Assembly: GCF_019890615.1 (NCBI RefSeq)
Contig: NZ_JAINVZ010000001.1
Coordinates: 310,001 to 374,000 of the forward strand
From: Streptantibioticus parmotrematis
GTDB taxonomy: Bacteria; Actinomycetota; Actinomycetes; Streptomycetales; Streptomycetaceae
Direction of reading: 5' to 3'
DNA: 64,000 nt
Shown: positions 1 to 64,000 of the stretch, in pieces
How the letters are laid out: every line of letters begins with the position of its first letter
How positions within the stretch are numbered: position 1 is the first letter of the stretch
Notes under the pieces: model-generated
What the model saw: the letters and a program-made list of their open reading frames with translations, nothing else
Databases searched by the model: none
What the model was told of the DNA's origin: nothing
Program-made: the position numbers and the translations under genes

Positions 1-520
1 AACTCGTGGAGAGGGCCGCGTCGCTCCACACCCGGAACTTCGGGCGGTCCTCGGCGGGCACCCCGAGCATCCGGCAGATCACCGCGACGGGCAGCGGCAG
101 CGCGAAGCCGTCCACCAGGTCGGCGGGCGGCCCGGCCGCCTCCATGTCGTCCAGCAACTCCGCGCACAACTGCCGCACCTGCGGCCGGAGTTTCTCCGCC
201 TGGTGGACGGTGAACGCCTTGGCCACCAGCGACCGCAGCCGGGTGTGGTCCGGCGGGTCCATGCTCAGGATGCCGCTGCCGAGTCTGCCCTCGGACTGCC
301 GGGGCTCGTCGTGGTCGGCACCGACCGCCCGGCTGAAGCGGCGGTCGCCCAGCACCAGCCGGGCGTCGTCGTAGCGGGTGACGAGCCACGCGGGCTCGCC
401 GTAGGGGAGCTGGACGCGTAACAGGCCCGGCTGTCCCTGTGCCTTCTCGTACGCGTCCGAAAGGGCCAGTCCCTCCGCCGAGTTGAAGGGGTACGCGAGT
501 GCGGTGTCGTTCACGGTCAC
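1..520 (-). CDS. Cytochrome P450 (N-terminal part; 3' end outside the window)
   Basis: Only about 173 N-terminal residues lie in the window, because the gene runs off the left edge. The visible protein starts MTVNDTALAYPFN and has the bacterial class I P450 layout: an early segment with PYGEPAWLVTRYDDAR, then DPPDHTRLRSLVAKAFT, the conserved DxPxHTRLR segment before helix C. This is followed by DLVDGFALPLPVAVICRMLGVP, the D/E-helix region. The I-helix and the haem-binding Cys are not visible. The GTG at 520 is preceded by AGGA at a good distance, which favours this start. The gene diverges from the TetR gene at 648, so that regulator may control it. Substrate unknown; it would need separate ferredoxin and reductase partners. 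Confidence 0.9.
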   Translation of the reverse strand, partial: MTVNDTALAYPFNSAEGLALSDAYEKAQGQPGLLRVQLPYGEPAWLVTRYDDARLVLGDRRFSRAVGADHDEPRQSEGRLGSGILSMDPPDHTRLRSLVAKAFTVHQAEKLRPQVRQLCAELLDDMEAAGPPADLVDGFALPLPVAVICRMLGVPAEDRPKFRVWSDAALSTS

Positions 521-647
521 CGTTCTTCCTCCGGTGGAAAATCCGTCAAGTAAGCACGCGTTGACAACCGTAGGCGGGGCCGGTGGGGCGGTCAACGACG
601 CCGTCCGGCCGTTATCCTGGGCGGCCGCGTCCCAGGAGGTCAGCACC

Positions 648-1217
648 ATGGAGAACCAGGCCCCGCAGCGCCGCAGGGACGCGCCCAGGACGCGGGCGCG
701 GCTGCTGGCCGCCGCGGCGGACCTGTTCGCCGAACGCGGCTACGAGGCGGCGACGGTCCGCGACATCGCGGAGCGCGCGGGCGTCAACCAGGCGCTGGTC
801 TACCGCTACTTCGGCTCGAAGAAGGGCCTGCTGGTCGAGGCGATGGCCCGCGGGGGGCACGAACAGGTCCGCGCCACGCCCCCCGACAAGCTCTTCGAGA
901 CCGCGCTGCGCGGCCTGCTGGAGACCGGCTCCACCGCGCCGGGCGACCGCTCGCTGGAGGTCTACCTGCGCTCGGTCGGTGGCCGGGACGAGGCGGCCGA
1001 CACCCTTCAGGCGCTCGGCACGCGCTACGCCGAGGCCCTGGCGTCCCTGTCCGGCGCCCCGGACGCGGCGCTGCGGGCGGAACTGGCGATGGCCTGGCTC
1101 CTGGGCATCGGCCTGCTGCGCGTCGTCGAGCCCCGCGCGCCCCTGTCCGAGGCCGCCCCGGAGGAGATCTGCGCGCTGGTCCTGCGCGCGGTGGAACGGC
1201 TGTGGGAGGAGGAGTAG
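648..1217 (+). CDS. TetR/AcrR family transcriptional regulator
   Basis: This 189-residue protein has the TetR N-terminal helix-turn-helix at about residues 12-58: TRARLLAAAADLFAERGY, then TVRDIAERAGVNQALVYRYF with the typical YRYFGSKKGLL end. The C-terminal ligand-binding domain is unassigned. The ATG at 648 has GGAGGT about 7 bases upstream and starts right at the HTH arm, so I prefer it over an in-frame start further upstream. It is divergent from the P450 gene (127-bp gap) and lies 100 bp upstream of the molybdenum hydroxylase operon on the same strand. It could regulate either; which one cannot be told from sequence. Confidence 0.92.
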   Translation: MENQAPQRRRDAPRTRARLLAAAADLFAERGYEAATVRDIAERAGVNQALVYRYFGSKKGLLVEAMARGGHEQVRATPPDKLFETALRGLLETGSTAPGDRSLEVYLRSVGGRDEAADTLQALGTRYAEALASLSGAPDAALRAELAMAWLLGIGLLRVVEPRAPLSEAAPEEICALVLRAVERLWEEE

Positions 1218-1317
1218 CCGCGCGCTCCCGCGTCGGCGTCCGGATGGCCCCGCCGTGCGTGTTTCGTCCCGTCCCGCGTGGGATACCCCGGAAACCGGGG
1301 CAGAAGGAGGTCGCGGC

Positions 1318-1832
1318 ATGGACGGCACGAGTGAGGTCGGGCTGCGGATCAACGGGAAACCGTTCAGCCGCGTGATCGACAACCGGACGACACTGCTGGA
1401 CCTGCTGCGCGAGCAGGCCGGGGTGACCGGGCCGAAGAAGGGGTGCGACCACGGCCAGTGCGGTGCCTGCACGGTGCTGCTCGACGGCGACCGGCGGGTC
1501 AACGCCTGCCTGCTGCTCGCGGTCTCGCTGGACGGCGCGGACGTCACCACCGTCGAGGGGCTCGCGGACGGCGACCGGCTCCACCCCGTACAGCAGGCCT
1601 TCGTCGACCACGACGGCTTCCAGTGCGGATTCTGCACGCCCGGCCAGATCTGCTCGGCCGTCGCCGCGATCGCCGAGGCCCGGGCCGGCTGGCCCAGCGT
1701 CGTCACCCCGCCGGACACCCCGCCCGGCCCGGTCGAGCCGACCGCGGCGGAGATCCGCGAGCGCATGAGCGGCAACCTGTGCCGCTGCGGCGCCTACGTC
1801 AACATCGTCGCCGCCGTGCGGGAGGTGGCCCG

Positions 1833-1836
<4 letters not shown>
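1318..1836 (+). CDS. Molybdenum hydroxylase, [2Fe-2S] subunit (PaoA/YagT-like)
   Basis: The 172-residue protein is the electron-transfer subunit of a xanthine oxidase-family aldehyde/heterocycle oxidoreductase. It has the plant-type ferredoxin cluster set C43, C48, C51, C64 ([13 protein letters not shown]) and the second four-helix cluster set C103, C106, C155, C157 (CGFCTPGQ ... LCRCG), both complete. Unlike E. coli PaoA, no clear Tat signal precedes the ferredoxin domain, so the enzyme is probably cytoplasmic. GGAGG lies just upstream of the ATG at 1318. The stop overlaps the GTG of the FAD subunit (GTGA), giving translational coupling across the three-gene operon. Confidence 0.95.
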
Positions 1837-2830
<994 letters not shown>

Positions 2831-2834
<4 letters not shown>

Positions 2835-4924
2835 CCACCCTTCCCCGTGTCACCGGCGAAGCCGTCGCCCGTATCGAGGCCCGCGACAAGGTCACCGGGG
2901 CCGCCTCCTACGCCGCCGACCATCCGCTGGACGGCCTCACCCACGCCTGGCCGGTCACCGCGACCGTCGCCCGCGGCGACATCACGGCCGTCGACGACAG
3001 CGAGGCCCTGCGCGACCCGGCGGTGCTCGCCGTCCTCACCCACGCCAACGCTCCCCGGCTCGCGGACGCGGGCGACCCCATGGTGGCCGTCCTGCGCTCA
3101 CCGCACGTCGCCCACCACGGCCAGATCGTCGCGCTCGCGGTCGCCGAGACGCTGGAGGCCGCCCGGGCCGCCGCCGGCGCCGTGCGCGTCACGTACGACG
3201 AGCAGCCGCACGACGTCGTCCTGACGGCCGACCGTCCCGGGCTCTACACCCCCGACGAGGTGAACGCGGGCCACCCGGCCGACCGGCGGCGCGGCGACTT
3301 CGACGCCGCCTACGCGGCGAGCGAGATCACCGTGGACGCGGTCTACGAGGTCACGCCGCTGCACAACCACCCCATGGAGCCGCACGCGGCGACCGCCGTG
3401 TGGGACGGCGACGCCCTCACCGTCTTCGACTCCAACCAGGGCTCGACCGTCGTGCGCTCCACCCTCGCCGCGCTGTTCGAGGTGGACGAGGCCGACGTGC
3501 GCGTCGTCAGCGAGCACGTCGGCGGCGGCTTCGGCTCCAAGGGCACCCCGCGTCCGCACGTCGCCCTCGCCGCCCTCGCCGCGAAGGCCGTGGGACGCCC
3601 GGTGCGCCTCGCGCTGCCGCGCAACCGGATCGCCGCCGTCACCGGCCACCGCGCGCCCACCATCCAGCGGGTGCGCCTGGGCGCCGACGCCGACGGCCAC
3701 ATCGACGCGCTGGCCCACGAGACGGTCACCCAGACCTCGACGCTCACCGAGTTCGTCGAGCAGGCCTCCGTCTCCAGCCGGATGATGTACGCCTCCCCGC
3801 ACAGCCTCACCACGCACCGGGTGGCCCGGCTCGACGTGCCCAGCCCCTCGTGGATGCGGGCGCCGGGGGAGTGCCCGGGGATGTTCGCGCTGGAGTCGGC
3901 GATGGACGAACTCGCCAGCGCCTGCGGTCTCGACCCGGTGGAGCTGCGGATCCGCAACGAGCCGCCCGTGGAGCCGGACTCCGGGCGGCCGTTCAGCAGC
4001 CGCCACCTGGTGGACTGCCTGCGGGAGGGCGCCCGCCGCTTCGGCTGGCACGACCGCGATCCGCGCCCGGCCGTGGGCCGCGACGGCCCCCTGCTGATCG
4101 GCAGCGGTGTCGCCGCCTCCACGTACCCGGTGTGGGTGTTCCCCTCGCACGCCGAGGCGTACGCGGGCTCGGACGGCCGCTACGAGGTACGGGTCAACGC
4201 CACCGACATCGGCACCGGTGCCCGCACCGTGCTCACCCAGATCGCCGCCGACGCCCTCGGCGTACCGCTCGACCTGGTACGGGTGAGCATCGGCCGCGGC
4301 GACCTGCCCGCCGGATCGGTCGCCGGCGGTTCGTCCGGCACCGCCTCCTGGGGCTGGCCGGTGCACAAGGCCTGCACCGACCTGCGGCAGCGGGTGAGCG
4401 ACGCGGGCGGCCACGTGCCGGACGGGGGCCTGTTCGTACGGGCGGACACCGAGCAGGAGGCGGGCGGCGGCACGGAGTACTCCCGGCACGCCTTCGGGGC
4501 GCAGTTCGCGGAGGTCCAGGTGGACACCGTGACCGGCGAGGTGCGGGTGCGCAGGATGCTGGGTGTCTTCGCGGCCGGGCACATCCTCAATCCCCGTACG
4601 GCGCGCTCGCAGTTCATCGGCGGAATGACGATGGGGCTGGGCATGGCACTGACCGAAGGCAGCTTCCTGGACCCGGAGTTCGGCGATTTCACCGAACGCG
4701 ATCTGGCCTCCTATCACGTCGCGGCCTGTGCCGACGTTCCGGAGATCGACGTGCACTGGATCGACGAGGACGATCCGCACCTGAATCCGATGGGATCCAA
4801 GGGAATCGGGGAAATCGGCATCGTCGGCGCGGCAGCAGCTTTGGCCAATGCAGTGCATCACGCCACGGGTATGCGTGTGCGACGGTTGCCGATCCACCCT
4901 GACACGATTCTCCTCGGGCTCTGA
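2831..4924 (+). CDS. Molybdenum hydroxylase, molybdopterin-binding catalytic subunit (PaoC/YagR-like)
   Basis: The 697-residue large subunit binds the molybdenum cofactor and substrate. Family landmarks are [20 protein letters not shown] (about residues 230-240), [15 protein letters not shown] and, near the C-terminus, [12 protein letters not shown], whose glutamate (about E661) is the catalytic base conserved in the xanthine oxidase family. It starts with GTG overlapping the FAD-subunit stop. No XdhC/PaoD-like maturation chaperone and no cofactor-biosynthesis gene is adjacent, so that function must be encoded elsewhere. Aromatic or aliphatic aldehydes are the likely substrates by analogy with PaoABC; this is inference. 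A strong terminator follows 27 bp after the stop. Confidence 0.94.
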
Positions 4925-4950
4925 ACCGGCAGGAAAAACAAGCGAGTTGG

Positions 4951-4980
4951 CGGCACGTCACGAGTGTGACGTGCCGTTTT
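4951..4980 (+). terminator. Rho-independent terminator after the molybdenum hydroxylase operon
   Basis: A perfect 11-bp inverted repeat (CGGCACGTCAC / GTGACGTGCCG, 4951-4961 and 4966-4976) with a 4-base loop is followed directly by TTTTCT. It lies 27 bp after the catalytic-subunit stop. Confidence 0.9.
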
Positions 4981-5160
4981 CTCGTGCGTGTTTCCGTTGT
5001 GCTTTCAAATGAGCCGCGATTTACGTCACTTGCCGACCGGTAAATGAACGTCAAACAAATATTTTCCCCGGTCACCCGCTGGACCATTTGCGGGATGGGT
5101 CGAGGTGCGTTCCACTGGACGAGTAAGCGAAACCGCACTTCCCACTTAGGGGATGGTTGC

Positions 5161-5352
5161 ATGTTCTCCGAGGAATCCGTGGTCCGGGACGTCGCCCAGG
5201 ACATCGACATCGACCTCGAAGCCGCCCTGAATCCCGCGGAAGCGGAAGGGACCTTCCGGGACACCCGTGAATGCGCCGCCTTGGCGCTGATCGGCGGCCA
5301 GGGCGCGCTGCTCCTGTCGCCTCCGACTCCTCGGCCCACCAAGAAGGGCTGA
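5161..5352 (+). CDS. Small peptide, candidate RiPP-like precursor
   Basis: This 63-residue peptide is the first gene of a five-gene operon. Its N-terminal two thirds are acidic and helical-looking (SEESVVRDVAQDIDIDLEAA), then comes a single-Cys stretch (TRECAALALIGGQGALLL) and a Pro/Thr/Lys-rich end (SPPTPRPTKKG). An acidic leader, a hydrophobic Gly-containing C-terminal part and adjacent enzymes of unknown type suggest a ribosomally made, modified peptide. I recognise no named family. GGGGATGG lies just upstream of the ATG at 5161; an in-frame ATG at 5044 would add 39 poorly conserved-looking residues without a clear ribosome-binding site. It could instead be a small partner protein of the downstream genes. 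Confidence 0.6.
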   Translation: MFSEESVVRDVAQDIDIDLEAALNPAEAEGTFRDTRECAALALIGGQGALLLSPPTPRPTKKG

Positions 5353-5364
5353 CGGGGGACTCGC

Positions 5365-6072
5365 ATGAGTCAGTCAGGCCTGCCCCCGCTGACGGGCGCG
5401 GTGCGTGACCTGGCACACGAGGTGGTCTCCGCCCTCCGGGGCGGGGGCCACCTCGCTGGGAGCACGGCCCTCGCGGACGACGAACTGGGACTCGCCGCGG
5501 TACGGGTGCTCGGCGCCGACGTGCTGCTGCCCGCCACCCTCGCCGGCTACTCGCTGTCCCCCGAACGGGTGGCCGCTTTCCGTACCGCGACCCTGGCCTT
5601 CCCCGCCGCCCCGGGCGCCGCGCCGGTCACCGCATGGAGCCACTGGGGCATGCGGCGCGCTCTGCGCACCCTGAGCGGCCCCGACGAGGACCCGGCGCTC
5701 CCCGACACCGGTGAACCCGGCGCCTCCTGGCTGCACTCCCTGCCTTGGCAGCGGTTCACCCACCAACTGGCCGTACTCGGCGCCCTCGCGCTGCCCGGCC
5801 TGCCCAGCGAGGTCGCCACGACCGCGGCGCTGCGGCCGGTGGACCTCGCCCGCGGCTTCGTACGGGCGGTACGCCGCAGGGACTGGCTGCAGGCCGCCGG
5901 TGCCGCCCGCTGGCTGGCACTGCTCGACGGCGTCCCCGACACCCTCGGCCTCGACACCGGCCTCGACTTCGTGCTGCTGATGAGCGACGACGACCCCCGC
6001 GTCGCCCTCCAGGCGCACGCCGCCCGGCACATCCGCGACGAACGGCTGCTGGACGAAGGACTGCGCGCGTGA
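5365..6072 (+). CDS. Hypothetical protein in the DUF6895/serine hydrolase operon
   Basis: The 235-residue protein has no family I recognise. It is mostly alpha-helical by composition, rich in Ala, Leu and Arg, with no signal peptide or clear membrane segment. Stretches such as WLHSLPWQRFTHQLAVLGALALPG and DLARGFVRAVRRRDWLQAAGAARWLALLDG look like helical repeats. It begins 12 bp after the small peptide gene, with GGGG a few bases before the ATG, and ends overlapping the next gene's GTG by four bases. It is therefore very probably made together with the two DUF6895-like proteins and acts in the same process. Confidence 0.75.
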   Translation: MSQSGLPPLTGAVRDLAHEVVSALRGGGHLAGSTALADDELGLAAVRVLGADVLLPATLAGYSLSPERVAAFRTATLAFPAAPGAAPVTAWSHWGMRRALRTLSGPDEDPALPDTGEPGASWLHSLPWQRFTHQLAVLGALALPGLPSEVATTAALRPVDLARGFVRAVRRRDWLQAAGAARWLALLDGVPDTLGLDTGLDFVLLMSDDDPRVALQAHAARHIRDERLLDEGLRA

Positions 6073-7037
6073 CCGCGCCGTACGCCGACGAGGTCGCCCG
6101 CGCCGCGCTGCGCTGGGTGCGCGGCCACCGGGACGACTTCGCGCTCCCCGCCGACGTCACCGACCCGCGCACCCCGGTGGACCGCACCCTCAAACCGCTC
6201 GGCGAACTGGCCCAGTTGTGCCTGTCCATCCGCCGCGCCACCCCACCGGACGACGAACGGCACCACGTGGCGGCCGAGCTGGTCGACTTCGCGTGGCGGC
6301 AGACCGACGACGGCGCCCTCTTCCTCGACCTGCTGCGCGCCGAGCCGTTCGCCACCTACCCGCTGGAGATCTACGCGGCCTTCGCGGAAGCGGGGCTGCG
6401 CCACCCGGAGTTCGAACGGCTCGCCGGCGCCGTGCTGCGCACCCGCAACTGGCGGGCCACGGAACAGGACCCCAACCGGCGTCTCGGCATCCTCAACACC
6501 GAACGCCGCGGCGGCTTCCCGCGGACCGCCGACCCGGCCGAAGCGCTGGAGCGCACCTGGCTCGGCGCGCTGCCCGAGCCCTGGTCCTTCGAGCGTCCCA
6601 GCGGCTACGCGCTCACCCACACCGTCTTCCACCTCACCAACTGGGGTGCCGCGCCGCACGCCGTGCCCGACGACCTCGCGCGCTACCTCGGCACCTGGCT
6701 GCCCGCCTGGACCGACGGCTGCCTGGAGGACCAGCAGTGGGACCTGGGGTGCGAACTGCTCGCCGTGGCCGCGAGCCTGCCCGAGCCGTCCGACCCGACA
6801 CCCGAGACCGCGGGGGCGGCACGCGAGTCCGACGAGAGCGTGTGGGCCCGGATCGCCGAGGCCCAGGACGAGCAGGGCGGCCTCCCCGAAGTCGGCGGCA
6901 GGCCCAGGGACTTCACCCACTGCTACCACTCCACCCTGGTGGCCGCCTTCGCCGCCACCCTCACCACTGAGCGGACGGCCCCGCCGCCGCGCACGGCTCC
7001 GCTCGCCACCGAACCGCTGGACGGAGCACGCACATGA
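6069..7037 (+). CDS. DUF6895-like protein, copy 1
   Basis: The 322-residue protein is paralogous to the next gene product. Shared blocks are DR(T)LKPLGELAQLC near the N-terminus, RTWLGALPEPW, ALTHTVFHLTNWG (about residues 185-197), YLGTWLPAW, WDLGCELLAV and, near the C-terminus, CYHSTLVAAFAA. The His residues in THTxFH and YH are the best candidates for metal or catalytic ligands. I place it in the DUF6895 group from memory; no function is known to me. There is no signal peptide. The GTG start overlaps the upstream stop and the stop overlaps the next ATG (ATGA). This copy carries an extra Pro/Thr-rich tail after the last shared block. Confidence 0.75.
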   Translation: MTAPYADEVARAALRWVRGHRDDFALPADVTDPRTPVDRTLKPLGELAQLCLSIRRATPPDDERHHVAAELVDFAWRQTDDGALFLDLLRAEPFATYPLEIYAAFAEAGLRHPEFERLAGAVLRTRNWRATEQDPNRRLGILNTERRGGFPRTADPAEALERTWLGALPEPWSFERPSGYALTHTVFHLTNWGAAPHAVPDDLARYLGTWLPAWTDGCLEDQQWDLGCELLAVAASLPEPSDPTPETAGAARESDESVWARIAEAQDEQGGLPEVGGRPRDFTHCYHSTLVAAFAATLTTERTAPPPRTAPLATEPLDGART

Positions 7038-7954
7038 CCAGCACCCGGCTCATCCACGGCGTGGGTCTGCGGGCCCTGGAATGGCTGCACGCGCGCCGCG
7101 ACGGATTCCGGCTGGAGCCCGACGCCGATCCCGAGGTCGGCCTGATGGACCGCTTCAAGCCCATCGGTGAACTCGCGGTGATCTGCGGGGTCATCTTCCG
7201 CGAGGGCGTGGCCGGTTCACGGCAGTCACAGCTCGCCCGGCAACTGCTCGACCACGTCTGGCGCGACACCCTCGACGGCGGCCGGATGCTGGTCGAGGGC
7301 GCCCGCACCGAACCGATCTCCCCGATCCCCTTCGAGGTCTACCTGCCGTTCCGCGAACTGGGCTACGAACAGCCCGACATCGAGCGGGCCACCCGGCTCA
7401 ACCACCGGCTCGGCAGCTGGTCCGCCGTGGAGGTGCTGCCGGTCAGGCGCCTGGGTCTGTCCGCCTTCCAGCGCCGCTTCGGCCTGCGCCCAGAACCCGG
7501 CGTCGACGAGGCCACCGCCCGCACCTGGCTGGCCCGCACCCCGGAGCCGTGGACGGTCGAGGGCCACATCGCGTACGACATCACCCACACCGTCTTCCAC
7601 CTGACCGACTGGGGCGAGCGGCCGGACCGGCTGCCGCCGCACATCGCCGGCTACCTGGCCGACTGGCTGCCGGTGTGGCTGGACGACTGGCTGGAACTGC
7701 GACGCTGGGACCTGCTCGGCGAACTCCTCGTCGTCGACGCCTGCCTGCCCCGGCCCACCTTCGACGAAGCCGCGTGGGAAGGCTTCGCCGCCGCCCAGCA
7801 GCCCGACGGCGCCATGCCCGCGCTGCGCGAGATGCCCGAGGGCGAGCCCGACGACCTCTTCGACCTCGTCTACCACCCCACGCTCGTCGCCGCCTTCGCC
7901 TCCGCGTTGGCCCTGTCTCGCTCGCTGTCCGCGCTGACGCCCGAGCCGTCGTGA
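7034..7954 (+). CDS. DUF6895-like protein, copy 2
   Basis: The 306-residue protein is homologous over its full length to the preceding one, with the same ordered motifs: LMDRFKPIGELAVIC, RTWLARTPEPW, DITHTVFHLTDWG, YLADWLPVW, RRWDLLGELLVVDACLP and VYHPTLVAAFASA. The copies are well diverged outside these blocks, so the duplication is old and both appear to be under selection. They may form a heterodimer. It is translationally coupled on both sides (ATGA at the start, GTGA at the end). The function is unknown; the conserved His and Trp positions argue for an enzyme or a metal- or cofactor-binding protein. Confidence 0.75.
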   Translation: MTSTRLIHGVGLRALEWLHARRDGFRLEPDADPEVGLMDRFKPIGELAVICGVIFREGVAGSRQSQLARQLLDHVWRDTLDGGRMLVEGARTEPISPIPFEVYLPFRELGYEQPDIERATRLNHRLGSWSAVEVLPVRRLGLSAFQRRFGLRPEPGVDEATARTWLARTPEPWTVEGHIAYDITHTVFHLTDWGERPDRLPPHIAGYLADWLPVWLDDWLELRRWDLLGELLVVDACLPRPTFDEAAWEGFAAAQQPDGAMPALREMPEGEPDDLFDLVYHPTLVAAFASALALSRSLSALTPEPS

Positions 7955-9024
7955 GCACGACCGCGGTCCGGACGGCGGCGGGGGAGCCGACCGGGGACGA
8001 CGACCCGGACCACCTGCTGGAGCGGGCGGTCGACGCGGTCGACGCGCCCGACGTCGTCTTCGCCCTGTCCGCCGACGGCGCCCGCCGGGTACGACAAGGC
8101 GGCACCGCACCCGCCCCGCCCGGCGGACGCGACCGGCTGCGGTACGAACTCGGCTCGGCCTCCAAGCCGTTCGCCGGTCTGCTGCTCGCCCGGCTCGCCA
8201 CCACCGGCCGCGTCGCCTACCACCAGCGCGCCGCGACACTGCTCGACCCGGGGCGGCGGCACGGCGGCGTCGACCGCGTCACGCTGACCCACCTGATCAC
8301 GCACACCTCGGGACTGCCCGGCATGCCCGCCGACTTCTACCCGCAGGCGCTGCCGCGCTGGTCGACCGACCCCTACTCCGGATATCCCGCGCACCGCGTC
8401 GTCGCCGCCTTCCTGCGCGCCCGGCCCCGGCACCGCCCCGGCGCGCGCTGGCGCTACTCCAACTTCGGCGCCTCCGTCCTCGGCCACACCCTGGCCGCCG
8501 CCACCGGCACCGCGTGGGAGGAACTCCTGACCGCCGAGGTGCTCGCGCCGCTGGGTCTGCGCGACACCGCGCTGCGGCCGTCGCCCGCCACGGGCAAGGA
8601 CGCCGTGGGACACCGGCGCGACGGGAGAACCACGCTGCCCCCGCTGGACGTGGCGGGCTTCGCGGCGGCGGGCGCGGTGCGGGCGACGCCGTACGACATG
8701 CTCGCCTTCCTCGAAGCCCATCTGCGGCCGGACAGCACGCCGTTGGACTCCGCGCTGCGGGCCGTGCGCCAACCGCTGCTGCGCCGCGGGTTCGGCCGCC
8801 GTGAGGTCCACACCCTCACCTGGTTCCAGCACTCCACCGACCACGGGCCGGTGTACTTCCACTGCGGGGCGACCAGCGGACAGCAGGCGTTCCTGGGCTT
8901 CTGCCCGGCCACCGGCACCGCCGTCGCCGGCGCCTGCACCCGCCGCTTCCGCACGAGCGACGCCTTCGTCCCGACCGCCTACGGGCTGCTGCTGGACGTC
9001 GCGCGGGCGGTCCCCACGCCGTGA
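7951..9024 (+). CDS. Beta-lactamase/penicillin-binding-protein-type serine hydrolase
   Basis: The 357-residue protein has the class C beta-lactamase fold motifs. The nucleophile motif is in GSASKPFAGLLLARL (SxxK, about residues 68-71), the Tyr motif is YSNFG (YxN) and the third motif HCGATSG replaces KTG. THTSGLPGMP is the usual loop after the first motif. No signal peptide is present, so it probably acts in the cytoplasm and is not an antibiotic resistance enzyme; related proteins are esterases, D-amino-acid amidases or peptidases. As last gene of the operon, overlapping the DUF6895-like copy 2, it may cleave or transfer an acyl or peptidyl group in maturation of the small peptide. This is inference. 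Confidence 0.88.
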   Translation: MSTTAVRTAAGEPTGDDDPDHLLERAVDAVDAPDVVFALSADGARRVRQGGTAPAPPGGRDRLRYELGSASKPFAGLLLARLATTGRVAYHQRAATLLDPGRRHGGVDRVTLTHLITHTSGLPGMPADFYPQALPRWSTDPYSGYPAHRVVAAFLRARPRHRPGARWRYSNFGASVLGHTLAAATGTAWEELLTAEVLAPLGLRDTALRPSPATGKDAVGHRRDGRTTLPPLDVAGFAAAGAVRATPYDMLAFLEAHLRPDSTPLDSALRAVRQPLLRRGFGRREVHTLTWFQHSTDHGPVYFHCGATSGQQAFLGFCPATGTAVAGACTRRFRTSDAFVPTAYGLLLDVARAVPTP

Positions 9025-9028
9025 GCCG

Positions 9029-10441
9029 TCAGGCGTCCAGCTTCAGTTCCGTCGAACGGCCCGTCAGCTTGCGGACCAGCAGGATCGCGATGCCGATCAC
9101 CAGCCAGCACGAACCGCCGATCTGCGCCTTGGAGTCGGCGTTGTAGAGCACGTAGCCGATGATGGCGAAACCGATCAGCGGCACCACCAGGTGCATGCCG
9201 TAGGTGTGTTCGCGCCTGCGCACCAGGAAGTAGAACATCACCGACACGTGCAGCATCAGGAACGAGAAGAGCGCACCGAAGTTCACCAGCGACGACAACA
9301 GCCCGACCTGCCCGACCAGTCCGAGCCCCAGGCCCAGACTGATCACGGCGACCAGCAGCACCGCCCGCTCCGGCACCTTCCGGGTGGGATGCACGTGGGC
9401 CAGGAACCGCGGCAGCTGGCCGTCGCGTGCCATCGAGAACAGCAACCGGGAGGTCGCGGCCTGCGCCGCCAGGGAGTTGGCGACGGCGGCGGCCAGCGCG
9501 CTGGAGACCGCCACCACGTCCTTGAACCACACGCCGCCCGCGATCCGCGCCACGTCGTAGAACGCGGTGTTCTCCGCCGCCTGGTTGGGCAGCGAGGTGC
9601 GGCCCGGCAGCAGCAACGCCGCCAGATACGTCTGCACGACGAACAACGCGGCCACCAGGCACAGCGACAGCAGCGTCGCCCGCCCGACCACCTTCCGGCC
9701 GCCGCGCACCTCCTCGGCGAGGGTGGAGATGGCGTCGAAGCCGAGGAACGACAGCGCCGCCACCGACAGCGCGGAGAAGACCAGGCCCACCGAGAAGACG
9801 TGCGGGTCGTAGAAGGGCGTGGTGGTCCAATGGGCGCCGTTCTTGCCGTCGTTGATCGCGATGACGCTCAACACCACGAACATCGCCAGGATGATCAGTT
9901 CCGCCAGCAGGAAGAGCTTGTTCATCTGCGCGGTCGTGCGGATGCCCAGCATGTTCACACTGGTGTTGAACACCACGAACACGACGATCCACAGCCACTG
10001 CGGCACCCCGCCGATCACCGACTGCAACGCCACCGCACCGGTCACGTACAGCAGCGTGGGCACCAGCAGGTAGTCCAGCAGGATCGCCCACCCGGCGAGG
10101 AACCCCGCCTCCGGCCGCAGCCCGCGCCCGGCGTACGCGTAGACGGATCCGGCGATGGGAAACGCCTGCGACATCTCGCGGTAGCTCAGCGCGGTGAACA
10201 CCATCGCCACCAGGCCGATGACGTAGGTCAGCGGCACCATGCCCTTCGCCGTGTCGAAGACGACGCCGAAGATGGCGAAGGGCGCGATCGGCACCATGAA
10301 GACCATGCCGTAGACCAGCAGGTCGCGCAGGCCCAGCGTTCTGCGCAACTCCTGCTCGTAGCCGAACCGCTCCAGCGACTCGTCGCCGCCCTGGCCCTGC
10401 GGACGCGGCCGGCCGGCTGCCTCGTGGTCTGACTCGCTCAT
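9029..10441 (-). CDS. APC family amino acid/polyamine permease
   Basis: The 470-residue integral membrane protein has about 12 hydrophobic segments beginning near residue 40 (LLVYGMVFMVPIAPFAIFGV). It has the APC signatures SYREMSQAFPIAGSVYAYAGRGL in TM2-3 and FLGFDAISTLAEEVRGGRKVVGRA after TM6. The family imports or exchanges amino acids or polyamines across the cell membrane using ion or substrate gradients; the substrate is not evident. The ATG at 10441 follows GGGGAG. It converges on the serine hydrolase gene with a 4-bp gap and diverges from the nuclease gene at 10563. Confidence 0.92.
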   Translation of the reverse strand: MSESDHEAAGRPRPQGQGGDESLERFGYEQELRRTLGLRDLLVYGMVFMVPIAPFAIFGVVFDTAKGMVPLTYVIGLVAMVFTALSYREMSQAFPIAGSVYAYAGRGLRPEAGFLAGWAILLDYLLVPTLLYVTGAVALQSVIGGVPQWLWIVVFVVFNTSVNMLGIRTTAQMNKLFLLAELIILAMFVVLSVIAINDGKNGAHWTTTPFYDPHVFSVGLVFSALSVAALSFLGFDAISTLAEEVRGGRKVVGRATLLSLCLVAALFVVQTYLAALLLPGRTSLPNQAAENTAFYDVARIAGGVWFKDVVAVSSALAAAVANSLAAQAATSRLLFSMARDGQLPRFLAHVHPTRKVPERAVLLVAVISLGLGLGLVGQVGLLSSLVNFGALFSFLMLHVSVMFYFLVRRREHTYGMHLVVPLIGFAIIGYVLYNADSKAQIGGSCWLVIGIAILLVRKLTGRSTELKLDA

Positions 10442-10562
10442 GGGACTCCCCTGGAACGCGCGTCCGACCAACGTACCCCCGGGGAACGGGCTCGCACGGG
10501 AGCGCGCCGCGTGCGTCGAAAGACGTTGGCCGGGCGGGGGCCCGCGCTGGCATGCTTGCCGT

Positions 10563-11312
10563 GTGGACAGGACTGGGATCCGGCTGGCCTTCTCCCCGCA
10601 CCTGCACGTCTTCGTGGCGGCGCGGCTGCGGGAGGACGGCGCGCAGGTGCGCACCGACGGCGTCTCCTCGCTGGGCCACGTGGTCGAGTCCCTCGGCGTA
10701 CCGCTGACCGAGGTCGGCGCGCTGCACGTCGGCGGACGCGAGGTGCCGCCCCGCTACGTGCCGGTCGAGGGGGACGAGGTGCGGGTGCGCGAGGTGACGC
10801 GGCCTCAGCCGCTGCCCGGTCCGCCCCGGTTCCTGCTCGACGTCCACCTCGGCACGCTCGCCCGCAGGCTGCGGCTGCTGGGTGTGGACACCGCGTACGA
10901 GAGCGTGGACATCGGCGACGCGGCGCTGGCCGCCCGGTCGGCAGCCGAGCAGCGGGTGATGCTCTCCCGCGACCGGGGCCTGCTGCACCGCCGCGAGCTG
11001 TGGGCGGGCGGTTACGTCTACAGCCACCGGCCCCCCGAGCAGCTCAAGGACGTGCTGTCGCGCTTCGCACCGCCGCTGCGGCCGTGGACCAGGTGCACCG
11101 CGTGCAACGGAGTGCTGCGCGAGGCGGGCAAGGAGGCCGTGCGGGAGCGGCTGCACGGCGGCACCGAACGCAGCTACGACGTGTACGCGCAGTGCGCCGA
11201 CTGCGGTCAGGTCTACTGGCGCGGCGCCCACCACGAGCGGCTGAACGCGATCGTCGAGGAGGCGGTGCGGGAGTTCGGGACCCCTGGACAGGGCGCGGTC
11301 GCCGACCGGTGA
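10563..11312 (+). CDS. Mut7-C RNAse domain protein with N-terminal ubiquitin-like domain
   Basis: The 249-residue protein joins two domains. Residues 1 to about 80 match the Mut7-C ubiquitin/ThiS-like fold (SSLGHVVESLGVPLTEVGALHVGG). Residues from about 88 match the Mut7-C PIN-like RNAse fold: FLLDVHLGTLARRLRLLG, the acidic AxEQRVMLSRDRGLL and a C-terminal zinc ribbon with CTAC and CADC pairs. Such proteins are predicted RNAses of unknown target. The start used is GTG 10563, which begins directly at the ubiquitin-like strand; no strong ribosome-binding site is seen, and transcripts may be nearly leaderless. The gene is divergent from the permease. Confidence 0.88.
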   Translation: MDRTGIRLAFSPHLHVFVAARLREDGAQVRTDGVSSLGHVVESLGVPLTEVGALHVGGREVPPRYVPVEGDEVRVREVTRPQPLPGPPRFLLDVHLGTLARRLRLLGVDTAYESVDIGDAALAARSAAEQRVMLSRDRGLLHRRELWAGGYVYSHRPPEQLKDVLSRFAPPLRPWTRCTACNGVLREAGKEAVRERLHGGTERSYDVYAQCADCGQVYWRGAHHERLNAIVEEAVREFGTPGQGAVADR

Positions 11313-11358
11313 GCGCCCCGCGGAGCCCGGGCCGACGCCCGCCCGGCCCGCACACGCG

Positions 11359-11395
11359 TCGTCAGCGCGGGCCGCGACACGACACGCGCTGACGA
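11359..11395. terminator. Bidirectional terminator between convergent genes
   Basis: An 11-bp perfect inverted repeat (TCGTCAGCGCG / CGCGCTGACGA) with a 15-base loop lies between the end of the Mut7-C gene and the end of the minus-strand repeat peptide gene. There is no T run, as is common in streptomycetes. Confidence 0.6.
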
Positions 11396-11422
11396 GACCG
11401 GCGAACCGGTACCGCGCCAGGA

Positions 11423-11653
11423 TCAGAAGAAGTCGCGCTCGACGATCTCCTCGCGCTCGATGACCTCTTCGCCGCCGAAGAGACCGCCGAGGAAGCCGCC
11501 GCGCTCCTCCACGACGGTCTCCCGCTCGACGATCTCCTCGCGGCCGAAGAACCCACCGCGGCGCTCGACGACCGTCTCGCGTTCGATGATCTCCTCCCCG
11601 CCGAAGAACCCGTCCCGCTCGATGATCTCTTCGCGCTCGTAGTACTCACGCAC
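11423..11653 (-). CDS. Small Glu-rich repeat protein
   Basis: The 76-residue protein is built from about four imperfect repeats of the form (R/E)EEIIERETVVERRGGFFG. Charged helical units (EEIIERE, EEIVERE, EEVIERE) alternate with hydrophobic GGFFGG or GGLFGG turns. It has no signal peptide and no cysteines. The pattern suggests amphipathic helices that self-assemble or bind a membrane. The GTG start at 11653 has GAGGAA about 7 bases upstream. I do not recognise the family; similar short proteins occur as unannotated genes in streptomycetes as far as I recall. Codon use fits real coding sequence. The nucleotide repeats make it prone to unit gain and loss. Confidence 0.7.
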   Translation of the reverse strand: MREYYEREEIIERDGFFGGEEIIERETVVERRGGFFGREEIVERETVVEERGGFLGGLFGGEEVIEREEIVERDFF

Positions 11654-11925
11654 GGCGCTTCCTCATTTCCCTCGGTACGACCCGTCGCGGCGTCACCGCC
11701 GTACGGGCGGATGAACACGGGCCGCCGGACCGGCCGTTGGAGACGTGACCGACGAACCCGGGCTGATCATAGAGGCGGTGACCAGGGGCGTCGGCCGTGC
11801 GGTGGTCAACCGCCAAGCGGAGCAGGCCCGTTCACTCCACGTCAAAGCTCTTGTCGAACATGGTTCACCGGTGCGCATAATCGGCCGCGCGCGGGCGATC
11901 AAGCCCGGCCGGAAGGAGCCGCACC

Positions 11926-12876
11926 ATGCTGTCCGACGTGCTCAACCGCCCGTGGAGGAAGAGGAGCCGGCCCCGCCGGCGAGCGCGCACCGCGCCGGGC
12001 GGGCTCGCCGCCGCTGCCGCCGTCACCGCCGCGGCCCTCCTGCCCGCGGCGGTCTGCGCCACCCCCGCCTCCGCGGCGCCCACCCATCCGGCGCACACCC
12101 GCACCCACTACTACCTCTCGCTCGGCGACTCGCTCGCCGCCGGGTACCAGCCCGACGCCAAGACGAACGTCCCGGGCGTGTCCTACACCGACCAGCTCTA
12201 CCAGCGCCTGAAGAAGAACGACCCGGGCCTGGTGCACGTCCAGCTCGGGTGCAGCGGCGAGACCACGACCACCCTGCTCGACGGCGGCATCTGCTCCTAC
12301 TCCGGCGCCCGCTCCCAACTCGACGCCGCCACCGCGTTCCTGAGGCAGCACCGGGGCCAGGTCACCACGGTCACCCTGGACATCGGGGCCAACGACGTCG
12401 ACGGCTGCTTCTCGGCCTCCGGCATCGACACCGGCTGCGTGCTCAAGGGGCTGGCCACGGTCACGAAGGACGTACCCCGCATCGCGGCCGAGCTGCGCGC
12501 CGCCGGCGGGCCCGGGCCGCGCTACGCGGGCATGACGTACTACGATCCCTTCCTCGCCACCTGGCTGCTGGGGTCGAGCGGTCACACCCTGGCCGACCTG
12601 TCGGTGCCGCTGGCCGACACGCTCAACACCGTCCTGAGCACCGCGTTCCGGATCAACGGCTTCCGCGTCGCCGACGCCTCCGCCGCCTTCCAGACCAACG
12701 ACTTCGCCCCGGTCGACGCCCCCGGCCTGGGCACCGTCCCGGAGAACGTCGCGCGGATCTGCGCGCTGACGTGGATGTGCACCCCGTACGAGGACATCCA
12801 CGCGACCCGGCAAGGCCACGCGCTCCTGGCCGACGTCTTCCAGCGGGCTCTGGAGGCCCGGGGCACCGGACGCTGA
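11926..12876 (+). CDS. Secreted SGNH/GDSL-family lipase or esterase
   Basis: The 316-residue protein has an export signal: an Arg-rich start (RKRSRPRRRARTAPGG), a hydrophobic core AAAAAVTAAALLPAAV and a probable cleavage site after ATPASA near residue 50. The mature enzyme begins with block I LSLGDSLAAGYQ (nucleophile S69). It then has the block III Asn (LDIGANDVDGCF) and the block V region EDIHATRQGHALLADVF, whose His (about H292) is catalytic. Even numbers of Cys in the mature part suggest disulphides. The family hydrolyses esters of fatty acids or aryl alcohols outside the cell. GGAAGGAG precedes the ATG at 11926. A strong hairpin terminator follows. Confidence 0.9.
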   Translation: MLSDVLNRPWRKRSRPRRRARTAPGGLAAAAAVTAAALLPAAVCATPASAAPTHPAHTRTHYYLSLGDSLAAGYQPDAKTNVPGVSYTDQLYQRLKKNDPGLVHVQLGCSGETTTTLLDGGICSYSGARSQLDAATAFLRQHRGQVTTVTLDIGANDVDGCFSASGIDTGCVLKGLATVTKDVPRIAAELRAAGGPGPRYAGMTYYDPFLATWLLGSSGHTLADLSVPLADTLNTVLSTAFRINGFRVADASAAFQTNDFAPVDAPGLGTVPENVARICALTWMCTPYEDIHATRQGHALLADVFQRALEARGTGR

Positions 12877-12887
12877 TCGCTGACTGC

Positions 12888-12920
12888 GCAGGGGCCCGGC
12901 GCGCGTCGCCGGGCCCCTGC
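12888..12920 (+). terminator. Terminator after the GDSL lipase gene
   Basis: A perfect 14-bp inverted repeat (GCAGGGGCCCGGCG / CGCCGGGCCCCTGC) with a 5-base loop begins 11 bp after the lipase stop. It has no U tract, as usual in high-GC actinomycetes. Confidence 0.8.
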
Positions 12921-13133
12921 GTTCGCGGCCCCCGCACGCCCTTCCGACCCCGGCGACACGCCCGGGCCCAAGAGCCTCCGGCGCCCCTCCCACCCCTGGC
13001 GTGAAGCCGTTCTGTTGGCCCGCTTAAGAAATCCTCGATGGACGCGGCGGTGCTCCGGTCGGCACATTGATGATCGCCGCTGGTCAGCGCCTGGTCGGTG
13101 GCTCAGCTCTTCGTACGCCCAGGAGTCGCGCCG

Positions 13134-14162
13134 ATGAAGGCCCTTGTCAAGCAGCACGCGGAACCCGGTCTGTGGCTCATGGACGTGCCCGAACCCGAGT
13201 ACGGCGCCTCCGACGTGCTGATCAGGGTGAAGCGCACCGGCATCTGCGGCACCGACCTGCACATCCGGGCGTGGGACGGCTGGGCGCAGCAGGCCGTGCG
13301 CACGCCGCTCGTGCTGGGCCACGAGTTCGTCGGCGAGGTCGCCGCCGTCGGCGCGGACGTCGACGGCATCGCGGTCGGGGACCTGGTCAGCGGCGAGGGC
13401 CACCTGGTGTGCGGCAAGTGCCGCAACTGCCTGGCCGGCCGCCGCCACCTGTGCCGTTCCACGATCGGCCTCGGAGTCGGCCGCGACGGCGCGTTCGCCG
13501 AGTACGTCGCGTTGCCCGCGTCCAACGTCTGGGTGCACCGCACGCCGGTCGACCTCGACGTCGCCGCGATCTTCGACCCGTTCGGCAACGCCGTGCACAC
13601 CGCGCTGTCCTTCCCGCTGGTCGGCGAGGACGTGCTGATCACCGGCGCGGGCCCGATCGGCATCATGGCCGCCGCCGTCGCCCGGCACGCCGGTGCCCGC
13701 AACGTCGTGATCACCGACGTCAGCGAGCCCCGCCTGGAGCTCGCCCGCAAGGTCGGCGCGACCCTCGCGCTCAACGTCGCCCAGTCCACCGTCGCCGACG
13801 CGCAGACCCGCCTCGGCCTCAAGGAGGGCTTCGATATCGGCCTGGAGATGTCCGGCCGCCCCGAGGCGATGCGCGACATGGTCGACAACATGACGCACGG
13901 CGGCCGCATCGCGATGCTGGGACTGCCCGCGCAGGAGTTCGCCGTCGACTGGTCGAAGATCGTCACCTCGATGATCACCGTCAAGGGCATCTACGGCCGC
14001 GAGATGTTCGAGACGTGGTACGCGATGACCGTGCTGCTGGAGGGCGGTCTCGACCTCACCCCGGTGATCACCGGCAGCTACGCCTGCACGGATTTCGACG
14101 CCGCCTTCGACGAGGCCGCCACCGCCCGCAGCGGCAAGATCATCCTCGACTGGACCGTCTGA
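13134..14162 (+). CDS. tdh: L-threonine 3-dehydrogenase
   Basis: The 342-residue zinc-dependent medium-chain dehydrogenase oxidises L-threonine to 2-amino-3-ketobutyrate with NAD+. The catalytic zinc site lies in [18 protein letters not shown] and LGHEFVGEV. The structural zinc site is [15 protein letters not shown]. The NAD-binding glycine motif is [15 protein letters not shown]. The length equals that of E. coli Tdh (341), and [14 protein letters not shown] is a Tdh-specific stretch. The ATG at 13134 follows AGGAG; a longer in-frame start at 13098 lacks support. The next gene, kbl, encodes the enzyme for the second step, 53 bp downstream. Confidence 0.97.
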
Positions 14163-14215
14163 GCGGCCCCGGCCGCCACCCCCGCGCCCGCGCCGCCCGA
14201 CCCTAGGAGAACCTG

Positions 14216-15409
14216 ATGTACGCGTCCGTACGCGACGACCTGCGCGCCACCCTCGACGAGATCCGGGACGCCGGCCTGTTCAAGCCCGAGCGCGTCATCG
14301 GCACCCCGCAGTCGGCGTCGGTGGCCGTCACCGCGGGCGGCGCCCCCGGCGAGGTGCTGAACTTCTGCGCCAACAACTACCTGGGCCTGGCCGACCACCC
14401 CGAGGTGATCGCGGCCGCCAAGGAGGCGCTGGACCGCTGGGGCTACGGCATGGCGTCGGTGCGCTTCATCTGCGGCACCCAGGACGTGCACAAGGAGCTG
14501 GAGGCCCGGCTGTCGGCGTTCCTCGGCCAGGAGGACACGATCCTGTACTCCTCCTGCTTCGACGCCAACGGCGGCGTGTTCGAGACGCTGCTCGACGCCG
14601 AGGACGCGGTGATCTCCGACGCCCTCAACCACGCCTCGATCATCGACGGCATCCGCCTGTCCAAGGCCCGCCGCTTCCGCTACGCCAACCGCGACATGGC
14701 CGACCTGGAGGCGAAGCTCAAGGAGGCCTCCGGTGCCCGGCGCCGCCTGATCGTCACCGACGGCGTGTTCTCCATGGACGGCTACGTGGCGCCGCTGGAC
14801 GAGATCTGCGACCTGGCCGACCGCTACGACGCCATGGTCATGGTCGACGACTCGCACGCCGTCGGCTTCACCGGCCCGACGGGTCGCGGCACCCCCGAGC
14901 TGCACGGCGTCACCGACCGCGTCGACATCATCACCGGCACCCTCGGCAAGGCGCTCGGCGGCGCCTCCGGCGGCTACGTGGCCGCCCGCGCCGAGATCGT
15001 CGCCCTGCTGCGGCAGCGCTCCCGCCCGTACCTGTTCTCCAACTCGCTCGCCCCGGTGATCGCCGCCGCCTCCCTGAAGGTCCTCGACCTGCTGGAGACC
15101 GCCTCCGAGCTGCGCGACCGGCTCCAGGCCAACACCAAGCTGTTCCGCACGAAGATGACCGAGGCGGGCTTCGAGATCCTGCCCGGCGACCACCCCATCG
15201 CCCCGGTGATGATCGGCGACGCGGCCGAGGCCGGGCGGATGGCCGAACTGCTGCTGGAGCGCGGCGTCTACGTGATCGGCTTCTCCTACCCGGTGGTGCC
15301 GATGGGCCAGGCACGCATCCGCGTCCAGCTGTCCGCTGCGCACTCCACGCAGGACGTCGAGCGGGCCGTGGCCGCGTTCGTCGACGCGCGAGCGACAATG
15401 GCTGGGTGA
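14216..15409 (+). CDS. kbl: Glycine C-acetyltransferase (2-amino-3-ketobutyrate CoA ligase)
   Basis: The 397-residue PLP-dependent alpha-oxoamine synthase cleaves 2-amino-3-ketobutyrate with CoA to glycine and acetyl-CoA, completing threonine breakdown begun by Tdh. The substrate-side motif [16 protein letters not shown], the family aspartate region [18 protein letters not shown] and the PLP lysine motif [18 protein letters not shown] (the Lys in TLGKAL) are all present. The length matches E. coli Kbl (398). TAGGAG lies 7 bases before the ATG. The stop overlaps the GTG of the LysR gene. Confidence 0.97.
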
Positions 15410-16320
15410 TCGACCCGCGCAGACTCAGGATCCTGCGGGCCGCGGCGGACCACCGTACGGTGACCGCCGCGGCCGCGGCCCTCTACCTCACGCCCTCGGC
15501 GGTGTCCCAGCAACTGGCGGCGCTGGAGCAGGAGACCGGCCACACGCTGCTGACCCGCAGCGGCAAGGGCGTGCGGCTGACCGCGGCCGGGGAGATCCTG
15601 CTGGCGCACGCCAACACCGTCGCCGCCCAGCTGGAGCGTGCCGAGGCCGAGCTCGCCGCGTACGCGGGCGGCACCGCGGGCGAGGTCACGGTGGCCGCCT
15701 TCGCCACCGGCATCGCCGAGGTGCTGGCCCCCGCCGTGGCCCGGCTGCGCGACGACCGGCCCGGCCTGCGGGTGCGGGTCCGCGACGCCGAGGGCGACGA
15801 GAGCCTGCCGATGGTGCTGGACGGCGAGGCGGACGTGGCGCTCGCCGTCGAGTACCGCGGCGCCCCCCGCGAGGACGACCGGCGCCTCGCGCGCGTACCG
15901 CTGTACGCCGAGCCGTTCGACGCGGTGCTGCCCGCCGCGCACCCGCTCGCCCAGGCGCCCGACGTGGCGTTGTCCGCGCTCGCCGCCGACGACTGGATCG
16001 GGCCGTATCCGGGCAACCCGTGCCACGAGGTGATGCTGCTCGCCTGCGAACTGGCCGGATTCCAGCCCGCGTTGACGCATTCCTCGGACGACTTCCGGGC
16101 GGTCGTGGCGCTGGCCGGGGCGGGTGCGGGGGTGGCGCTCGTGCCGCGCTCCGCGCTGCGCGGGATGGAGCTGAAGGACACCGTGGTCCGCCCGGTCACC
16201 GGCCCGGCCGCCACCCGCAGGGTGTTCGCCGCGGTACGTCGCGGCGCCGACCGGCACCCGCTGATCCGGCCGGTGCTCGACGCCCTGGCCCTGGCGGCGG
16301 ACGGGCTGTCGACGCGGTGA
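15406..16320 (+). CDS. LysR family regulator, probable controller of tdh-kbl
   Basis: The 304-residue protein has the LysR winged HTH in residues 1-62 ([41 protein letters not shown]). Its effector domain begins with [18 protein letters not shown]. The GTG start at 15406 overlaps the kbl stop by four bases, so it is co-translated with the threonine-degradation enzymes. Most LysR genes are divergent from their targets; here the regulator is the distal gene of the operon, which would give feedback on the operon promoter upstream of 13134. Threonine or a breakdown product as effector is inference. Confidence 0.92.
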
Positions 16321-16467
16321 GGGAACGGGGGCGCGAGCCGGTGTGCCGTCGCGGGCGGGACGTACCTAAGCGCGACTGATTCGCGGCCCCGCGCACCCCG
16401 CATAGCGTCGTTCCCGTCAGCGAGAAGCCGTACCGGAGCGCACTGCCGGGGAACACAGGGAGCAGCC

Positions 16468-16791
16468 ATGACCGCCTATGCCGTCGCCCACGTCCACACC
16501 GTCGAGTTCGGCCCCGACATCGTGACGTACCTGAAGCGCATCGACGCCACGCTGGAGCCGTTCGGCGGGTACTTCGTGGTGCACGGCGGCGACGTCGAGG
16601 TCGTCGAGGGCTCGTGGGGCAAGGACCTGATCATCATCGCGTTCCCGGACCGGGAGCGGCTGCGCGCCTGGTACGACTCGGCCGCCTACCGGGAGATATT
16701 GCCGCTGCGCACCGACCACATGGACGCCGACATCGTCTTCGCCCAGGGTGTCCCCGCGGACTATCGCGCGGCGAGCGCGCTGGAGCACTGA
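16468..16791 (+). CDS. DUF1330 family protein
   Basis: The 107-residue protein matches the DUF1330 ferredoxin-like alpha/beta fold: AYAVAHVHTVEFGPDIVTYLKRIDATLEPFGGYFVVHGGDVEVVEGSW, then IIIAFPDRERLRAWYDSAAYREILPLR. Family members are small dimeric cytoplasmic proteins of unknown function, structurally close to monooxygenase-type folds. It stands alone between the LysR gene and the MFS gene. The ATG at 16468 has GGGAGC upstream. No operon partner is evident. Confidence 0.9.
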   Translation: MTAYAVAHVHTVEFGPDIVTYLKRIDATLEPFGGYFVVHGGDVEVVEGSWGKDLIIIAFPDRERLRAWYDSAAYREILPLRTDHMDADIVFAQGVPADYRAASALEH

Positions 16792-16835
16792 GCGCGTCCG
16801 CGCGGACCATCCTCCAGGTATGTCGTCATCAAGTA

Positions 16836-16849
16836 TCTTGACGTCGAGA
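16836..16849 (+). promoter_or_regulatory. Candidate MarR-type operator upstream of the MFS gene
   Basis: TCTTGACGTCGAGA is a near-perfect 14-bp palindrome (6 of 7 pairs match) within AAGTATCTTGACGTCGAGAGG. It resembles the ATCTTGA-TCAAGAT type sites bound by MarR-family regulators of efflux genes. It lies 66 bp before the MFS start. No MarR gene is adjacent. Confidence 0.4.
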
Positions 16850-16914
16850 GGAAATCGCGACAGGCTGCTTCCCGTACGAGTGATGCCATCGGCCACGGAC
16901 GGGGGAGTGGGCTC

Positions 16915-18309
16915 ATGCGGCGCGGCGCGGTGCGCTCAGGCGACGGAGAGTCGGGGACGGGACTGGTGGCGCAACTGCGTCACCCGCCGGGTGGGCGTGA
17001 CGCGCGGATCATGCTGTTCGCCCAGTTCCTCGACCGCACCGGGTCCGGTGTGTGGAGCTCCGCGGCGGTGCTCTACTTCACCTTCGTCAGTCATCTGAGC
17101 GCGCGTCAGGTCGGTTTGCTGCTGGGCGTCTCCGCGATCGTCGGCGTCGCGGGGGCGCCGCTGGCGGGACACCTCGCGAGCCGCTTCCCTGCCCGTTCTC
17201 TGCTGGTCGCCTGCCATCTGCTGCGCCTGGCGACCATGAGCCTGCTGCTGTTCTGCGACAGCTTCGCCACGCTGCTGCCGGTGGTCGCCGTCACCTGCCT
17301 CGGTGACCGCGCGGCGAAGATGCTGGACATGCTGTTCGCCACCCTGGTGGCGGGCGAACGGCACTCGACCTACCGGGGGCTCTCGCGCAGTGTCACCAAC
17401 GCCGGATACGCGGTGGGCGCCGGCGTCGCCGCCCTGGGGCTGGCCGTGGGAACCGGCGGCGCCTACCGGGCCCTGGTGCTGGCCGACGCCGTGTCGTTCC
17501 TGGTCGCGGCCGTGCTCGTGGGACGTCTGCGGGAATCGGCCGACCCCCGCGCGACGCCGAGCGGACACGGCACGGCACGGCCGCACGGCGTGGCCCCAAC
17601 GGCGCGGGCGACGACCGGAGCCGGGCGGAGCCCCTGGCGGGACCGCGGCTACCTGCTGTTCGTCGTGCTCGACACCCCGCTGAACCTCGACGACTCCGTG
17701 CTCAACGTGGGAATGCCGCTGTGGCTGGTGAGCCGCACCACCGCGCCGCACGCGATCGTCCCGGTCTTCCTCACCGTCAACACCGTGCTGGTGGTCGTCC
17801 TCCAGATGCGGGTGTCCGCGCGGGCGGAGGGTCCTCGCCGCGCGGCACGGGCCGTCGGCCTGTACGGCGCCCTGATGCTCGCCTGCTGTCTCGTGCTGGC
17901 GGTCTCGGCGACCGGCGGCACCTGGCAGGCGGTGGGCGTGATGCTGGCGGCGGCGGTCCTGGTGACCCTGGCGGAGCTGATGCGGTCGGTGAGTTCGTGG
18001 GAACTCGCGGTCTCCCTCGCGCCACCCACCCGGCGCCCCGCCTACCTCGGTGTGGCCGGGGTGTCGTCGGCGGTGCAGAAGTCCGCCGGGCCGCTGCTGC
18101 TCACCGGCGCGGTGATGGTCGCGGGACCCGCCGGCTGGATCGCGCTGGGGGCGGCCGTCGCCGGTGTCTCGCTGGTCCAGCGGCGAGCCTGCGGACGGCG
18201 GTTGGACGCGATGGAAGCCGCCGCCGCGCTCGTCGGCCAACCGGTGCGGCGCGCGAGCCCGACCGCCTCGCGAGCCGAACCGGTTGGTCCGCGGCTCACC
18301 CCGCGTTGA
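16915..18309 (+). CDS. MFS transporter
   Basis: The 464-residue membrane protein has about 12 hydrophobic segments starting near residue 30 (LFAQFLDRTGSGVWSSAAVLYF). A loop motif AGHLASRFPARSLLVACHLLR matches the MFS motif A region between TM2 and TM3. A long hydrophilic loop (about residues 205-245) separates the two six-helix halves. It probably exports a small molecule by proton antiport; the substrate is unknown. The last 14 bases overlap, on the opposite strand, the end of the minus-strand EphD-like gene. A possible MarR-type site lies in its promoter region. Confidence 0.88.
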   Translation: MRRGAVRSGDGESGTGLVAQLRHPPGGRDARIMLFAQFLDRTGSGVWSSAAVLYFTFVSHLSARQVGLLLGVSAIVGVAGAPLAGHLASRFPARSLLVACHLLRLATMSLLLFCDSFATLLPVVAVTCLGDRAAKMLDMLFATLVAGERHSTYRGLSRSVTNAGYAVGAGVAALGLAVGTGGAYRALVLADAVSFLVAAVLVGRLRESADPRATPSGHGTARPHGVAPTARATTGAGRSPWRDRGYLLFVVLDTPLNLDDSVLNVGMPLWLVSRTTAPHAIVPVFLTVNTVLVVVLQMRVSARAEGPRRAARAVGLYGALMLACCLVLAVSATGGTWQAVGVMLAAAVLVTLAELMRSVSSWELAVSLAPPTRRPAYLGVAGVSSAVQKSAGPLLLTGAVMVAGPAGWIALGAAVAGVSLVQRRACGRRLDAMEAAAALVGQPVRRASPTASRAEPVGPRLTPR

Positions 18310-20080
18310 CGCGGGCCGCCAGCCGCAGCAGGCCGGGGGAGAGGCGGCCGACGAACCGGGCCGCCTTCGCCTCGAACGTCACCGGCACGACCGCCTTGTT
18401 CCCGCTCACCGCGCGCAGGATCTGCTCGGCCACCTTCTCCGGCGGGTAGTTGCGCTTGGCGTACAGCCCCGACACCCGCTTGCGGCGGGCGTCCTGCTCG
18501 GAGTCGCTCAGGCCGGAGAACGTCGTGGTCCGGGTGATGTTGGTGTTGACGATGCCCGGGCAGATCGCGCTCACCCCGATCCCCGAGGGCGCCAGTTCCG
18601 CGCGCAGGCAGTCCGACAGCATGAACACGCCCGCCTTGCTGGTGGCGTACGCGGCGAGCACCTTCGAGGGCAGGTAGGCGGCGGCCGAGGCGAGGTTGAC
18701 GATGTGGCCGCCCTCGCCGCGCTCGCGCATCAGCGTCCCGAAGGCGCGGCAGCCGTGGATGACACCCCACAGGTTGACGTCCAGGACCCGCTTCCACTCC
18801 TTCTCGGTGGTGTCGAGGAACGTCCCGGAGTGGCCGATGCCCGCGTTGTTCACCACGATGTCCGGCACGCCGAGTCCGGCCGCGACCTCGGTGGCGAAGG
18901 TGTCGACAGCGGCGCCGTCCGAGACGTCCACCCGCCAGGCCCGGGCGTTCGCGCCGAGCAACCGGGCCAGTTCCACGGTGCGTTCGGCCGCCTCCAGGTC
19001 CAGGTCGCAGACCGCCACGTCGGCGCCCCGCTCGGCGAACGCCAGCGCGGTGGCCCGTCCGATGCCGGAGCCCGCGCCCGTGACGACCGCCAACTTCCCG
19101 GCGAACGGGCGGTGTTCGGCCTCCCCGCGACCCGCCCGGTCCAGGCCGGGGGCGGCGGGCTCGCCGTCCAGGTGGCCGGTGAACTCCCTGACCATGCGTG
19201 CCACGGTCGTTCCCTTCTCCAGCAGCGCCGACCAGTGGGTCGCCGGAACGGTGCGCCGCCACAGCCGCGGCGCCCACCGCTCCAGACCCTCGGACAGCGC
19301 CGGGCTGACGTAGTGGTCCTTGGTCAACGTGATCAGCTGCACCGGCACGTCCGTGGGCCGCTGCCGCGGTCGCGCCAGACGGGGCAGCATGTTCGCCCGG
19401 TACAGCGTGATGCCGCGCACCGCGTCGTCCGCGAGCGTCGACTGCGGATGACCGGGGCGTGGCGTGACGCCCTCGATCCGCCGCAGCACGCCGCCCCAGC
19501 GGTCCGCGAGACCCAGCCGCCAGGCCGCCGGGGCGAGCGCGGGCAGGTGGAAGGCGGTGATGTACCACGAGTGCGCGGCCTGCGTGAGCAGTTGGCCCAC
19601 GTGGCGGGGCGTGGGCCGGGCCAGCCGGTGCCGGATCCACAGCGCCACGTGGTCCAGGCACGGCCCGGACAGCGAGGTGTACGACGCGATGCGCTCGCCC
19701 GAGCCGGGCTCGGTGACCGCCTCCCAGGACTGGATGGACCCCCAGTCGTGCGCCACCACGTGGACCGCCTCGCCCGGGCTGACCGCGTCGACGACGGCGA
19801 ACAGGTCACCGGCGAGCAGCGGGAGCCGGTAGTCCGCGCGCCGCTGCGGCCGCCCGGAAGCCCCGGCACCGCGCACGTCGTAGCGCACCACATGGTGGTC
19901 GCGGGCCAGCTCGTCGGCCACGTCGTCCCACACCCGGTGCGTGTCGGGGTAGCCGTGCACCAGCAGCACCGTGGTCCGGTGCGCGTCGCCCTGCTCGTAG
20001 ACCGCCAGCGGCACCCCGGCCGAGACCACCGTGCGCCGCCGCACCGCCACCGGGCCGGTCCGCTCCGCAAGACCGCTCAT
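18296..20080 (-). CDS. Alpha/beta hydrolase - short-chain dehydrogenase fusion (EphD-like)
   Basis: The 594-residue protein joins an N-terminal alpha/beta hydrolase (about 1-290) to a C-terminal SDR (about 322-594). The hydrolase part has LLVHGYPDTHRVWDDVA, HDWGSIQSWEAV (the nucleophile position is Asp, as in epoxide hydrolases) and a late THWSALLEK His. The SDR part has VVTGAGSGIGRATALAFAERG, VNNAGIG and the YATSK catalytic pair. Length and order match mycobacterial EphD (epoxide hydrolase/dehydrogenase). Its ATG overlaps the upstream M24 gene's stop (ATGA). It is the last gene of a four-gene operon and probably works on an oxidised lipid or hydrophobic substrate; this is inference. Confidence 0.93.
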   Translation of the reverse strand: MSGLAERTGPVAVRRRTVVSAGVPLAVYEQGDAHRTTVLLVHGYPDTHRVWDDVADELARDHHVVRYDVRGAGASGRPQRRADYRLPLLAGDLFAVVDAVSPGEAVHVVAHDWGSIQSWEAVTEPGSGERIASYTSLSGPCLDHVALWIRHRLARPTPRHVGQLLTQAAHSWYITAFHLPALAPAAWRLGLADRWGGVLRRIEGVTPRPGHPQSTLADDAVRGITLYRANMLPRLARPRQRPTDVPVQLITLTKDHYVSPALSEGLERWAPRLWRRTVPATHWSALLEKGTTVARMVREFTGHLDGEPAAPGLDRAGRGEAEHRPFAGKLAVVTGAGSGIGRATALAFAERGADVAVCDLDLEAAERTVELARLLGANARAWRVDVSDGAAVDTFATEVAAGLGVPDIVVNNAGIGHSGTFLDTTEKEWKRVLDVNLWGVIHGCRAFGTLMRERGEGGHIVNLASAAAYLPSKVLAAYATSKAGVFMLSDCLRAELAPSGIGVSAICPGIVNTNITRTTTFSGLSDSEQDARRKRVSGLYAKRNYPPEKVAEQILRAVSGNKAVVPVTFEAKAARFVGRLSPGLLRLAARVNAG

Positions 20081-20940
20081 CGCAGGGCCCCCTCGTGGAC
20101 GCGCCGCACGTGCGGCAGGTCGTCGTCGAGCCAGTAGGCGTCGTCCTCGGTCACCACGAGCAACTCCTCGAACTTCAGGCCCACATCACGGAACCCGACG
20201 TGCGGTTCCACCGCCCACAGCCCCGGCGTCGGCGGATGCGCGGACGAGCGGCCGTCCGCCCACAGCGGGGAGCGGCCGTGCAGCCGCTCGCTGATCAGCT
20301 CCCGGCCCAGCGTCTGGAGGGTGCGCACCCCGAAGCCGAAGAGGTTCACCCCGGCCGGGCCGCGCGGGGTGACCCGGGTGACCTGGTGGCCGATCACCCG
20401 GCCCGGGTACACCTGGTGGCGGTTGTCGTAGCCGTGCCGCGCGATGAGCGCGTCGACGGCCGCGTACACCTCGTTGAGCGGCTTGCGCGCCCGCACCTCG
20501 CGCAGGATCAGGTCGCGGTACTCCAGCAGGTCGACCGCGATGCGATCCCAGATGGGATTGTCGCCGACCTTGCCCGCGTAGCCGATGTCGGCGGTGTAAC
20601 CGTCCACCACCGGCGCGCAGTCCAGCACGTACGACATGCCGGGCCTCAGCACACGGCCGCTGGCGAAGAACTGCAACGGCGTGCGGAAGTGCCGGAAGGC
20701 GGTGCGGTCGCCGAACCAGGCGAACGGCACGTGGAAGAAGTCCTCGACGCCCTCGGCCACCAGCTCGCGCCGCAGCCGCGCCGCCGCCTGACGCTCCGTC
20801 ACTCCCGGTTCCAGCCAGTCGGCGACGCGGTCGGCGCACCGGTAGGCGAGCTGCTGGAGTTCACGGAAGCGGTCGAGATCGCGGTCGTCGTAACGGAACG
20901 ACGGGGCACGCCCGTTGCGGGGCGGCGAGAGGGTGCTCAT
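20077..20940 (-). CDS. M24 family metallopeptidase-like protein
   Basis: The 287-residue protein has the pita-bread fold of methionine aminopeptidase and Xaa-Pro peptidase. All five metal ligands can be placed: D107 and D118 (VLDCAPVVDGYTADIG, the usual 11-residue spacing), H185 (RVIGHQ), E245 (AVEPHVG) and E258 or E259 (LKFEELLVV). Many M24 proteins outside the MetAP group act on small molecules or have lost peptidase activity, so peptide cleavage is not assured. It lies between the ferredoxin reductase and EphD-like genes and overlaps the latter. The start is ATG 20940; a much longer open frame upstream is not supported because it would overlap the reductase gene. Confidence 0.88.
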   Translation of the reverse strand: MSTLSPPRNGRAPSFRYDDRDLDRFRELQQLAYRCADRVADWLEPGVTERQAAARLRRELVAEGVEDFFHVPFAWFGDRTAFRHFRTPLQFFASGRVLRPGMSYVLDCAPVVDGYTADIGYAGKVGDNPIWDRIAVDLLEYRDLILREVRARKPLNEVYAAVDALIARHGYDNRHQVYPGRVIGHQVTRVTPRGPAGVNLFGFGVRTLQTLGRELISERLHGRSPLWADGRSSAHPPTPGLWAVEPHVGFRDVGLKFEELLVVTEDDAYWLDDDLPHVRRVHEGALR

Positions 20941-20993
20941 GACGGGCCTTCCGGACGTCGGGCGGGGACGGGGATGCGGGGCGGGCGGCGCGG

Positions 20994-22097
20994 TCACAGG
21001 TCGAGTTCGAGGCACCCGCCCTCCGCGGCACGCGAGACGCACACCAGCATCCGCCCGGCGGCCCGCTCCTCGTCGGTCAGCTTGCGGTCCCTGTGCTCGA
21101 CCTCGCCCGCGAGCACCCGTACGGCGCACACCCCGCAGAACCCCTGACGGCACGAGTACGGGGTGGCCGGGTCGCGCTCGCGCAGCACCTGGAGCGCGGT
21201 GCGGTCCGCCGGCACGTCGAGCACCTCGCCGCTGCCGCGCAGCCGCACCGTGAACGGGCGCCCGTCGCGGACCGGCGCGGCGGTGAAGCGCTCGAAGTGC
21301 AGCGCCCGCGCCGCACTCGCGTCGAACGCGGCCCGCACTGCGTCCAGCATCGGCCCGGGACCGCAGCAGTAGACGGCCGATCCGGCGGGCGCCCGGGACA
21401 GCAGTCCGGCCGCGTCCGGCACGCCGTGCTCCTCGTCGGTCAGCACCTCCACCCGGTCCGGCGAGCGCGCGGCCAGTTCGGCCAGCTCGTCGGCGAACGG
21501 CAGCGACGCGCGGGTGCGTCCGCAGTGCACCAACCGCCAGTCCAGACCGCGCCGTTCGGCCTCGCGGGCCATCGGCAGCACCGGCGTGATGCCGATCCCG
21601 CCGGCGATCAGCAGCACCGAGGCGTCCGCCGCGAACGGGAAGGCGTTGCGCGGCCTGCGCACGGTCACCCGTACACCGGGCCGCAGCGCCTCGTGCACCT
21701 CCACCGATCCGCCGCCCCCGCCGTCGATCCGGCGCACGGCGATCCGGTACGCGTGCACGTCGGCCGGGTCGCCGCACAGCGAGTACGGGCGGCGGCGCCC
21801 GGACGGCAGGGTCACGTCCAGATGGGCGCCGGGCTGCCAGCCCGGAAGCCGCCCGCCGTCCGGCGCGGTCAGCCGCAACGACACCACGTCGTCGGCCTCC
21901 TGACGCCGCCGCGTCACGAGCAGCTCCAGTGCGTCGTCCACCGGCGCGGGCACCGGCCGGGGGTGGCGACGTCCGGCGAGCGGGACGTAGACGTCGGCGA
22001 AGGCGGTCAGCAGGCGCATCATGCGGTCGCTGCCGTGCCGGCCGTTGACGTCCGGCGGCGGGACGGCGGCCAGGGGGCTCGGGGTGGTGCGGCTCAT
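20994..22097 (-). CDS. Ferredoxin reductase with C-terminal [2Fe-2S] domain
   Basis: The 367-residue protein is a phthalate-dioxygenase-reductase/vanillate-demethylase-reductase type electron-transfer protein. The flavin motif is RRPYSLCGDP, the NAD(P) motif is LLIAGGIGITPVLPMAREAERRGL, CCGPGPMLDAV follows, and the C-terminal plant-type ferredoxin has CRQGFCGVCAVRVL with a later Cys in MLVCVS. It passes electrons from NAD(P)H to an oxygenase. The likely partner is the diiron-type protein encoded just upstream (22124-23002). The ATG at 22097 lies 26 bp after that gene. Confidence 0.92.
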   Translation of the reverse strand: MSRTTPSPLAAVPPPDVNGRHGSDRMMRLLTAFADVYVPLAGRRHPRPVPAPVDDALELLVTRRRQEADDVVSLRLTAPDGGRLPGWQPGAHLDVTLPSGRRRPYSLCGDPADVHAYRIAVRRIDGGGGGSVEVHEALRPGVRVTVRRPRNAFPFAADASVLLIAGGIGITPVLPMAREAERRGLDWRLVHCGRTRASLPFADELAELAARSPDRVEVLTDEEHGVPDAAGLLSRAPAGSAVYCCGPGPMLDAVRAAFDASAARALHFERFTAAPVRDGRPFTVRLRGSGEVLDVPADRTALQVLRERDPATPYSCRQGFCGVCAVRVLAGEVEHRDRKLTDEERAAGRMLVCVSRAAEGGCLELDL

Positions 22098-22123
22098 GGG
22101 GTCCTCGGGCTGGTCGCGGCGGG

Positions 22124-23002
22124 TCAGTGGGCGGCGGCGCGGGCGGCCGGGGAGCTGCCGAGGTAGGCCACGGCCTGCCGGGTCGAGCCCTCCTGGGTGG
22201 GGTGGTAGTGCGGCCGCAGGTAGCGGGCGCCGGAGCGCGCGGTGCGGCGCAGATCGGGCAGCAGCCCGCGCCGGGCACTGGCGAGGTAGCCGCGCCAGGT
22301 GGCCCGGACCCGGCCGCGCAGCTCGGGATCGGCGGCCATCAGGAAACGGGCGCCGCGTACCCACAGCCAGTACAGGACGGGACCCGCGACGGCCATCGCC
22401 CGCACCCGGCGCGCGTAGCCGGGATCGAGGTGGCACAGCAGGTCGTACGCCACGCTGCGGTGCTCGACCTCCTCGGCGCCGTGCCAGCGCAGCAGGTCCA
22501 GCATGACCGGGTCGGCGCCCGCGCGGTCCAGCTCGTCCGCGTTGAGCACCCAGTCGCCGAGGAAGGCGGTGAAGTGCTCGATGGCGGCGATGATCGCGAC
22601 GCGCTCGACGACGTGCTCGCGCTGCTGTGCGGGGGACAGGCCGGGGCGGTCGCCCAGCACCCGCCGGAACAGCCACTCGATCTGCCGCACGTACGGCGCC
22701 GGGTCCAGGCCCTTGGCCAGCAGGTGGTCCAGCACGCCCTGGTGCGCCTCGGCGTGCATCGCCTCCTGGCCGACGAAGCCGACCACGTCCTCGCGCACCC
22801 GCTCGTCGGTGATCAGCGGCAGTGCCTGCTTGAAGACCCGGACGAACCAGCGCTCGCCCTCGGGCAGCAGCAGATGCAGCACGTTGATCGTGTGGGTGGC
22901 CATCGGATCGCCCGGTATCCAGTGCATGGGCAGCCCGGACCAGTCGAACCGGACGTCCCGGGGCTGGAGGACCAGGTCGGCGTGCTCTTCCGCGGTGGTC
23001 AT
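22124..23002 (-). CDS. Metal-dependent hydrolase-like helical protein (PF10118 type)
   Basis: The 292-residue helical protein has Glu/His pairs at positions typical of a ferritin-like or diiron site: GQEAMHAEAHQG (ExxxHxxxH), AAIEHFTAFLGDW (ExH) and HGAEEVEHRSVAYD (ExxEH). The group is annotated as predicted metal-dependent hydrolase (PF10118, from memory), but the ligand pattern also fits a diiron oxygenase or fatty-acid-modifying enzyme. The adjacent ferredoxin reductase supports an oxygenase role. I use ATG 23002, which has GGAG 8 bases upstream; a GTG at 23044 would add 14 residues without a ribosome-binding site. It is the first gene of the operon, divergent from TetR. Confidence 0.85.
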   Translation of the reverse strand: MTTAEEHADLVLQPRDVRFDWSGLPMHWIPGDPMATHTINVLHLLLPEGERWFVRVFKQALPLITDERVREDVVGFVGQEAMHAEAHQGVLDHLLAKGLDPAPYVRQIEWLFRRVLGDRPGLSPAQQREHVVERVAIIAAIEHFTAFLGDWVLNADELDRAGADPVMLDLLRWHGAEEVEHRSVAYDLLCHLDPGYARRVRAMAVAGPVLYWLWVRGARFLMAADPELRGRVRATWRGYLASARRGLLPDLRRTARSGARYLRPHYHPTQEGSTRQAVAYLGSSPAARAAAH

Positions 23003-23084
23003 GGCGGCGACTCCGTCAGCGAGAGGGATCACGTGAGGGTTCACGCGGGGAATCAGCGGAGGGGTGGGGAAGCGAGGCGCGTTA

Positions 23085-23128
23085 TTGAGGGTTACTCAAC
23101 AGTAAGAGATATTGAGATCCTGTCAATA
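23085..23128. promoter_or_regulatory. Two palindromic operators in the TetR divergent promoter region
   Basis: Two perfect inverted repeats lie in the 136-bp gap between the operon and its divergent TetR gene: TTGAG-N5-CTCAA (23085-23099) and TATTGA-N7-TCAATA (23110-23128). Their shared TTGA/TCAA half-sites suggest one dimeric regulator, most simply the TetR product, acting on both promoters. The second site ends 10 bp before the TetR ATG. Confidence 0.7.
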
Positions 23129-23138
23129 GGATGGGGAC

Positions 23139-23792
23139 ATGGCCCGTACACCCGCCGCCCGCGCTCCGCGCATGCCGCCGACCGACCGTCGCACCCAGAT
23201 CCTGTCGGCGGCCCGCCGTGTCCTGGAGGTCCGTCCGATCGACGACCTCTCGGTGGAGACCGTCGCCGCCGAGGCGGGGGTCTCGCCCGGCCTGCTCTTC
23301 CACTACTTCGGTTCGCAGCGCAAGTTCCGGCACACCGTCCTGGAGGCCGCCGCGCAGGAACTCCTCGACCACGTGCGCCCCGACCCCGGCCTGAGCCCGG
23401 CCGCCCAACTGCGCGCAGGCATCGAGACGTTCGTGGACTACGTCACCCGCTATCCCACGATCTACCAGGCGGTGACCCGGCTGGGCGGCGGTGCGGGCGT
23501 GCGCACCCTGCACCGCTCGGCGCGCTCGACGCTCGCGGGCTGGATCACCCAGGGACTGGCGAGCGCGGGGGCGCCGGTGACGCCCGCGCTGACCTTCTCG
23601 GTCGCGGGGTGGCTCGCGTACATGGAGGAGGTCGTGCTCGCCTGGCTCGACAACCCCGCGATGGACCGGGCGGACCTGCTCGACCTGTGCGAGCGCACCG
23701 CCTACCAGGTGGTGATGGTCGCGCTGGACGACCCCGCGGAATGGGAACGGATCCGCGCGGGGATGCGCGCGGCACCGGACACGGGCGTGTGA
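23139..23792 (+). CDS. TetR family regulator of the divergent redox/hydrolase operon
   Basis: The 217-residue protein has the TetR HTH at about residues 16-62: RRTQILSAARRVLEVRPIDDLSVETVAAEAGVSPGLLFHYFGSQRKF. The C-terminal domain is helical and unassigned (YPTIYQAVTRLGGGAGVRTLHRSARSTLAGWI, a pattern seen in regulators of lipid metabolism). It is divergent from the metal-hydrolase, ferredoxin reductase, M24 and EphD-like operon, with two palindromes between. Autorepression and control of that operon are inferred. It ends 91 bp before the convergent chitosanase gene. Confidence 0.92.
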   Translation: MARTPAARAPRMPPTDRRTQILSAARRVLEVRPIDDLSVETVAAEAGVSPGLLFHYFGSQRKFRHTVLEAAAQELLDHVRPDPGLSPAAQLRAGIETFVDYVTRYPTIYQAVTRLGGGAGVRTLHRSARSTLAGWITQGLASAGAPVTPALTFSVAGWLAYMEEVVLAWLDNPAMDRADLLDLCERTAYQVVMVALDDPAEWERIRAGMRAAPDTGV

Positions 23793-23808
23793 CGGCCCGG
23801 GAGCGACG

Positions 23809-23863
23809 CCGCCCCCGTCCTGGCACTCGTGCGTGTTTCCCACAAGTGCCGGAACGGGGGCGG
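23809..23863. terminator. Bidirectional terminator between tetR and csn
   Basis: A 10-bp outer stem (CCGCCCCCGT / ACGGGGGCGG) continues, after a small internal mismatch, into a 6-bp inner stem (GGCACT / AGTGCC). It fills the gap between the convergent TetR and chitosanase genes. Confidence 0.75.
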
Positions 23864-23883
23864 ATGTTCGGCCTGACGCTAGA

Positions 23884-24771
23884 TCAGATCTGGCTACCGG
23901 CACTGCGCTTGGGGATGGTGTAGTCGAAGTCGGCGCCCACGTGCAGCGGCAGTGGCAGGTTCCACTCGCCCGCCGACGCCATCTGCTGCAACGCCTGAAC
24001 CCGGTCCACGCTGTCCGGCCAGTCCGACTTGCGGCCCGGGGTCTTGGGGTTCTTCAGGTGTGCGGTGCGCACCTGGTTGAACACCCCCAGCCAGGTGTGC
24101 TCGTCGACACCGGACGCCGGCGTGCCGCCCGCCTTCGAGGTCGTCTCGGAGACCAGGACCAGCAGGCCGTCGGGGCTGTCGGGGGCGCCGTCCGGGCCCA
24201 TCTCGACGGCGGTGTCGAAGAAGTTCGCCACCCCCAGGGCCGAGGTGATCCCGACCTTCTGCGCCTCGGCGAGCGCCGGGTCCAGGTAGTTCACGTGAGC
24301 CTGCTCGAACTGCGCCTGGACGAAGACCGGATCCTTCGCCGCCTGCTTCCACGCGGAGGTGAAGCCGCCCAGCCCGGTGTGCGCGTCGCTGCCCGCCGCG
24401 GCGAGCTTCTTGAGCGCGGGCAGGTACTTCGCCAGCGGATTGGACGGCTCCTGCGAGTCGTAGTACGTGACGAGCTTGACGTCGTCGTCGGTCTGCGTGC
24501 AGAAGCCGATGTACCCGGCGGTGTAGCCGCAGCCGTCGCCGTAGTCCTCGATGGCGGCGAAGCCGCTGGTGATGTCGCCGTTCTCGAAGACGTTGGTGAT
24601 CTCGTCGATGGCGTAGCGCTGGTCGTCCGTGAGGCTGATCCCGGCGGCCTTCGCGGGGCGGTCGGCGGCGGGATGGGTGCCCGTCGCCTGGGCGGTCGGG
24701 ACGAACGCGACGGTCAGGGCGGCGGCGACGCCGGTCGTGGTGAGGGCGACGGCCCGTTTGTGCGATGCCAT
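23884..24771 (-). CDS. csn: Secreted chitosanase, glycoside hydrolase family 46
   Basis: The 295-residue protein has a signal peptide (HKRAVALTTTGVAAALTVAFVP, likely cleaved after AQA near residue 30) and a GH46 catalytic domain. DDQRYAIDEITNVFENG holds the acid Glu and IEDYGDGCGYTAGYIGFC the catalytic Asp region, both diagnostic for GH46 (compare Streptomyces sp. N174 chitosanase). It hydrolyses chitosan outside the cell to glucosamine oligomers. The ATG at 24771 follows AAGGGA. Its promoter region carries the palindrome of chitosanase regulation (24935-24951). It converges with the TetR gene. Confidence 0.95.
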   Translation of the reverse strand: MASHKRAVALTTTGVAAALTVAFVPTAQATGTHPAADRPAKAAGISLTDDQRYAIDEITNVFENGDITSGFAAIEDYGDGCGYTAGYIGFCTQTDDDVKLVTYYDSQEPSNPLAKYLPALKKLAAAGSDAHTGLGGFTSAWKQAAKDPVFVQAQFEQAHVNYLDPALAEAQKVGITSALGVANFFDTAVEMGPDGAPDSPDGLLVLVSETTSKAGGTPASGVDEHTWLGVFNQVRTAHLKNPKTPGRKSDWPDSVDRVQALQQMASAGEWNLPLPLHVGADFDYTIPKRSAGSQI

Positions 24772-24934
24772 GCTGGAATCCCTTTCCGTGGTGCGGGTAT
24801 GACGGGATGTTCAGAGGCAGACGGGCGCGGCAACACCGCGCCCCGGAGGTGTTCGCGTACCTGGTCGCGGTACGTGTGCGTGTCCTGGCGCTGGAGAAGC
24901 TAGCGCGGCCCCGCGCGGGGCGTCCAGGGTCTTG

Positions 24935-24951
24935 TTAGGAAACTTTCCTAA
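24935..24951 (-). promoter_or_regulatory. CsnR-type operator of the chitosanase gene
   Basis: On the minus strand the sequence reads TTAGGAAAGTTTCCTAA, a perfect 8+1+8 palindrome. It matches the palindrome known upstream of actinomycete chitosanase genes and bound by the ROK-family repressor CsnR (from memory). It lies about 164 bp before the csn start. The remaining intergenic DNA (24772-25072) shows no gene. Confidence 0.85.
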
Positions 24952-25072
24952 TCTCGCCATGAGTGGCCGAACCACGACACCGCCGACGCCATGACGCGTG
25001 CCGCGCGGGACCGCTGCCCGTCGGCATTTCCACGATGAAGCGCAACCCGACGTCCCCGTCCGGCGGTTCCCG

Positions 25073-27223
25073 TCAGGCGCTGGTGAGGATCACGAGTTGG
25101 CGCGTGGCCCGGGTCATCGCCACGTAGCGGTCGACCGCTCCCGCGACGCCCTCGCCGAACTCCCGCGGATCGACGAGCACCACCAGGTCGAACTCCAGCC
25201 CCTTCGCCAGCTCCGGCGTCAGCGACCGGACCCGCGACGTCTCCGGGAACGTGGGATCGCCGATCACGCAGGCCGTCCCGTCGGCGTTCGCGGCGAGCCA
25301 GGTCCGCAGGACCGACGCCAGGTCCGCGACCCGGCCGTGGCGGACCGGAACGCCGCTCTCGCGAACGGACGTCGGCACGTTGGCATCCGGGAGGACGGCA
25401 CGGATGACCGGCTCGGCCTCCGCCATGACCTCTCGCGGCGTACGGTAGTTGACGCCCAGTGAGGTGACGGTGACGCGGTCGAGCCCGACGCGCTCCAGCC
25501 GTTCCCGCCATGACTCGGTGAACCCGTGCCGGGCCTGGGCGCGGTCGCCGACGATGGTGAAGCTGCGCGACGGGCAGCGCAGCAGCAGCATCTGCCACTG
25601 CGCGTCCGTCAGCTCCTGCGCCTCGTCCACGACGACGTGCGCGAACGGGCCCGCCAGCGGCTCCCGTTCGGCGGCGGGCAGCGCGCTCTCGTCGACCAGG
25701 GCCTCCCGCAGGTCCTCACCACGCAGCATGGTCACCGCGCCCTCCCCGTCGGCGTCGGCCGCGATCACGTTGTCGATCACACCGGCCATGCGCTCGCGCT
25801 CCGCCGCGACGGCGGCCTCGTGCCTGCGCCTGCGCACCGCCGCCTGCGGATCGCCGAGCCGCTGCCGTGCCACGTCCAGCAGCGGCAGGTCGGCGACCGT
25901 CCACGCCGGTGGTTCGGCGCGGCGGCGCAGCGCGCGTGCCTCGTCGGCGCTCAGCCACGGAGCGCACATCCGCAGGTAGGCGGGGACCGACCACAGGTCC
26001 GAGACGAGGTCGGCCGCGTCCAGCAGCGGCCACGCCCGCCGGAAGGTCGTGACCAACTCCTCGTCGCGCAGCAGCGATCGGCCGAACACCTCGGGCGGGA
26101 CGTCGTCGCCGTGCTTGTCCCACAGGATCGCCACCAACTCGTCCCAGACCTGCTCGCGCGCCTCGTTGTGCGGTGTGCCGGGACCCGGCGCCCGGAACGC
26201 CTCGGCCCAGTCGTCGGCGCTCAGCCACACGTCGGACCAGTCGGTGGTCACCGTCAACCCCTCGGTGGGCGGCTCCTCGTAGAACCTGACAGCCGCCTCG
26301 ACCGCCCTCACCATGGCCGCGGACGACTTCAGCCGCGTCACCCGCGGATCGGTCTCCTCCTGGGCGCCGGCGCCCTCCGGGACGAGATCCCGCAGGGTGC
26401 AGGTCCGCACGCCCTCCTCGCCCAGGCTGGGCAGGACGTCCGAGACGTAGGACAGATAGGGCTGATGGGGGCCGACGAACAGCACACCACCGCGACGGTG
26501 GCCCAGGCGGGGGTCGGAGTGGAGCAGGTAGGCGGAGCGGTGCAGGGCGACGACCGTCTTGCCGGTGCCCGGTCCGCCGTCCACTACGAGGGGGCCGCGG
26601 GACCCGGCGCGGATGATGGCGTTCTGGTCCGCCTGGATGGTGGCGAGCACGTCCCGCATCCGCGGTGACCGACTGCCGCCGAGACTGGCGAGGAAGGCGG
26701 ACTGGTCGTCGAGCGCGGCATGGTGTTCGAGCCCTTCGGCGGTGAACACCTCGTCCCAGTAGTCGCTGATCCGGCCGCCCGTCCAGCGGTACCTGCGGCG
26801 GCTCGCCAGGCCCATGGGATCGGCGTGGGTCGCCGCGAAGAACGGCTCGGCCGCCGGGGAACGCCAGTCGACCAGCAGGCGCCGCCCGGTGCTGTCCGTC
26901 AGGCCGAGGCGGCCGATGTAGACCGGTTCCGGGGCGCCGTCGGGCACGACCCGGCCCAGGCACAGGTCGAGCCCGAAACGGCGCAGCGCGCGCAGCCGCG
27001 CGGTGAGCCGGTGGACCTCGGTGTCCCGGTCCATCGCGGCCCGGCCGACGCCACCGGGGGCCTTGAGCTGGGTGTCGAGCCGGCCGGACAGGTCGGCGAC
27101 GGTGTGTTCCAGGCACTCCGCGACGGCGGCGAAGTGCTTCTCGTCGTCGGCGACGAGAGCCGGGTCGGCCTTGGCGGAGAGGCGGCCGGGCAGATCGAAC
27201 GCGCTGGTGGCCGACGGGCTCAT
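25073..27223 (-). CDS. helR: HelR/HelD-like RNA polymerase-recycling ATPase (rifamycin resistance)
   Basis: The 716-residue superfamily 1 helicase-like protein has Walker A GGPGTGKTVVALHRSAYLL, motif II VVVDEAQELTDAQWQMLL, motif III FTIVGDRAQAR, a NYRTPREVMAEAEP motif and late VAMTRATRQLVIL. The N-terminal coiled coil and lack of a full helicase domain set fit HelD-type factors that bind RNA polymerase. The HelR branch in streptomycetes displaces rifamycin from the polymerase. A rifamycin-associated palindrome lies 123 bp upstream (27346-27370), which supports HelR over plain HelD. The start at ATG 27223 follows GGGGGCGATGG. It is transcribed alone. Confidence 0.88.
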   Translation of the reverse strand: MSPSATSAFDLPGRLSAKADPALVADDEKHFAAVAECLEHTVADLSGRLDTQLKAPGGVGRAAMDRDTEVHRLTARLRALRRFGLDLCLGRVVPDGAPEPVYIGRLGLTDSTGRRLLVDWRSPAAEPFFAATHADPMGLASRRRYRWTGGRISDYWDEVFTAEGLEHHAALDDQSAFLASLGGSRSPRMRDVLATIQADQNAIIRAGSRGPLVVDGGPGTGKTVVALHRSAYLLHSDPRLGHRRGGVLFVGPHQPYLSYVSDVLPSLGEEGVRTCTLRDLVPEGAGAQEETDPRVTRLKSSAAMVRAVEAAVRFYEEPPTEGLTVTTDWSDVWLSADDWAEAFRAPGPGTPHNEAREQVWDELVAILWDKHGDDVPPEVFGRSLLRDEELVTTFRRAWPLLDAADLVSDLWSVPAYLRMCAPWLSADEARALRRRAEPPAWTVADLPLLDVARQRLGDPQAAVRRRRHEAAVAAERERMAGVIDNVIAADADGEGAVTMLRGEDLREALVDESALPAAEREPLAGPFAHVVVDEAQELTDAQWQMLLLRCPSRSFTIVGDRAQARHGFTESWRERLERVGLDRVTVTSLGVNYRTPREVMAEAEPVIRAVLPDANVPTSVRESGVPVRHGRVADLASVLRTWLAANADGTACVIGDPTFPETSRVRSLTPELAKGLEFDLVVLVDPREFGEGVAGAVDRYVAMTRATRQLVILTSA

Positions 27224-27345
27224 GCCATCGCCCCCGGCCGGTGGTCCGCGCCGGAGTCCGGCTCGAAAGCTGACAACAACACACGCACGTCGCGAGGCTC
27301 CTATTTCCGCAGGTTCTGGCTTCGGCCTGCGATTGTGCGACGTGG

Positions 27346-27370
27346 TGGGGGCCTTGCCGCAAGGCCCCCA
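27346..27370. promoter_or_regulatory. Rifamycin-associated element (RAE)-type palindrome
   Basis: A perfect 11-bp inverted repeat with a 3-base centre (TGGGGGCCTTG-CCG-CAAGGCCCCCA) matches the G/C-ended, CTTG-CAAG centred palindrome (RAE) found upstream of rifamycin-inactivating genes and helR in actinomycetes (from memory). It sits between helR and the plus-strand VOC gene. Rifamycin-induced expression of helR is expected. Confidence 0.82.
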
Positions 27371-27390
27371 CTGCGCTATATGTTGAGAGT

Positions 27391-27422
27391 GGCAAGGAGT
27401 GGGAAGTCTCCTTGCCTTTTCT
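27391..27422 (+). terminator. Intrinsic-terminator-like hairpin in the helR/VOC intergenic region
   Basis: GGCAAGGAG and CTCCTTGCC (27391-27399, 27408-27416) form a 9-bp stem with an 8-base loop, followed by TTTTCT. It is oriented as a plus-strand terminator, yet no plus-strand gene ends upstream: helR is on the minus strand. It lies 20 bp beyond the RAE and 90 bp before the VOC gene, so it may end a short leader or small RNA. Confidence 0.65.
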
Positions 27423-27511
27423 GTTGGGCGGGTGTCCTCCCGAGGGTCAGTCGCCGTTCGCCGCGGGAACGTGTCACCGGTCGTCTCGCAGCGCGGAAGG
27501 AGCCACGTGGC

Positions 27512-27922
27512 ATGGAGATCCCCACGTCGAAGAAGATCACCACGTTCCTGATGTTCGAGGGCGACGCCGAGGAGGCGATGACCTTCTACGTCTCGCTCTT
27601 CGACGACGCGGAGATCGTCGCCGTCGACCGGTACGACGCCGAAGGCCCCGGCAGGCCGGGGAGCGTGCGGCATGCGACGTTCTCGCTGGCGGGGGAGGTG
27701 TTCATGTGCATCGACAGCCCCGCGCGGCACGCCTTCACCTTCACGCCGGCCGTCTCGCTCTTCGTGCAGTGCGGGGACGAGGCGGAGATCGACCGCCTCT
27801 ACGCGGCCCTCGCCGAAGGCGGCACCGAACTGATGCCGTTGGGCGGCCACGGTTTCAGCGCGAAGTTCGGCTGGGTCAACGACCGGTTCGGCGTCTCGTG
27901 GCAGCTGAACCTGCCGGAGTGA
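27512..27922 (+). CDS. VOC/PhnB-like protein
   Basis: The 136-residue protein has one glyoxalase/PhnB-type module: TFLMFEGDAEEAMTFYVSLFDDAEIVAVDRY, then FSLAGEVFMCIDSP, and FGWVNDRFGVSWQLNLPE. The WVxDxFGVSWQ end is typical of the 3-demethylubiquinone methyltransferase-like (PhnB) group, which despite its name has no proven methyltransferase activity. ATG 27512 follows GGAAGGAG. It is divergent from helR across the RAE; whether the element also affects this gene is unknown. Confidence 0.88.
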   Translation: MEIPTSKKITTFLMFEGDAEEAMTFYVSLFDDAEIVAVDRYDAEGPGRPGSVRHATFSLAGEVFMCIDSPARHAFTFTPAVSLFVQCGDEAEIDRLYAALAEGGTELMPLGGHGFSAKFGWVNDRFGVSWQLNLPE

Positions 27923-28161
27923 GCCACGGCCTCCCGAGGGCCGCGGGAAACCGTGAGCCATGGGCCTCCTGAGGGTCACGGGAACGACGCCTCGGGACAA
28001 CAGGGTCGTGGCGGTGGCTCGTTGGCCCGGCGGTGCGTCCCGTTGCACTCGCGCTCCGGTCACCACGACCGCGTGCCTCCCCGGCGGAATTCGCCACTTC
28101 CTCGTGCCGGAGGAATGATCGCCCGGCGCCGGGGCACTGGCCGTTGTGGAGGTGGATGACA

Positions 28162-28329
28162 ATGGGTCCCTTGCTTTTGGTTCTTCTGCTCGCCCTCATC
28201 CTTTTCGGTGCGGGTTTCGCGCTCAAGGTGCTGTGGTGGGTCGCGGTGGCGGTCCTGGTGATCTGGCTGCTCGGATTCCTGATCCGTGTCGGCGAAGGCT
28301 CCGGGCGCAGTCGCTGGTATCGATGGTGA
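28162..28329 (+). CDS. Small hydrophobic membrane protein
   Basis: The 55-residue protein is nearly all membrane: two hydrophobic segments (LLLVLLLALILFGAGFAL and LWWVAVAVLVIWLLGFLI) followed by a basic/aromatic end, SGRSRWYRW. It matches the streptomycete 'hydrophobic protein' type with the same RWYRW tail, as I recall it; no biochemical role is known. ATG 28162 has GGAGG at 9 bases; an in-frame ATG at 28156 is too close to it. A long hairpin terminator follows. The 239 bp before it show no gene. Confidence 0.82.
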   Translation: MGPLLLVLLLALILFGAGFALKVLWWVAVAVLVIWLLGFLIRVGEGSGRSRWYRW

Positions 28330-28363
28330 ACTGACGTCTGATCAGCCTGATCAGGACATTCGT

Positions 28364-28424
28364 ACACGGCCGGAGCGGCACCCCGGGGACGGGTGCCGCT
28401 CCGGCCGTGTTCCCGCGGGAACAC
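28364..28424. terminator. Long hairpin terminator followed by a second palindrome
   Basis: A perfect stem of about 20 bp (ACACGGCCGGAGCGGCACCC with its complement, 28364-28383 and 28391-28410) with a 7-base loop terminates the small membrane protein gene. It overlaps a second perfect 18-bp palindrome, GTGTTCCCGCGGGAACAC (28407-28424). Confidence 0.85.
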
Positions 28425-28568
28425 GCTTCTCGCGCGTCCCGTGGCATCCGGGTGAACGCGGTCGTCGACGCGACGGGGCACGCCGATCCCATGACGGCGC
28501 TCCCTTCGCGTCGGCGTGGTAGGCGTTGACCGAGGCGGTTCCAGGCGCGCGCGACCAGGAAGTGGGCG

Positions 28569-29759
28569 GTGGAGGACGCGGGACGCACCCTCGGTGTGGA
28601 GGAGGAGTTCCTGCTCGTCGACCCGGTCACACGGCAGGTCTCACCCGCCGCACCCGCGGTCCTGGCCACCGCGGGCGACCCGCCCGGCGAGGACGGGTGC
28701 TTCCACCCCGAGCTGCTCTCCAGCCAGGTGGAGCACGCCACCGGGGTCTGCCGCGACCTGCCCGAGCTGGAACGGCAGCTCGGGGCGGGCCGACGGAAGC
28801 TCGCCCTGGCCGCGATCGCACACGGCGTCCGCCTGCTGTCCTGCGGCACCGCCGTCACGACGGCCGACGCGCCCATCACCGCCGGCCCCCGCTACGACAC
28901 CATCGCGGGCCGCTTCGCGGGCGTGGTCACCGACTACCACGCCTGCGGTTGCCACGTCCACGTCGGTGTGCCCGATCGCGACACGGCCGTGGCCGTCGTC
29001 AACCATCTCGCCCCCTGGCTGCCCACGCTGCTCGCGCTGTCCGCCAACTCGCCCTTCGAACGCGGGAAGGACACCGGCTACGCGAGCTGGCGTGCGATGC
29101 GGCAGTGCGGCTTCCCCGGCAGCGGGCTGCCGCCCTGGTGCGGATCGGCGGGCGCCTACGACGCCATGGTGGGGCGGCTGGTTGACTGCGGTGTGCTCGT
29201 GGACGAACACATGACGTTCTGGTTCGCACGGCCCTCCGGCAGACTTCCCACGATCGAGGTGCGGGCCGCCGACGCGGTCACCGAGGTCCGCGAGGCGGTG
29301 CTCCAGGCGGCGATCACCCGCGCGCTCGTGCGCACCGCGCTGGACGATCTGGCCGCCGGGCGGGAGGCGGCACCGGTGGAACCGCAACTGGGTGCGGCCG
29401 CCGTGTGGTCCGCCGCACGCCACGGGATGACGGGCGCCGCGATCGACCCCTTCACCGGAGCCCGCACGAGTGCGTGGGACCGGGCCGGGCGGCTCCTGGA
29501 GCACGTCCGCCCCGCCCTGGAGGACAGCGGCGATCTGGCCACCGTACGGCGGGGGCTCGGCGACCTGCGGTCGCGCGGGACCGGGGCGGAACACCAGCGC
29601 CGAGCCGCCGCTCGATCCCACGGCGCCGATCCCACGGCGGCCGTCGTCGACGTGCTGATCCGGCGCACCGCGCCCGCCCGGAACCCGCAGGAGTGGGACG
29701 GCCTCACCAGGGCACCCGTTACCGCGACGCAGGACCCTGATCCCACGGAGGCGCCATGA
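28569..29759 (+). CDS. Carboxylate-amine ligase (YbdK/GCS2 family)
   Basis: The 396-residue protein belongs to the glutamate-cysteine ligase 2 family. It shows LGVEEEFLLVDPVT with the catalytic EEE triad, PELLSSQVEHATGVC, the His-rich nucleotide-side motif CGCHVHVGVPD and PTIEVRAADAVTEVREA. YbdK-type enzymes use ATP to join a carboxylate to an amine; the in vivo substrates are mostly unknown. It is the first gene of a four-gene operon with an iron enzyme, a methyltransferase and a CDGSH protein, and its stop overlaps the next ATG. The GTG start at 28569 begins 8 residues before the family motif. Confidence 0.9.
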   Translation: MEDAGRTLGVEEEFLLVDPVTRQVSPAAPAVLATAGDPPGEDGCFHPELLSSQVEHATGVCRDLPELERQLGAGRRKLALAAIAHGVRLLSCGTAVTTADAPITAGPRYDTIAGRFAGVVTDYHACGCHVHVGVPDRDTAVAVVNHLAPWLPTLLALSANSPFERGKDTGYASWRAMRQCGFPGSGLPPWCGSAGAYDAMVGRLVDCGVLVDEHMTFWFARPSGRLPTIEVRAADAVTEVREAVLQAAITRALVRTALDDLAAGREAAPVEPQLGAAAVWSAARHGMTGAAIDPFTGARTSAWDRAGRLLEHVRPALEDSGDLATVRRGLGDLRSRGTGAEHQRRAAARSHGADPTAAVVDVLIRRTAPARNPQEWDGLTRAPVTATQDPDPTEAP

Positions 29760-30853
29760 CCGCGATACCCGTCCGGGCCGGGCCGCGCCCTCCCGTACGG
29801 CCGGGAGCCCCCGCACAGCCCGCGCACCACGCACCGCCGCCACGGCCCCGCGGCGAGCTGTCGGAGGCCGCCCTCGGCGCGCTGACCGGGGCCGACCCCG
29901 GCGAACCGCTGCGCCTGCCGTCCGCCCGCGAGGCCGCCGCCGTCGATCCGCTGGGGGAGGACTCCCAGCTCACCCTCTACGTCCTGTACGAACTGCACTA
30001 CCGCGGCTTCCCCGGCGTCCCGGCGTCGTGGGAATGGCATCCGGACCTGCTGCGGTTGCGCGGCGACCTGGAACGCGGGTTCGAGGACGCGTTGCGCGAG
30101 CGGACAGCCGGCGGCATCGACCTGGCCGCCGAGCTCGACGCGCTGCTCGTGGAGCCGGTCCACCCCCAGGACCCGTCCGTCTCCCACCACCTCGCCGACA
30201 CCGGTGTGTGGTGGCAACTGCGCGAATATCTCGCCCACCGTTCCGTCTACCACCTCAAGGAGGCCGATCCGCACGCCTGGGTCATCCCACGGCTGACCGG
30301 GCAGGCCAAGGCGTCGCTGGTGGCGGTGGAGTTCGACGAGTTCGGCGGCGGACGCGGGGAGCGGGTGCACGCCCGGCTCTTCGCCGACCTGCTGGCCGCC
30401 GCGGACCTGGACGACCGGTACGGCGGCCACCTCGACGCAGCGCCCGCCGTCACCCTCGCGACCGTCAACCTCATGTCCTTGACCGGGTTGCACCGCTCCC
30501 TGCGCGGCGCCCTGGTCGGGCACTTCGCCGCCGCGGAGATCACCACGGCGCCTTCGGCCCGTCGCATGGTGCGCGCCCTGGAACACTCCGGACACGGCGA
30601 GCCCGGGTTCACCCGCTTCTACACCGAGCACATCGAGGCGGACGCCGTCCACGAACAGGTGATGCGCCACGAGGTCATCGGCGCCCTGCTGGCGGCGGAG
30701 CCGGAGCTGACCGCCGATGTGGTGTTCGGCATCCAGGCCACGGGCCTGCTGGAGGAGCGGCTCGCGGCCCACCTGGTGGACGCCTGGACCGCCGGCCGCG
30801 TCTCGCTGCGCGTACCGCTGCCGGACGGGCCGCACGCGGGTACGGACGCCTGA
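29756..30853 (+). CDS. Haem-oxygenase-fold iron-containing redox enzyme
   Basis: The 365-residue protein matches the iron-containing redox enzyme group (Haem_oxygenas_2/HDO fold, from memory). The early helix LYVLYELHYRGF carries the first Glu/His pair, REYLAHRSVYHLKEADPHAW and AVEFDEFGGGRGERVHARLF carry further Glu, Asp and His, and FYTEHIEADAVHEQVMRHEV supplies late ligands. Such diiron or mononuclear iron enzymes oxidise amino acids or fatty acids in natural-product pathways. It overlaps YbdK by four bases and precedes the methyltransferase by 15 bp. An oxidation of the YbdK substrate or product is plausible inference. The first 35 residues are Pro/Ala-rich and probably disordered. Confidence 0.85.
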   Translation: MTAIPVRAGPRPPVRPGAPAQPAHHAPPPRPRGELSEAALGALTGADPGEPLRLPSAREAAAVDPLGEDSQLTLYVLYELHYRGFPGVPASWEWHPDLLRLRGDLERGFEDALRERTAGGIDLAAELDALLVEPVHPQDPSVSHHLADTGVWWQLREYLAHRSVYHLKEADPHAWVIPRLTGQAKASLVAVEFDEFGGGRGERVHARLFADLLAAADLDDRYGGHLDAAPAVTLATVNLMSLTGLHRSLRGALVGHFAAAEITTAPSARRMVRALEHSGHGEPGFTRFYTEHIEADAVHEQVMRHEVIGALLAAEPELTADVVFGIQATGLLEERLAAHLVDAWTAGRVSLRVPLPDGPHAGTDA

Positions 30854-30868
30854 CCGGGGAGGCTCGCC

Positions 30869-31540
30869 ATGTTGCTGCTGCGTCCGCCGGGTGTCTACCG
30901 GCCCCAGTCCGATTCCCTGCTGCTGGCCCGTACCGCACTGGACCGTGCGAGCCCCTGCGCCACGCGTGAGGGGCGCAGACCGCGCGTGCTGGACCTGTGC
31001 ACCGGTACGGGGGTGCTGGCGCTGACCGCCGCTCGCGCCGGTGCGGACGTGACCGCCGTGGACATCTCACGCCGCGCTGTCCTGGCCGCCCGCTGCAACG
31101 CGGCCCTGCACGGCGTCCCCCTGCGCGTCCTGCGGGGCGACCTGGCCGCGCCGGTCGCCGCCGAACGCTTCGACCTCGTGGTGGCCAACCCGCCCTACGT
31201 CGTCCGTCTCGCCGGGCGGCCCGGCCGCCACAGCCGCGCCCGCGCCTGGGACGCCGGGCCGGACGGCCGGGAACTGGTGGACCGGATCTGCGCGGCCGCC
31301 CCGGCCCTGCTGGCCCGCGGGGGAGCGCTGGTGATGGTGCACTCCGGGCTGTGCGGCGTGGGCGCCACCCTGCGGTGTCTGCGGGACGGCGGGCTGCGGG
31401 CGGACGTGGCGGCCCGCCACGACGAGCCGTTCGGCCCCGTGATGTCCGCGCGGGCCGCCGGTCTCGCCGGGCGCGGCCTGATCGAGCGGGGCCGGCGGTC
31501 GGAGGAACTGGTGGTGATCCGTGCCGAACGCGACGGGTGA
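30869..31540 (+). CDS. HemK/PrmC-like class I methyltransferase
   Basis: The 223-residue SAM-dependent methyltransferase has motif I VLDLCTGTGVLALTAARAG, an acidic loop TAVDISRRAV and the NPPY tetrapeptide in LVVANPPYVV. NPPY is typical of enzymes that methylate the side-chain amide of glutamine (PrmC, Mtq2) or adenine N6. It lacks the PrmC N-terminal domain and is closer to HemK2/Mtq2 in size. Being in a biosynthesis-like operon, it may methylate a small molecule instead of a release factor. It overlaps the CDGSH gene by 20 bases. Confidence 0.88.
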   Translation: MLLLRPPGVYRPQSDSLLLARTALDRASPCATREGRRPRVLDLCTGTGVLALTAARAGADVTAVDISRRAVLAARCNAALHGVPLRVLRGDLAAPVAAERFDLVVANPPYVVRLAGRPGRHSRARAWDAGPDGRELVDRICAAAPALLARGGALVMVHSGLCGVGATLRCLRDGGLRADVAARHDEPFGPVMSARAAGLAGRGLIERGRRSEELVVIRAERDG

Positions 31541-31766
31541 GAGCAGGCCTGCGGTGCGCGTCCGGCTGGACCCGGGCGGGCCGCTGATGGTCGAGGGGCC
31601 GGTGGAGGTCGAACTCGAGGACGGCACGGTCGTGCGCTCCGACCGGTTCCAGTGCGCGGTGTGCGTCTGCCGCCGCAGCCGTACCTACCCGTGGTGCGAC
31701 ACGAGCCACCGCGGGCGCTCGCACGACGGACGGCGACGCGGGGACGAGGGCGGGAGGGAGCGTTGA
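31521..31766 (+). CDS. CDGSH iron-sulphur domain protein
   Basis: The 81-residue protein has the full mitoNEET-type motif C48-x-C50-x2-S53-x3-P57-x-C59-D60-T-S-H63 (CVCRRSRTYPWCDTSH). This binds a labile [2Fe-2S] cluster with three Cys and one His. The protein has no membrane anchor; the C-terminus is basic. Such proteins transfer clusters or electrons and could serve the iron enzyme encoded two genes upstream. The GTG start at 31521 lies inside the methyltransferase gene; a GTG at 31554 is an alternative. It is the last gene of the operon. Confidence 0.9.
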   Translation: MPNATGESRPAVRVRLDPGGPLMVEGPVEVELEDGTVVRSDRFQCAVCVCRRSRTYPWCDTSHRGRSHDGRRRGDEGGRER

Positions 31767-32011
31767 GCCGCCGACGCGCATGGCCGGGCGGTCTCAGCAG
31801 CCGGAAACACCCGAGAGGAAGGCATCCGGCGCGTTCAACCGGTCATTTCCCGATCGACCGGTGCCGCATCCCCGGGCGTAGGCTGAGGACCGCCGTGGCG
31901 TGAGCGTCGCCGTCCGCTGTTCCGCCGAGCCGATGGCGTCGCGAGACCGACGAGGGGTGCCCCCGTGCTCCCGCTGACGCCGCGGCCGGAGCACCGGGGA
32001 GGCAGGGCGAC

Positions 32012-33337
32012 ATGGACGACCACGACCTGGACGGCGCACTGCAGAGCGCGCTCAGCCGCCTGACCCTGCTCAACGAGATCGCCACCGTGCTGTCCAGCAC
32101 CCTGGACGCCACCGAGGCCATCACACGGGTCTGCCGCATCCTGGTGCCCGCCCTGGCCGACTGGTGCACGGCCGACCTCACGGACGACGACGGCGGTGTG
32201 CGACGGGTGTGCGCCACCCACCGCGACAGCAAGGTCGACCTGGCCGGCATCACCGGGCCCCTGCCACGGCCCCCGGCGGCGGCCTCAGGACCGCTGTCCC
32301 GCGTGCTGCGCGGGGAGGGCCCGCTGCTGCTGCGGGGCAAGGACCTGCCACGCGCCGAAGAGGCCTTCGACCCGCTGCACAAACTGAACCTGGAACTCTT
32401 CGCCCGGCTGGGCGGCGGGACCCTCGTCGTCGCGCCCATGCGGGTGCGCGGCCGGGTCTTCGGCGCCCTCACGCTGGTCAGGAGCGACGAGCGCGCGCCG
32501 CTGGACGAGGCGGACCTGAGCCTGGTCGACGACCTGACGCACCGGATGGCACTGGCCGCCGACAACGCCCGCCTGCACGCCGAGGCGAAGACGACGGCCG
32601 AGCACCTCCAGCGCTCTTTGCTGCCCGACCTGCCGGACGTGGGCGGCCTGGCCATCACCGGCCGCTACACGCCCGCGCGCAGCACCGCCCAGGTCGGAGG
32701 GGACTGGTACGACAGCTTCGTGCTGCCCCAGGGCGACGTCACCATGATCATCGGGGACGTCACGGGCCACGACCTCCAGGCGGCCGTCACCATGTCGCAG
32801 CTGCGCAACATGCTGCGCGGCATCGCCTGCGACCGCCACGAACCACCCGGTCGCATCCTGCGCCGCCTGGACGCCGCGATCGACACGCTCTACGGCCACA
32901 CCACGGCCACCTGCGTGTACGCGCTGGTCAAGGAAGTCGGGGTGGGCCACTACGCACTCGACTGGTCGCAGGCCGGTCACCCGCCCCCGTTGCTGATCAC
33001 GGCGGACGGCGACGCCCAGTACCTCGACGCCGCCCACGAGGTGATGCTCGGCGTGGTGCCGGAGGTCGACCGCCCCTCGGTCCGGCGTGAACTCCCGCCG
33101 GGCGGCACGCTGTTGCTCTACACCGACGGCCTGATCGAGCGCCGGGGCGAGGTCATCGACCACGGCCTCACCCGCCTGCGCCAGCACGCCGCCGCGCTCG
33201 TCGACCGTGAACTCGGCCACTTCTGCGACGAGTTGCTCCGCCTCCTGACCCCCGAGGCCGACGACGACGTGGCGTTGCTGGCCCTGCGGCTGCCCGTAAC
33301 CGGCGCGGGGGAGGACGACACGAGCGATCAGACGTAG
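32012..33337 (+). CDS. GAF domain PP2C-type (SpoIIE-like) serine/threonine phosphatase
   Basis: The 441-residue protein has a GAF domain (about residues 15-185, LTLLNEIATVLSSTLDATEA) and a C-terminal PPM/SpoIIE phosphatase domain. The latter begins with QRSLLPDLPDV and shows VGGDWYDSF (metal Asp), IGDVTGHDLQAAVTMSQLR, AGHPPPLLI and YTDGLIERRGEVID. It probably dephosphorylates an anti-sigma-factor antagonist; streptomycetes have many such proteins in stress and differentiation control. No membrane segment and no kinase domain are present. The 245 bp before it hold no gene. No anti-sigma or antagonist gene is adjacent. Confidence 0.93.
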   Translation: MDDHDLDGALQSALSRLTLLNEIATVLSSTLDATEAITRVCRILVPALADWCTADLTDDDGGVRRVCATHRDSKVDLAGITGPLPRPPAAASGPLSRVLRGEGPLLLRGKDLPRAEEAFDPLHKLNLELFARLGGGTLVVAPMRVRGRVFGALTLVRSDERAPLDEADLSLVDDLTHRMALAADNARLHAEAKTTAEHLQRSLLPDLPDVGGLAITGRYTPARSTAQVGGDWYDSFVLPQGDVTMIIGDVTGHDLQAAVTMSQLRNMLRGIACDRHEPPGRILRRLDAAIDTLYGHTTATCVYALVKEVGVGHYALDWSQAGHPPPLLITADGDAQYLDAAHEVMLGVVPEVDRPSVRRELPPGGTLLLYTDGLIERRGEVIDHGLTRLRQHAAALVDRELGHFCDELLRLLTPEADDDVALLALRLPVTGAGEDDTSDQT

Positions 33338-33435
33338 TCCTCGCCGGTCGTCCTCCGGTTCCTCGGCACGCCGCCCGGTTCCGCCAGGCCGCCGGGACGG
33401 GACGCCTACGCCGCACGGAGGGGCACTCGCGGCGG

Positions 33436-33864
33436 TGCGTTTGGGGTCGGCCGGTCACCAACGGCGCCGCCATCGCCCTGTACACCGGCTCGCAGGCCGC
33501 GGGCGCCAACAAGACGGAACCCGTACCCCACCTCGTCGAACCCGGCTGGCACACGGTCGGCCGGGCGGAGGAGTTCGCGGTGGGCGAGCCGGTGCGCCGG
33601 ACGCTGGGGGAGGTTCCCCTGCTCGTGGTCCGCGTGGACGACGCCACGGTACGGGTGCTCGGCGACCGGTGCAGCCACTTCTCCGGTCCGCTGTCGGACG
33701 GGGAGGTCGCCGACGGCTGTGTCGAATGCCCTTGGCACGGAAGCGTGTTCAGGCTCTCCGACGGTCTGAACGTGCGGGGGCCTGCCACCGCGCCGCAGCC
33801 CTCCTTCGAGACGCGTACCCGCCCCGGCGGCACCCTGGAGGTCCGGCTGCCGAACGCGGGCTGA
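33436..33864 (+). pseudogene. 5'-truncated Rieske [2Fe-2S] protein
   Basis: The intact part encodes a Rieske domain: CSHFSGPLSDGEVADGCVECPWHGSVFRL contains both C-x-H and C-x2-H ligand pairs, followed by GPATAPQPSFE. Reading upstream in frame, homology continues (HLVEPGWHTVGRAEEFAVGEPV preceded by LYTGSQAAGANKTEPV) with no start codon. This resembles the junction between the DUF2231 membrane domain and the Rieske domain in larger actinomycete proteins. The membrane part is missing and the PP2C gene ends about 100 bp upstream. The first possible start is GTG 33580, giving a 94-residue protein (33580-33864) that could still fold. I regard it as a relic of a deletion. Confidence 0.6.
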
Positions 33865-33938
33865 GCGCCGCGTCCTGGTTCGTCCGATCGGGCCACCCGC
33901 GGGATGATTGGAACGCGCCTCGCGGGTACCCGGAGCGC

Positions 33939-34742
33939 ATGACGGACGACACACCACTCGCCCTCGTGACCGGCGCCTCCCGTGGCATCGGCTACGAGCT
34001 GGCCAAGCAGTTCGCCGACCACGGCTTCGATGTGATGGTGAACGCCGAGGACGCCGCCATCGGCGACGCCGCCGAGACGCTGCGGGCCACGGGACGCGAG
34101 GTCACACCGCTGCGCGCCGACCTCACGGACCGGGACGGTGTGGAACGGCTCTACGCGGCCGTGGCCGCCACCGGACGGCCGGTGGCGGCTGCCGCGCTCA
34201 ACGCGGGTGTCGGCGTGGGCGGTTCGTTCCTGGACAACGACCTCGCGGACGAACTGCGGCTCATCGACCTGAACGTGAAGTCGACGGTCCACCTGGCGAA
34301 GCGGTTGCTGCCCGCGATGGTGGAACGCGGGGAGGGCGGCATCCTCTTCACGTCCTCGATCGCCTCGACCGTGCCCGGTTCCTTCCAGGCCGTCTACAAC
34401 GCCTCGAAGTCCTTCGTCCAGTCGTTCGCGGAAGCACTGCACAACGAACTGAAGGACACCGACGTCGTGGTCACCTCGCTCATGCCCGGCCCGACGGACA
34501 CCGACTTCTTCCGCCGCGCGGGCATGCAGAACACCCGGATCGGGCGGATGGGCAAGGACGATCCGGCGCTCGTCGCGCGGCAGGGTTTCGACGCCCTCAT
34601 GGCCGGCCGGACCAAACGTGTCGCCGGGTCGGTGAAGACCCGCGCGCAGGGGCTGGCCAACGCGTTCCTGCCGGACGGCGCCAAGGCCCAACTGCACCGG
34701 CGGATGGCCGAACCGGACGGGAAGAGCGGCGCGGGACACTGA
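33939..34742 (+). CDS. Short-chain dehydrogenase/reductase
   Basis: The 267-residue SDR has the cofactor motif LVTGASRGIGYELAKQFADHG, the LNAGVG motif in place of NNAG, the active-site Ser in FTSSIASTVPG and the YNASKSFVQ catalytic pair, then SLMPGPTDTDFF. The missing first Asn of NNAG is a common variation. The substrate is unknown. The ATG at 33939 has GGAGC upstream. It follows the Rieske relic by 74 bp and converges on gvpK. Confidence 0.92.
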   Translation: MTDDTPLALVTGASRGIGYELAKQFADHGFDVMVNAEDAAIGDAAETLRATGREVTPLRADLTDRDGVERLYAAVAATGRPVAAAALNAGVGVGGSFLDNDLADELRLIDLNVKSTVHLAKRLLPAMVERGEGGILFTSSIASTVPGSFQAVYNASKSFVQSFAEALHNELKDTDVVVTSLMPGPTDTDFFRRAGMQNTRIGRMGKDDPALVARQGFDALMAGRTKRVAGSVKTRAQGLANAFLPDGAKAQLHRRMAEPDGKSGAGH

Positions 34743-34806
34743 GCGCGGGCGGTGAGGGCGCGGGCGGTGAGGCGCGGCGTCACGTCGGCGACGGCCCGCC
34801 GGGAGC

Positions 34807-35223
34807 CTACTCGCCGCGCGGCAGCAGCGTACCGAGCGGGCCGAGGTCCAGGTTCAGGTCGTCCATCGTGAGGCCGTAGCGCTCGCACAGCTCCGCCATG
34901 CGGTCCGCGAGGATCATCAGGGTCGACCCGATCCGCTCCTCCTGCTCCTCGCTCAGGTCGCCTTGGTCGACGCGGTTGAGCGCGGTGCGTTCCATCAGCT
35001 GCCGCAGCAACTCCACGATGGTGAGCACCAGCCGGATCAGATCGCGTTCGACCGTCTCGGGGTCCGTGTGCAGCCGCTGCGCCACCTGACTGCCGCGGGC
35101 CGGACCGCTCTCGTCCGGTCCCACGGGCAGCAGGTCGAACGCCTTGGCGGCCGCCTGCGCCACGTCGTCCAGACGGTTGCGTGGCGTGGTCGGCCCGGCG
35201 TGCGGTCCGCTCGTGTCGTTCAT
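34807..35223 (-). CDS. gvpK: Gas vesicle protein GvpK
   Basis: The 138-residue protein matches GvpK: DPETVERDLIRLVLTIVELLRQLMERTALNRVDQGDLSEEQEERIGSTLM, then LCERYGLTMDDLNLDLGPLGTLL. It is an accessory protein needed for vesicle assembly in other organisms. It is the last gene of the cluster, 53 bp after gvpS. The first 40 residues are Pro/Gly-rich and variable. Confidence 0.95.
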   Translation of the reverse strand: MNDTSGPHAGPTTPRNRLDDVAQAAAKAFDLLPVGPDESGPARGSQVAQRLHTDPETVERDLIRLVLTIVELLRQLMERTALNRVDQGDLSEEQEERIGSTLMILADRMAELCERYGLTMDDLNLDLGPLGTLLPRGE

Positions 35224-35276
35224 GGGATCTCCCGGCTCCGGTCCTTCCGTCTCGTGGGCCCGCGGCCGCCTTCCGC

Positions 35277-35594
35277 TCACCATGGCGCGGGTTCGTCGCC
35301 GGTGACGGATTTGATGACGGCGCGCAGATTGATGTGGACCAGGTCCACGTCGGCGATCGACAGCACCAGGTCGCCCGTGAGGACCGCGCCGCCGGTCAGA
35401 AGCCGGTCGAGCAGGTCGATGAGGGCCACCTGCCGCTGCGCCAGCGGCCGTTCGTCCTCGGGCTCGGGGTCGTCGAACCCCGTGACGTCGGCGCCGTACG
35501 ACGTCAGCTCGGACTCGGCGGCCGCGGCACCGCCCTGCGGCACCGGCATCGCCCCGGCCGTCCGCCGCTCCACCGAGGGCCGTTCGACAGCCAT
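35277..35594 (-). CDS. gvpS: Gas vesicle protein GvpS (GvpA/J/M fold)
   Basis: The 105-residue protein has a shortened GvpA-like core, QVALIDLLDRLLTGGAVLTGDLVLSIADVDLVHINLRAVIKSV, after a variable 50-residue N-terminal extension. It is a minor structural or nucleating component by homology to the GvpA/J/S group. Its ATG shares a base with the gvpL stop (TGATG), so the two are coupled; GTG 35597 is an in-frame alternative start. Confidence 0.9.
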   Translation of the reverse strand: MAVERPSVERRTAGAMPVPQGGAAAAESELTSYGADVTGFDDPEPEDERPLAQRQVALIDLLDRLLTGGAVLTGDLVLSIADVDLVHINLRAVIKSVTGDEPAPW

Positions 35595-36448
35595 CACGGC
35601 CCCCCTTGGATCCTGCCGGAATCGTCCGGGGTCGCGAACGAGTACGGGGCCCACGGCCCGGTGATCTCCAGGCGCACCCCCGGAACGACACCGGCCGCGT
35701 CCTGCACCGCGCGCCGGAACCGCTCACCGTGCTCGGCGGGCACCAGGAACGCCCAGTTCACGATGTTCTCACCGGGCCCGGTCGCCAGGTCGCCCTGCTG
35801 CGGCCGGTGGGCCGCGCTCGCGGACGCCCAGCTCGCCGCCTCCTGGGAGATACGGCGGGCGGCGTCCTCCGCGGCCCCGTGCGCCTCCGCCGCGCCGCGA
35901 CGCGCCGCACGGCGCGCCTGGAGATAGGCCCGGCCCGAACTCGTACCGGGCCGGGGCGCGGGCTGTGTGTCCCGGGCGGCCCGCACGTCGAGGTAGAGCT
36001 TCACACCCCACTCGACCTGTCCGGTCAGCCAGTCGAGCATCGAGGTGAACTCCTCCTCGCGCTCCTGGAGCATCCCGGCCGCCCGCTCGTCGTCGAAGTA
36101 GACGGTGGCGAGCCGCATGGGAAGGACGGTGGTGTGCTCCCAGGCCGACGCCACCACGTCGTGATGGCGTCGGGCGACGGCCTCCAGCCGGTCCAGGTCG
36201 CCGAGTTGGGCTCGCAGACCGCGCTCGTCGAACTGCCCGGCCGGAACGTCGGCGACCAGGGCGGTGAGCCCATGGGCGGTCACGACGCGCAACGCGACCC
36301 CGCCGGGCCGCTCGGCGGCGGCGTTCCGCAGTGCCCGCTCATCGCGGCCGACCGCGTACACGTACGACATCGAGGCGTCCGGTTCGGCCTGCGCGGCGGG
36401 CCCGGGCACGGCGGGGGAGGGCATGGCCGGATCTGGGACACTGGTCAT
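35594..36448 (-). CDS. gvpL: Gas vesicle protein GvpL (GvpF/L family)
   Basis: The 284-residue GvpL/GvpF family protein begins its domain at YVYAVGRDERALRN. It has RRHHDVVASAWEHTTVLPMRLATVYFDD, the conserved family centre, and ends with GPWAPYSFATPD. A charged Ala/Arg-rich helix (about residues 170-215) interrupts the domain. It overlaps gvpJ by four bases at its start. The family binds GvpA and is needed for assembly. It is paralogous to gvpF at the other end of the cluster. Confidence 0.93.
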   Translation of the reverse strand: MTSVPDPAMPSPAVPGPAAQAEPDASMSYVYAVGRDERALRNAAAERPGGVALRVVTAHGLTALVADVPAGQFDERGLRAQLGDLDRLEAVARRHHDVVASAWEHTTVLPMRLATVYFDDERAAGMLQEREEEFTSMLDWLTGQVEWGVKLYLDVRAARDTQPAPRPGTSSGRAYLQARRAARRGAAEAHGAAEDAARRISQEAASWASASAAHRPQQGDLATGPGENIVNWAFLVPAEHGERFRRAVQDAAGVVPGVRLEITGPWAPYSFATPDDSGRIQGGP

Positions 36449-36894
36449 GACGTGCCGTCTCCTTCCTCTTCCTCGTCGACACTGACACGGTGCCGGGTGG
36501 ACCCGTCCGGGGCCGCGTCCTGCGCAGCGGGTTCCAGAGCCCGCATGCGCTCGATCTCCTCCCTCAACCGCTCGTTCTCCCGAGCCAGTTCCTCATGACT
36601 GCCCGAGTGCGAGGACGACACTTCGGGGCGATGGGCCGAGGACGAGAGCGACGGGTCGTGCTCCCACCAGTCGATGCCCATCTCCTTGGCCTTGTCGACC
36701 GAGGCGACCAGCAACCGCAGCTTGATGGTGAGCAGTTCGATGTCGAGCAGGTTGATCTTGATGTCACCCGCGATCACTATGCCCTTGTCGAGCACGCGTT
36801 CCAGGATGTCCGCGAGATTGGCGGACGTCCCCTGCTGCCCGTACGGGGACAGGCCGCTGGACGGCCCCATGCGCCTGGACACTGAGTCGGACAC
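36445..36894 (-). CDS. gvpJ: Gas vesicle protein GvpJ
   Basis: The 149-residue protein has a GvpA-like core (LADILERVLDKGIVIAGDIKINLLDIELLTIKLRLLVASVDKAKEMG) followed by IDWWEHDPSL, which is characteristic of GvpJ. A C-terminal coiled coil (ELARENERLREEIERMRALE) and an acidic end follow. GvpJ is a minor component thought to act at the vesicle tips. The GTG start lies 37 bp after gvpZ. Confidence 0.93.
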   Translation of the reverse strand: MSDSVSRRMGPSSGLSPYGQQGTSANLADILERVLDKGIVIAGDIKINLLDIELLTIKLRLLVASVDKAKEMGIDWWEHDPSLSSSAHRPEVSSSHSGSHEELARENERLREEIERMRALEPAAQDAAPDGSTRHRVSVDEEEEGDGTS

Positions 36895-36931
36895 GGTCGA
36901 TCACACTCTCGTCTCTCGTTCGGCAGCCGGT

Positions 36932-38152
36932 TCAGCGGGCTGCGACGCGGCGCCGCGAACGGCCACCACGGGGGGCGTCCTCGTCGTCCCCGGCATCCTC
37001 TTCGCCCTGATCGGCGTCGGCTTCTTCGTCCTCGTAGCGGTCGTCGTCGAGCGGCTCGTCCTCCGCCTCGACGTCCTCGTCATCGAGTTCGTCCTCAGCC
37101 GGGTCCTCGTCCTCGTAACGGTCCTCGTCCTCGTCCTCTTCGGCGTCCTCGGGAAGCTCGTCGTCCTCGTCGGCGTCGTCCTCGAAACCGTCGTCGTCGC
37201 GGTCCTCGTCCGCCTCGTCGTCGGGCTCGTCCTCGTCGCGGACGTCCTCCTGCGCGTCGCCGCCGTCCTGTGGTTCGCGCTCGTCCGCCTCGGTCTCGCG
37301 CGCCTCGTTCTCCTCGCGTTCCACCGCCTCGTCGTGGTCCTCGACGACCTCGCCGTCGCGGATCTCACCACGCCACCCGTCGGTCGCCTCGCCGCGCATC
37401 ATGATGAACTTCCGGTACAGCTTCAGGTCGAGCCGCGCCCGCCGGCCCTGCGCCCGCCAGATGTTGCCGGTCTTCTCGAACAGCCCCTTGGGGTGGTATT
37501 CGAGGACCATCAGCACACGGGTGAGGTTGTCGGTGATGCGATGGAACGTCACCACGCCCTTGACGGTGCCCTTGGCGCCCTCCGTGGTCCAGGCGATCCG
37601 TTCGTCGGGGATCTGCTCGGTGACGTTGGCCTTCCAGCTGCGGGTGGACTTGGCGACCTTCACCTTCCAGTTGCTCGTGGTGTCGTCGGCCTTCTCGACA
37701 CTGACGACGCCCTTGGCGAAGGTGCTGAACTCCTGGAACTGCGTCCACTGGTCGTACGCCTCGCGCACCGGCACGCCGACGTCGATGTCCTCGCTGACGG
37801 TCACGGCCTTGGACTTGCCGCCACCGCCCTTGCGGCCCTTGCCGAAGATCTGCTTGACCTTGTCCTTGAGGGTCTCCTTCAGATGCGAGGTGCCGACGGC
37901 CATTGCGGCCTTCGCCGGCGACTTGCCCTCGCTCAGCGCCTGACCGCCCTTGGCGAGGGATCCGACGAGCCCGCCGGCACCCTGCTTGGGGTCGGCGAGT
38001 TTGTTGAGGCTGTCGCCGAGCCGCTCGCCCAGGCCGGTCAACGCGTGCGTGGCGCGGGCTTCGAGATAGCCGCGCAGCTCTTCCTTCAGCCGGTCGGTCG
38101 CCGGGTTCTCCGCCACCTGGTCCTTGATCCTCGTGAGGGGTGTGTCAGCCAC
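36932..38152 (-). CDS. gvpZ: GvpZ: SRPBCC-type gas vesicle accessory protein with acidic tail
   Basis: The 406-residue protein has a helical N-terminal part (about 1-115), an SRPBCC/polyketide-cyclase-like domain (about 120-265: SEDIDVGVPVREAYDQWTQFQEFSTF, then GVVTFHRITDNLTRVLMVLEYHPKGLFEKTGN) and a tail of about 130 residues made mostly of Asp and Glu, ending in RSRRRVAAR. The position between gvpJ and gvpY matches GvpZ of streptomycete clusters. The GTG start at 38152 overlaps the gvpY end by 8 bases and follows GAGGAGG. Its role is unknown; the tail may bind the basic tail of GvpY. Confidence 0.85.
   Translation of the reverse strand: MADTPLTRIKDQVAENPATDRLKEELRGYLEARATHALTGLGERLGDSLNKLADPKQGAGGLVGSLAKGGQALSEGKSPAKAAMAVGTSHLKETLKDKVKQIFGKGRKGGGGKSKAVTVSEDIDVGVPVREAYDQWTQFQEFSTFAKGVVSVEKADDTTSNWKVKVAKSTRSWKANVTEQIPDERIAWTTEGAKGTVKGVVTFHRITDNLTRVLMVLEYHPKGLFEKTGNIWRAQGRRARLDLKLYRKFIMMRGEATDGWRGEIRDGEVVEDHDEAVEREENEARETEADEREPQDGGDAQEDVRDEDEPDDEADEDRDDDGFEDDADEDDELPEDAEEDEDEDRYEDEDPAEDELDDEDVEAEDEPLDDDRYEDEEADADQGEEDAGDDEDAPRGGRSRRRVAAR
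36990..37340 (-). repeat. Low-complexity GAx/GTC trinucleotide tract within gvpZ
   Basis: The plus strand shows runs of GTCCTC and GTCGTC for about 350 bp, encoding the Asp/Glu tail of GvpZ on the minus strand. The strand asymmetry also creates long meaningless open frames on the plus strand. Length variation between strains is expected. Confidence 0.8.
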
Positions 38153-38774
38153 GGCTGCCTCCTCGGCTGGTGGCCTTACGAGCCGACGACGCGGTCTTGC
38201 GCGCGGTCGTGCCCGTCTTGCGTGTCGCACCGGAGGCGGTCTTGCCGGAGGCGGTCTTGCGCGCCGTTCCGGACGCCTTGCGGGAACTCGTGGAGGCGGT
38301 CTTTCGCGTGCCCGACGAAGCCTTGGACGCAGTCTTGCGTGCCCCCGAAGACCCGGAGCGCGCCTTGCGGCGTTCGCCCTTCTCCTCCTCCTCGCCCTCC
38401 TCCTCGTCCTCGTCCCGCGCCCGGTCCGGCTCCTCGTCGGCCTCGGGCTCGGCGTCGGCCTCGGCCTCGGGGCGTTCGCCGCTCTCCAGGCTGAGGGTGC
38501 GCTCGTGGAGCGAGTCCGCGAGGAGGTTGACCCGGTTGGTGAGGGCGTTGGTCGCCGCGCTCTTCGTGGCGTCGACCAGCTGCTTGCGCGCCTGGGCGCT
38601 GAGCCCCTCGAACAGCGGTGACTCGGAGACCAGCTTGCCGATCGCCTGCGGGTCCAGGCTGATCTTGCGGCCCGCCAGGAACATCCCCAGCCCGATCGCC
38701 AGCCTGGCCTTCTTCGTCCTGCCGAGGAGGTAGCCGCCCACCAGGGCCACCCCGACCTTCGCGTTGTTCACCAT
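38145..38774 (-). CDS. gvpY: GvpY: gas vesicle cluster protein with basic repeat tail
   Basis: The 209-residue protein has a hydrophobic N-terminal hairpin (VGVALVGGYLLGRTKKARLAIGLGMFLAG), a helical middle (LFEGLSAQARKQLVDATKSAATNALTNRVNLLADSL), an acidic stretch (about 105-135) and a histone-tail-like C-terminus with about eight Arg/Thr-Lys-Thr-Ala-Ser repeats. Order and composition match streptomycete GvpY. The function is unknown. It lies 30 bp after gvpG and overlaps gvpZ. Confidence 0.85.
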   Translation of the reverse strand: MVNNAKVGVALVGGYLLGRTKKARLAIGLGMFLAGRKISLDPQAIGKLVSESPLFEGLSAQARKQLVDATKSAATNALTNRVNLLADSLHERTLSLESGERPEAEADAEPEADEEPDRARDEDEEEGEEEEKGERRKARSGSSGARKTASKASSGTRKTASTSSRKASGTARKTASGKTASGATRKTGTTARKTASSARKATSRGGSRG

Positions 38775-38804
38775 CTGCTCCTCACCTCGAGGGTGCCGTC
38801 TGTC

Positions 38805-39071
38805 TCATGGGGACTGGCCGGGGCCGCGCAGTCGTGCGTACTCGGCCTCCAGCCACTCCAGCCTGTCGAGGAGTTCGTCCTCACGGCGGTCGAACTCCTC
38901 CTCGTCGATGTTTCCGTCGAGCAAGTCCTGCTCCAGCGCGGCGAGTTGGGCGCGCACCGGAGCCGGGTCGTAACACTCGGCCTCGGCGGTGCGGACGACC
39001 TGCTGGATCACCCACGCACTGCCCCGGGCCGGAGCGAGCGGGAGGGTGAGGATCTGCGTGATGAGTCCCAT
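38805..39071 (-). CDS. gvpG: Gas vesicle protein GvpG
   Basis: The 88-residue protein matches GvpG: MGLITQILTLPLAPARGSAWVIQQV, then an amphipathic helical end (LEQDLLDGNIDEEEFDRREDELLDRLEWLE). I use the ATG at 39071, which has GAGGTG at a good distance and gives the usual family N-terminus; an upstream ATG at 39092 adds seven residues. It is an accessory assembly protein. Confidence 0.93.
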   Translation of the reverse strand: MGLITQILTLPLAPARGSAWVIQQVVRTAEAECYDPAPVRAQLAALEQDLLDGNIDEEEFDRREDELLDRLEWLEAEYARLRGPGQSP

Positions 39072-39148
39072 CGAGAACACCTCGGATCTCATGTCGCCAC
39101 CGCTTCGCCCGTGCCCCCGCCCGCCCCGGCCCGTCCGGCCGGGATCGT

Positions 39149-39862
39149 TCAGACGAAGCTGTACGGGGGAAGCGGCCCGCGCAGCCGGAACGCGTAGGCG
39201 TCGCCGCGCCGGTTCGCCTCTTCGGTCACCGCCCGCGAGAACGCGTCGGCGCGCTCGCGCTTGACCAGGAAGGACACGTTGAGGAACGCGGACTCCACGG
39301 GGTCACTCACGGCATGGCCGTCAGCGGCGTCGGACAGCCGCTCGACGACGTCCCTGGCCTCCTGCTCCTCCCGGGTCCGCACCTCCTTCGACAGCAGCTC
39401 GCCGAGCGCCATCTTCTGGTCCTGAGCGGTGGGATTGGCACGGGTGAACTCGTTCAGCCGGCGCACGTCCTCCGAGCCGTCGACGATCTCCCGCAGCAGG
39501 TCGTCCTCGTCGCGCGAGACCTTGAGGTTGTACTCGACGCGTCCGTCGACCTCGCCCAGTCGCTCGGCGTAGGACGTGGCGTTCGCCTCCAGGACGGAGA
39601 CCACCTGCTCGTCGTCGGCGCCGATCAGCCCGAAGCGCATCGGCAGCACCGCGCCGTCCTCCAGGAGCCGCTCCAGCACGCTCTGGTGCGCGGCCAGGTC
39701 GCGGCGCTTGGCCCGCAGCTCGGGTGGCGCGTCGCTCACGACGGCCCGCAGGTCCCCGGCCTCCACCGCGCGCAGCGCGCCGCCGGGATCCCCGACGCCC
39801 TTGAGGCCGTCGAGCCGCAGGGGGTGGTCGGTGTCGACGATCGCGTACACATAGATCGACAC
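39149..39862 (-). CDS. gvpF: Gas vesicle protein GvpF (GvpF/L family)
   Basis: The 237-residue protein starts SIYVYAIVDTDHPL and has HQSVLERLLEDGAVLPMRFGLIGADDEQV, the family centre. It ends RLRGPLPPYSFV, the conserved C-terminus. GvpF binds GvpA and is needed for vesicle formation in other systems. The GTG start lies 3 bp after the gvpA stop, so the two are co-translated. Confidence 0.95.
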   Translation of the reverse strand: MSIYVYAIVDTDHPLRLDGLKGVGDPGGALRAVEAGDLRAVVSDAPPELRAKRRDLAAHQSVLERLLEDGAVLPMRFGLIGADDEQVVSVLEANATSYAERLGEVDGRVEYNLKVSRDEDDLLREIVDGSEDVRRLNEFTRANPTAQDQKMALGELLSKEVRTREEQEARDVVERLSDAADGHAVSDPVESAFLNVSFLVKRERADAFSRAVTEEANRRGDAYAFRLRGPLPPYSFV

Positions 39863-39865
39863 GGG

Positions 39866-40291
39866 TCAGTCCTCCTTACTGCGGCTGGTGCGACGGCTCG
39901 ACGTGCTCTTGCGCGGCTGACGCTGGCGTTCCTCGTCGCCGCCCCCCTGGAGCGATTCGCTGAGCGCCTCGACCGCGCCGGTCAGCGCTCCTTTCGACTT
40001 GCCCTTGGCGCCGCTCTCCACGGTGTCGCCGACGATGTCGGTCAGCTGCGTGGGCGCCTTGCGGCCGCTCTCCAGGTCGAGGCGGTTGCAGGCCTCGGCG
40101 AAGCGCAGATAGGTGTCGACGCTCGCGACGACCACACGCACGTCGATCTTGAGGATTTCGATGCCGACAAGGGAGACCCGCACGAACGCGTCGATCACCA
40201 GACCCCGGTCCAGGATCAGTTCGAGTACGTCGTAGAGATTTCCCGAGCCGCTTCCGCCGGAGGCGGAACTCGTTTGCGGAACTACGCTCAC
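39866..40291 (-). CDS. gvpA: Major gas vesicle structural protein GvpA
   Basis: The 141-residue protein has the GvpA core at about residues 19-70 ([55 protein letters not shown]), the shell-forming unit. The C-terminus is longer than in cyanobacteria, with a basic Ser/Arg-rich tail ([15 protein letters not shown]), as in other actinomycete GvpA proteins. Whether true gas-filled vesicles form in streptomycetes is not established. The GTG start has GGAAGG upstream. Confidence 0.95.
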
Positions 40292-40517
40292 GATGAGTTC
40301 ATCCTTCCTGGGTTATGGGCCTTTTTGCTGGACGGGCTTTCCATGTGCCGTTGTGCCTGCGGAGCCAGGGCAGGCCGAGCGGCATGCGCCACGTGGTGCG
40401 GCGGCATGCCGACACTCTGTTCGGGCCGACGGCACGGCGCCCCGTACCGGCCGACGCCGGTGACGGTCCGGGGCGGCATGTGCGCCCGGGTCCTGTCGGC
40501 GGCTACGGCCGACCGTG

Positions 40518-40832
40518 TCAGTGCTGGTCGATCTGCCCGCGGGTGTAACGCCGAGTGCGTTCGTATCCGGTGATCTCGCCGTCCTCGTCCAACTGGACGT
40601 GGTAAGAGGCCATCACGCTCGTCGTTTCCGGGATGCGCTCGACCTCGACGATCTCCACGTCCGCCACCCATCCGTCCCGGGTGGACTTCACCGACGACAC
40701 GGAGACCGCGTCGCATCCCAGCAGCTCACCCAGCTGTTTCGCGGCCCCACGCATGACCTGGGGGAGCGTGACGCGGCGTGCGGGACGATCTCCGTCTTCT
40801 CCCGCGCCCTTGTCCTGCTGCTTGGTGGTCAT
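40518..40832 (-). CDS. gvpO: Gas vesicle protein GvpO
   Basis: The 104-residue protein matches GvpO: AKQLGELLGCDAVSVSSVKSTRDGWVADVEIVEVERIPETTSVMASYHVQLDEDGEITGYERTRRYTRGQ. It has an N-terminal charged segment. It is the first gene of the cluster, 226 bp before gvpA; that gap shows no gene. It is an assembly or regulatory protein in other organisms. Confidence 0.94.
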   Translation of the reverse strand: MTTKQQDKGAGEDGDRPARRVTLPQVMRGAAKQLGELLGCDAVSVSSVKSTRDGWVADVEIVEVERIPETTSVMASYHVQLDEDGEITGYERTRRYTRGQIDQH

Positions 40833-41191
40833 GCCGTATCCGTCCGTTCGGTCAATGGAATGGTCAATCAGTGTCGTCCGGCAATTCTGAGCTGGTGGCC
40901 GCCTGCCCCCTGGGATCGAACGTATGCACCGGAGGGAGAGGTCTTGGCTCAATACGCCGTCAAGTGAGCGGGCGTTCCGGACGGACCGCCACGCAACGAC
41001 GACGAGTGATGACCCCGGGTCGTCCGGGAGACCGCACGGCCCGCACGAGGTCACCGGAGCCACTCGACATCGCACACGCCACACGCCACACGCCGCGCGC
41101 GTGGCACCATGCCGGTTCACCGGACCCGCCCCTGAGGGACAGCGCGACAATGGACGGACGGACATATCCGACGCACAGGCTGGAGGAGCTC
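40833..41191. other. Intergenic region between gvpO and the 34-residue peptide gene
   Basis: This 359-bp region is less GC-biased than its surroundings and should hold the gvp promoter on the minus strand. I see no clear sigma-factor consensus and no supported gene. Short open frames across it lack ribosome-binding sites. Confidence 0.5.
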
Positions 41192-41296
41192 ATGCTGCAA
41201 CCCATCGCGGACGCGCTGGCAGCCGTGGGAAGTGCGATCGCCGCCGTCGTCTCCGCCCCCTTCAAGTTGCTGGCCCGCCTCTTCGGCGGGGCGTAG
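41192..41296 (+). CDS. 34-residue LPFR-motif-type small protein
   Basis: The peptide starts MLQPIADALAAVGSAIAAVV and ends SAPFKLLARLFGGA. It is a short amphipathic or membrane helix followed by PFKLLARLFGGA. This matches the streptomycete small-protein family known as 'LPFR motif small protein' (from memory), with APFK in place of LPFR. GGAGGAG sits 5 bases before the ATG at 41192, a very strong site that decides this start over the ATG at 41150. The function is unknown. It lies just before the IS remnant. Confidence 0.72.
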   Translation: MLQPIADALAAVGSAIAAVVSAPFKLLARLFGGA

Positions 41297-41321
41297 CGGG
41301 GACGGCGGGTCCGGGCGTGCC

Positions 41322-41620
41322 GTTGACTGAAAGCGCGGTGGGCGCGGATCGAGCCCGTTGCTCCCGGACGGCACCCCGAAGCGGGGTGTCCGGTGGCGGG
41401 ACTCTCGTGAGGTGATCGACACGGTCGCCGACCGACGGCACCTGGGAACAGGTCTTCACCACGCCGCTGGCCCTGGCCCACGCGGAGGAGACCCTCAACT
41501 GGGCGATCTCGGTGGACTCCACGATCGTGCGGGCCCACCAGCACACGGTCGGGGCCCGCGAAATGGGGCCCCGACCGGTGAACCGGACGGCTCTGCCCAG
41601 GCGTTGCTCTGCGCCTTGAG
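41322..41620 (+). mobile_element. Degraded IS5-family transposase fragment (copy 1)
   Basis: Broken reading frames match an IS5/IS1647-type DDE transposase. LKARWARIEP is followed, after a 1-base shift, by LLPDGTPKRGVRWRDSREVIDTVA. An internal deletion joins this to DGTWEQVFTTPLALAHAEETLNWAISVDSTIVRAHQHTVGA, which holds the first catalytic Asp (VDSTIVRAHQH). A further frameshift precedes GAPTGEPDG. The rest of the element is missing. It is clearly inactive. A related fragment lies inverted at 46437-46490. The remaining DNA to 41706 holds no gene. Confidence 0.85.
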
Positions 41621-41706
41621 CTGGTCGAGGTCGCGCGGTGCCGAGCCGACGTGCTTTCGCTGTGCTCCTCGGGTATGACCGCTTCGGTGTGCTCGGGCGC
41701 GCGGGT

Positions 41707-43032
41707 TCAGAAGACCGTGTCGTCCTGGTCCGGGATGATGCTGCCGTCGTCGCGCCGCACCGGACCGAGGCTGCCGTCCGGGTTGGTGTATCCGGTCGTC
41801 GCGCAGGGGTAGGGCGTCGTGCGTTGCGGAAGCGGCTGGATGAACATCGGGTTGATGAGCCACTTGCCGTCGGCGTCGTCGTACGCGTGGCACATCAGCT
41901 CGGTGATGTTGCGGTTGATGGCCAGGTGGACACCGATCGCGTCGCCGACGAACACCACGTCGGTCGAGGAGTCGCCGGCCGCCAGCACGGCGTGCTCGCC
42001 GGCCGGCGCGGGCTGAAAAGCCGCCGCGCCGCGGATGCCGAAGACGTCCTGGTTGACGAAGCACCGTTTGCCGTTGACATAGGTCAGCACCGAGTCCGCG
42101 CCGTCCGGGACGCCGCCGCAGCCACGCAGGTGCGGGGTCTGGCGGCCGTGCGCGTACAGATTCTGGATGCCGATCACACGGCCGGGCGGGATGCCGAGGC
42201 CGGCCGCCCACACCTGGACGTCGATCTGCGGGGAGGCGCTGGCCACCCATACCGCGTAGCCGTCGCGTACGAGGGTGTGGATGAGGTCGCGCTGCTGGAC
42301 GTAGTAGCGCACCCAGCCGGTGACCTGATGGCTGCCGACCTGCTGGGTGGTACCGATCGGCGCGGCGAGGTTCTGGGTCCTGGCGCGTTCGGCGTACGAG
42401 GCGATCTGGGCCGGGGTGTGCCCGGTGAGGAGTTCGGCGACCCAGGCCGAACCCGGCGACATCAGCCGGTGGTCGTACCCCGCGAAGGCGGTCGCTCCGG
42501 TGGTGGACGTGCCGTGGTAGACGGCGTAGATCTCATCGGCGCAGGCCGTGTCGGCGGCCGTCGGCAGGGGCGATCCCACGGCGGCGGATGCGTCGCAGGC
42601 GCTGTCGAGGGCGTTGGCCGCGGCCGGGGTCAGGTAGCGGTTCAGGGACGACCAGTCGGCTGGGCGCAGCACCTTGTCGTTGCGCAGGATCCAGTAGAAG
42701 AGTGCGTCGCCCACGTCGTTCTTGACGACGGTGTTGTCCCAGTCGAAGACGGCCACCGGGGCCTTGCCGTCAAGGGCGCTGCGGTCGGCCAGAGTTGAGG
42801 GGGTGGAGGGTCCGCAGGGCGCGTACGCGTCGATGACCTGCTGGAGGCGCGCCCGGTTGTCGCCGTACCAGGCGGGGGACCGGGGCAGCTCGGCGCAGGC
42901 GCGTCGCGGGGTGGCGGAGGCGTTCACGGGTGTGAGGGCGACGGCCAGCACAGCCAGCACGGCCAGGCCTATGGCCGTGCGCGGGCGGAGCTTGCGGGTG
43001 AGCGGGGATGCCGTTCTTCGGAGCACGGGCAC
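41707..43032 (-). CDS. Secreted HAD-superfamily phosphatase-like protein
   Basis: The 441-residue protein has a signal peptide (LRPRTAIGLAVLAVLAVALTPVNASA, cleavage near residue 40) and HAD motif I VAVFDWDNTVVKND. It has a motif II Ser (WVASASPQIDVQVW, as in phosphoserine phosphatases) and motif III/IV region AAGDSSTDVVFVGDA. Several Cys pairs suggest disulphides. It probably removes phosphate from an external substrate; the substrate is unknown. The GTG start at 43032 has AAGGA upstream. The next gene on the same strand (43150-43749) is also a secreted HAD protein. Confidence 0.85.
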   Translation of the reverse strand: MPVLRRTASPLTRKLRPRTAIGLAVLAVLAVALTPVNASATPRRACAELPRSPAWYGDNRARLQQVIDAYAPCGPSTPSTLADRSALDGKAPVAVFDWDNTVVKNDVGDALFYWILRNDKVLRPADWSSLNRYLTPAAANALDSACDASAAVGSPLPTAADTACADEIYAVYHGTSTTGATAFAGYDHRLMSPGSAWVAELLTGHTPAQIASYAERARTQNLAAPIGTTQQVGSHQVTGWVRYYVQQRDLIHTLVRDGYAVWVASASPQIDVQVWAAGLGIPPGRVIGIQNLYAHGRQTPHLRGCGGVPDGADSVLTYVNGKRCFVNQDVFGIRGAAAFQPAPAGEHAVLAAGDSSTDVVFVGDAIGVHLAINRNITELMCHAYDDADGKWLINPMFIQPLPQRTTPYPCATTGYTNPDGSLGPVRRDDGSIIPDQDDTVF

Positions 43033-43149
43033 TGCGTCCGTCCTTCGTGGAGGTGAGCGGATTCCTCGGCGAACTCCTCGTGTCGTCGACCGATGCTGTC
43101 CGCCAACGGGGAGGGGGGAAGCGGGAACCGACAGGGACGAGCCGGTGGA

Positions 43150-43749
43150 TCAGCTGAGCAGGCCGTTGTAGTCCGGCAGCTTGAAGGCCTTCTCGTAGTG
43201 GCCTCCCTGGAAGTCGGTGTCCTGGTTCCCGATGTTCGCGGTGAGGGTGTAGCCCTCTTTCTCGTAGTTGATCCGGCAGTCGAGCTTCACCTGGGCCTTG
43301 CCTTCCGAGCTGCCGTCGGGCCGAAGGCAGAGCCCGTCCACCGGATATCCGGCGTTCTGCAACTGGCCGAGTGTGGAATGGTACGAATCCTGCTGCCGAT
43401 AGGAGGCGAACAACACAGCGGCGTGGTGCTGTTCCGCGTACTGCGCGATTCGCAGTATCGCCTGCACGGGTTTTCCGGGGTCGAAGTGCGTCGCCAACGC
43501 CGTGTTGTCGATGTCGAGCACGATCGCCGGACGCTCGCCGGGGGTGACGTTCGCCAGGCGTTGCTGAAGCCAGGACTGCGCCTGGTTCGCCACCTTCTGG
43601 ACGTCGGACAGCCAGGTCTGTTCGGTCACGTTCTGGCTGCCGGAGGCGGGAGCATTCCGCACGGAGTCCGCCGCGTACGCCTCCTGGACCGTACTCAGGA
43701 GTAGGCAACCCAGCAATGCCACAGTGGTCGCTTTGCGCCGCGCCGACAT
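43150..43749 (-). CDS. Secreted HAD-family acid phosphatase
   Basis: The 199-residue protein has a signal peptide (RRKATTVALLGCLLLSTVQEAYA) and the class B/plant-type acid phosphatase motif I in AIVLDIDNTALATHFD (DxDxT). FASYRQQDSYHSTLGQLQNAGYPVDGLCLRP gives motif II, with Ser instead of the usual Thr, and NIGNQDTDFQGGHYEKAFKLPDY supplies the late Asp residues. Compared with PF03767 members it is compact. ATG 43749 follows GGAGG. It is upstream of and co-directional with the larger HAD gene (117-bp gap), so a joint role in phosphate scavenging is plausible. Confidence 0.85.
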   Translation of the reverse strand: MSARRKATTVALLGCLLLSTVQEAYAADSVRNAPASGSQNVTEQTWLSDVQKVANQAQSWLQQRLANVTPGERPAIVLDIDNTALATHFDPGKPVQAILRIAQYAEQHHAAVLFASYRQQDSYHSTLGQLQNAGYPVDGLCLRPDGSSEGKAQVKLDCRINYEKEGYTLTANIGNQDTDFQGGHYEKAFKLPDYNGLLS

Positions 43750-44045
43750 GGGTCCTCCAAATTTCAACACATCGTGAGGGAGAGTGAGGCCGGACGGGGC
43801 ATCCGAGTCCCGGGACCCCCTCTCCCGACCTTGCCCCGGCCGGCTGCGACAGAATGTAGCGGCCTTGCGGACAAGGCGGTCAAGCCCTGGAATCACGGGG
43901 GTTGACTCCCTTGAAGACGGGGACGGTCCGCCCAGTGAGACCGGTTCGATGTGTTCAATGGCCTTTTCGTTCAGTTATCACTCTTGACAGGCGTCGGACG
44001 ACGGCTCCACCATCAAGCCCCCACATCCTCACGCACCACATCACC
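43750..44045. other. Divergent promoter region between the HAD phosphatase and XRE genes
   Basis: This 296-bp region is locally AT-richer. It contains TTGACA at 43984-43989, a good -35 box for the plus-strand regulator, but no convincing -10 box at 16-18 bases. No gene is supported. Confidence 0.4.
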
Positions 44046-45032
44046 ATGGCTACCGCTGCAAGTGAACGCGAACACCAGGAAGCGCTCTCCACCATGCCTG
44101 AGAGACGTCGTCCCTATTCCGAGATCGAACGAAACCTGCACACCGGACTGTTCAGCGACGCATTGCGGACAGCGATTGAAGACAGCGGGCTCAGCCTCAA
44201 CCGCATCAGCAGCAAGCTCGCGGAGCGAGGAGTCAACGTCAGTGCGACGGCCCTGAGTTACTGGCAGCGCGGCAGCAACCGCCCGGAGCGCACCGACTCG
44301 CTCCGGGCGGTCGGTCTGCTGGAGGAGATCCTGAACCTGCCCCCCAACACTCTGATGACCCTGCTCGGCCCGCGCCGCTCCCGCGGCCGGTGGGCCGCGC
44401 CGTCCACGCCGCTGCCCACCGGAGCGCTGTGGTCCAACTCCTCGCATCTCAACAGGACGTTGAGCGATCTGGAGAAGGACGCACTGCGTTCGCTGTGGAC
44501 GGTCTCGACGGTCTACGCGCATCTGCACAAGCGCGTCCTCGCCGACCGGACCCTCGCCGAGACCCGGATCCGCAAGGTGGTGCGGGCCGAGTCCGACGGG
44601 GTCGACCGGGTCATCGCCGTCGCGCACACGGAGGGCCTCACGATGCATTTCGAGACCGTCAACACCGTCCGACTGGGCCGCATTCGCACCGACCCTGAAA
44701 CGGGCTACTCCGTGGCGGAGTTCATTCTCGACCGCATGCTCAATGCCGGGGAGACGGCGACGATGGAATACATCTCCTACAGCACCGTGCCGGAGCCGAG
44801 CACACGGCCGTACATACGGCATTCGCTCTACCGGCCCGCCGCCGTGCTGGTGCTGGAGGTCGAGTTCGACCAGAAGGCCATTCCGGCGCGCTGCGAGGGC
44901 TTCTATTCGCCGCGCCGCGAGACCCCGGAACGGAGCCTGGGCTCCCTCTGGATCGGCACCAGCAACAGCGCCCACCTCGCGCTGTCCGCTCCGGACGCGG
45001 GAATGTACGGAATCCGGTGGGACTGGGACTGA
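44046..45032 (+). CDS. XRE-type helix-turn-helix regulator
   Basis: The 328-residue protein has an HTH at about residues 30-90: SDALRTAIEDSGLSLNRISSKLAERGVNVSATALSYWQRGSNRPER. It is followed by LRAVGLLEEILNLPPNTLMTLLG and a long C-terminal domain of unknown type that ends in beta-rich sequence (YIRHSLYRPAAVLVLEVEFD ... GMYGIRWDWD). The HTH is a lengthened XRE/Cro type. I start at ATG 44046; ATG 44094 (MPERRRPYSE), with AGGAAG upstream, is as likely. It is divergent from the two HAD genes. The regulated target is unknown. Confidence 0.75.
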   Translation: MATAASEREHQEALSTMPERRRPYSEIERNLHTGLFSDALRTAIEDSGLSLNRISSKLAERGVNVSATALSYWQRGSNRPERTDSLRAVGLLEEILNLPPNTLMTLLGPRRSRGRWAAPSTPLPTGALWSNSSHLNRTLSDLEKDALRSLWTVSTVYAHLHKRVLADRTLAETRIRKVVRAESDGVDRVIAVAHTEGLTMHFETVNTVRLGRIRTDPETGYSVAEFILDRMLNAGETATMEYISYSTVPEPSTRPYIRHSLYRPAAVLVLEVEFDQKAIPARCEGFYSPRRETPERSLGSLWIGTSNSAHLALSAPDAGMYGIRWDWD

Positions 45033-45109
45033 AAACACGGTCCTGCCGGACCCTCGTCGGCCTCCGTCGTGGCGACGGTCCCGGCCTCCACGCGGGCGAC
45101 GGCGGGCGG

Positions 45110-45268
45110 CTACTCGGCCTTCGCGCGGGCGACGGCTTCAGCAGCTTCCTCACACACCAGAAACAGGGACATCCTGGCGGCGGTGACGGCCTTGGCGGCG
45201 GCCATGCCGTTGCGTTCGGTGCACGGGATCTGGACCAGGCCGATCGGGGTCGGGTGGCAGGACGGATC
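45110..45268 (-). pseudogene. Relic of L-serine dehydratase (sdaA-like)
   Basis: On the minus strand the frame reads CHPTPIGLVQIPCTERN followed by GMAAAKAVTAARMSL. This is the highly conserved SdaA segment around the iron-sulphur Cys residues (normally [29 protein letters not shown]). The first Cys region is altered by an insertion, there is no start nearby, and the sequence turns into unrelated LVCEEAAEAVARAKAE before a stop at 45110. The rest of the roughly 450-codon gene is absent. It is a decayed fragment, perhaps left by the rearrangements marked by the IS remnants. The flanking DNA (45033-45421) has no other gene. Confidence 0.7.
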
Positions 45269-45421
45269 GCGGCGCCGTCCGGCTCGGGGTGCAAGGAACG
45301 GGGCGGCCCAGCGAACCAGGGGAGTGGTCGCTGGGCCGTGGTGCCCGGCAGCTGTGTTCGCGGTGTCCGGGAACCGCTCCCGTTCCAGCGGTCCCCGGTC
45401 ACCGGTCGAACGCGGCTGAGG

Positions 45422-46102
45422 TCAGGAGCCGATGGTCTGCGCGATCCAGCTGTGGTAAGCCGTGATGTCCGAGTAGTCCTTCACCGTGTCGGTGCCCCGG
45501 CTGTCGGTGCCGACAATCACGCCGCCGTAGAAGGCGGGGCCGCCGGAGTCGCCCTTGGAGGAGATTCCGGAGCCCTTGGTCAGCTGGATGACGTGGCCGT
45601 TGGCATCGTCGCTCGCGTTGTCGTCCTTCACGTTCATCGTGCAGGTCTTGAGGGTCGTCGACTTGCTGCCGTTGTTGTCGGTGTCGCCGTAGCCGTATGC
45701 GGTGACGGACTTGCCGTCGGCCGGGCGGTCGGACGACGAACCGTACTTGGCGTAGGTGGTGTTGTAGGGCTTGGTGAGATGCAGGAGCAGGATGTCCTCG
45801 CCGTTCGGCTGTAGCTGCTTGTCGGTGCTGATCTGCGTGCCTTTGCCCTTGGTGACGCTGCCGAGCAGCACGTAGTCGTCGCTGGCCTTGCAGTGGCCGG
45901 CGGTGAGCACCCACTGCGGGGCGATGAGCGCGCCGGAGCAGTGGCTGTCGCCTCCGTTGAAGCGGATCTGTGCCGCCCACGGAGCGTCGGAGATGCTGTT
46001 GACCGAGGAACCGCCGATGATGGCGTACGCCGGAGCGGCCGTCAGGAGGCAGCCGGCCGCGGCGAATGCGGCGAGCGCGGCGTGACGTCGGGTGTTCGTC
46101 AT
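45422..46102 (-). CDS. Secreted chymotrypsin-fold (S1) serine protease
   Basis: The 226-residue protein has a signal peptide (RRHAALAAFAAAGCLLTAAPAYA) directly followed by IIGGSSV, the usual mature N-terminus, with no propeptide between. The triad is H70 (LTAGHC), D103 (NGEDILLLHL) and S186 (GDSGGP). The S1-pocket residue, six before the Ser, is Ile instead of Asp, so it should not cleave like trypsin, and the usual Cys four before the Ser is replaced by Ser. ATG 46102 follows GAAGGA. The protein is small for the family. Nothing nearby suggests a specific inhibitor or substrate. Confidence 0.9.
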   Translation of the reverse strand: MTNTRRHAALAAFAAAGCLLTAAPAYAIIGGSSVNSISDAPWAAQIRFNGGDSHCSGALIAPQWVLTAGHCKASDDYVLLGSVTKGKGTQISTDKQLQPNGEDILLLHLTKPYNTTYAKYGSSSDRPADGKSVTAYGYGDTDNNGSKSTTLKTCTMNVKDDNASDDANGHVIQLTKGSGISSKGDSGGPAFYGGVIVGTDSRGTDTVKDYSDITAYHSWIAQTIGS

Positions 46103-46436
46103 GGTTTCCTTCCGTCCTGCGCACACTTCTCACGAGACGTGTGGTGCGCCACGGGGTGAGCGGACGACAGGGACTGTAGGACCCGGACGGAGAGGCCCGT
46201 CAACGGCCCGAATCGGCTTGATGGAAGTCCTTGAACGGAAGGAGGAGAATTACCTGGAGACCGGGCTCGCTCTCATGGAAATGCCTGTTCGTTCAGTTGC
46301 CTTTCTTGATACGCAGAGCCCGTGAGGGAAGCCTCGACTGAGAACGCCTGACGAGGTGATCCTCGAAGTGGCCGGATCGCTTTGGAGAGCGGGATCCGGG
46401 GGTGTGGGATGGCGCGGCCGAAGCCGTGGGAAGTCG

Positions 46437-46490
46437 ATGCCGACCGGGAACAACGGCTCGATCCGCGCCCACCGCGTTTTCAGTCGACCG
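46437..46490 (-). mobile_element. Degraded IS5-family transposase fragment (copy 2, inverted)
   Basis: Reading the minus strand, about 50 bp are nearly identical to copy 1 (GACTGAAAACGCGGTGGGCG and onward) and encode LKTRWARIEPLFPVG, the transposase N-terminus. Sequence downstream of this (to about 46330) is not recognisably transposase. The 427-bp gap between the protease and FUSC genes (46103-46529) contains this relic and otherwise only short unsupported frames, such as a 34-codon frame from ATG 46221 without a convincing ribosome-binding site. Confidence 0.75.
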
Positions 46491-46529
46491 CACACCCGGA
46501 CCGACGACCGACTGATCCGAACGAAACCG

Positions 46530-47732
46530 CTAGTTGTTGTCGGCCCGGGCTGCCGCGAGGAGCGCGTCGCAGGTGTTGCGCAGCTCCTCCATGATCCGGC
46601 TGGCCTCGACCACGAGGATGCCGTAGGGCCGGTCGGGATCGGACAGCGGGAGGTGGTCGGCGTCGGCCTGTTCGGCCACCCGGCGGCGCTCGGCCCCCGC
46701 GCGGTCGGCCAGGTCCACCAGGCGCGACGACTGCGCCGCGAGCGCGTCCTCGTCGATCTCGGCCAGGACCCGCATCATGCCGTCGACGTCGTCGAGGAAG
46801 TCCGCGTACCGGTTCAGCAGGTTCCGGTAGGGAAGGCTCTCCGGCTCCTCCCACTGCCGCAGCGCGCGCACCAGCGACGACAGTTGATACGTCACGCGCT
46901 CCAGGGCGTTGATCACCGACCGGTAGCGGTCGAACGACGTGCGGGCGCGGTGGCGCGGCAGGAAGCGGCGCGGGTTCAACCACACGCTTTGCTGCGCGGT
47001 CTCCACGGCCGAGCGGGCCTGGGCGATCAACCCCTCGGCGCGCAGCGCGAGTTCAGCCAGCCGCTGCGTCTCCTGGCCGTCGAGACGGCCTTCGCGCAGC
47101 GCCGGTACGAGCTCGCGCAGCAGGCCGTCGACGGCCGCCGCGAGCGACTGGATGGCGTACTCGGCACTTCGGTAGCGCAGTGGCGGTGCGACGAACAGGT
47201 TGATCGCGACGCCGAGCGCGCAGCCCAGGAGGACCAGCACGACGATCCAGCCCAGCTGCGCCGCCCTCTGCTCCGACCCCGACGTGGTGACGTAGGTGGC
47301 GAACGCGAAGAACGCGGCGGTGGAGACCTGGGCACGTTGCGACCTCAGGACGGGCCATCGTTCGATGACGAGGGTGATCGCGGCCAGCAGGACGAACGCC
47401 AGCAGGCGCGGCCCCGCGACGAAGCCGATGCCGGCCTGCACGGCCACCCCGATGGCGACCGCCCCGACGTACAGGGCCGCCTGCCGCAGCGACTCGTACA
47501 GCGTCACGTTCATGATCAGCACGGCCGAGAACGGCGCGAACGCGGGCGACCGCGCGTGCAGGACATCGTGGGCGACGAACCACGCCAGGGCGGCCGCCAC
47601 CACGCTCTTGCCGACCAGCAGCACCGTGTGCCGCTCGTGACCCGGCACCCGCACGGCCCGCCGCAGCCAGGCCGACGCCCGGCCCCGGCGATCCGTGCGA
47701 CCCCCCGCCGTACCCACCGATTGTTCCGCCAC
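46530..47732 (-). CDS. FUSC/aromatic acid exporter family membrane protein
   Basis: The 400-residue protein has about six hydrophobic segments in its first half (VLLVGKSVVAAALAWFVA; AFAPFSAVLIMNVTLYESLRQAALYVGAVAIGVAVQAGIGF; LLAFVLLAAITLVIERWP; LGWIVVLVLLGCALGVAINLFVAPPL) and a long cytoplasmic helical C-terminal half. The APFSAVLxxxxTxYESL pattern and the overall layout fit the ArAE/FUSC family of exporters. The start at GTG 47732 follows GGGAGG; a longer open frame upstream overlaps a likely promoter. It diverges from the hydrophilic protein gene at 47922. Confidence 0.85.
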   Translation of the reverse strand: MAEQSVGTAGGRTDRRGRASAWLRRAVRVPGHERHTVLLVGKSVVAAALAWFVAHDVLHARSPAFAPFSAVLIMNVTLYESLRQAALYVGAVAIGVAVQAGIGFVAGPRLLAFVLLAAITLVIERWPVLRSQRAQVSTAAFFAFATYVTTSGSEQRAAQLGWIVVLVLLGCALGVAINLFVAPPLRYRSAEYAIQSLAAAVDGLLRELVPALREGRLDGQETQRLAELALRAEGLIAQARSAVETAQQSVWLNPRRFLPRHRARTSFDRYRSVINALERVTYQLSSLVRALRQWEEPESLPYRNLLNRYADFLDDVDGMMRVLAEIDEDALAAQSSRLVDLADRAGAERRRVAEQADADHLPLSDPDRPYGILVVEASRIMEELRNTCDALLAAARADNN

Positions 47733-47921
47733 GCCACCTCCCGCTCGTCGACGGCTTTTCCGCACACCGGATGACTTCTCCCCGTTCCATCGCCGGAATA
47801 CCGCCGGAGTACCGCCAGGCCCCGCCTGGTCCGGCCGGAATGGGCGACACAGGCGGATGCCACGGCGCGGTGCGAGTGGCAGGGTGGGAAACGTGGGGCC
47901 CTCAGAAGGAGGAACACACTC

Positions 47922-48332
47922 ATGTCGAAGACGCCCAAGCGTTCGCATCCCCCGCACGGCGAGGGCCCGAGCCAGCACAAGGGCACCGACCAGCACGGCT
48001 GGTCCCCCGACGTCGACGCGGAGCGCCAGCAGGACAACCCGAGCGCGCACCGCTCCTTCCACGCCGACCAGTACGCGCCGGACGCCGACGAGACGCAGCG
48101 CGCGGACCCCGCGGAACGGGAGCGGGCCCGCAAGCAGAGCACCGAGCCGTCGAGCAGGACCGGGGAGAGCCAAACGAAGAGCGGCGAGGAACACGCCCGC
48201 CGGTCCGGGCAGAAGGGCCACCGCGACACCGGGACCCGCGGCCGCTCCCAGCGGCCCAGCGGCACCAAGGACGCCTCGGCGTACACCGGTGTGGATCCGC
48301 AGGACGAGTCGGGCAAGGGCGACGACCGCTGA
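47922..48332 (+). CDS. Hydrophilic, probably disordered hypothetical protein
   Basis: The 136-residue protein is rich in Gln, Asp, Ser, Gly, Arg and His (HPPHGEGPSQHKGTDQHGW; HRSFHADQYAPDADETQR) with no hydrophobic core, signal or Cys. A strong AAGGAGGA site before the ATG shows it is translated. Its composition resembles stress-associated disordered proteins (hydrophilin-like), but I recognise no family. The terminator at 48408 follows. Confidence 0.75.
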   Translation: MSKTPKRSHPPHGEGPSQHKGTDQHGWSPDVDAERQQDNPSAHRSFHADQYAPDADETQRADPAERERARKQSTEPSSRTGESQTKSGEEHARRSGQKGHRDTGTRGRSQRPSGTKDASAYTGVDPQDESGKGDDR

Positions 48333-48407
48333 CGCTCCGGACCGCGAGCCCCGGGGCACGATCCCGGTGGCCGTCGTCCGCGGCCCACGTCACCCCGCCT
48401 GAGGCAC

Positions 48408-48440
48408 ACGCCTCCAGGACAGCCGTCCTGGAGGCGTTCT
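48408..48440 (+). terminator. Terminator after the hydrophilic protein gene
   Basis: A perfect 13-bp inverted repeat (ACGCCTCCAGGAC / GTCCTGGAGGCGT) with a 4-base AGCC loop is followed by a T-rich stretch (TCTCCTTTC). Confidence 0.85.
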
Positions 48441-48529
48441 CCTTTCCCGTGGCGGCGCTCTGTGCGGCGGACAGGTGATAACGGCGGCGTCCCCGTGCGT
48501 GCGCGGGCAGGCGGAGGAAGGACCACCGG

Positions 48530-49687
48530 GTGGGAGACGTGCGGGTGGTCCGATCGCCGGGTGCCGTGCGGCTGGAGCGGCCGGGCGGCGCGGTGCGCCG
48601 GGCCTTGCCCGCGGTGGCGTGTGTGCTGGCGGTCCGGCTGCTGGGCGTGGCGACGCTGGCCCTCTTCGGGGCGTTCGGCGGCCAGGCGCCGCAACGGCTG
48701 CTGGCCGGGCGATGGGATTCCCTGTGGTACGCGCGGGTCGCCGCGTACGGATACGGATACCGGTTGCGGCTCGGGGACGGGCGCGTGCTGTCCGACCTGT
48801 CGTTCTTCCCCTTGCTGCCCTGGCTCGAGCGGGCGCTCTCGCACGTCACCGGTGCGCTCGGGCCGGCCGTGGCGGGGGTGCTGGTCAGTGCGGTGGCCTG
48901 CGCCTTCGCCGCCGCGGGCGTCTCCCGCGTCGCAGACGGCGTGCTGGGTGGGCGCGCCGCCTTCCTCACGGCGGTGCTGTGGGCGGCGGTGCCGGTCGGC
49001 GTCGTGGAGTCGATGGCCTACAGCGAGGCGCTCTTCGTGGCACTCGCGGCCTGGGCCTTGGCCCACGCCACGGAACGCCGCTGGCTCGTCGCCGCCGTCC
49101 TGGCCTGCCTCGCAGGGCTCACCCGGCCCGCCGGGCTGGCCGTGGCGGCGGCCGTCGTCGTCGGCGCGCTGTGGACGGGGCGCGGTACGGGCCGCGTGGC
49201 CGCCCGCACCGCCGCAGCGATCCTCGCACCGGCCGGTGCCGTCGGCTACGTCGTGTGGGTGGCGTTCACGACCGGGCGGCCGCTCGGCTACCTGGACGTC
49301 CAGCGCGGCTGGGGCAACGGCATCGACGGCGGGCTGTCCTTCGCGCGGTTCACCGTCCGGCTGCTCACGACGGGCAGCGTGGCCGCGGGGCTCGCCATCG
49401 CCGCTGGCGTGGCGGTGCTGTTGTGGTGCCACTGGCTGGGGTGGCGCGACCGGTACCCGGTGGAGCTCCAGGTGTACACCGGCGTCATGCTGCTGCTGGC
49501 GCTCACCACCGCCGGGTACTTCGGGTCGAAACCCCGGCTGCTGCTCCCCGCGTTCGGCCTGCTCCTCCCGCTCGCAGGGGCGCTCGCACGCGTGCGTCCG
49601 GTCACCCGGACGGCCGTGATGTGCTGTCTGGTGGTGGGATCGGCGCTCTACGGGGCCTTCTGGCTCAACGGTTCCGGTCCGCCCTAG
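48530..49687 (+). CDS. GT-C type membrane mannosyltransferase-like protein (PIG-V-like)
   Basis: The 385-residue membrane protein has about nine hydrophobic segments. An early extracytoplasmic loop WDSLWYARVAAYGYGYR carries the acidic WDS motif of GT-C lipid-linked sugar transferases, followed by FFPLLPWLERAL. SMAYSEALFVALAAWAL and AGLTRPAGLAVAAAV match the PIG-V/mannosyltransferase group. It probably transfers mannose from a polyprenyl phosphate to a cell-surface acceptor; the acceptor is unknown. The GTG start at 48530 follows GGAGGAAGGA. It stands alone and ends 27 bp from the convergent DUF4326 gene. Confidence 0.8.
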   Translation: MGDVRVVRSPGAVRLERPGGAVRRALPAVACVLAVRLLGVATLALFGAFGGQAPQRLLAGRWDSLWYARVAAYGYGYRLRLGDGRVLSDLSFFPLLPWLERALSHVTGALGPAVAGVLVSAVACAFAAAGVSRVADGVLGGRAAFLTAVLWAAVPVGVVESMAYSEALFVALAAWALAHATERRWLVAAVLACLAGLTRPAGLAVAAAVVVGALWTGRGTGRVAARTAAAILAPAGAVGYVVWVAFTTGRPLGYLDVQRGWGNGIDGGLSFARFTVRLLTTGSVAAGLAIAAGVAVLLWCHWLGWRDRYPVELQVYTGVMLLLALTTAGYFGSKPRLLLPAFGLLLPLAGALARVRPVTRTAVMCCLVVGSALYGAFWLNGSGPP

Positions 49688-49714
49688 GCTCCGCCGGCCG
49701 GGACGGGGCGGCGG

Positions 49715-50050
49715 CTACGGCCTTCCTGCGTCCGCGAGTTCGGCGATGACCTGCGCGTGGCACGGCAGCGGCGCGCACCAGCACCCCAGCCGGTGGCCGC
49801 GCAGCCCGGGCAGGAGCGCCAGCAGGTCCGGCCGATCGAGGAGGTAGGCGCGGTACTGCTCGACCACCTCCTCGCGGGTCCCGTCAGGGCCCGGCCGGTA
49901 CGGGCAGGCGAACGGGGACGCCGCCAGGTGCCAGCCGCCCCGGTGCATCGCGCGGCCGACGTAGACCACGTCCGCGTAGTCCGGGTCGTCGCGATGGCCC
50001 TTGAGGTTGACGACGGTGGTCCTGCTCCGGTGCGCGGCGCCACTGCCCAT
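49715..50050 (-). CDS. DUF4326 family protein
   Basis: The 111-residue protein matches DUF4326: TTVVNLKGHRDDPDYADVVYVGRAMHRGGWHLAASPFACPY, then QYRAYLLDRPDLLALLPGLRGHRLGCWCAPLPCHAQVIAEL. The Cys/His set in LGCWCAPLPCHAQ may bind metal. The function is unknown; family members are also found in phages. ATG 50050 has only a weak ribosome-binding site, so the exact start is uncertain. It lies 100 bp after the LysR gene on the same strand. Confidence 0.85.
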   Translation of the reverse strand: MGSGAAHRSRTTVVNLKGHRDDPDYADVVYVGRAMHRGGWHLAASPFACPYRPGPDGTREEVVEQYRAYLLDRPDLLALLPGLRGHRLGCWCAPLPCHAQVIAELADAGRP

Positions 50051-50150
50051 ACGCCCATCGTGCGACGCTCTCGTGCCGACGGCACCCGGGGCTCTCGTGC
50101 GAACGGCACCCGGGCCCGGCGACCGAGGGGCGAGAGCCGCCGTGCCGTGG

Positions 50151-51095
50151 TCACCCCGCCGGGTAGCCCCGCTCTCGTACGACATCGCGTACCACGGTGC
50201 GGAAGGCCGCGGCGGCCGCCGTCTCGTAGGCGTTCTCGCGTCGCAACAGCACGACGGTGCGCGGCGGCAGCGGGGGATCGAGGGGTATGGGGACCAGCCG
50301 GGGGTGGTCGTGGGTGACGGCGTCGGGCAGCACGGTCGCCAAGGGGGTCCGCTGGACGATCTCCGTGAGAGCCTGGACGGAGTCCGTCTCGACGGCCACA
50401 CGCGGCCGCACCCCGTGCCGGGCGAAGTACGCGTCGATGTGACGGCGGGTGGCGAAGTCGGTGCTCAGCAGCGCGAGGTGATGACCTGTCGAGCCGTCAC
50501 CCGGCCGCGACTCGTCATTCGACGTCAACTCCCGTACGAGAAGCGGATCCTGGCCCTGCCGCAGGCCCTCGTGTCCCGGACCGACCACCAGACTGAGGCT
50601 CTCGGTGTACAGCGGGGTCGCCCGTACCCCGGCCAGGCGGGCCCCCTCGAAGCCGACGGCCAGGTCCAGTTCGTCGGCGAGAAGACGCGCCTCCATGTGA
50701 TCCTGCGTCAATTCCCTTACCTGAAGCGCGATTCCAGGGTGCCGGGCCTGCGCCTCGCGGACCAGCGGGCCGACGAGGTAGCCGGTGAAGGTGGGGGTGA
50801 CCGCCACGCGCAGGGTGCCGCGGGTGAGGTCCTTCACGTCCGCCGCGGCCCGTTCGGCGGCGGCGAGTTCCCGCAAGGCGCGGTGTGCGTAGTGCGCGTA
50901 GGCGGCTCCGGAGTCGGTGAGCCGCACCGTGCGCCCGGTGCGGTCGAGCAGCTGCGCGCCGACCGCGCGTTCCAGCTGCCTGATCTGCTGCGACAGCGTG
51001 GGCTGCGAGATGCGCAGCTCCTGGGCCGCGCGGGTGAAGCTGCCGTGTTCCGCGACAGCGAGCAGGTAACGCAGATGGCGCAGTTCCGGGGACAT
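50151..51095 (-). CDS. cynR: LysR family regulator CynR
   Basis: The 314-residue protein has the LysR HTH (LRHLRYLLAVAEHGSFTRAAQELRISQPTLSQQIRQLERAVG). Its effector domain has GTLRVAVTPTFTGYLVGPLVREAQARHPGIAL, which matches CynR-type sequences. It is divergent from the carbonic anhydrase and cyanase genes, the same layout as E. coli cynR-cynTS, and a palindrome lies in the 138-bp gap. It should activate cynTS in response to cyanate. Confidence 0.92.
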   Translation of the reverse strand: MSPELRHLRYLLAVAEHGSFTRAAQELRISQPTLSQQIRQLERAVGAQLLDRTGRTVRLTDSGAAYAHYAHRALRELAAAERAAADVKDLTRGTLRVAVTPTFTGYLVGPLVREAQARHPGIALQVRELTQDHMEARLLADELDLAVGFEGARLAGVRATPLYTESLSLVVGPGHEGLRQGQDPLLVRELTSNDESRPGDGSTGHHLALLSTDFATRRHIDAYFARHGVRPRVAVETDSVQALTEIVQRTPLATVLPDAVTHDHPRLVPIPLDPPLPPRTVVLLRRENAYETAAAAAFRTVVRDVVRERGYPAG

Positions 51096-51112
51096 GCCGC
51101 CACCCTAGCCGA

Positions 51113-51126
51113 TGTCATAGATGACA
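51113..51126. promoter_or_regulatory. Candidate CynR operator
   Basis: TGTCAT-AG-ATGACA is a perfect palindrome 18 bp upstream of the cynR start and 108 bp before cynT. The position, in the middle of a LysR divergent promoter, fits a regulator binding site. The rest of the gap shows a TATAGG (51161) as a possible -10 box for cynT. Confidence 0.6.
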
Positions 51127-51233
51127 CCAATGGCTGCCATGCTCAGCGCGTCTTGGACGCTATAGGCCCAGGTCGTGCATGGTGGATTTCGTCAGCCCGG
51201 CGGCAGCGCCATCCACCACCGAAGGGATCGACC

Positions 51234-51917
51234 GTGCACCATCTCATCGAGGGCGTCGCCCGCTTCCGGCGCGACGTCTTCCCCGCGAAGGCCGAGCTGT
51301 TCGCCGGTCTCGCCACCCGGCACCGGCCCAGCACCCTGTTCATCGGCTGCTCCGACGCCCGGGTGCCTCCGGAGCTGATCACCCAGTGCGAACCGGGCGA
51401 GCTGTTCGTCGTGCGATCCGCGGGCAACCTGGTCCCCGCCCACGCGCCCGGCGCCGACGCGGTGGCGGCGGGCGTCGAGTACGCCGTCGCCGTGCTGGAG
51501 GTCCGCGACCTGGTGGTCTGCGGTCACTCGGGATGCGGCGCGATGACCGCGCTGGCCGAGGAACACGACCTGACCGCGGTGCCCGCCGTCGCGGACTGGC
51601 TCCGCCACGCGGACGCGGCCCGCTCCCGCGCAGGACTCGGGACCGGCCGGGCACCGGCACCTTCCGCCTCGGACCGCGCCACCCTGCTGGACCGCCTGGT
51701 GCGCGAGAACGTGCGGGCCCAGCTCGCCAACCTCGCCACCCATCCGTCCGTCGCCCGCGCCGTGGCGAACGGCACGCTCACCACGCACGGCTGGGTCTAC
51801 GACATCGCCACCGGCACCGTCACCGACCTGACCGCGACCGGCGCCGCCACCGACCCGACGGCGCCCGACACCGACACCGACCCGACCGCGCCCGCCACAC
51901 CTCCGGCCGCGGCCTGA
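51234..51917 (+). CDS. cynT: Beta-carbonic anhydrase, CynT type
   Basis: The 227-residue protein has all beta-carbonic anhydrase residues: zinc ligands C39, H98, C101 (IGCSDARVPP and VCGHSGCGAM) and the D41-R43 pair. In the cyanate pathway it recycles CO2 released by cyanase to bicarbonate, which cyanase needs as co-substrate. The GTG start at 51234 has GAAGGGATC upstream. The C-terminal 25 residues are an unusual Thr/Asp/Pro-rich repeat tail (TDPTAPDTDTDPTAPATPP), absent from ordinary family members. cynS follows after 24 bp. Confidence 0.94.
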   Translation: MHHLIEGVARFRRDVFPAKAELFAGLATRHRPSTLFIGCSDARVPPELITQCEPGELFVVRSAGNLVPAHAPGADAVAAGVEYAVAVLEVRDLVVCGHSGCGAMTALAEEHDLTAVPAVADWLRHADAARSRAGLGTGRAPAPSASDRATLLDRLVRENVRAQLANLATHPSVARAVANGTLTTHGWVYDIATGTVTDLTATGAATDPTAPDTDTDPTAPATPPAAA

Positions 51918-51941
51918 CCCCTCACCCCTCAGGAGATTCCC

Positions 51942-52412
51942 ATGACACACGCCCACGTCAATCCCGCCGCCCGTGCCGCCCTCGCCGACCGCGTCGTGGA
52001 CGTCAAGATCCGCGAGGACCTGACCTGGCAGTCCATCGCCGACACCACCGGGCTCTCGGTCGGCTTCGTCACCGCGGCCCTGCTCGGCCAGCACGCCCTG
52101 CCCGCCGACGCGGCGGCGGCCGTCGGCGAACTGCTGGGCCTGGACGACGAGGAGACCCGACTGCTCCAGGTGGTTCCCACGCGCGGCTCCATACCAGGCG
52201 GCATTCCCACGGACCCGACGATCTACCGCTTCCACGAGATGATCCAGGTCTACGGAACCACACTGAAGGCGCTCGTCCACGAGCAGTTCGGCGACGGCAT
52301 CATCAGCGCCATCAACTTCCGGCTGGACGTCAAGAAGGTCGCCGACCCCGAGGGCGGCGAACGCGCGGTGATCACCCTCGACGGCAAGTACCTTCCCACC
52401 AAGCCGTTCTGA
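51942..52412 (+). CDS. cynS: Cyanate hydratase (cyanase)
   Basis: The 156-residue enzyme converts cyanate and bicarbonate to ammonia and CO2. Its catalytic residues are R96 and E99 ([11 protein letters not shown]) and S122 (GIISAINF), at the same numbers as in E. coli cyanase. The N-terminal helical domain ([27 protein letters not shown]) and the C-terminal GKYLPTKPF are typical. AGGAG precedes the ATG at 51942. It lies between cynT and a deaminase gene 31 bp downstream. Confidence 0.97.
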
Positions 52413-52443
52413 CGCAACGTCACCTCACCCCAAGGAGGACGCC

Positions 52444-52950
52444 GTGAACGCCACGGACTTCGTCCAGCGCACCATCGACCTCGCCCGCGAGAACGTCACC
52501 GAGGGCGGTAGGCCCTTCGCCACCGTCATCGTCAAGGACGGCGCCGTGCTCGCGGAGAGCGCCAACAAGGTGGCGCAGACCAACGACCCGACCGCACACG
52601 CCGAGATCCTGGCCATCCGCGAGGCGTGCACCCGGCTGGGCACCGAGCACCTCGTCGGGACCACCATCTACGTCCTCGCCCACCCCTGCCCGATGTGCCT
52701 GGGCTCGCTGTACTACTGCAGTCCTGACGAGGTGGTCTTCCTCACCGCCCGCGAGGACTACGCCCCGCATTACGTGGACGACCGCAAGTACTTCGACTTC
52801 GACAGCTTCTACGGCGAGTTCGCCAAGAGCTGGCAGGACCGCCGACTGCCCATGCGCTACGAGCCGCGCGAGGAAGCGGTCGAGGTCTACCGGCTGTGGC
52901 AGGAGCACAACGGCGGCGACCGCAGGGTGCCGGGGGCTCCCACCGGCTGA
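52444..52950 (+). CDS. CMP/dCMP-type nucleoside deaminase in the cyn operon
   Basis: The 168-residue protein has the deaminase zinc motifs H52-A-E54 (PTAHAEILAIREA) and P-C82-x2-C85 (HPCPMCLGSLYY). The overall sequence resembles guanine deaminase or tRNA adenosine deaminase relatives, with a long C-terminal part (DYAPHYVDDRKYFDFDSFYGEF) as in GuaD-type enzymes. The GTG start at 52444 with AAGGAGG upstream and the 31-bp gap to cynS place it in the cyanate operon, an uncommon partner. The ammonia- or cyanate-linked substrate is unknown. Confidence 0.88.
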   Translation: MNATDFVQRTIDLARENVTEGGRPFATVIVKDGAVLAESANKVAQTNDPTAHAEILAIREACTRLGTEHLVGTTIYVLAHPCPMCLGSLYYCSPDEVVFLTAREDYAPHYVDDRKYFDFDSFYGEFAKSWQDRRLPMRYEPREEAVEVYRLWQEHNGGDRRVPGAPTG

Positions 52951-53050
52951 CCAGGGCGAAGGGGGACCGGGGGCGCACCGGGCGGGCCGGGTGCGGCCGG
53001 CGGCCGGGGCGGGCGTGACAACCGTCTCATCCGCCCCGGCCGCTCTTGCC

Positions 53051-53068
53051 TATGCAACGAGTTGCATA
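53051..53068. promoter_or_regulatory. PadR operator
   Basis: TATGCAAC-GA-GTTGCATA is a perfect 18-bp palindrome that matches the ATGC-N8-GCAT sites of PadR regulators. It ends 13 bp before the PadR start codon, so the repressor probably blocks its own transcription. Confidence 0.85.
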
Positions 53069-53081
53069 CCAGGATGCGGGC

Positions 53082-53654
53082 ATGGCACTAGAGCACGCCA
53101 TCCTCGTCTCCCTGCTGGAACGGCCGGGGTCCGGCTACGAGCTGGCCCGGCGGTTCGACCGGTCCATCGGGTACTTCTGGACCGCGACCCACCAGCAGAT
53201 CTACCGCGTCCTCAAGCGGATGGAGGCCGACGGGTGGATCGACGCGCAGGACGTCCCGCAGGACGGGCGGCCCGACAAGAAGGTCCACTCCGTCGCCGCC
53301 CCCGGCCGGGCCGCGCTGGCCGCCTGGATGGCGGAGCCGGTCGAGCCGGAGTCCGTACGGCACACCCTCGCGGTGAAGATCCGCGGCGCCGCCTACGGCG
53401 ATCCGGCCGCCCTGATCGCGGAGACCGAACGCCACCGCACGGCGCACGCGGACCGTCTCGCCCGCTACCTCGCGGGAGAGCGGCGCGACTTCCCCGAGGG
53501 CGGCGAGCCGACCGAGAGCGAGGAGCTCCAGCACGTCGTCCTGCGCGGTGGCATCGCCTACGAGCGGATGACGCTGGAGTGGCTGGACGACGTGCTCGCC
53601 ACCCTGCGGCGCCTCGCCCGCGCCCGCACGGCGAGTGACCGTACCCAGAGCTGA
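53082..53654 (+). CDS. PadR family transcriptional regulator
   Basis: The 190-residue protein is a PadR/Vir-type regulator. The winged HTH is in residues 1-85 (LEHAILVSLLERPGSGYELARRFDRSIGYFWTATHQQIYRVLKRMEADGWI, then KKVHSVAAPGRAALAAWMAEP). The C-terminal Vir-like domain forms the dimer helix. I use ATG 53082, the usual family start; the ATG at 53046 would lie upstream of the palindromic operator (53051-53068), placing it inside the coding region. It lies 66 bp before the acyl-CoA dehydrogenase gene, which it probably controls. Confidence 0.92.
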   Translation: MALEHAILVSLLERPGSGYELARRFDRSIGYFWTATHQQIYRVLKRMEADGWIDAQDVPQDGRPDKKVHSVAAPGRAALAAWMAEPVEPESVRHTLAVKIRGAAYGDPAALIAETERHRTAHADRLARYLAGERRDFPEGGEPTESEELQHVVLRGGIAYERMTLEWLDDVLATLRRLARARTASDRTQS

Positions 53655-53720
53655 CGCGCCGTCACTCAAAGCCCGTACCCGTACCCCCGACGAACCCTCA
53701 CCCAGGAAGGCGCTGCGCAC

Positions 53721-55442
53721 ATGGCCGACGCCCTGCTGTTCAACCCGCACACCTACGACCCGGCGCACTTCGACCCCGAGACGCGGCGCCTGCTGCGCGC
53801 CACGGTCGACTGGTTCGAGGAGCGCGGCAAGCGCAAGCTGATCGAGGACTACCGCAGCCGCGCCTGGCTGGAGGACTTCCTCGCCTTCTCCGCCAAGGAG
53901 AAGCTCTTCGCGACCTTCCTCACCCCGTCCGCGCAGGCCGGTGGCGACGGCGACAAGCGCTGGGACACCGCACGCGTCGCCGCGCTCAACGAGATCTTCG
54001 GCTTCTACGGGCTCGACTACTGGTACGCGTGGCAGGTCACCATCCTCGGCCTCGGCCCGGTCTGGCAGAGCGACAACGCCGAGGCACGTGAGCGGGCGGC
54101 CCAACTCCTCGACGAGGGCGAGGTGTTCGCGTTCGGCCTGTCGGAGCGCACCCACGGCGCCGACATCTACTCGACCGACATGGTGCTCACCCCCGACGGT
54201 GAGGGCGGCTTCACCGCGAGCGGCTCCAAGTACTACATAGGCAACGGCAACGCGGCGGGCCTGGTCTCCGTCTTCGGCCGTCGCGCCGATGTCGAGGGCC
54301 CGGACGGCTATGTCTTCTTCGCCGCCGACAGCCGCCACCCCGCGTACCACCTGGTCAAGAACGTCGTCGACTCCTCCAAGTACGTCAGCGAGTTCCGCCT
54401 GGAGGACTACCCGGTCCGGCAGCGGGACGTGCTGCACACCGGCCGTGCCGCGTTCGACGCCGCGCTCAACACGGTCAACGTCGGCAAGTTCAACCTGTGC
54501 ACCGCCTCCGTCGGCATCTGCGAGCACGCCATGTACGAGGCGGTCACGCACGCCCACAACCGGGTCCTGTACGGGCGCCGGGTGACCGCGTTCCCGCACG
54601 TGCGGCGGGAGTTGACGGACGCGTACGCGCGACTGGTGGGCATGAAGCTGTTCAGCGACCGCTCGGTGGACTACTTCCGCTCGGCGAGCCCCGAGGACCG
54701 GCGCTACCTGCTCTTCAATCCCATGACGAAGATGAAGGTGACCACCGAGGGCGAGAAGGTCATCGACCTGATGTGGGACGTGATCGCCGCCAAGGGCTTC
54801 GAGAAGGACACCTACTTCTCGCAGGCGGCGACCGAGATCCGCGGCCTGCCCAAGCTGGAGGGCACGGTCCACGTCAACCTGGCCCTGATCCTGAAGTTCA
54901 TGGGCAACTACCTGCTGGCCCCGGCCGCGTACCCGGCCGTCCCCAGTCGCCTCGACGCGGCCGACGACGACTTCCTGTTCCGTCAGGGCCCGGCGCGCGG
55001 CCTGGGCGCGGTGCGCTTCCACGACTGGCGTACCGCCTACGACGACCACGCGCACCTGTCCAACGTCGCCGTCTTCCGCCAACAGGCTGACGCGCTCTGC
55101 GAGTTCGTCACCACGGCGGCACCTGACGAGGAGCAGAGCAAGGACCTCGACCTGCTGCTCGCGGTCGGCCAGTTGTTCGCGCTCGTCGTCTACGGACACC
55201 TGGTGCTGGAGCAGGCCCGGCTGACCGGCCTCGACGAGGACGTCCTGGACGAGCTGTTCGGCATCCTGGTCCGCGACTTCTCCGCCCACGCGGTGGAACT
55301 GCACGGCAAGGACTCCGCGACCGAGGCGCAGCAGACGTGGGCGCTCGCCGCGGTGCGCCGGCCGGCCGCGGACCCGGAGCGCTCGGCGCGCGTGTGGTCC
55401 CGCGTCGAGGCGCTGTCGGGTGCGTACGAGATGCGTCCGTGA
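53721..55442 (+). CDS. Acyl-CoA dehydrogenase/oxidase family protein
   Basis: The 573-residue flavoprotein has the acyl-CoA dehydrogenase layout. It has an N-terminal helical domain (DPETRRLLRATVDWFEERGKRKLIEDY), FAFGLSERTHGADIYSTDMVL (a substrate/FAD motif, with SERTHGAD replacing the common TEPxAGSD), GSKYYIGNGNAAGLVSVFGR in the beta domain and a C-terminal helical domain with extra sequence. It is longer than typical members (about 380). The substrate is likely an acyl-CoA of unknown length. It follows PadR and ends at a hairpin terminator shared with the convergent HdeD-like gene. Confidence 0.88.
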   Translation: MADALLFNPHTYDPAHFDPETRRLLRATVDWFEERGKRKLIEDYRSRAWLEDFLAFSAKEKLFATFLTPSAQAGGDGDKRWDTARVAALNEIFGFYGLDYWYAWQVTILGLGPVWQSDNAEARERAAQLLDEGEVFAFGLSERTHGADIYSTDMVLTPDGEGGFTASGSKYYIGNGNAAGLVSVFGRRADVEGPDGYVFFAADSRHPAYHLVKNVVDSSKYVSEFRLEDYPVRQRDVLHTGRAAFDAALNTVNVGKFNLCTASVGICEHAMYEAVTHAHNRVLYGRRVTAFPHVRRELTDAYARLVGMKLFSDRSVDYFRSASPEDRRYLLFNPMTKMKVTTEGEKVIDLMWDVIAAKGFEKDTYFSQAATEIRGLPKLEGTVHVNLALILKFMGNYLLAPAAYPAVPSRLDAADDDFLFRQGPARGLGAVRFHDWRTAYDDHAHLSNVAVFRQQADALCEFVTTAAPDEEQSKDLDLLLAVGQLFALVVYGHLVLEQARLTGLDEDVLDELFGILVRDFSAHAVELHGKDSATEAQQTWALAAVRRPAADPERSARVWSRVEALSGAYEMRP

Positions 55443-55487
55443 CGCGTTCCCGGTGACGCGGCCCCTGTGGCGCGTCCTTGAGCGCGT

Positions 55488-55523
55488 GCGACGGGCGGAG
55501 GTCCGCAGGCCTCCGCCCGTCGC
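55488..55523. terminator. Bidirectional terminator between the acyl-CoA dehydrogenase and HdeD-like genes
   Basis: A perfect 14-bp inverted repeat (GCGACGGGCGGAGG / CCTCCGCCCGTCGC) with an 8-base loop lies between the two convergent genes. Confidence 0.85.
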
Positions 55524-55546
55524 CGTGTCCGGCCTGCGAGGACCGC

Positions 55547-56161
55547 TCAGACCGCGGGCACGTGGTGCGCGTGGTGCCGGGTCGGCCGGTGGCCACGGGT
55601 GGCGGCCCGCAGCTCGAAGGCGCTGGTGGCGCCCAGCAGCCCGACCACGATGAGCATGATGCCCAGCAGCATCGCCACGGCGAACACCGTCGGCGCGGGG
55701 AAGCTCAGCAGGACGATTCCCGCGATGAAGGTGATGACACCGCCGACGATCATCGGGGCCCGGTGCGGCGACTCCCGGTCACTGATCGCGGTGAACATGT
55801 TGACCAGCCCGGTCGCCGTCCACAGCACGCCCAGCACCAGCACGATCAGCGCGACGGTCTGGAACGGGTGACGCAGCACGAGGATCCCGGCGAACAACGA
55901 GAAGGTCGCCATCAGGATCCGCAGCACCTTGATCCCGGTGTCGTCCGTGGCGAACGCGTGGAAGAACTCGTACCCCGCGACGACGAGCAACTGGATGCCG
56001 AAGAGCACCGCGATGACATGGACGGTCCGGCCCGGCCAGGCGACGGCCAGCACCCCGGCCGCGAGCGTCAGCAGCGAGAACGTGAGCATCATGCCCCAGT
56101 GGCCACCGGCCCTGGCCATCACGTCGTGCGGGTCCCCGGTCGAGGGGGAGGTGCGATCCAT
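55547..56161 (-). CDS. HdeD family (DUF308) membrane protein
   Basis: The 204-residue membrane protein has six hydrophobic helices in three pairs: MLTFSLLTLAAGVLAVAWP; VIAVLFGIQLLVVAGYEFFHAF; LATFSLFAGILVL type; TVALIVLVLGVLWTATGLVNMF; MIVGGVITFIAGIVLL; and AVAMLLGIMLIVVGLLGATSAFEL. This is the HdeD/DUF308 repeat. HdeD is linked to acid resistance in E. coli; in actinomycetes the role is unknown. ATG 56161 has AGGAGG just upstream. The gap to 56354 (192 bp) shows no gene. Confidence 0.9.
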   Translation of the reverse strand: MDRTSPSTGDPHDVMARAGGHWGMMLTFSLLTLAAGVLAVAWPGRTVHVIAVLFGIQLLVVAGYEFFHAFATDDTGIKVLRILMATFSLFAGILVLRHPFQTVALIVLVLGVLWTATGLVNMFTAISDRESPHRAPMIVGGVITFIAGIVLLSFPAPTVFAVAMLLGIMLIVVGLLGATSAFELRAATRGHRPTRHHAHHVPAV

Positions 56162-56353
56162 CTCAGGCCTCCTTGAGAGATCCCATGCCAGATGCTTCCC
56201 ATGCCATCGCACGCCCGGGCGCGGCCACAGGGCCGAAGGTCCCGGGTCCTTCGGCCGGAGGACACCTGCGGCCACGGACGGCACACCCCGCTGGCCAGGG
56301 GTGACTCAGCGTGGCCGACCAGCCTGGGACGAACCGTTCGTTATGGTGCGGAA

Positions 56354-56929
56354 GTGACCCCTGAGGCGTTCCGCGAGTTCTTCACCGCGTCCGCCGGCGC
56401 GAGCGGCGCGCTGATCGGACTGCTGTTCGTGGCCATCACCGTCGCGCCGGAACGCGCGCACCGCGTCGAGACGCAGGTGGAGTTCCGGGTCCTCGCGTCC
56501 GCGGCGCTGCTGGTCTTCACCAACGCGCTGGTGCTGTCGCTGGTGGCGTTGGTGCCGCAGGGCTCGCTCGGCTACTGGGCACTGCTCGGAAGTGTCTTCA
56601 TCGTCGCGTTCGCCGCCGCCACCGCGCGCTCCGGCGTCACCGAAGGCCGCCATCAGCGGGGACGGCGTCAGCACTTCACCCTCGCCGCCGGGCTGGTGGT
56701 GATCGCGGCCTTCGAGGCGTACGGCGGGGTGCTGCTGATGGCCAACCCGTCCGACCGGACCGGCGGGGAGGTGCTCTGCTACATCGTCGTCGCCGACCTG
56801 CTGCTGGGGATCGGCCGGGCCTGGCAGCTGACCAGCATGCGCGACACCGGGCTGGTGTCCTCCCTGCGCGTCCTGGCGCACGGCGAGGACCTGCCTCCGG
56901 CCACCGACGAGCCGGAGTCCGGCCAGTGA
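56354..56929 (+). CDS. Small membrane protein of unknown function
   Basis: The 191-residue protein has five predicted membrane helices: SGALIGLLFVAITVAP; LASAALLVFTNALVLSLVALVP; YWALLGSVFIVAFAAATA; FTLAAGLVVIAAFEAYGGVLLMA; and LCYIVVADLLLGIGRAW. The EFFTASAGASGALIGLLFVAI start is seen in other streptomycete membrane proteins of unknown role. The GTG at 56354 has only a weak ribosome-binding site. It is convergent with the DUF4387 gene. Confidence 0.75.
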   Translation: MTPEAFREFFTASAGASGALIGLLFVAITVAPERAHRVETQVEFRVLASAALLVFTNALVLSLVALVPQGSLGYWALLGSVFIVAFAAATARSGVTEGRHQRGRRQHFTLAAGLVVIAAFEAYGGVLLMANPSDRTGGEVLCYIVVADLLLGIGRAWQLTSMRDTGLVSSLRVLAHGEDLPPATDEPESGQ

Positions 56930-56966
56930 CGGCAGGCGTCGAGAGCCCGCCGCGCCCGGTCGCGCG

Positions 56967-57302
56967 TCATGGCGCCGCCGGAAGCCTCAGGGCGAGCAGC
57001 GGACCGTGCTGCTGGGCGCCGTAGACGTCCGTATCGCCCACGGCGCCGGAGACCAGTGGCCTGCGCAGGGTGACCTTCACCGCCCTGGCCGGGGCGTAGT
57101 AGACCGGCTCGCCGACATCGGCCACCGGCACGCCGTACGCCTCGGCGACCCACTCCCTGCTGATCGCCCGCTCCCGCGCCACCAGGTCGAACTGCTCGCG
57201 CCGGGTGAAGACGATGTCCAGGGTGAGTTCGAAGGGGCCCGCGTTCTTGCTGCGGACGACGTCGGCGAGTTCGGCGACGGGGACCAGGACGGGGACGGTC
57301 AC
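56967..57302 (-). CDS. DUF4387 family protein (AtuA partner)
   Basis: The 111-residue protein matches DUF4387: LADVVRSKNAGPFELTLDIVFTRREQFDLVAR, then EAYGVPVADVGEPVYYAPARAVKVTLRRP. In many genomes it is encoded beside, or fused to, AtuA/DUF1446 proteins, as here. The GTG start at 57302 overlaps the upstream stop (GTGA). The family function is unknown; it may be a small subunit of the AtuA-type enzyme. Confidence 0.9.
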   Translation of the reverse strand: MTVPVLVPVAELADVVRSKNAGPFELTLDIVFTRREQFDLVARERAISREWVAEAYGVPVADVGEPVYYAPARAVKVTLRRPLVSGAVGDTDVYGAQQHGPLLALRLPAAP

Positions 57303-58708
57303 GACACTCCCTGCGGATCGGCGGTTTCCCGTGGCCAGGTGGAGGAGTGGACCGGGAAGAGCGCGCCCGGATCGTCGACCTCCATCAGGTGGTACACGCT
57401 CCACTCGTAGACCTCGCCCGCGTGGAAGTCCGAAGGGGAGTACGGGAAGGCGAGGTTGCCCGCCGTGGAGACCCGGCCCGGGTAGCCCAGGTGCAGCATG
57501 GTGGAGCGGGCGAACGCGCACAGGGTGTCGGCCAGGGCCTGGTCGGCCGCCACCGCCTCGATCACGATGCCCACCTCGTGGCCCACCGGCGCCGGGGTCG
57601 GCTCCAGCGGCCCCATGCAGCCGTCGGCGCCGTACACCCGCACCAGCAGCTCGTAGGAGCCCGCCGGAACACCGGGGAAGTTGTCGGCGGTGCGCTCCCG
57701 GACTGCCTTCACGATCCCGTCCAGCTCGCGGAGGAAGAACGGGTCGCGCGCCCCCGCGATCGACACCGTGCGGTGGCCGCGCAGCCGGGCGCCCTCCAGC
57801 TTGACGGTGTACGGCTCTTCCACGTGCCGGGAGCCGCTGACCCGCACCGCGCGGTCGCTCTCCGGCTCGAACACGCAGTCGTCCAGCAGGAGGCAGCCGC
57901 CGGGCCCCGGCAGCCGCACCGGGTCGCTCTTCTCGTACAGCGTGTGCGCCGCCACCGAGGTGGGGGTGCAGCGGCGGCCGGGGCTGAGCGGCTCCACCAC
58001 GAAGTGGTCGGCGCGCAGCGTGCCCAGCATGCAGTCGCCGCCGCTGCCGGGGGAGGTGGCGATCGCGGCGCACTCCAGGATCTTGCTCATGTGCAGGGCC
58101 GGGCCCGGATCGAAGCCGTGCAGCAGGGGGAGCGCGGCGAAGACCGCAGGGTCGTAGGCCCGCCCGGCGAGCACCACGTCGGCGCCGTCGCGCAGGGCGG
58201 CCACGATCGGTTCCGCGCCCATCTGCCCGACGAGGTGGGTGCTGGCGAGCACGTCTCGCTCCGTCAGATCGGGACCGTGGGGTACGGGACGGATCCTGCC
58301 GTTCCGCAGCGCCTCGATCACCGTCGCTTTGTCGACATCGGCCGGGATGGCCGCGACGCGCGGGGCGGTGCCTTGCTCGCGGACGATCTCCTCGGTGATC
58401 CGGCACAGCCAGGACAGGTGGGGCTCGGCGCCCGCGCCGCCCGCCGACCCCACCACCACGGGGACGCGCAGGCGGTGGGCGGCGGCCAGGATCCGCTCGA
58501 GGTCACGCCTGACCGCGTTCCGGTCGGTGAACGAGCGACCGGCGCCCAGGTAGTACGGGCCGGGGTCGGTGGAACCGGCGTCCACGGCGATGACGTGCGG
58601 CCGCCGGGCCACCCCGGCCTCGAACGACGCGTCGGGGAAGCCGTACCCGAGGATCGCCGTGGGCGCCAGCACCCGGATCTCGTCCCTCGCGGCCTTTCTC
58701 GCCGTCAC
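57299..58708 (-). CDS. AtuA-like (DUF1446) acyclic terpene utilisation family protein
   Basis: The 469-residue protein matches the AtuA/DUF1446 family: TAILGYGFPDASFEAGV, HVIAVDAGSTDPGPYYLGAG, VGSAGGAGAEPHLSWL and VVLAGRAYDPAVFAALPL. AtuA is part of the citronellol/geraniol degradation cluster in Pseudomonas; its exact reaction is unclear. Without AtuC/F carboxylase genes nearby, a terpene role here is uncertain; a hydroxy-acid pathway is equally possible. The GTG start at 58708 has no strong ribosome-binding site. It forms a two-gene operon with DUF4387 and diverges from the cyclophilin gene. Confidence 0.88.
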   Translation of the reverse strand: MTARKAARDEIRVLAPTAILGYGFPDASFEAGVARRPHVIAVDAGSTDPGPYYLGAGRSFTDRNAVRRDLERILAAAHRLRVPVVVGSAGGAGAEPHLSWLCRITEEIVREQGTAPRVAAIPADVDKATVIEALRNGRIRPVPHGPDLTERDVLASTHLVGQMGAEPIVAALRDGADVVLAGRAYDPAVFAALPLLHGFDPGPALHMSKILECAAIATSPGSGGDCMLGTLRADHFVVEPLSPGRRCTPTSVAAHTLYEKSDPVRLPGPGGCLLLDDCVFEPESDRAVRVSGSRHVEEPYTVKLEGARLRGHRTVSIAGARDPFFLRELDGIVKAVRERTADNFPGVPAGSYELLVRVYGADGCMGPLEPTPAPVGHEVGIVIEAVAADQALADTLCAFARSTMLHLGYPGRVSTAGNLAFPYSPSDFHAGEVYEWSVYHLMEVDDPGALFPVHSSTWPRETADPQGVS

Positions 58709-58897
58709 ATGCCGTCCCTTCTCCCGCTCGTGCTTCCTGCTGTTCCCGCGAACTGCTGTTTCCCGCGAAGCGCCCCGGCTACCCGTGGCATCGGCCGTCG
58801 GCCCGCTTCACCAGGACCCCACGCGGCGCTTGGGCACCACCGCCGTTGGGCAGGACTTCCGGGACATGACAACTTCCCCGATCCGGAGGTCCGCCCC

Positions 58898-59620
58898 ATG
58901 AACCGCAGCCGGTTGTCGCTGAACCGCAGACGGTGGTCGCTCGTCGCCGCGGCCGCCCTCGTCCTCGGCGTGTCCGGGGTCGCGTCCGCCGACAGCGGTT
59001 CCGCGCCGCACACCCTGGCCCTGGCACCCCATCACGTGCGCGCCGCGGACACCACGGACTCGCCCTGCGGCTTCACCCCCGCGGTGCCCGCCGACCGCTT
59101 CAAGGGCATCCCGGTCTTCAACGCGGCCGAGGCCGCCAAGCCGTACACCGCCCGGCTCGACACCAGCCAGGGCCCGATCACGGTGCGGGCGATGACCGCG
59201 CAGGCGCCCTGTACCACCTTCTCGTTCCGCTTCCTCGCCCAGCGGCACTACTTCGACGGCACCCACTGCCACCGGCTCACCACCCAGCACATCTACGTGT
59301 TGCAGTGCGGCGACCCCACCGGCACCGGAAGCGGCGGCCCGGGCTACTCCTTCAAGGACGAGAACCTCACCGGCGCCACCTACCCGGCCGGCACCGTGGC
59401 GATGGCGAACGCCGGACCGAACACCAACGGAAGCCAGTTCTTCTTCGTCTGGAAGGACACCCAACTCCCGCCCGACTACACGCCGTTCGGCACGGTGACC
59501 GGCGGCATGGACGTGCTCCAGCGGATCGCCCGGGCCGGTGAGGACGACCAGAACGCGCCCGGCGACGGCTTCCCCACCCTCCCGGTCGACATCCGGCACG
59601 TCCAGCTCACCCGGCACTGA
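58898..59620 (+). CDS. Secreted cyclophilin-type peptidyl-prolyl isomerase
   Basis: The 240-residue protein has a signal peptide (RRRWSLVAAAALVLGVSGVASA) and a short Pro/His linker. The cyclophilin domain shows ARLDTSQGPITVRAM, RHYFDGTHCHRLTTQHIYVLQCGDPTGTGSGGPGY, MANAGPNTNGSQFFF and FGTVTGGMDVLQRI. The catalytic Arg of the FHR motif is kept as CHR, and the usual V-I-F-M/IQGG stretch is changed to IYVLQCGDP, an extracellular variant seen in streptomycetes. It helps fold exported proteins. GGAGGT precedes ATG 58898. Confidence 0.9.
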   Translation: MNRSRLSLNRRRWSLVAAAALVLGVSGVASADSGSAPHTLALAPHHVRAADTTDSPCGFTPAVPADRFKGIPVFNAAEAAKPYTARLDTSQGPITVRAMTAQAPCTTFSFRFLAQRHYFDGTHCHRLTTQHIYVLQCGDPTGTGSGGPGYSFKDENLTGATYPAGTVAMANAGPNTNGSQFFFVWKDTQLPPDYTPFGTVTGGMDVLQRIARAGEDDQNAPGDGFPTLPVDIRHVQLTRH

Positions 59621-59737
59621 CCAGGGCCGCGCGGACGGCCGCCGCGGGGGAGCGCCGCACACCCGCCCGAGGGACCCCGTCACCACATCGGACGCTCCCC
59701 TGAGCGGCTCCGGCACGGGTCACCTACCGTCAGGACC

Positions 59738-60961
59738 ATGGTCGTCCCCACGGTTCACTCCCGTCGTCGTGTCCTGAGCTGGGTCGCCGGACTGGGCGGC
59801 GGGGCGATCGCGGCAGCCCCCGCGCCCGGTCCGGCGCACCGGGCCGCCGCGCACCCCGCCGCGTACCGCCCCGTCACGGCGCGCCCTGTCGCCGCGCGCC
59901 CCGTCACCGCCCGCACCCGGACGTACTTCGTCGCCGCCGACACCGTCGTGTGGAACTACGCGCCGCAGGGCCGCGACCTCGTCGACGGGCGGCCGTTCGA
60001 CGCGACGGAGGCTCAGGTCGCGCTGCCCGGCCCCGGCCGGCTCGGCCCGGCGTACCTCAAGTCCCGCTACCGGCGGTACACCGACGCCACGTTCACCGAG
60101 CGGTACACCGGCCCGGACGACGACGGCTTCTCGGGGATCCTCGGGCCGGTGATCCGGGCGCGCGTCGGCGACACCGTCGAGGTGGTGTTCCGCAACAACA
60201 CCCCGTACCCCGCCTCGATGCACCCGCACGGCGTGTTCTACACGGAGGCGAACGAGGGCGCGCTGTACGACGACGGCTCCGCGACGGCGGGCAAGGCGGG
60301 TGACGCGGTCGCCCCCGGCGCCACGTTCACCTACCGCTGGCAGGTGCCCGACCGGGCCGGGCCCGGGCCCGGTGACCCCTCGTCGGTCGTGTGGCTCTAC
60401 CACGACCACAGCGCGGGCATGGGCGTCCCCGGCGTCCAGGCCGGGCTGACCGGGCCGATCGTGGTGACCCGCGCGGACGCGGCGACCGCCGACGCGACGC
60501 CGTGCGACGTCGACCGCGAGGTCTTCGCCCTGTTCACCGAGTTCGACGAAAACCTCAGCCCGTACCTGAAGGACAACATCGCCCGCTTCGGACGCGGCCA
60601 GACCCTCGACCCGTCGAACGCCGCCTTCCAGAACTCCAACCGCAAGGAGACCATCAACGGCTACCTCTTCGGCAACGGCCCGAGCGGCACCACCGACGAC
60701 CACCCGGCGCTCACCCTCAAGCGCGGCTCGCGGGTGCGCTGGTACGTGCTGGACATCGGCGGCGCCCGGGACGCGCACACCCCGCACTGGCACGGCAACA
60801 CCGTCCTGGTCCACGGCCACCGTGAGGACGTCGTCCAGCTCCTGCCCGCCACGACCGTCACCGCCGACATGCGCCCGGACGACCCCGGCATCTGGCTCTT
60901 CCACTGCCACGTCGACGAGCACATGCTCAGCGGCATGTCCACCCGCTACCGCGTGCTGTGA
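59738..60961 (+). CDS. Secreted multicopper oxidase
   Basis: The 407-residue protein has a Tat-like start (SRRRVLSWVAGLGGGAIA) and a repeat-rich linker (RPVTARPVAARPVTAR). The two cupredoxin domains carry all copper motifs: SMHPHGVFY, LYHDHSAGM, HTPHWHGNTV and LFHCHVDEHMLSGM, the last supplying the type 1 Cys and Met and the trinuclear His residues. The size fits a two-domain or ceruloplasmin-like MCO, larger than small laccase. It oxidises phenols or metal ions with O2. It ends 24 bp from the convergent FAD hydroxylase gene. Confidence 0.92.
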   Translation: MVVPTVHSRRRVLSWVAGLGGGAIAAAPAPGPAHRAAAHPAAYRPVTARPVAARPVTARTRTYFVAADTVVWNYAPQGRDLVDGRPFDATEAQVALPGPGRLGPAYLKSRYRRYTDATFTERYTGPDDDGFSGILGPVIRARVGDTVEVVFRNNTPYPASMHPHGVFYTEANEGALYDDGSATAGKAGDAVAPGATFTYRWQVPDRAGPGPGDPSSVVWLYHDHSAGMGVPGVQAGLTGPIVVTRADAATADATPCDVDREVFALFTEFDENLSPYLKDNIARFGRGQTLDPSNAAFQNSNRKETINGYLFGNGPSGTTDDHPALTLKRGSRVRWYVLDIGGARDAHTPHWHGNTVLVHGHREDVVQLLPATTVTADMRPDDPGIWLFHCHVDEHMLSGMSTRYRVL

Positions 60962-60985
60962 CCCGGCCGCCCGGCGCGGCTCCCG

Positions 60986-62623
60986 TCAGATCAGGCGCAG
61001 CAGGGCGCGCAGCACCTCGGTCAGCTCGCTCTCGGGGTCCGGCACCGCACCGGAGGACCGCCAGGCGATGAAGCCGTCGGGCCGCACCAGCACCGCCCCC
61101 TCGGGCGTCGTGCCGTGGGAGGCGGCCCAGTCGGCGTCCTGCTCGGTGACGAGGTCCGCGCCGGGCCCGCTGCCCAGGCGGAGGCAGACCAGCGGGACGC
61201 CGAGTCGCGCGGCCACCGCGTCCGCGGTCTTCCGCCAGCGTTCACCGGCCTCCCCGTCGCCCGCCAGCAGCGTCATCCCCCGCTCGTACGCGTCCAGCGT
61301 GGACCGGCGCTCGCCGTCCGCGTCGGTCACCCACAGGTGCGGTGCGCGGCCTCCGGGCACGCCGACCGGTCGGAACTCCTCGGGCACCACCGGCGCCGAA
61401 GGATCGGTGCCGAGCACCGCGCCGTCCTGATAGCGGTAGCCCAGGGCGACCACCATCACGCCCTTGCGCGGGCCGCCGCCGGGAGGTGGCGCGTAGCCGG
61501 GGTGGCTGTGCTCGGCGGAGCGGGCGGAAGCGCGCTCGGCGGTCGCGACCGCTACCGGACGGCGTTCCCGCTCGTAGGTCTCCAGCAGCCCCCGGCCCGC
61601 CCAGCCGTCCAGGACCGCGGCCAGCTTCCAGGCGAGGTTGTGGGCGTCCTGGATGCCGGTGTTGGAGCCGAAGGCGCCGGTGGGGGACATCTCGTGCACG
61701 GCGTCCCCGGCCAGCAGCACCCGCCCGTGCGCGTACCGGTCCGCCACCCGCTCGGCGGCCCGCCACGGCGCCTTCCCGGTGATCTCGACCTCCAGGTCGG
61801 GCACGCCCACCGCGGCGCGGATGTGCGCCGCGCACCGCTCGTCGGTGAAGTCCTCCAGCGTCTCGCCGTCCTGCGGGCGCCAGGGGGCGTGGAACACCCA
61901 GTGCTCGCGGTTGTCGACCGGCAGCAGCACACCCTCGGCCGCGCCGCCCGTCAGGTAGCAGGCGATGAAGCGCCGCTCGCCCACGGTGTCGGCCAGGCGC
62001 TTGGCGCGGAACGTCACGCTGACGTTCGCGAACAGCTCGCCGCTGCCGGACTGCCCGACGCCCAGCCGCTCGCGCACGCCACTGCGCGGGCCGTCGGCCG
62101 CCACGAGGTAGTCGGTGCGCACGTTCCGGCGTCGGCCGGTGTCCCGGTCGAGGAGCACGGCGGTCACGCCCTCGTCGTCCTGCTCGAACGAGACCAGCTC
62201 CGTGCCGAAGCGGATGTCGCCGCCCAGCTGCGTCGCGTACCGCAGCAGGACCGGCTCCAGGTCGTTCTGGCTGCACAGGCACCAGCCGGAGGGGCTGATC
62301 CGGCCCAGCGCACGGCCGGGGTCCATGTCCTTGAAGAGCCACTCGCCCTCCTCCCCGGCGAGGGAGGCGGCCTGCAGGATGCCGTGGTTGTCCGCGAGGA
62401 CGCGGGCGGCGTCGCGGATCAGCGGCTCGACGCCCGCAACCCGGAACAGCTCCATGGTGCGCAGGTTGTTGCCGCGGCCGCGGGGATGGCCCGAGGTGCC
62501 GGAGTGCTTCTCGACCAGCAGGTGGCGCACGCCGAGCCGGCCGAGGAAGACCGAGGTGGACAGCCCCACCAGCGAGCCGCCGACGACGAGGACGGGAACG
62601 TGCGGGGCGGGCGTGGAGGTCAT
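60986..62623 (-). CDS. FAD-dependent aromatic polyketide hydroxylase (WhiE ORFVIII-like)
   Basis: The 545-residue class A flavin monooxygenase has LVVGGSLVGLSTSVFLGRLG, the NADPH/FAD DG motif in YLVAADGPRSGVR, and GRVLLAGDAVHEMSPTGAFGSNTGIQDAHNLAWKL for FAD ribityl binding. A thioredoxin-like C-terminal domain follows. It resembles PgaE/RdmE-type hydroxylases of type II polyketide pathways. ATG 62623 follows GAGGC; an upstream in-frame ATG at 62668 is less likely. It diverges from the SchA/CurD-like gene, the same arrangement as whiE ORFVIII in spore-pigment clusters. Confidence 0.92.
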   Translation of the reverse strand: MTSTPAPHVPVLVVGGSLVGLSTSVFLGRLGVRHLLVEKHSGTSGHPRGRGNNLRTMELFRVAGVEPLIRDAARVLADNHGILQAASLAGEEGEWLFKDMDPGRALGRISPSGWCLCSQNDLEPVLLRYATQLGGDIRFGTELVSFEQDDEGVTAVLLDRDTGRRRNVRTDYLVAADGPRSGVRERLGVGQSGSGELFANVSVTFRAKRLADTVGERRFIACYLTGGAAEGVLLPVDNREHWVFHAPWRPQDGETLEDFTDERCAAHIRAAVGVPDLEVEITGKAPWRAAERVADRYAHGRVLLAGDAVHEMSPTGAFGSNTGIQDAHNLAWKLAAVLDGWAGRGLLETYERERRPVAVATAERASARSAEHSHPGYAPPPGGGPRKGVMVVALGYRYQDGAVLGTDPSAPVVPEEFRPVGVPGGRAPHLWVTDADGERRSTLDAYERGMTLLAGDGEAGERWRKTADAVAARLGVPLVCLRLGSGPGADLVTEQDADWAASHGTTPEGAVLVRPDGFIAWRSSGAVPDPESELTEVLRALLRLI

Positions 62624-62797
62624 GGCTGCCTCTATAACCCGGTCGTCGTTGAATGTTTCGCGGTTCACCCGGATGGCTCACATAAATCGCGCTGATCGGA
62701 TGAATCTGCCCATGGTCGAACAACGTGAGCCTTGGCCCCATCGAGGTTCGGCAATCGACGACAGTCGGTGTGCGACGACGTTGACGGAAGGGTGAGC
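62624..62797. promoter_or_regulatory. Divergent promoter region of the spore-pigment-type genes
   Basis: The 174-bp gap between the divergent hydroxylase and SchA/CurD genes is AT-richer than its surroundings (GTTGAATGTTTCG, CACATAAATCGCG). In whiE clusters the corresponding gap carries a late sporulation promoter and a sigma-F-dependent promoter. I cannot assign exact boxes. Confidence 0.5.
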
Positions 62798-63901
62798 ATG
62801 ACTTCGCCGACCACGACGGTCTCGCAGTCCGCCCTCGACGACTCCCGGCTCCGTGTGGTGCTGCTGGTGGACGTCGTCAGCGGTGCGGAGGACCGTTTCC
62901 TGGAAGCCTACGCGCAGATGTCCCGCCGGGTCAGCGCGGTCCCCGGCCACCTCAGCGACCAGTTGTGCCAGTCGATCGAGAACCCCTCGCAGTGGCTGAT
63001 CACCAGCGAGTGGGAGAGCGCCCTGGCGTTCCTGGCCTGGGTCGACAGCCCCGTCCACCTGGAGATGGTGGAACCCATGCACGGATGCGTGCGCGACACC
63101 CGGTCGCTGCGCTTCAGCGTGATGCGCGAGACGCCCGGCGGCGTCCCGGTGACCGAACACCTCACGGCCCCGCCACGGCGCGGCGACGGTGTGGTGCGGC
63201 ACGCCATCACCTTCACCGTGCGGCCCGGCAGCGAACCGGCCGTCGCCGACATCCTCGCCGGGTACACCTCGCCGCAGCCGGTGGTCGACGACACCACACG
63301 GCTGTGCCGCACCACGTTGTTCATGCACCGCAACCGCGTCGTGCGCGCCGTCGAGGTGCGCGGCGAACTCGTGCGGGCACTGCGGCACGTGGCCGCGCAG
63401 CCCGAGGTGCGCGCGGTCGAGAAGGCCATCGACCCGTACCTGGAACAGGAGCGGGACCTGAACGACCCGATCTCCGCGCGGACCTTCTTCGCGAACGCCG
63501 CGCTGCCCGCCGTGCACCACGTGGGCGTGCCCGCCGACAGCGCGGAGGGCCTGCGGCGGCACGCGCTGCTCTACCCGGCCAAACCCGGCTGCGGCCCGGC
63601 CGTCGCCAGGTTCCTCGCCCGGCACGACGAGCGCGGCGCCGCGCGGCCGGACGAGCCGGTCGCGGCGGCCACCGTCTTCCTCCGCGACGACCTGGTGGTG
63701 CGGCTGGTCGACCTGCGCGGGCCGGCCGCGGAGCATCCGGCGGAGGTCATCGGCGCGGCCGGTCCGCGCAGGACCGCCGTCCTGGCCCGGCTGCTCGACC
63801 TCCCGCCCGAGTCCGCCCCGCACGGCGCGGGCGCCGCCGAACGCCTCCTGGCCGCACACGACATGCGGCTGATCACCGACCGCCGCGCGGCCACCGGTTG
63901 A
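62798..63901 (+). CDS. SchA/CurD-like domain protein (spore pigment/type II PKS cluster)
   Basis: The 367-residue protein matches the SchA/CurD family of aromatic polyketide clusters. An antibiotic-biosynthesis-monooxygenase-like ferredoxin fold is repeated: VVLLVDVVSGAEDRFLEAYAQMSRRVSAVPGHLSDQLCQS with WLITSEWESALAFLAW, then HAITFTVRPGSEPAVADILAGY, and HALLYPAKPGCGPAVARFLARHD. Three such modules can be traced. ATG 62798 has GGAAGGG upstream; GTG 62792 is possible. It is the first gene of a cluster continuing to the right. Confidence 0.9.
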   Translation: MTSPTTTVSQSALDDSRLRVVLLVDVVSGAEDRFLEAYAQMSRRVSAVPGHLSDQLCQSIENPSQWLITSEWESALAFLAWVDSPVHLEMVEPMHGCVRDTRSLRFSVMRETPGGVPVTEHLTAPPRRGDGVVRHAITFTVRPGSEPAVADILAGYTSPQPVVDDTTRLCRTTLFMHRNRVVRAVEVRGELVRALRHVAAQPEVRAVEKAIDPYLEQERDLNDPISARTFFANAALPAVHHVGVPADSAEGLRRHALLYPAKPGCGPAVARFLARHDERGAARPDEPVAAATVFLRDDLVVRLVDLRGPAAEHPAEVIGAAGPRRTAVLARLLDLPPESAPHGAGAAERLLAAHDMRLITDRRAATG

Positions 63902-63981
63902 CCGCGCCCCCGACCCGCTCGACCGACCCGCCTGACCGCCCGCCCGCCCGGCGCACCGTCGCGCCGACAGGAGGAGTGATC

Positions 63982-64000
63982 GTGAACGACGCCCCGAAGT
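63982..64000 (+). CDS. Start of the next gene (truncated by the window edge)
   Basis: GGAGGAG followed by GTGATC and then GTG at 63982 opens a frame reading VNDAPK to the window end. The ribosome-binding site is very strong and the gene follows SchA/CurD by 80 bp. In whiE clusters this position holds a cupin-type cyclase-like gene; only six codons are visible, so the identity is unknown. Confidence 0.55.

Follow-up and report, generated by a model that had tools for sequence, protein, structure and literature searches.

A candidate D-peptide-making gene module in streptomycete genomes

Introduction

MslH, the lasso-peptide epimerase of the MS-271 pathway, is reported to be metal-dependent (PMC10406935). 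A DUF6895 protein has been named as a lasso-peptide epimerase in the title of a recent paper (Shi et al., ACS Catal. 2026, cited in PMC13352647). D-residues are also handled by serine enzymes of non-ribosomal pathways: PBP-type thioesterases such as SurE join an N-terminal L-residue to a C-terminal D-residue (PMC11735501), and ClbP, a membrane protein with a periplasmic active site, acts as a D-amino peptidase (PMC9889268). Here we analysed a five-gene locus in a window of 64,000 nucleotides from Streptantibioticus parmotrematis (NZ_JAINVZ010000001.1, positions 310,001 to 374,000). The original prediction, made from sequence alone, was that a small peptide encoded there is a precursor or carrier that the neighbouring proteins modify and release. 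In the literature searched, which did not cover most subscription papers, no description of this module was found.

Results

Open reading frames were read directly from the window, and the encoded proteins were compared with family profiles. The locus consists of the following features:

4949..4978 (+), terminator-like hairpin (13-bp stem, loop GAGU, then a U-run) after the upstream molybdenum-oxidoreductase gene, isolating the module
5149..5156 (+), GGGGATGG, ribosome-binding-like site before the peptide gene
5161..5352 (+), 63-aa precursor-like peptide with an acidic conserved N-part, a Cys, a variable Gly/Leu-rich stretch and a conserved SPPTPRPxKK tail
5365..6072 (+), P2, 235 aa, predicted all-helical protein without an assigned family, possibly precursor-binding or a scaffold
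6069..7037 (+), DUF6895-1 (D1 clade), 322 aa, GTG start, probable peptide epimerase
7034..7954 (+), DUF6895-2 (D2 clade), 306 aa, probable peptide epimerase with a predicted (alpha/alpha)6-type barrel
7951..9024 (+), S12-type serine hydrolase, 357 aa, GTG start, probable D-residue-specific peptidase or transpeptidase/cyclase

The last four genes are joined by three 4-base overlaps (6069-6072, 7034-7037, and 7951-7954), and P2 starts 12 bases after the stop of the peptide gene. The 65-base stretch 4936-5000, which contains the hairpin, folds at -33.9 kcal/mol. By eye, the frame upstream of a number of peptide homologues reads GDG before the start, consistent with the same DNA at the ribosome-binding-like site. 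Both DUF6895 proteins matched PF21836 (E = 6.8e-89 and 2.2e-87; 298.5 and 293.5 bits against a cut-off of 23.8), and the hydrolase matched Beta-lactamase PF00144 (E = 4.3e-46). No Pfam family was found for the peptide, and no Pfam or NCBIfam family above a cut-off for P2. The charge of the peptide is -8 over residues 1-37, 0 over residues 38-52 (CAALALIGGQGALLL), and +3 over the tail (SPPTPRPTKKG). These data confirm the gene arrangement of the original prediction. Its statement that no role was known for DUF6895 needs a small correction, as at least one member now has a reported role.

To test whether the genes stay together, we searched 394 genomes of the window's family. DUF6895 occurred in 217 and P2 in 200; both were present in 195 genomes, DUF6895 only in 22, P2 only in 5, and neither in 172. 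In a second collection, 38 of 41 DUF6895 loci carried a homologous peptide. The order peptide, P2, DUF6895, DUF6895, hydrolase was found in 36 of these 38, and the other two kept the order as far as their contigs reach. A sister form has a single DUF6895 gene, the same gene order, and other peptides with a similar Leu/Gly/Ala run ending in Ser. Peptide type followed DUF6895 number: type A occurred with two DUF6895 genes in 37 of 38 loci, and types B and C (the latter with 3 seeds) with one in 21 of 21. Because gene calling missed some genes, for example the DUF6895 of seven loci and the N-part of the window's P2, presence counts were taken from six-frame profile searches; the profiles were built from members of the same sets, and the counts therefore show presence and order, not independent discovery. 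There were exceptions: P2 occurred without DUF6895 in five genomes (in three loci, 20 kb each, no DUF6895 was found), one locus had P2 and DUF6895 but no peptide or hydrolase found, and one lacked the hydrolase. Several other DUF6895 loci had no context that we could name.

To test the hypothesis that the peptide frame is conserved as protein, dN/dS was calculated after removal of identical sequences (82 to 69 for type A, 42 to 30 for type B). The median dN/dS was 0.45 in the two-DUF6895 type and 0.54 in type B, and 99% of 2313 pairs with 0.1<dS<2 had dN/dS <1. Species were not weighted and some start codons were set by rule; the set included one locus whose peptide had been missed by tblastn. 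In the window's subfamily the few residues between ALAL and LLLSPPTPRP vary while both flanks hold, as in RiPP cores. A 63-aa ORF alone would be weak evidence, and the frame here is open for 102 codons. However, the 69 distinct type A sequences with dN/dS mostly below 1, the recurring position and order, and the analogous peptides in sister modules refute an ORF artefact upstream of unrelated metabolic genes. The original prediction thus survived both tests that it had set, namely that DUF6895 homologues should mostly occur with the small peptide gene and that the peptide should be conserved at the protein level, although that the peptide is modified and released is still inferred. It had not noticed the sister module, the recurrence of DUF6895 beside other peptide-modifying enzymes, or the likely D-residue logic.

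An AlphaFold model of P2 (pLDDT 91) was all-helical. A RiPP recognition element would be expected to have a winged-helix fold with beta strands, and the P2 model has no strands. Foldseek gave nothing at E<=0.001, and the best match in a second structural comparison was 7qsj (Z 9.9, rmsd 4.0, 208 aligned), within the range common for helical proteins, so no fold is claimed. A profile comparison of P2 with DUF6895 gave a probability of 0.4%, and P2 as a degenerate DUF6895 was not supported. Searches of solved sequences with DUF6895 and P2 profiles gave nothing convincing.

DUF6895-2 was modelled (pLDDT 94.9) as an (alpha/alpha)6-type barrel. Foldseek again gave no match at E<=0.001. The list of fold matches was led by oxidosqualene and squalene-hopene cyclases and by GH88/GH105 and lyase barrels, and included two sugar epimerases lower down (5zig, Z 14.8; 1fp3, Z 14.4). 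Both paralogues keep K42, E46, Y103, R138, H185, H189, D226, E230, and H281 in every aligned sequence (43 D1, 34 D2) and differ beside them (40, 96, 97, 279, 282), as two active enzymes of different site choice would. The hypothesis that one of the two is a dead paralogue was not supported. Elsewhere, DUF6895 lies beside a radical SAM related to RiPP maturases with an aroma-sacti-domain peptide, and beside LanB/LanC. This context supports peptide modification in general, and the fold list leaves it possible, although in our view unlikely, that DUF6895 performs another reaction on the peptide, for example a cyclisation or lyase-type reaction, with the S12 enzyme as an ordinary leader or tail peptidase. 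The one reported activity of the family that we found is epimerisation, and S12 relatives with D-preference fit that better.

The hydrolase contains SxxK, YxN, and HxGxTxG motifs; S69, K72, Y169, H304, and G306 were invariant in 42 of 42 aligned sequences and N171 was present in at least 90%. Its relatives include a D-stereospecific amidohydrolase (3wwx, 2e-13), alkaline D-peptidase, R61 DD-peptidase, and ClbP. Class C beta-lactamases are the nearest solved relatives, and D-specificity therefore remains an inference. None of 75 hydrolase homologues passed a simple test for an N-terminal hydrophobic segment, suggesting a cytosolic enzyme.

No exporter, regulator or immunity gene conserved with the module was found, although gene calling in this analysis was crude: beyond the module's own genes (and ORFs in other frames of them) the commonest neighbour families occurred in 13 and 12 of 41 loci. 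That no conserved exporter was found would fit a small membrane-associated or regulatory peptide, with the enzymes acting on another substrate such as cell-wall D-peptides or a carbohydrate. A Leu-rich stretch of roughly 8-12 residues and a basic tail could be a membrane contact, part of the peptide family is nearly invariant across species, unlike many antibiotics, and presence in about half of the sampled genomes suggests a housekeeping-like role. We regard this alternative as doubtful, since peptide type changes together with enzyme number, DUF6895 recurs with other peptide modifiers, and the hydrolase, without an N-terminal hydrophobic segment, should not reach the cell wall.

Discussion

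We hypothesize that the module is a ribosomal peptide (RiPP) pathway that lacks the class-defining enzymes of the RiPP classes considered here. In this scenario the 63-aa peptide is the precursor, and P2 may bind or present it, which is the weakest step. The two DUF6895 proteins would invert alpha-carbons in or near the Leu/Gly-rich stretch, as inferred from the title of the report on another DUF6895 protein, from the predicted fold, and from genome context. The apparently cytosolic S12-type hydrolase would then form an acyl-enzyme at a D-residue, probably near the conserved Leu-Ser-Pro boundary, and either cut off the tail or close a ring. With no product, mass or mutant known, we consider this scenario only somewhat more likely than not. 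A further and more speculative possibility, which we consider rather unlikely, is a new ribosomal peptide class, common in Streptomyces and related actinomycetes, in which paired barrel epimerases place D-residues in a Leu/Gly-rich core and the S12-type enzyme closes the peptide head to tail, as a ribosomal counterpart of SurE-type cyclisation.

If the hypothesis is right, roughly half of the sampled genomes of this family carry a peptide pathway that genome-mining tools keyed to the usual class-defining enzymes would be expected to miss. It would give DUF6895 a general role as a family of ribosomal-peptide modifiers used by several pathways, offer small enzymes for making D-amino-acid peptides from genes, and make the function of a very widespread unknown gene set directly testable. 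The broad conservation also suggests a role in the producer's own biology and not only an antibiotic.

The DUF6895 proteins of the module share their Pfam family name with the reported DUF6895 lasso-peptide epimerase. In the locus described here no lasso protease (B) or Asn-synthetase-like cyclase (C) family is among the five proteins or the ten nearest called neighbours, DUF6895 is doubled, and P2 and an S12-type hydrolase are present. No radical SAM maturase, which would be expected of sactipeptides or ranthipeptides, was found among the same proteins, nor LanB/LanC, LanM or LanKC, one of which would be expected of lanthipeptides, nor a YcaO family. DUF6895 would work like MslH if it inverts alpha-carbons of a ribosomal peptide by acid/base chemistry; MslH is metal-dependent and appears to have a calcineurin-like fold, whereas DUF6895 is modelled as an alpha/alpha barrel. 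PBP-type thioesterases are serine enzymes probably of the same superfamily as the hydrolase, but they work on non-ribosomal peptides. The S12 D-residue hydrolases share the SxxK and YxN motifs; of these, ClbP is membrane-bound and serves a non-ribosomal product, while the hydrolase of the module has no N-terminal hydrophobic segment. Finally, the aroma-sacti/StsA-related radical-SAM loci (NCBIfam NF045560, NF045559) also carry two DUF6895 proteins and a short peptide, but they contain radical SAM, MFS, and weakly glycosyltransferase-like genes and a different peptide, and their DUF6895 proteins fall in a separate clade.

Gene organization of the locus

The five genes and the overlaps between the last four were found where the original prediction had placed them, on one strand behind a strong terminator-like hairpin. 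The features of the locus are as follows:

4949-4978, 13-bp hairpin with a U-run, closing the upstream gene
5161-5352, + strand, the 63-aa peptide
5365-6072, + strand, P2, a protein without a named family
6069-7037, + strand, DUF6895-1
7034-7954, + strand, DUF6895-2
7951-9024, + strand, serine hydrolase
9029-10441, the downstream gene, running the other way

Three 4-base overlaps join the last four genes of the module. Pfam names only DUF6895 (twice) and Beta-lactamase above its cut-offs, and NCBIfam gave no family above its cut-off for any of the five proteins (for the hydrolase, among 25 of 46 hits). The ten nearest called neighbours are a TetR regulator, three molybdenum-hydroxylase subunits, an amino-acid permease, a Mut7-C RNase protein, a small repeat protein without a family, a GDSL lipase, an alcohol dehydrogenase and an aminotransferase, none of which looks like peptide modification. 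A 76-aa protein made of Glu/Arg-rich repeats (REEIIERD/ERETVVER with GGFFG), without a Pfam family, is encoded at 11423-11653 (- strand) and is also found in the near relative L008 at 13391-13621 (L numbers denote the retrieved loci). The genome contains one copy of the module and two DUF6895 genes in all.

Conservation and distribution of the module

A scan of species genomes with DUF6895-1 yielded 41 loci. Profile searches revealed that 38 of the 41 carry the peptide, and 36 of these 38 read peptide>P2>DUF6895>DUF6895>hydrolase, whereas the other two (L013 and L014) keep the order as far as their contigs reach. Of the three loci without the peptide, L012 begins within P2 at a contig end, L045 is broken up, and L039 has only a lone DUF6895. 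When 100 genomes (the window's own and relatives) were searched with the 63-aa peptide alone, 15 were hit, counting its own, and one of these, outside the family, was hit only at E 0.008.

The family of the window was taken to be Streptomycetaceae, because the genomes searched are unnamed and the named loci among the 41 are Streptomyces and Actinacidiphila. In 394 genomes of this family PF21836 was found in 217, 215 of them above the cut-off, and P2 was found in 200. Both were present in 195 genomes, DUF6895 only in 22, P2 only in 5, and neither in 172 (Fisher p 7e-79; the species are related, and this p value overstates independence). In 296 genomes spread over the phylum DUF6895 was present in 6, 5 of them in this family, and in 374 genomes of the class it was present in 32, 14 of them outside this family. 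The module with a peptide is also present outside the family: the peptide was called in loci L186, L187 and L189, and L184 has a weak peptide match by six-frame profile. In L188 no peptide was called.

A sister module with one DUF6895

A further 20 + 20 loci were fetched, chosen for single or extra DUF6895 copies and not at random. Of these 40 loci 23 have P2, and 21 of the 23 have a recognisable peptide (types B or C, as distinct from type A of the two-DUF6895 module). Each of these 21 has one DUF6895, and 20 of the 21 have the hydrolase, in the order peptide>P2>DUF6895>hydrolase. Of the remaining two, L132 has a diverged Gly/Leu-rich peptide just before P2, as seen by eye, and in L148 we found none. 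Types A and B mostly share a Leu/Gly/Ala run followed by Ser-Pro (Ala-Pro in a few) and a Pro/Lys tail, whereas type C has a similar run, then LLS, a Pro two residues on, and a further conserved C-terminal stretch. Types B and C were first picked by a filter for hydrophobic tails, and the run is therefore partly built into the search; its conservation across species is not. In L133, L135, L137, L186 and L187 the type C peptides carry a second conserved block after the Leu/Ala run (EPVED...G.VQNLA-A--F), so the core in these may lie at the C-terminus.

Selection on the peptide

The median pairwise dN/dS was 0.45 for type A (2313 pairs with 0.1<dS<2, 99% below 1) and 0.54 for type B (428 pairs, 98%). 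Against the near relative L008 the peptide has dN 0.080 and dS 0.297 (ratio 0.27), and the other genes of the module have ratios of 0.15-0.46. In the window's subfamily the residues between ALAL and LLLSPPTPRP differ from species to species while both sides are largely fixed. In the GGGLLLAGLLLIS subfamily the whole stretch is nearly constant.

Predicted fold and conserved residues of DUF6895

The AlphaFold model of DUF6895 (110 sequences) has a pLDDT of 94.9. Foldseek gave no PDB match at E<=0.001, and its best matches are at E 0.02-0.1. A second structural comparison gave Z 16.1 for 1w6k (rmsd 3.4, 249 aligned), 15-16 for squalene-hopene cyclases and GH88/GH105 barrels, 14.8 for the cellobiose 2-epimerase 5zig (rmsd 3.9, 276 aligned), and 14.4 for the N-acylglucosamine 2-epimerase 1fp3 (rmsd 3.9, 275 aligned). 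This fits an (alpha/alpha)6 barrel but cannot choose a reaction. Y103, R138, D226, E230 and H281 are invariant in 110 of 110 sequences, and H185 and H189 in 109. The D1 and D2 paralogues (the groups of DUF6895-1 and DUF6895-2) both keep these residues and differ at 40, 86, 96, 97, 279 and 282; the single-copy group in this comparison was assigned by locus and includes L140 and L150. In a FastTree tree, with supports read after re-rooting, D2 and the single-copy set group together (support 1.0), D1 is one clade with weak support (0.40), and the radical-SAM-linked set is separate (0.997).

Genomic context of other DUF6895 genes

Nine loci (L152-L160) have two distant DUF6895 proteins on either side of a third gene, although in L158 one of them is fused to its neighbour in our gene call. 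In L152 and L155 the third gene is radical SAM by Pfam and closest to RiPP maturases in NCBIfam, but below their cut-offs. The short peptide of L154 is an aroma-sacti-domain protein above its cut-off. L205, L206 and L212 have the same layout by eye, while L207-L209 show the same two-DUF6895 spacing only. This locus type (L152-L160, L205, L206 and L212; for example L152:6869-15275) also has MFS and weakly glycosyltransferase-like genes, a large regulator-like protein and, where looked at, a 63-aa aroma-sacti-domain peptide, and would represent a second DUF6895-containing peptide pathway.

A distant DUF6895 gene also lies in loci with LanB-like, LanC-like and ABC-transporter-like genes together: L161 has LanC and LanB by Pfam, and L162, L164, L210 and L211 have look-alikes by eye. 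In genomes of two different families a 70-75 aa peptide of similar look lies one or two genes upstream of a distant DUF6895 gene (L165:9241-9453 and L191:8538-8765; LDFLRTSGLVDLG / ADALQQAGIVNFG). The loci L150, L151, L165, L185, L190-L194, L202-L204 and L214 show no context that we could name, several of them examined by profile hits only. L213 has DUF6895 and no P2, peptide or hydrolase. Among the DUF6895-only genomes, the DUF6895 profile found nothing in L171 (genome G564). DUF6895 thus recurs with peptide modifiers, but not in every locus.

The serine hydrolase

SxxK (S69, K72), Y169 and the H304/G306/G310 motif are kept in 42 of 42 aligned homologues, and N171 in at least 90%. None of 75 homologues has a hydrophobic N-terminal segment by a simple hydropathy cut, applied without a signal-peptide program. 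A single-sequence search of solved relatives gave class C beta-lactamases first (5evl, 2.1e-14), then among others 3wwx (2e-13), alkaline D-peptidase (9.2e-10), R61 DD-peptidase (5.5e-9) and ClbP (2.4e-8). A citing paper identifies 3wwx with the D-stereospecific amidohydrolase of Streptomyces sp. 82F2 (PMC10241514). With the family profile the best matches are nearly all beta-lactamases.

Proposed mechanism and comparison with known systems

Putting these data together, we propose a precursor peptide, P2 as its binding partner, epimerisation by DUF6895-1 and DUF6895-2 at different sites, and then a cut or ring closure at a D-residue by the S12-type enzyme. The near-invariant Arg-rich stretch 163-182 of P2 and the acidic N-part of the peptide would suit each other, but this is an inference, and P2 as a whole has a net charge of -5. 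The epimerase step leans on the title of a paper in the reference list of the review PMC13352647. The chemistry is a well-founded proposal and not a result. The module itself is real, conserved and widespread, and we found no description of it in the literature searched, which lacked most subscription journals.

With respect to the last step, ClbP is described as a D-amino peptidase of family S12 (PMC9889268), and PBP-type thioesterases join an N-terminal L- to a C-terminal D-residue (PMC11735501). The module has no matching class among those considered. We regard it as a probable RiPP pathway and not as categorically new, because a precursor plus tailoring enzymes is a known plan.
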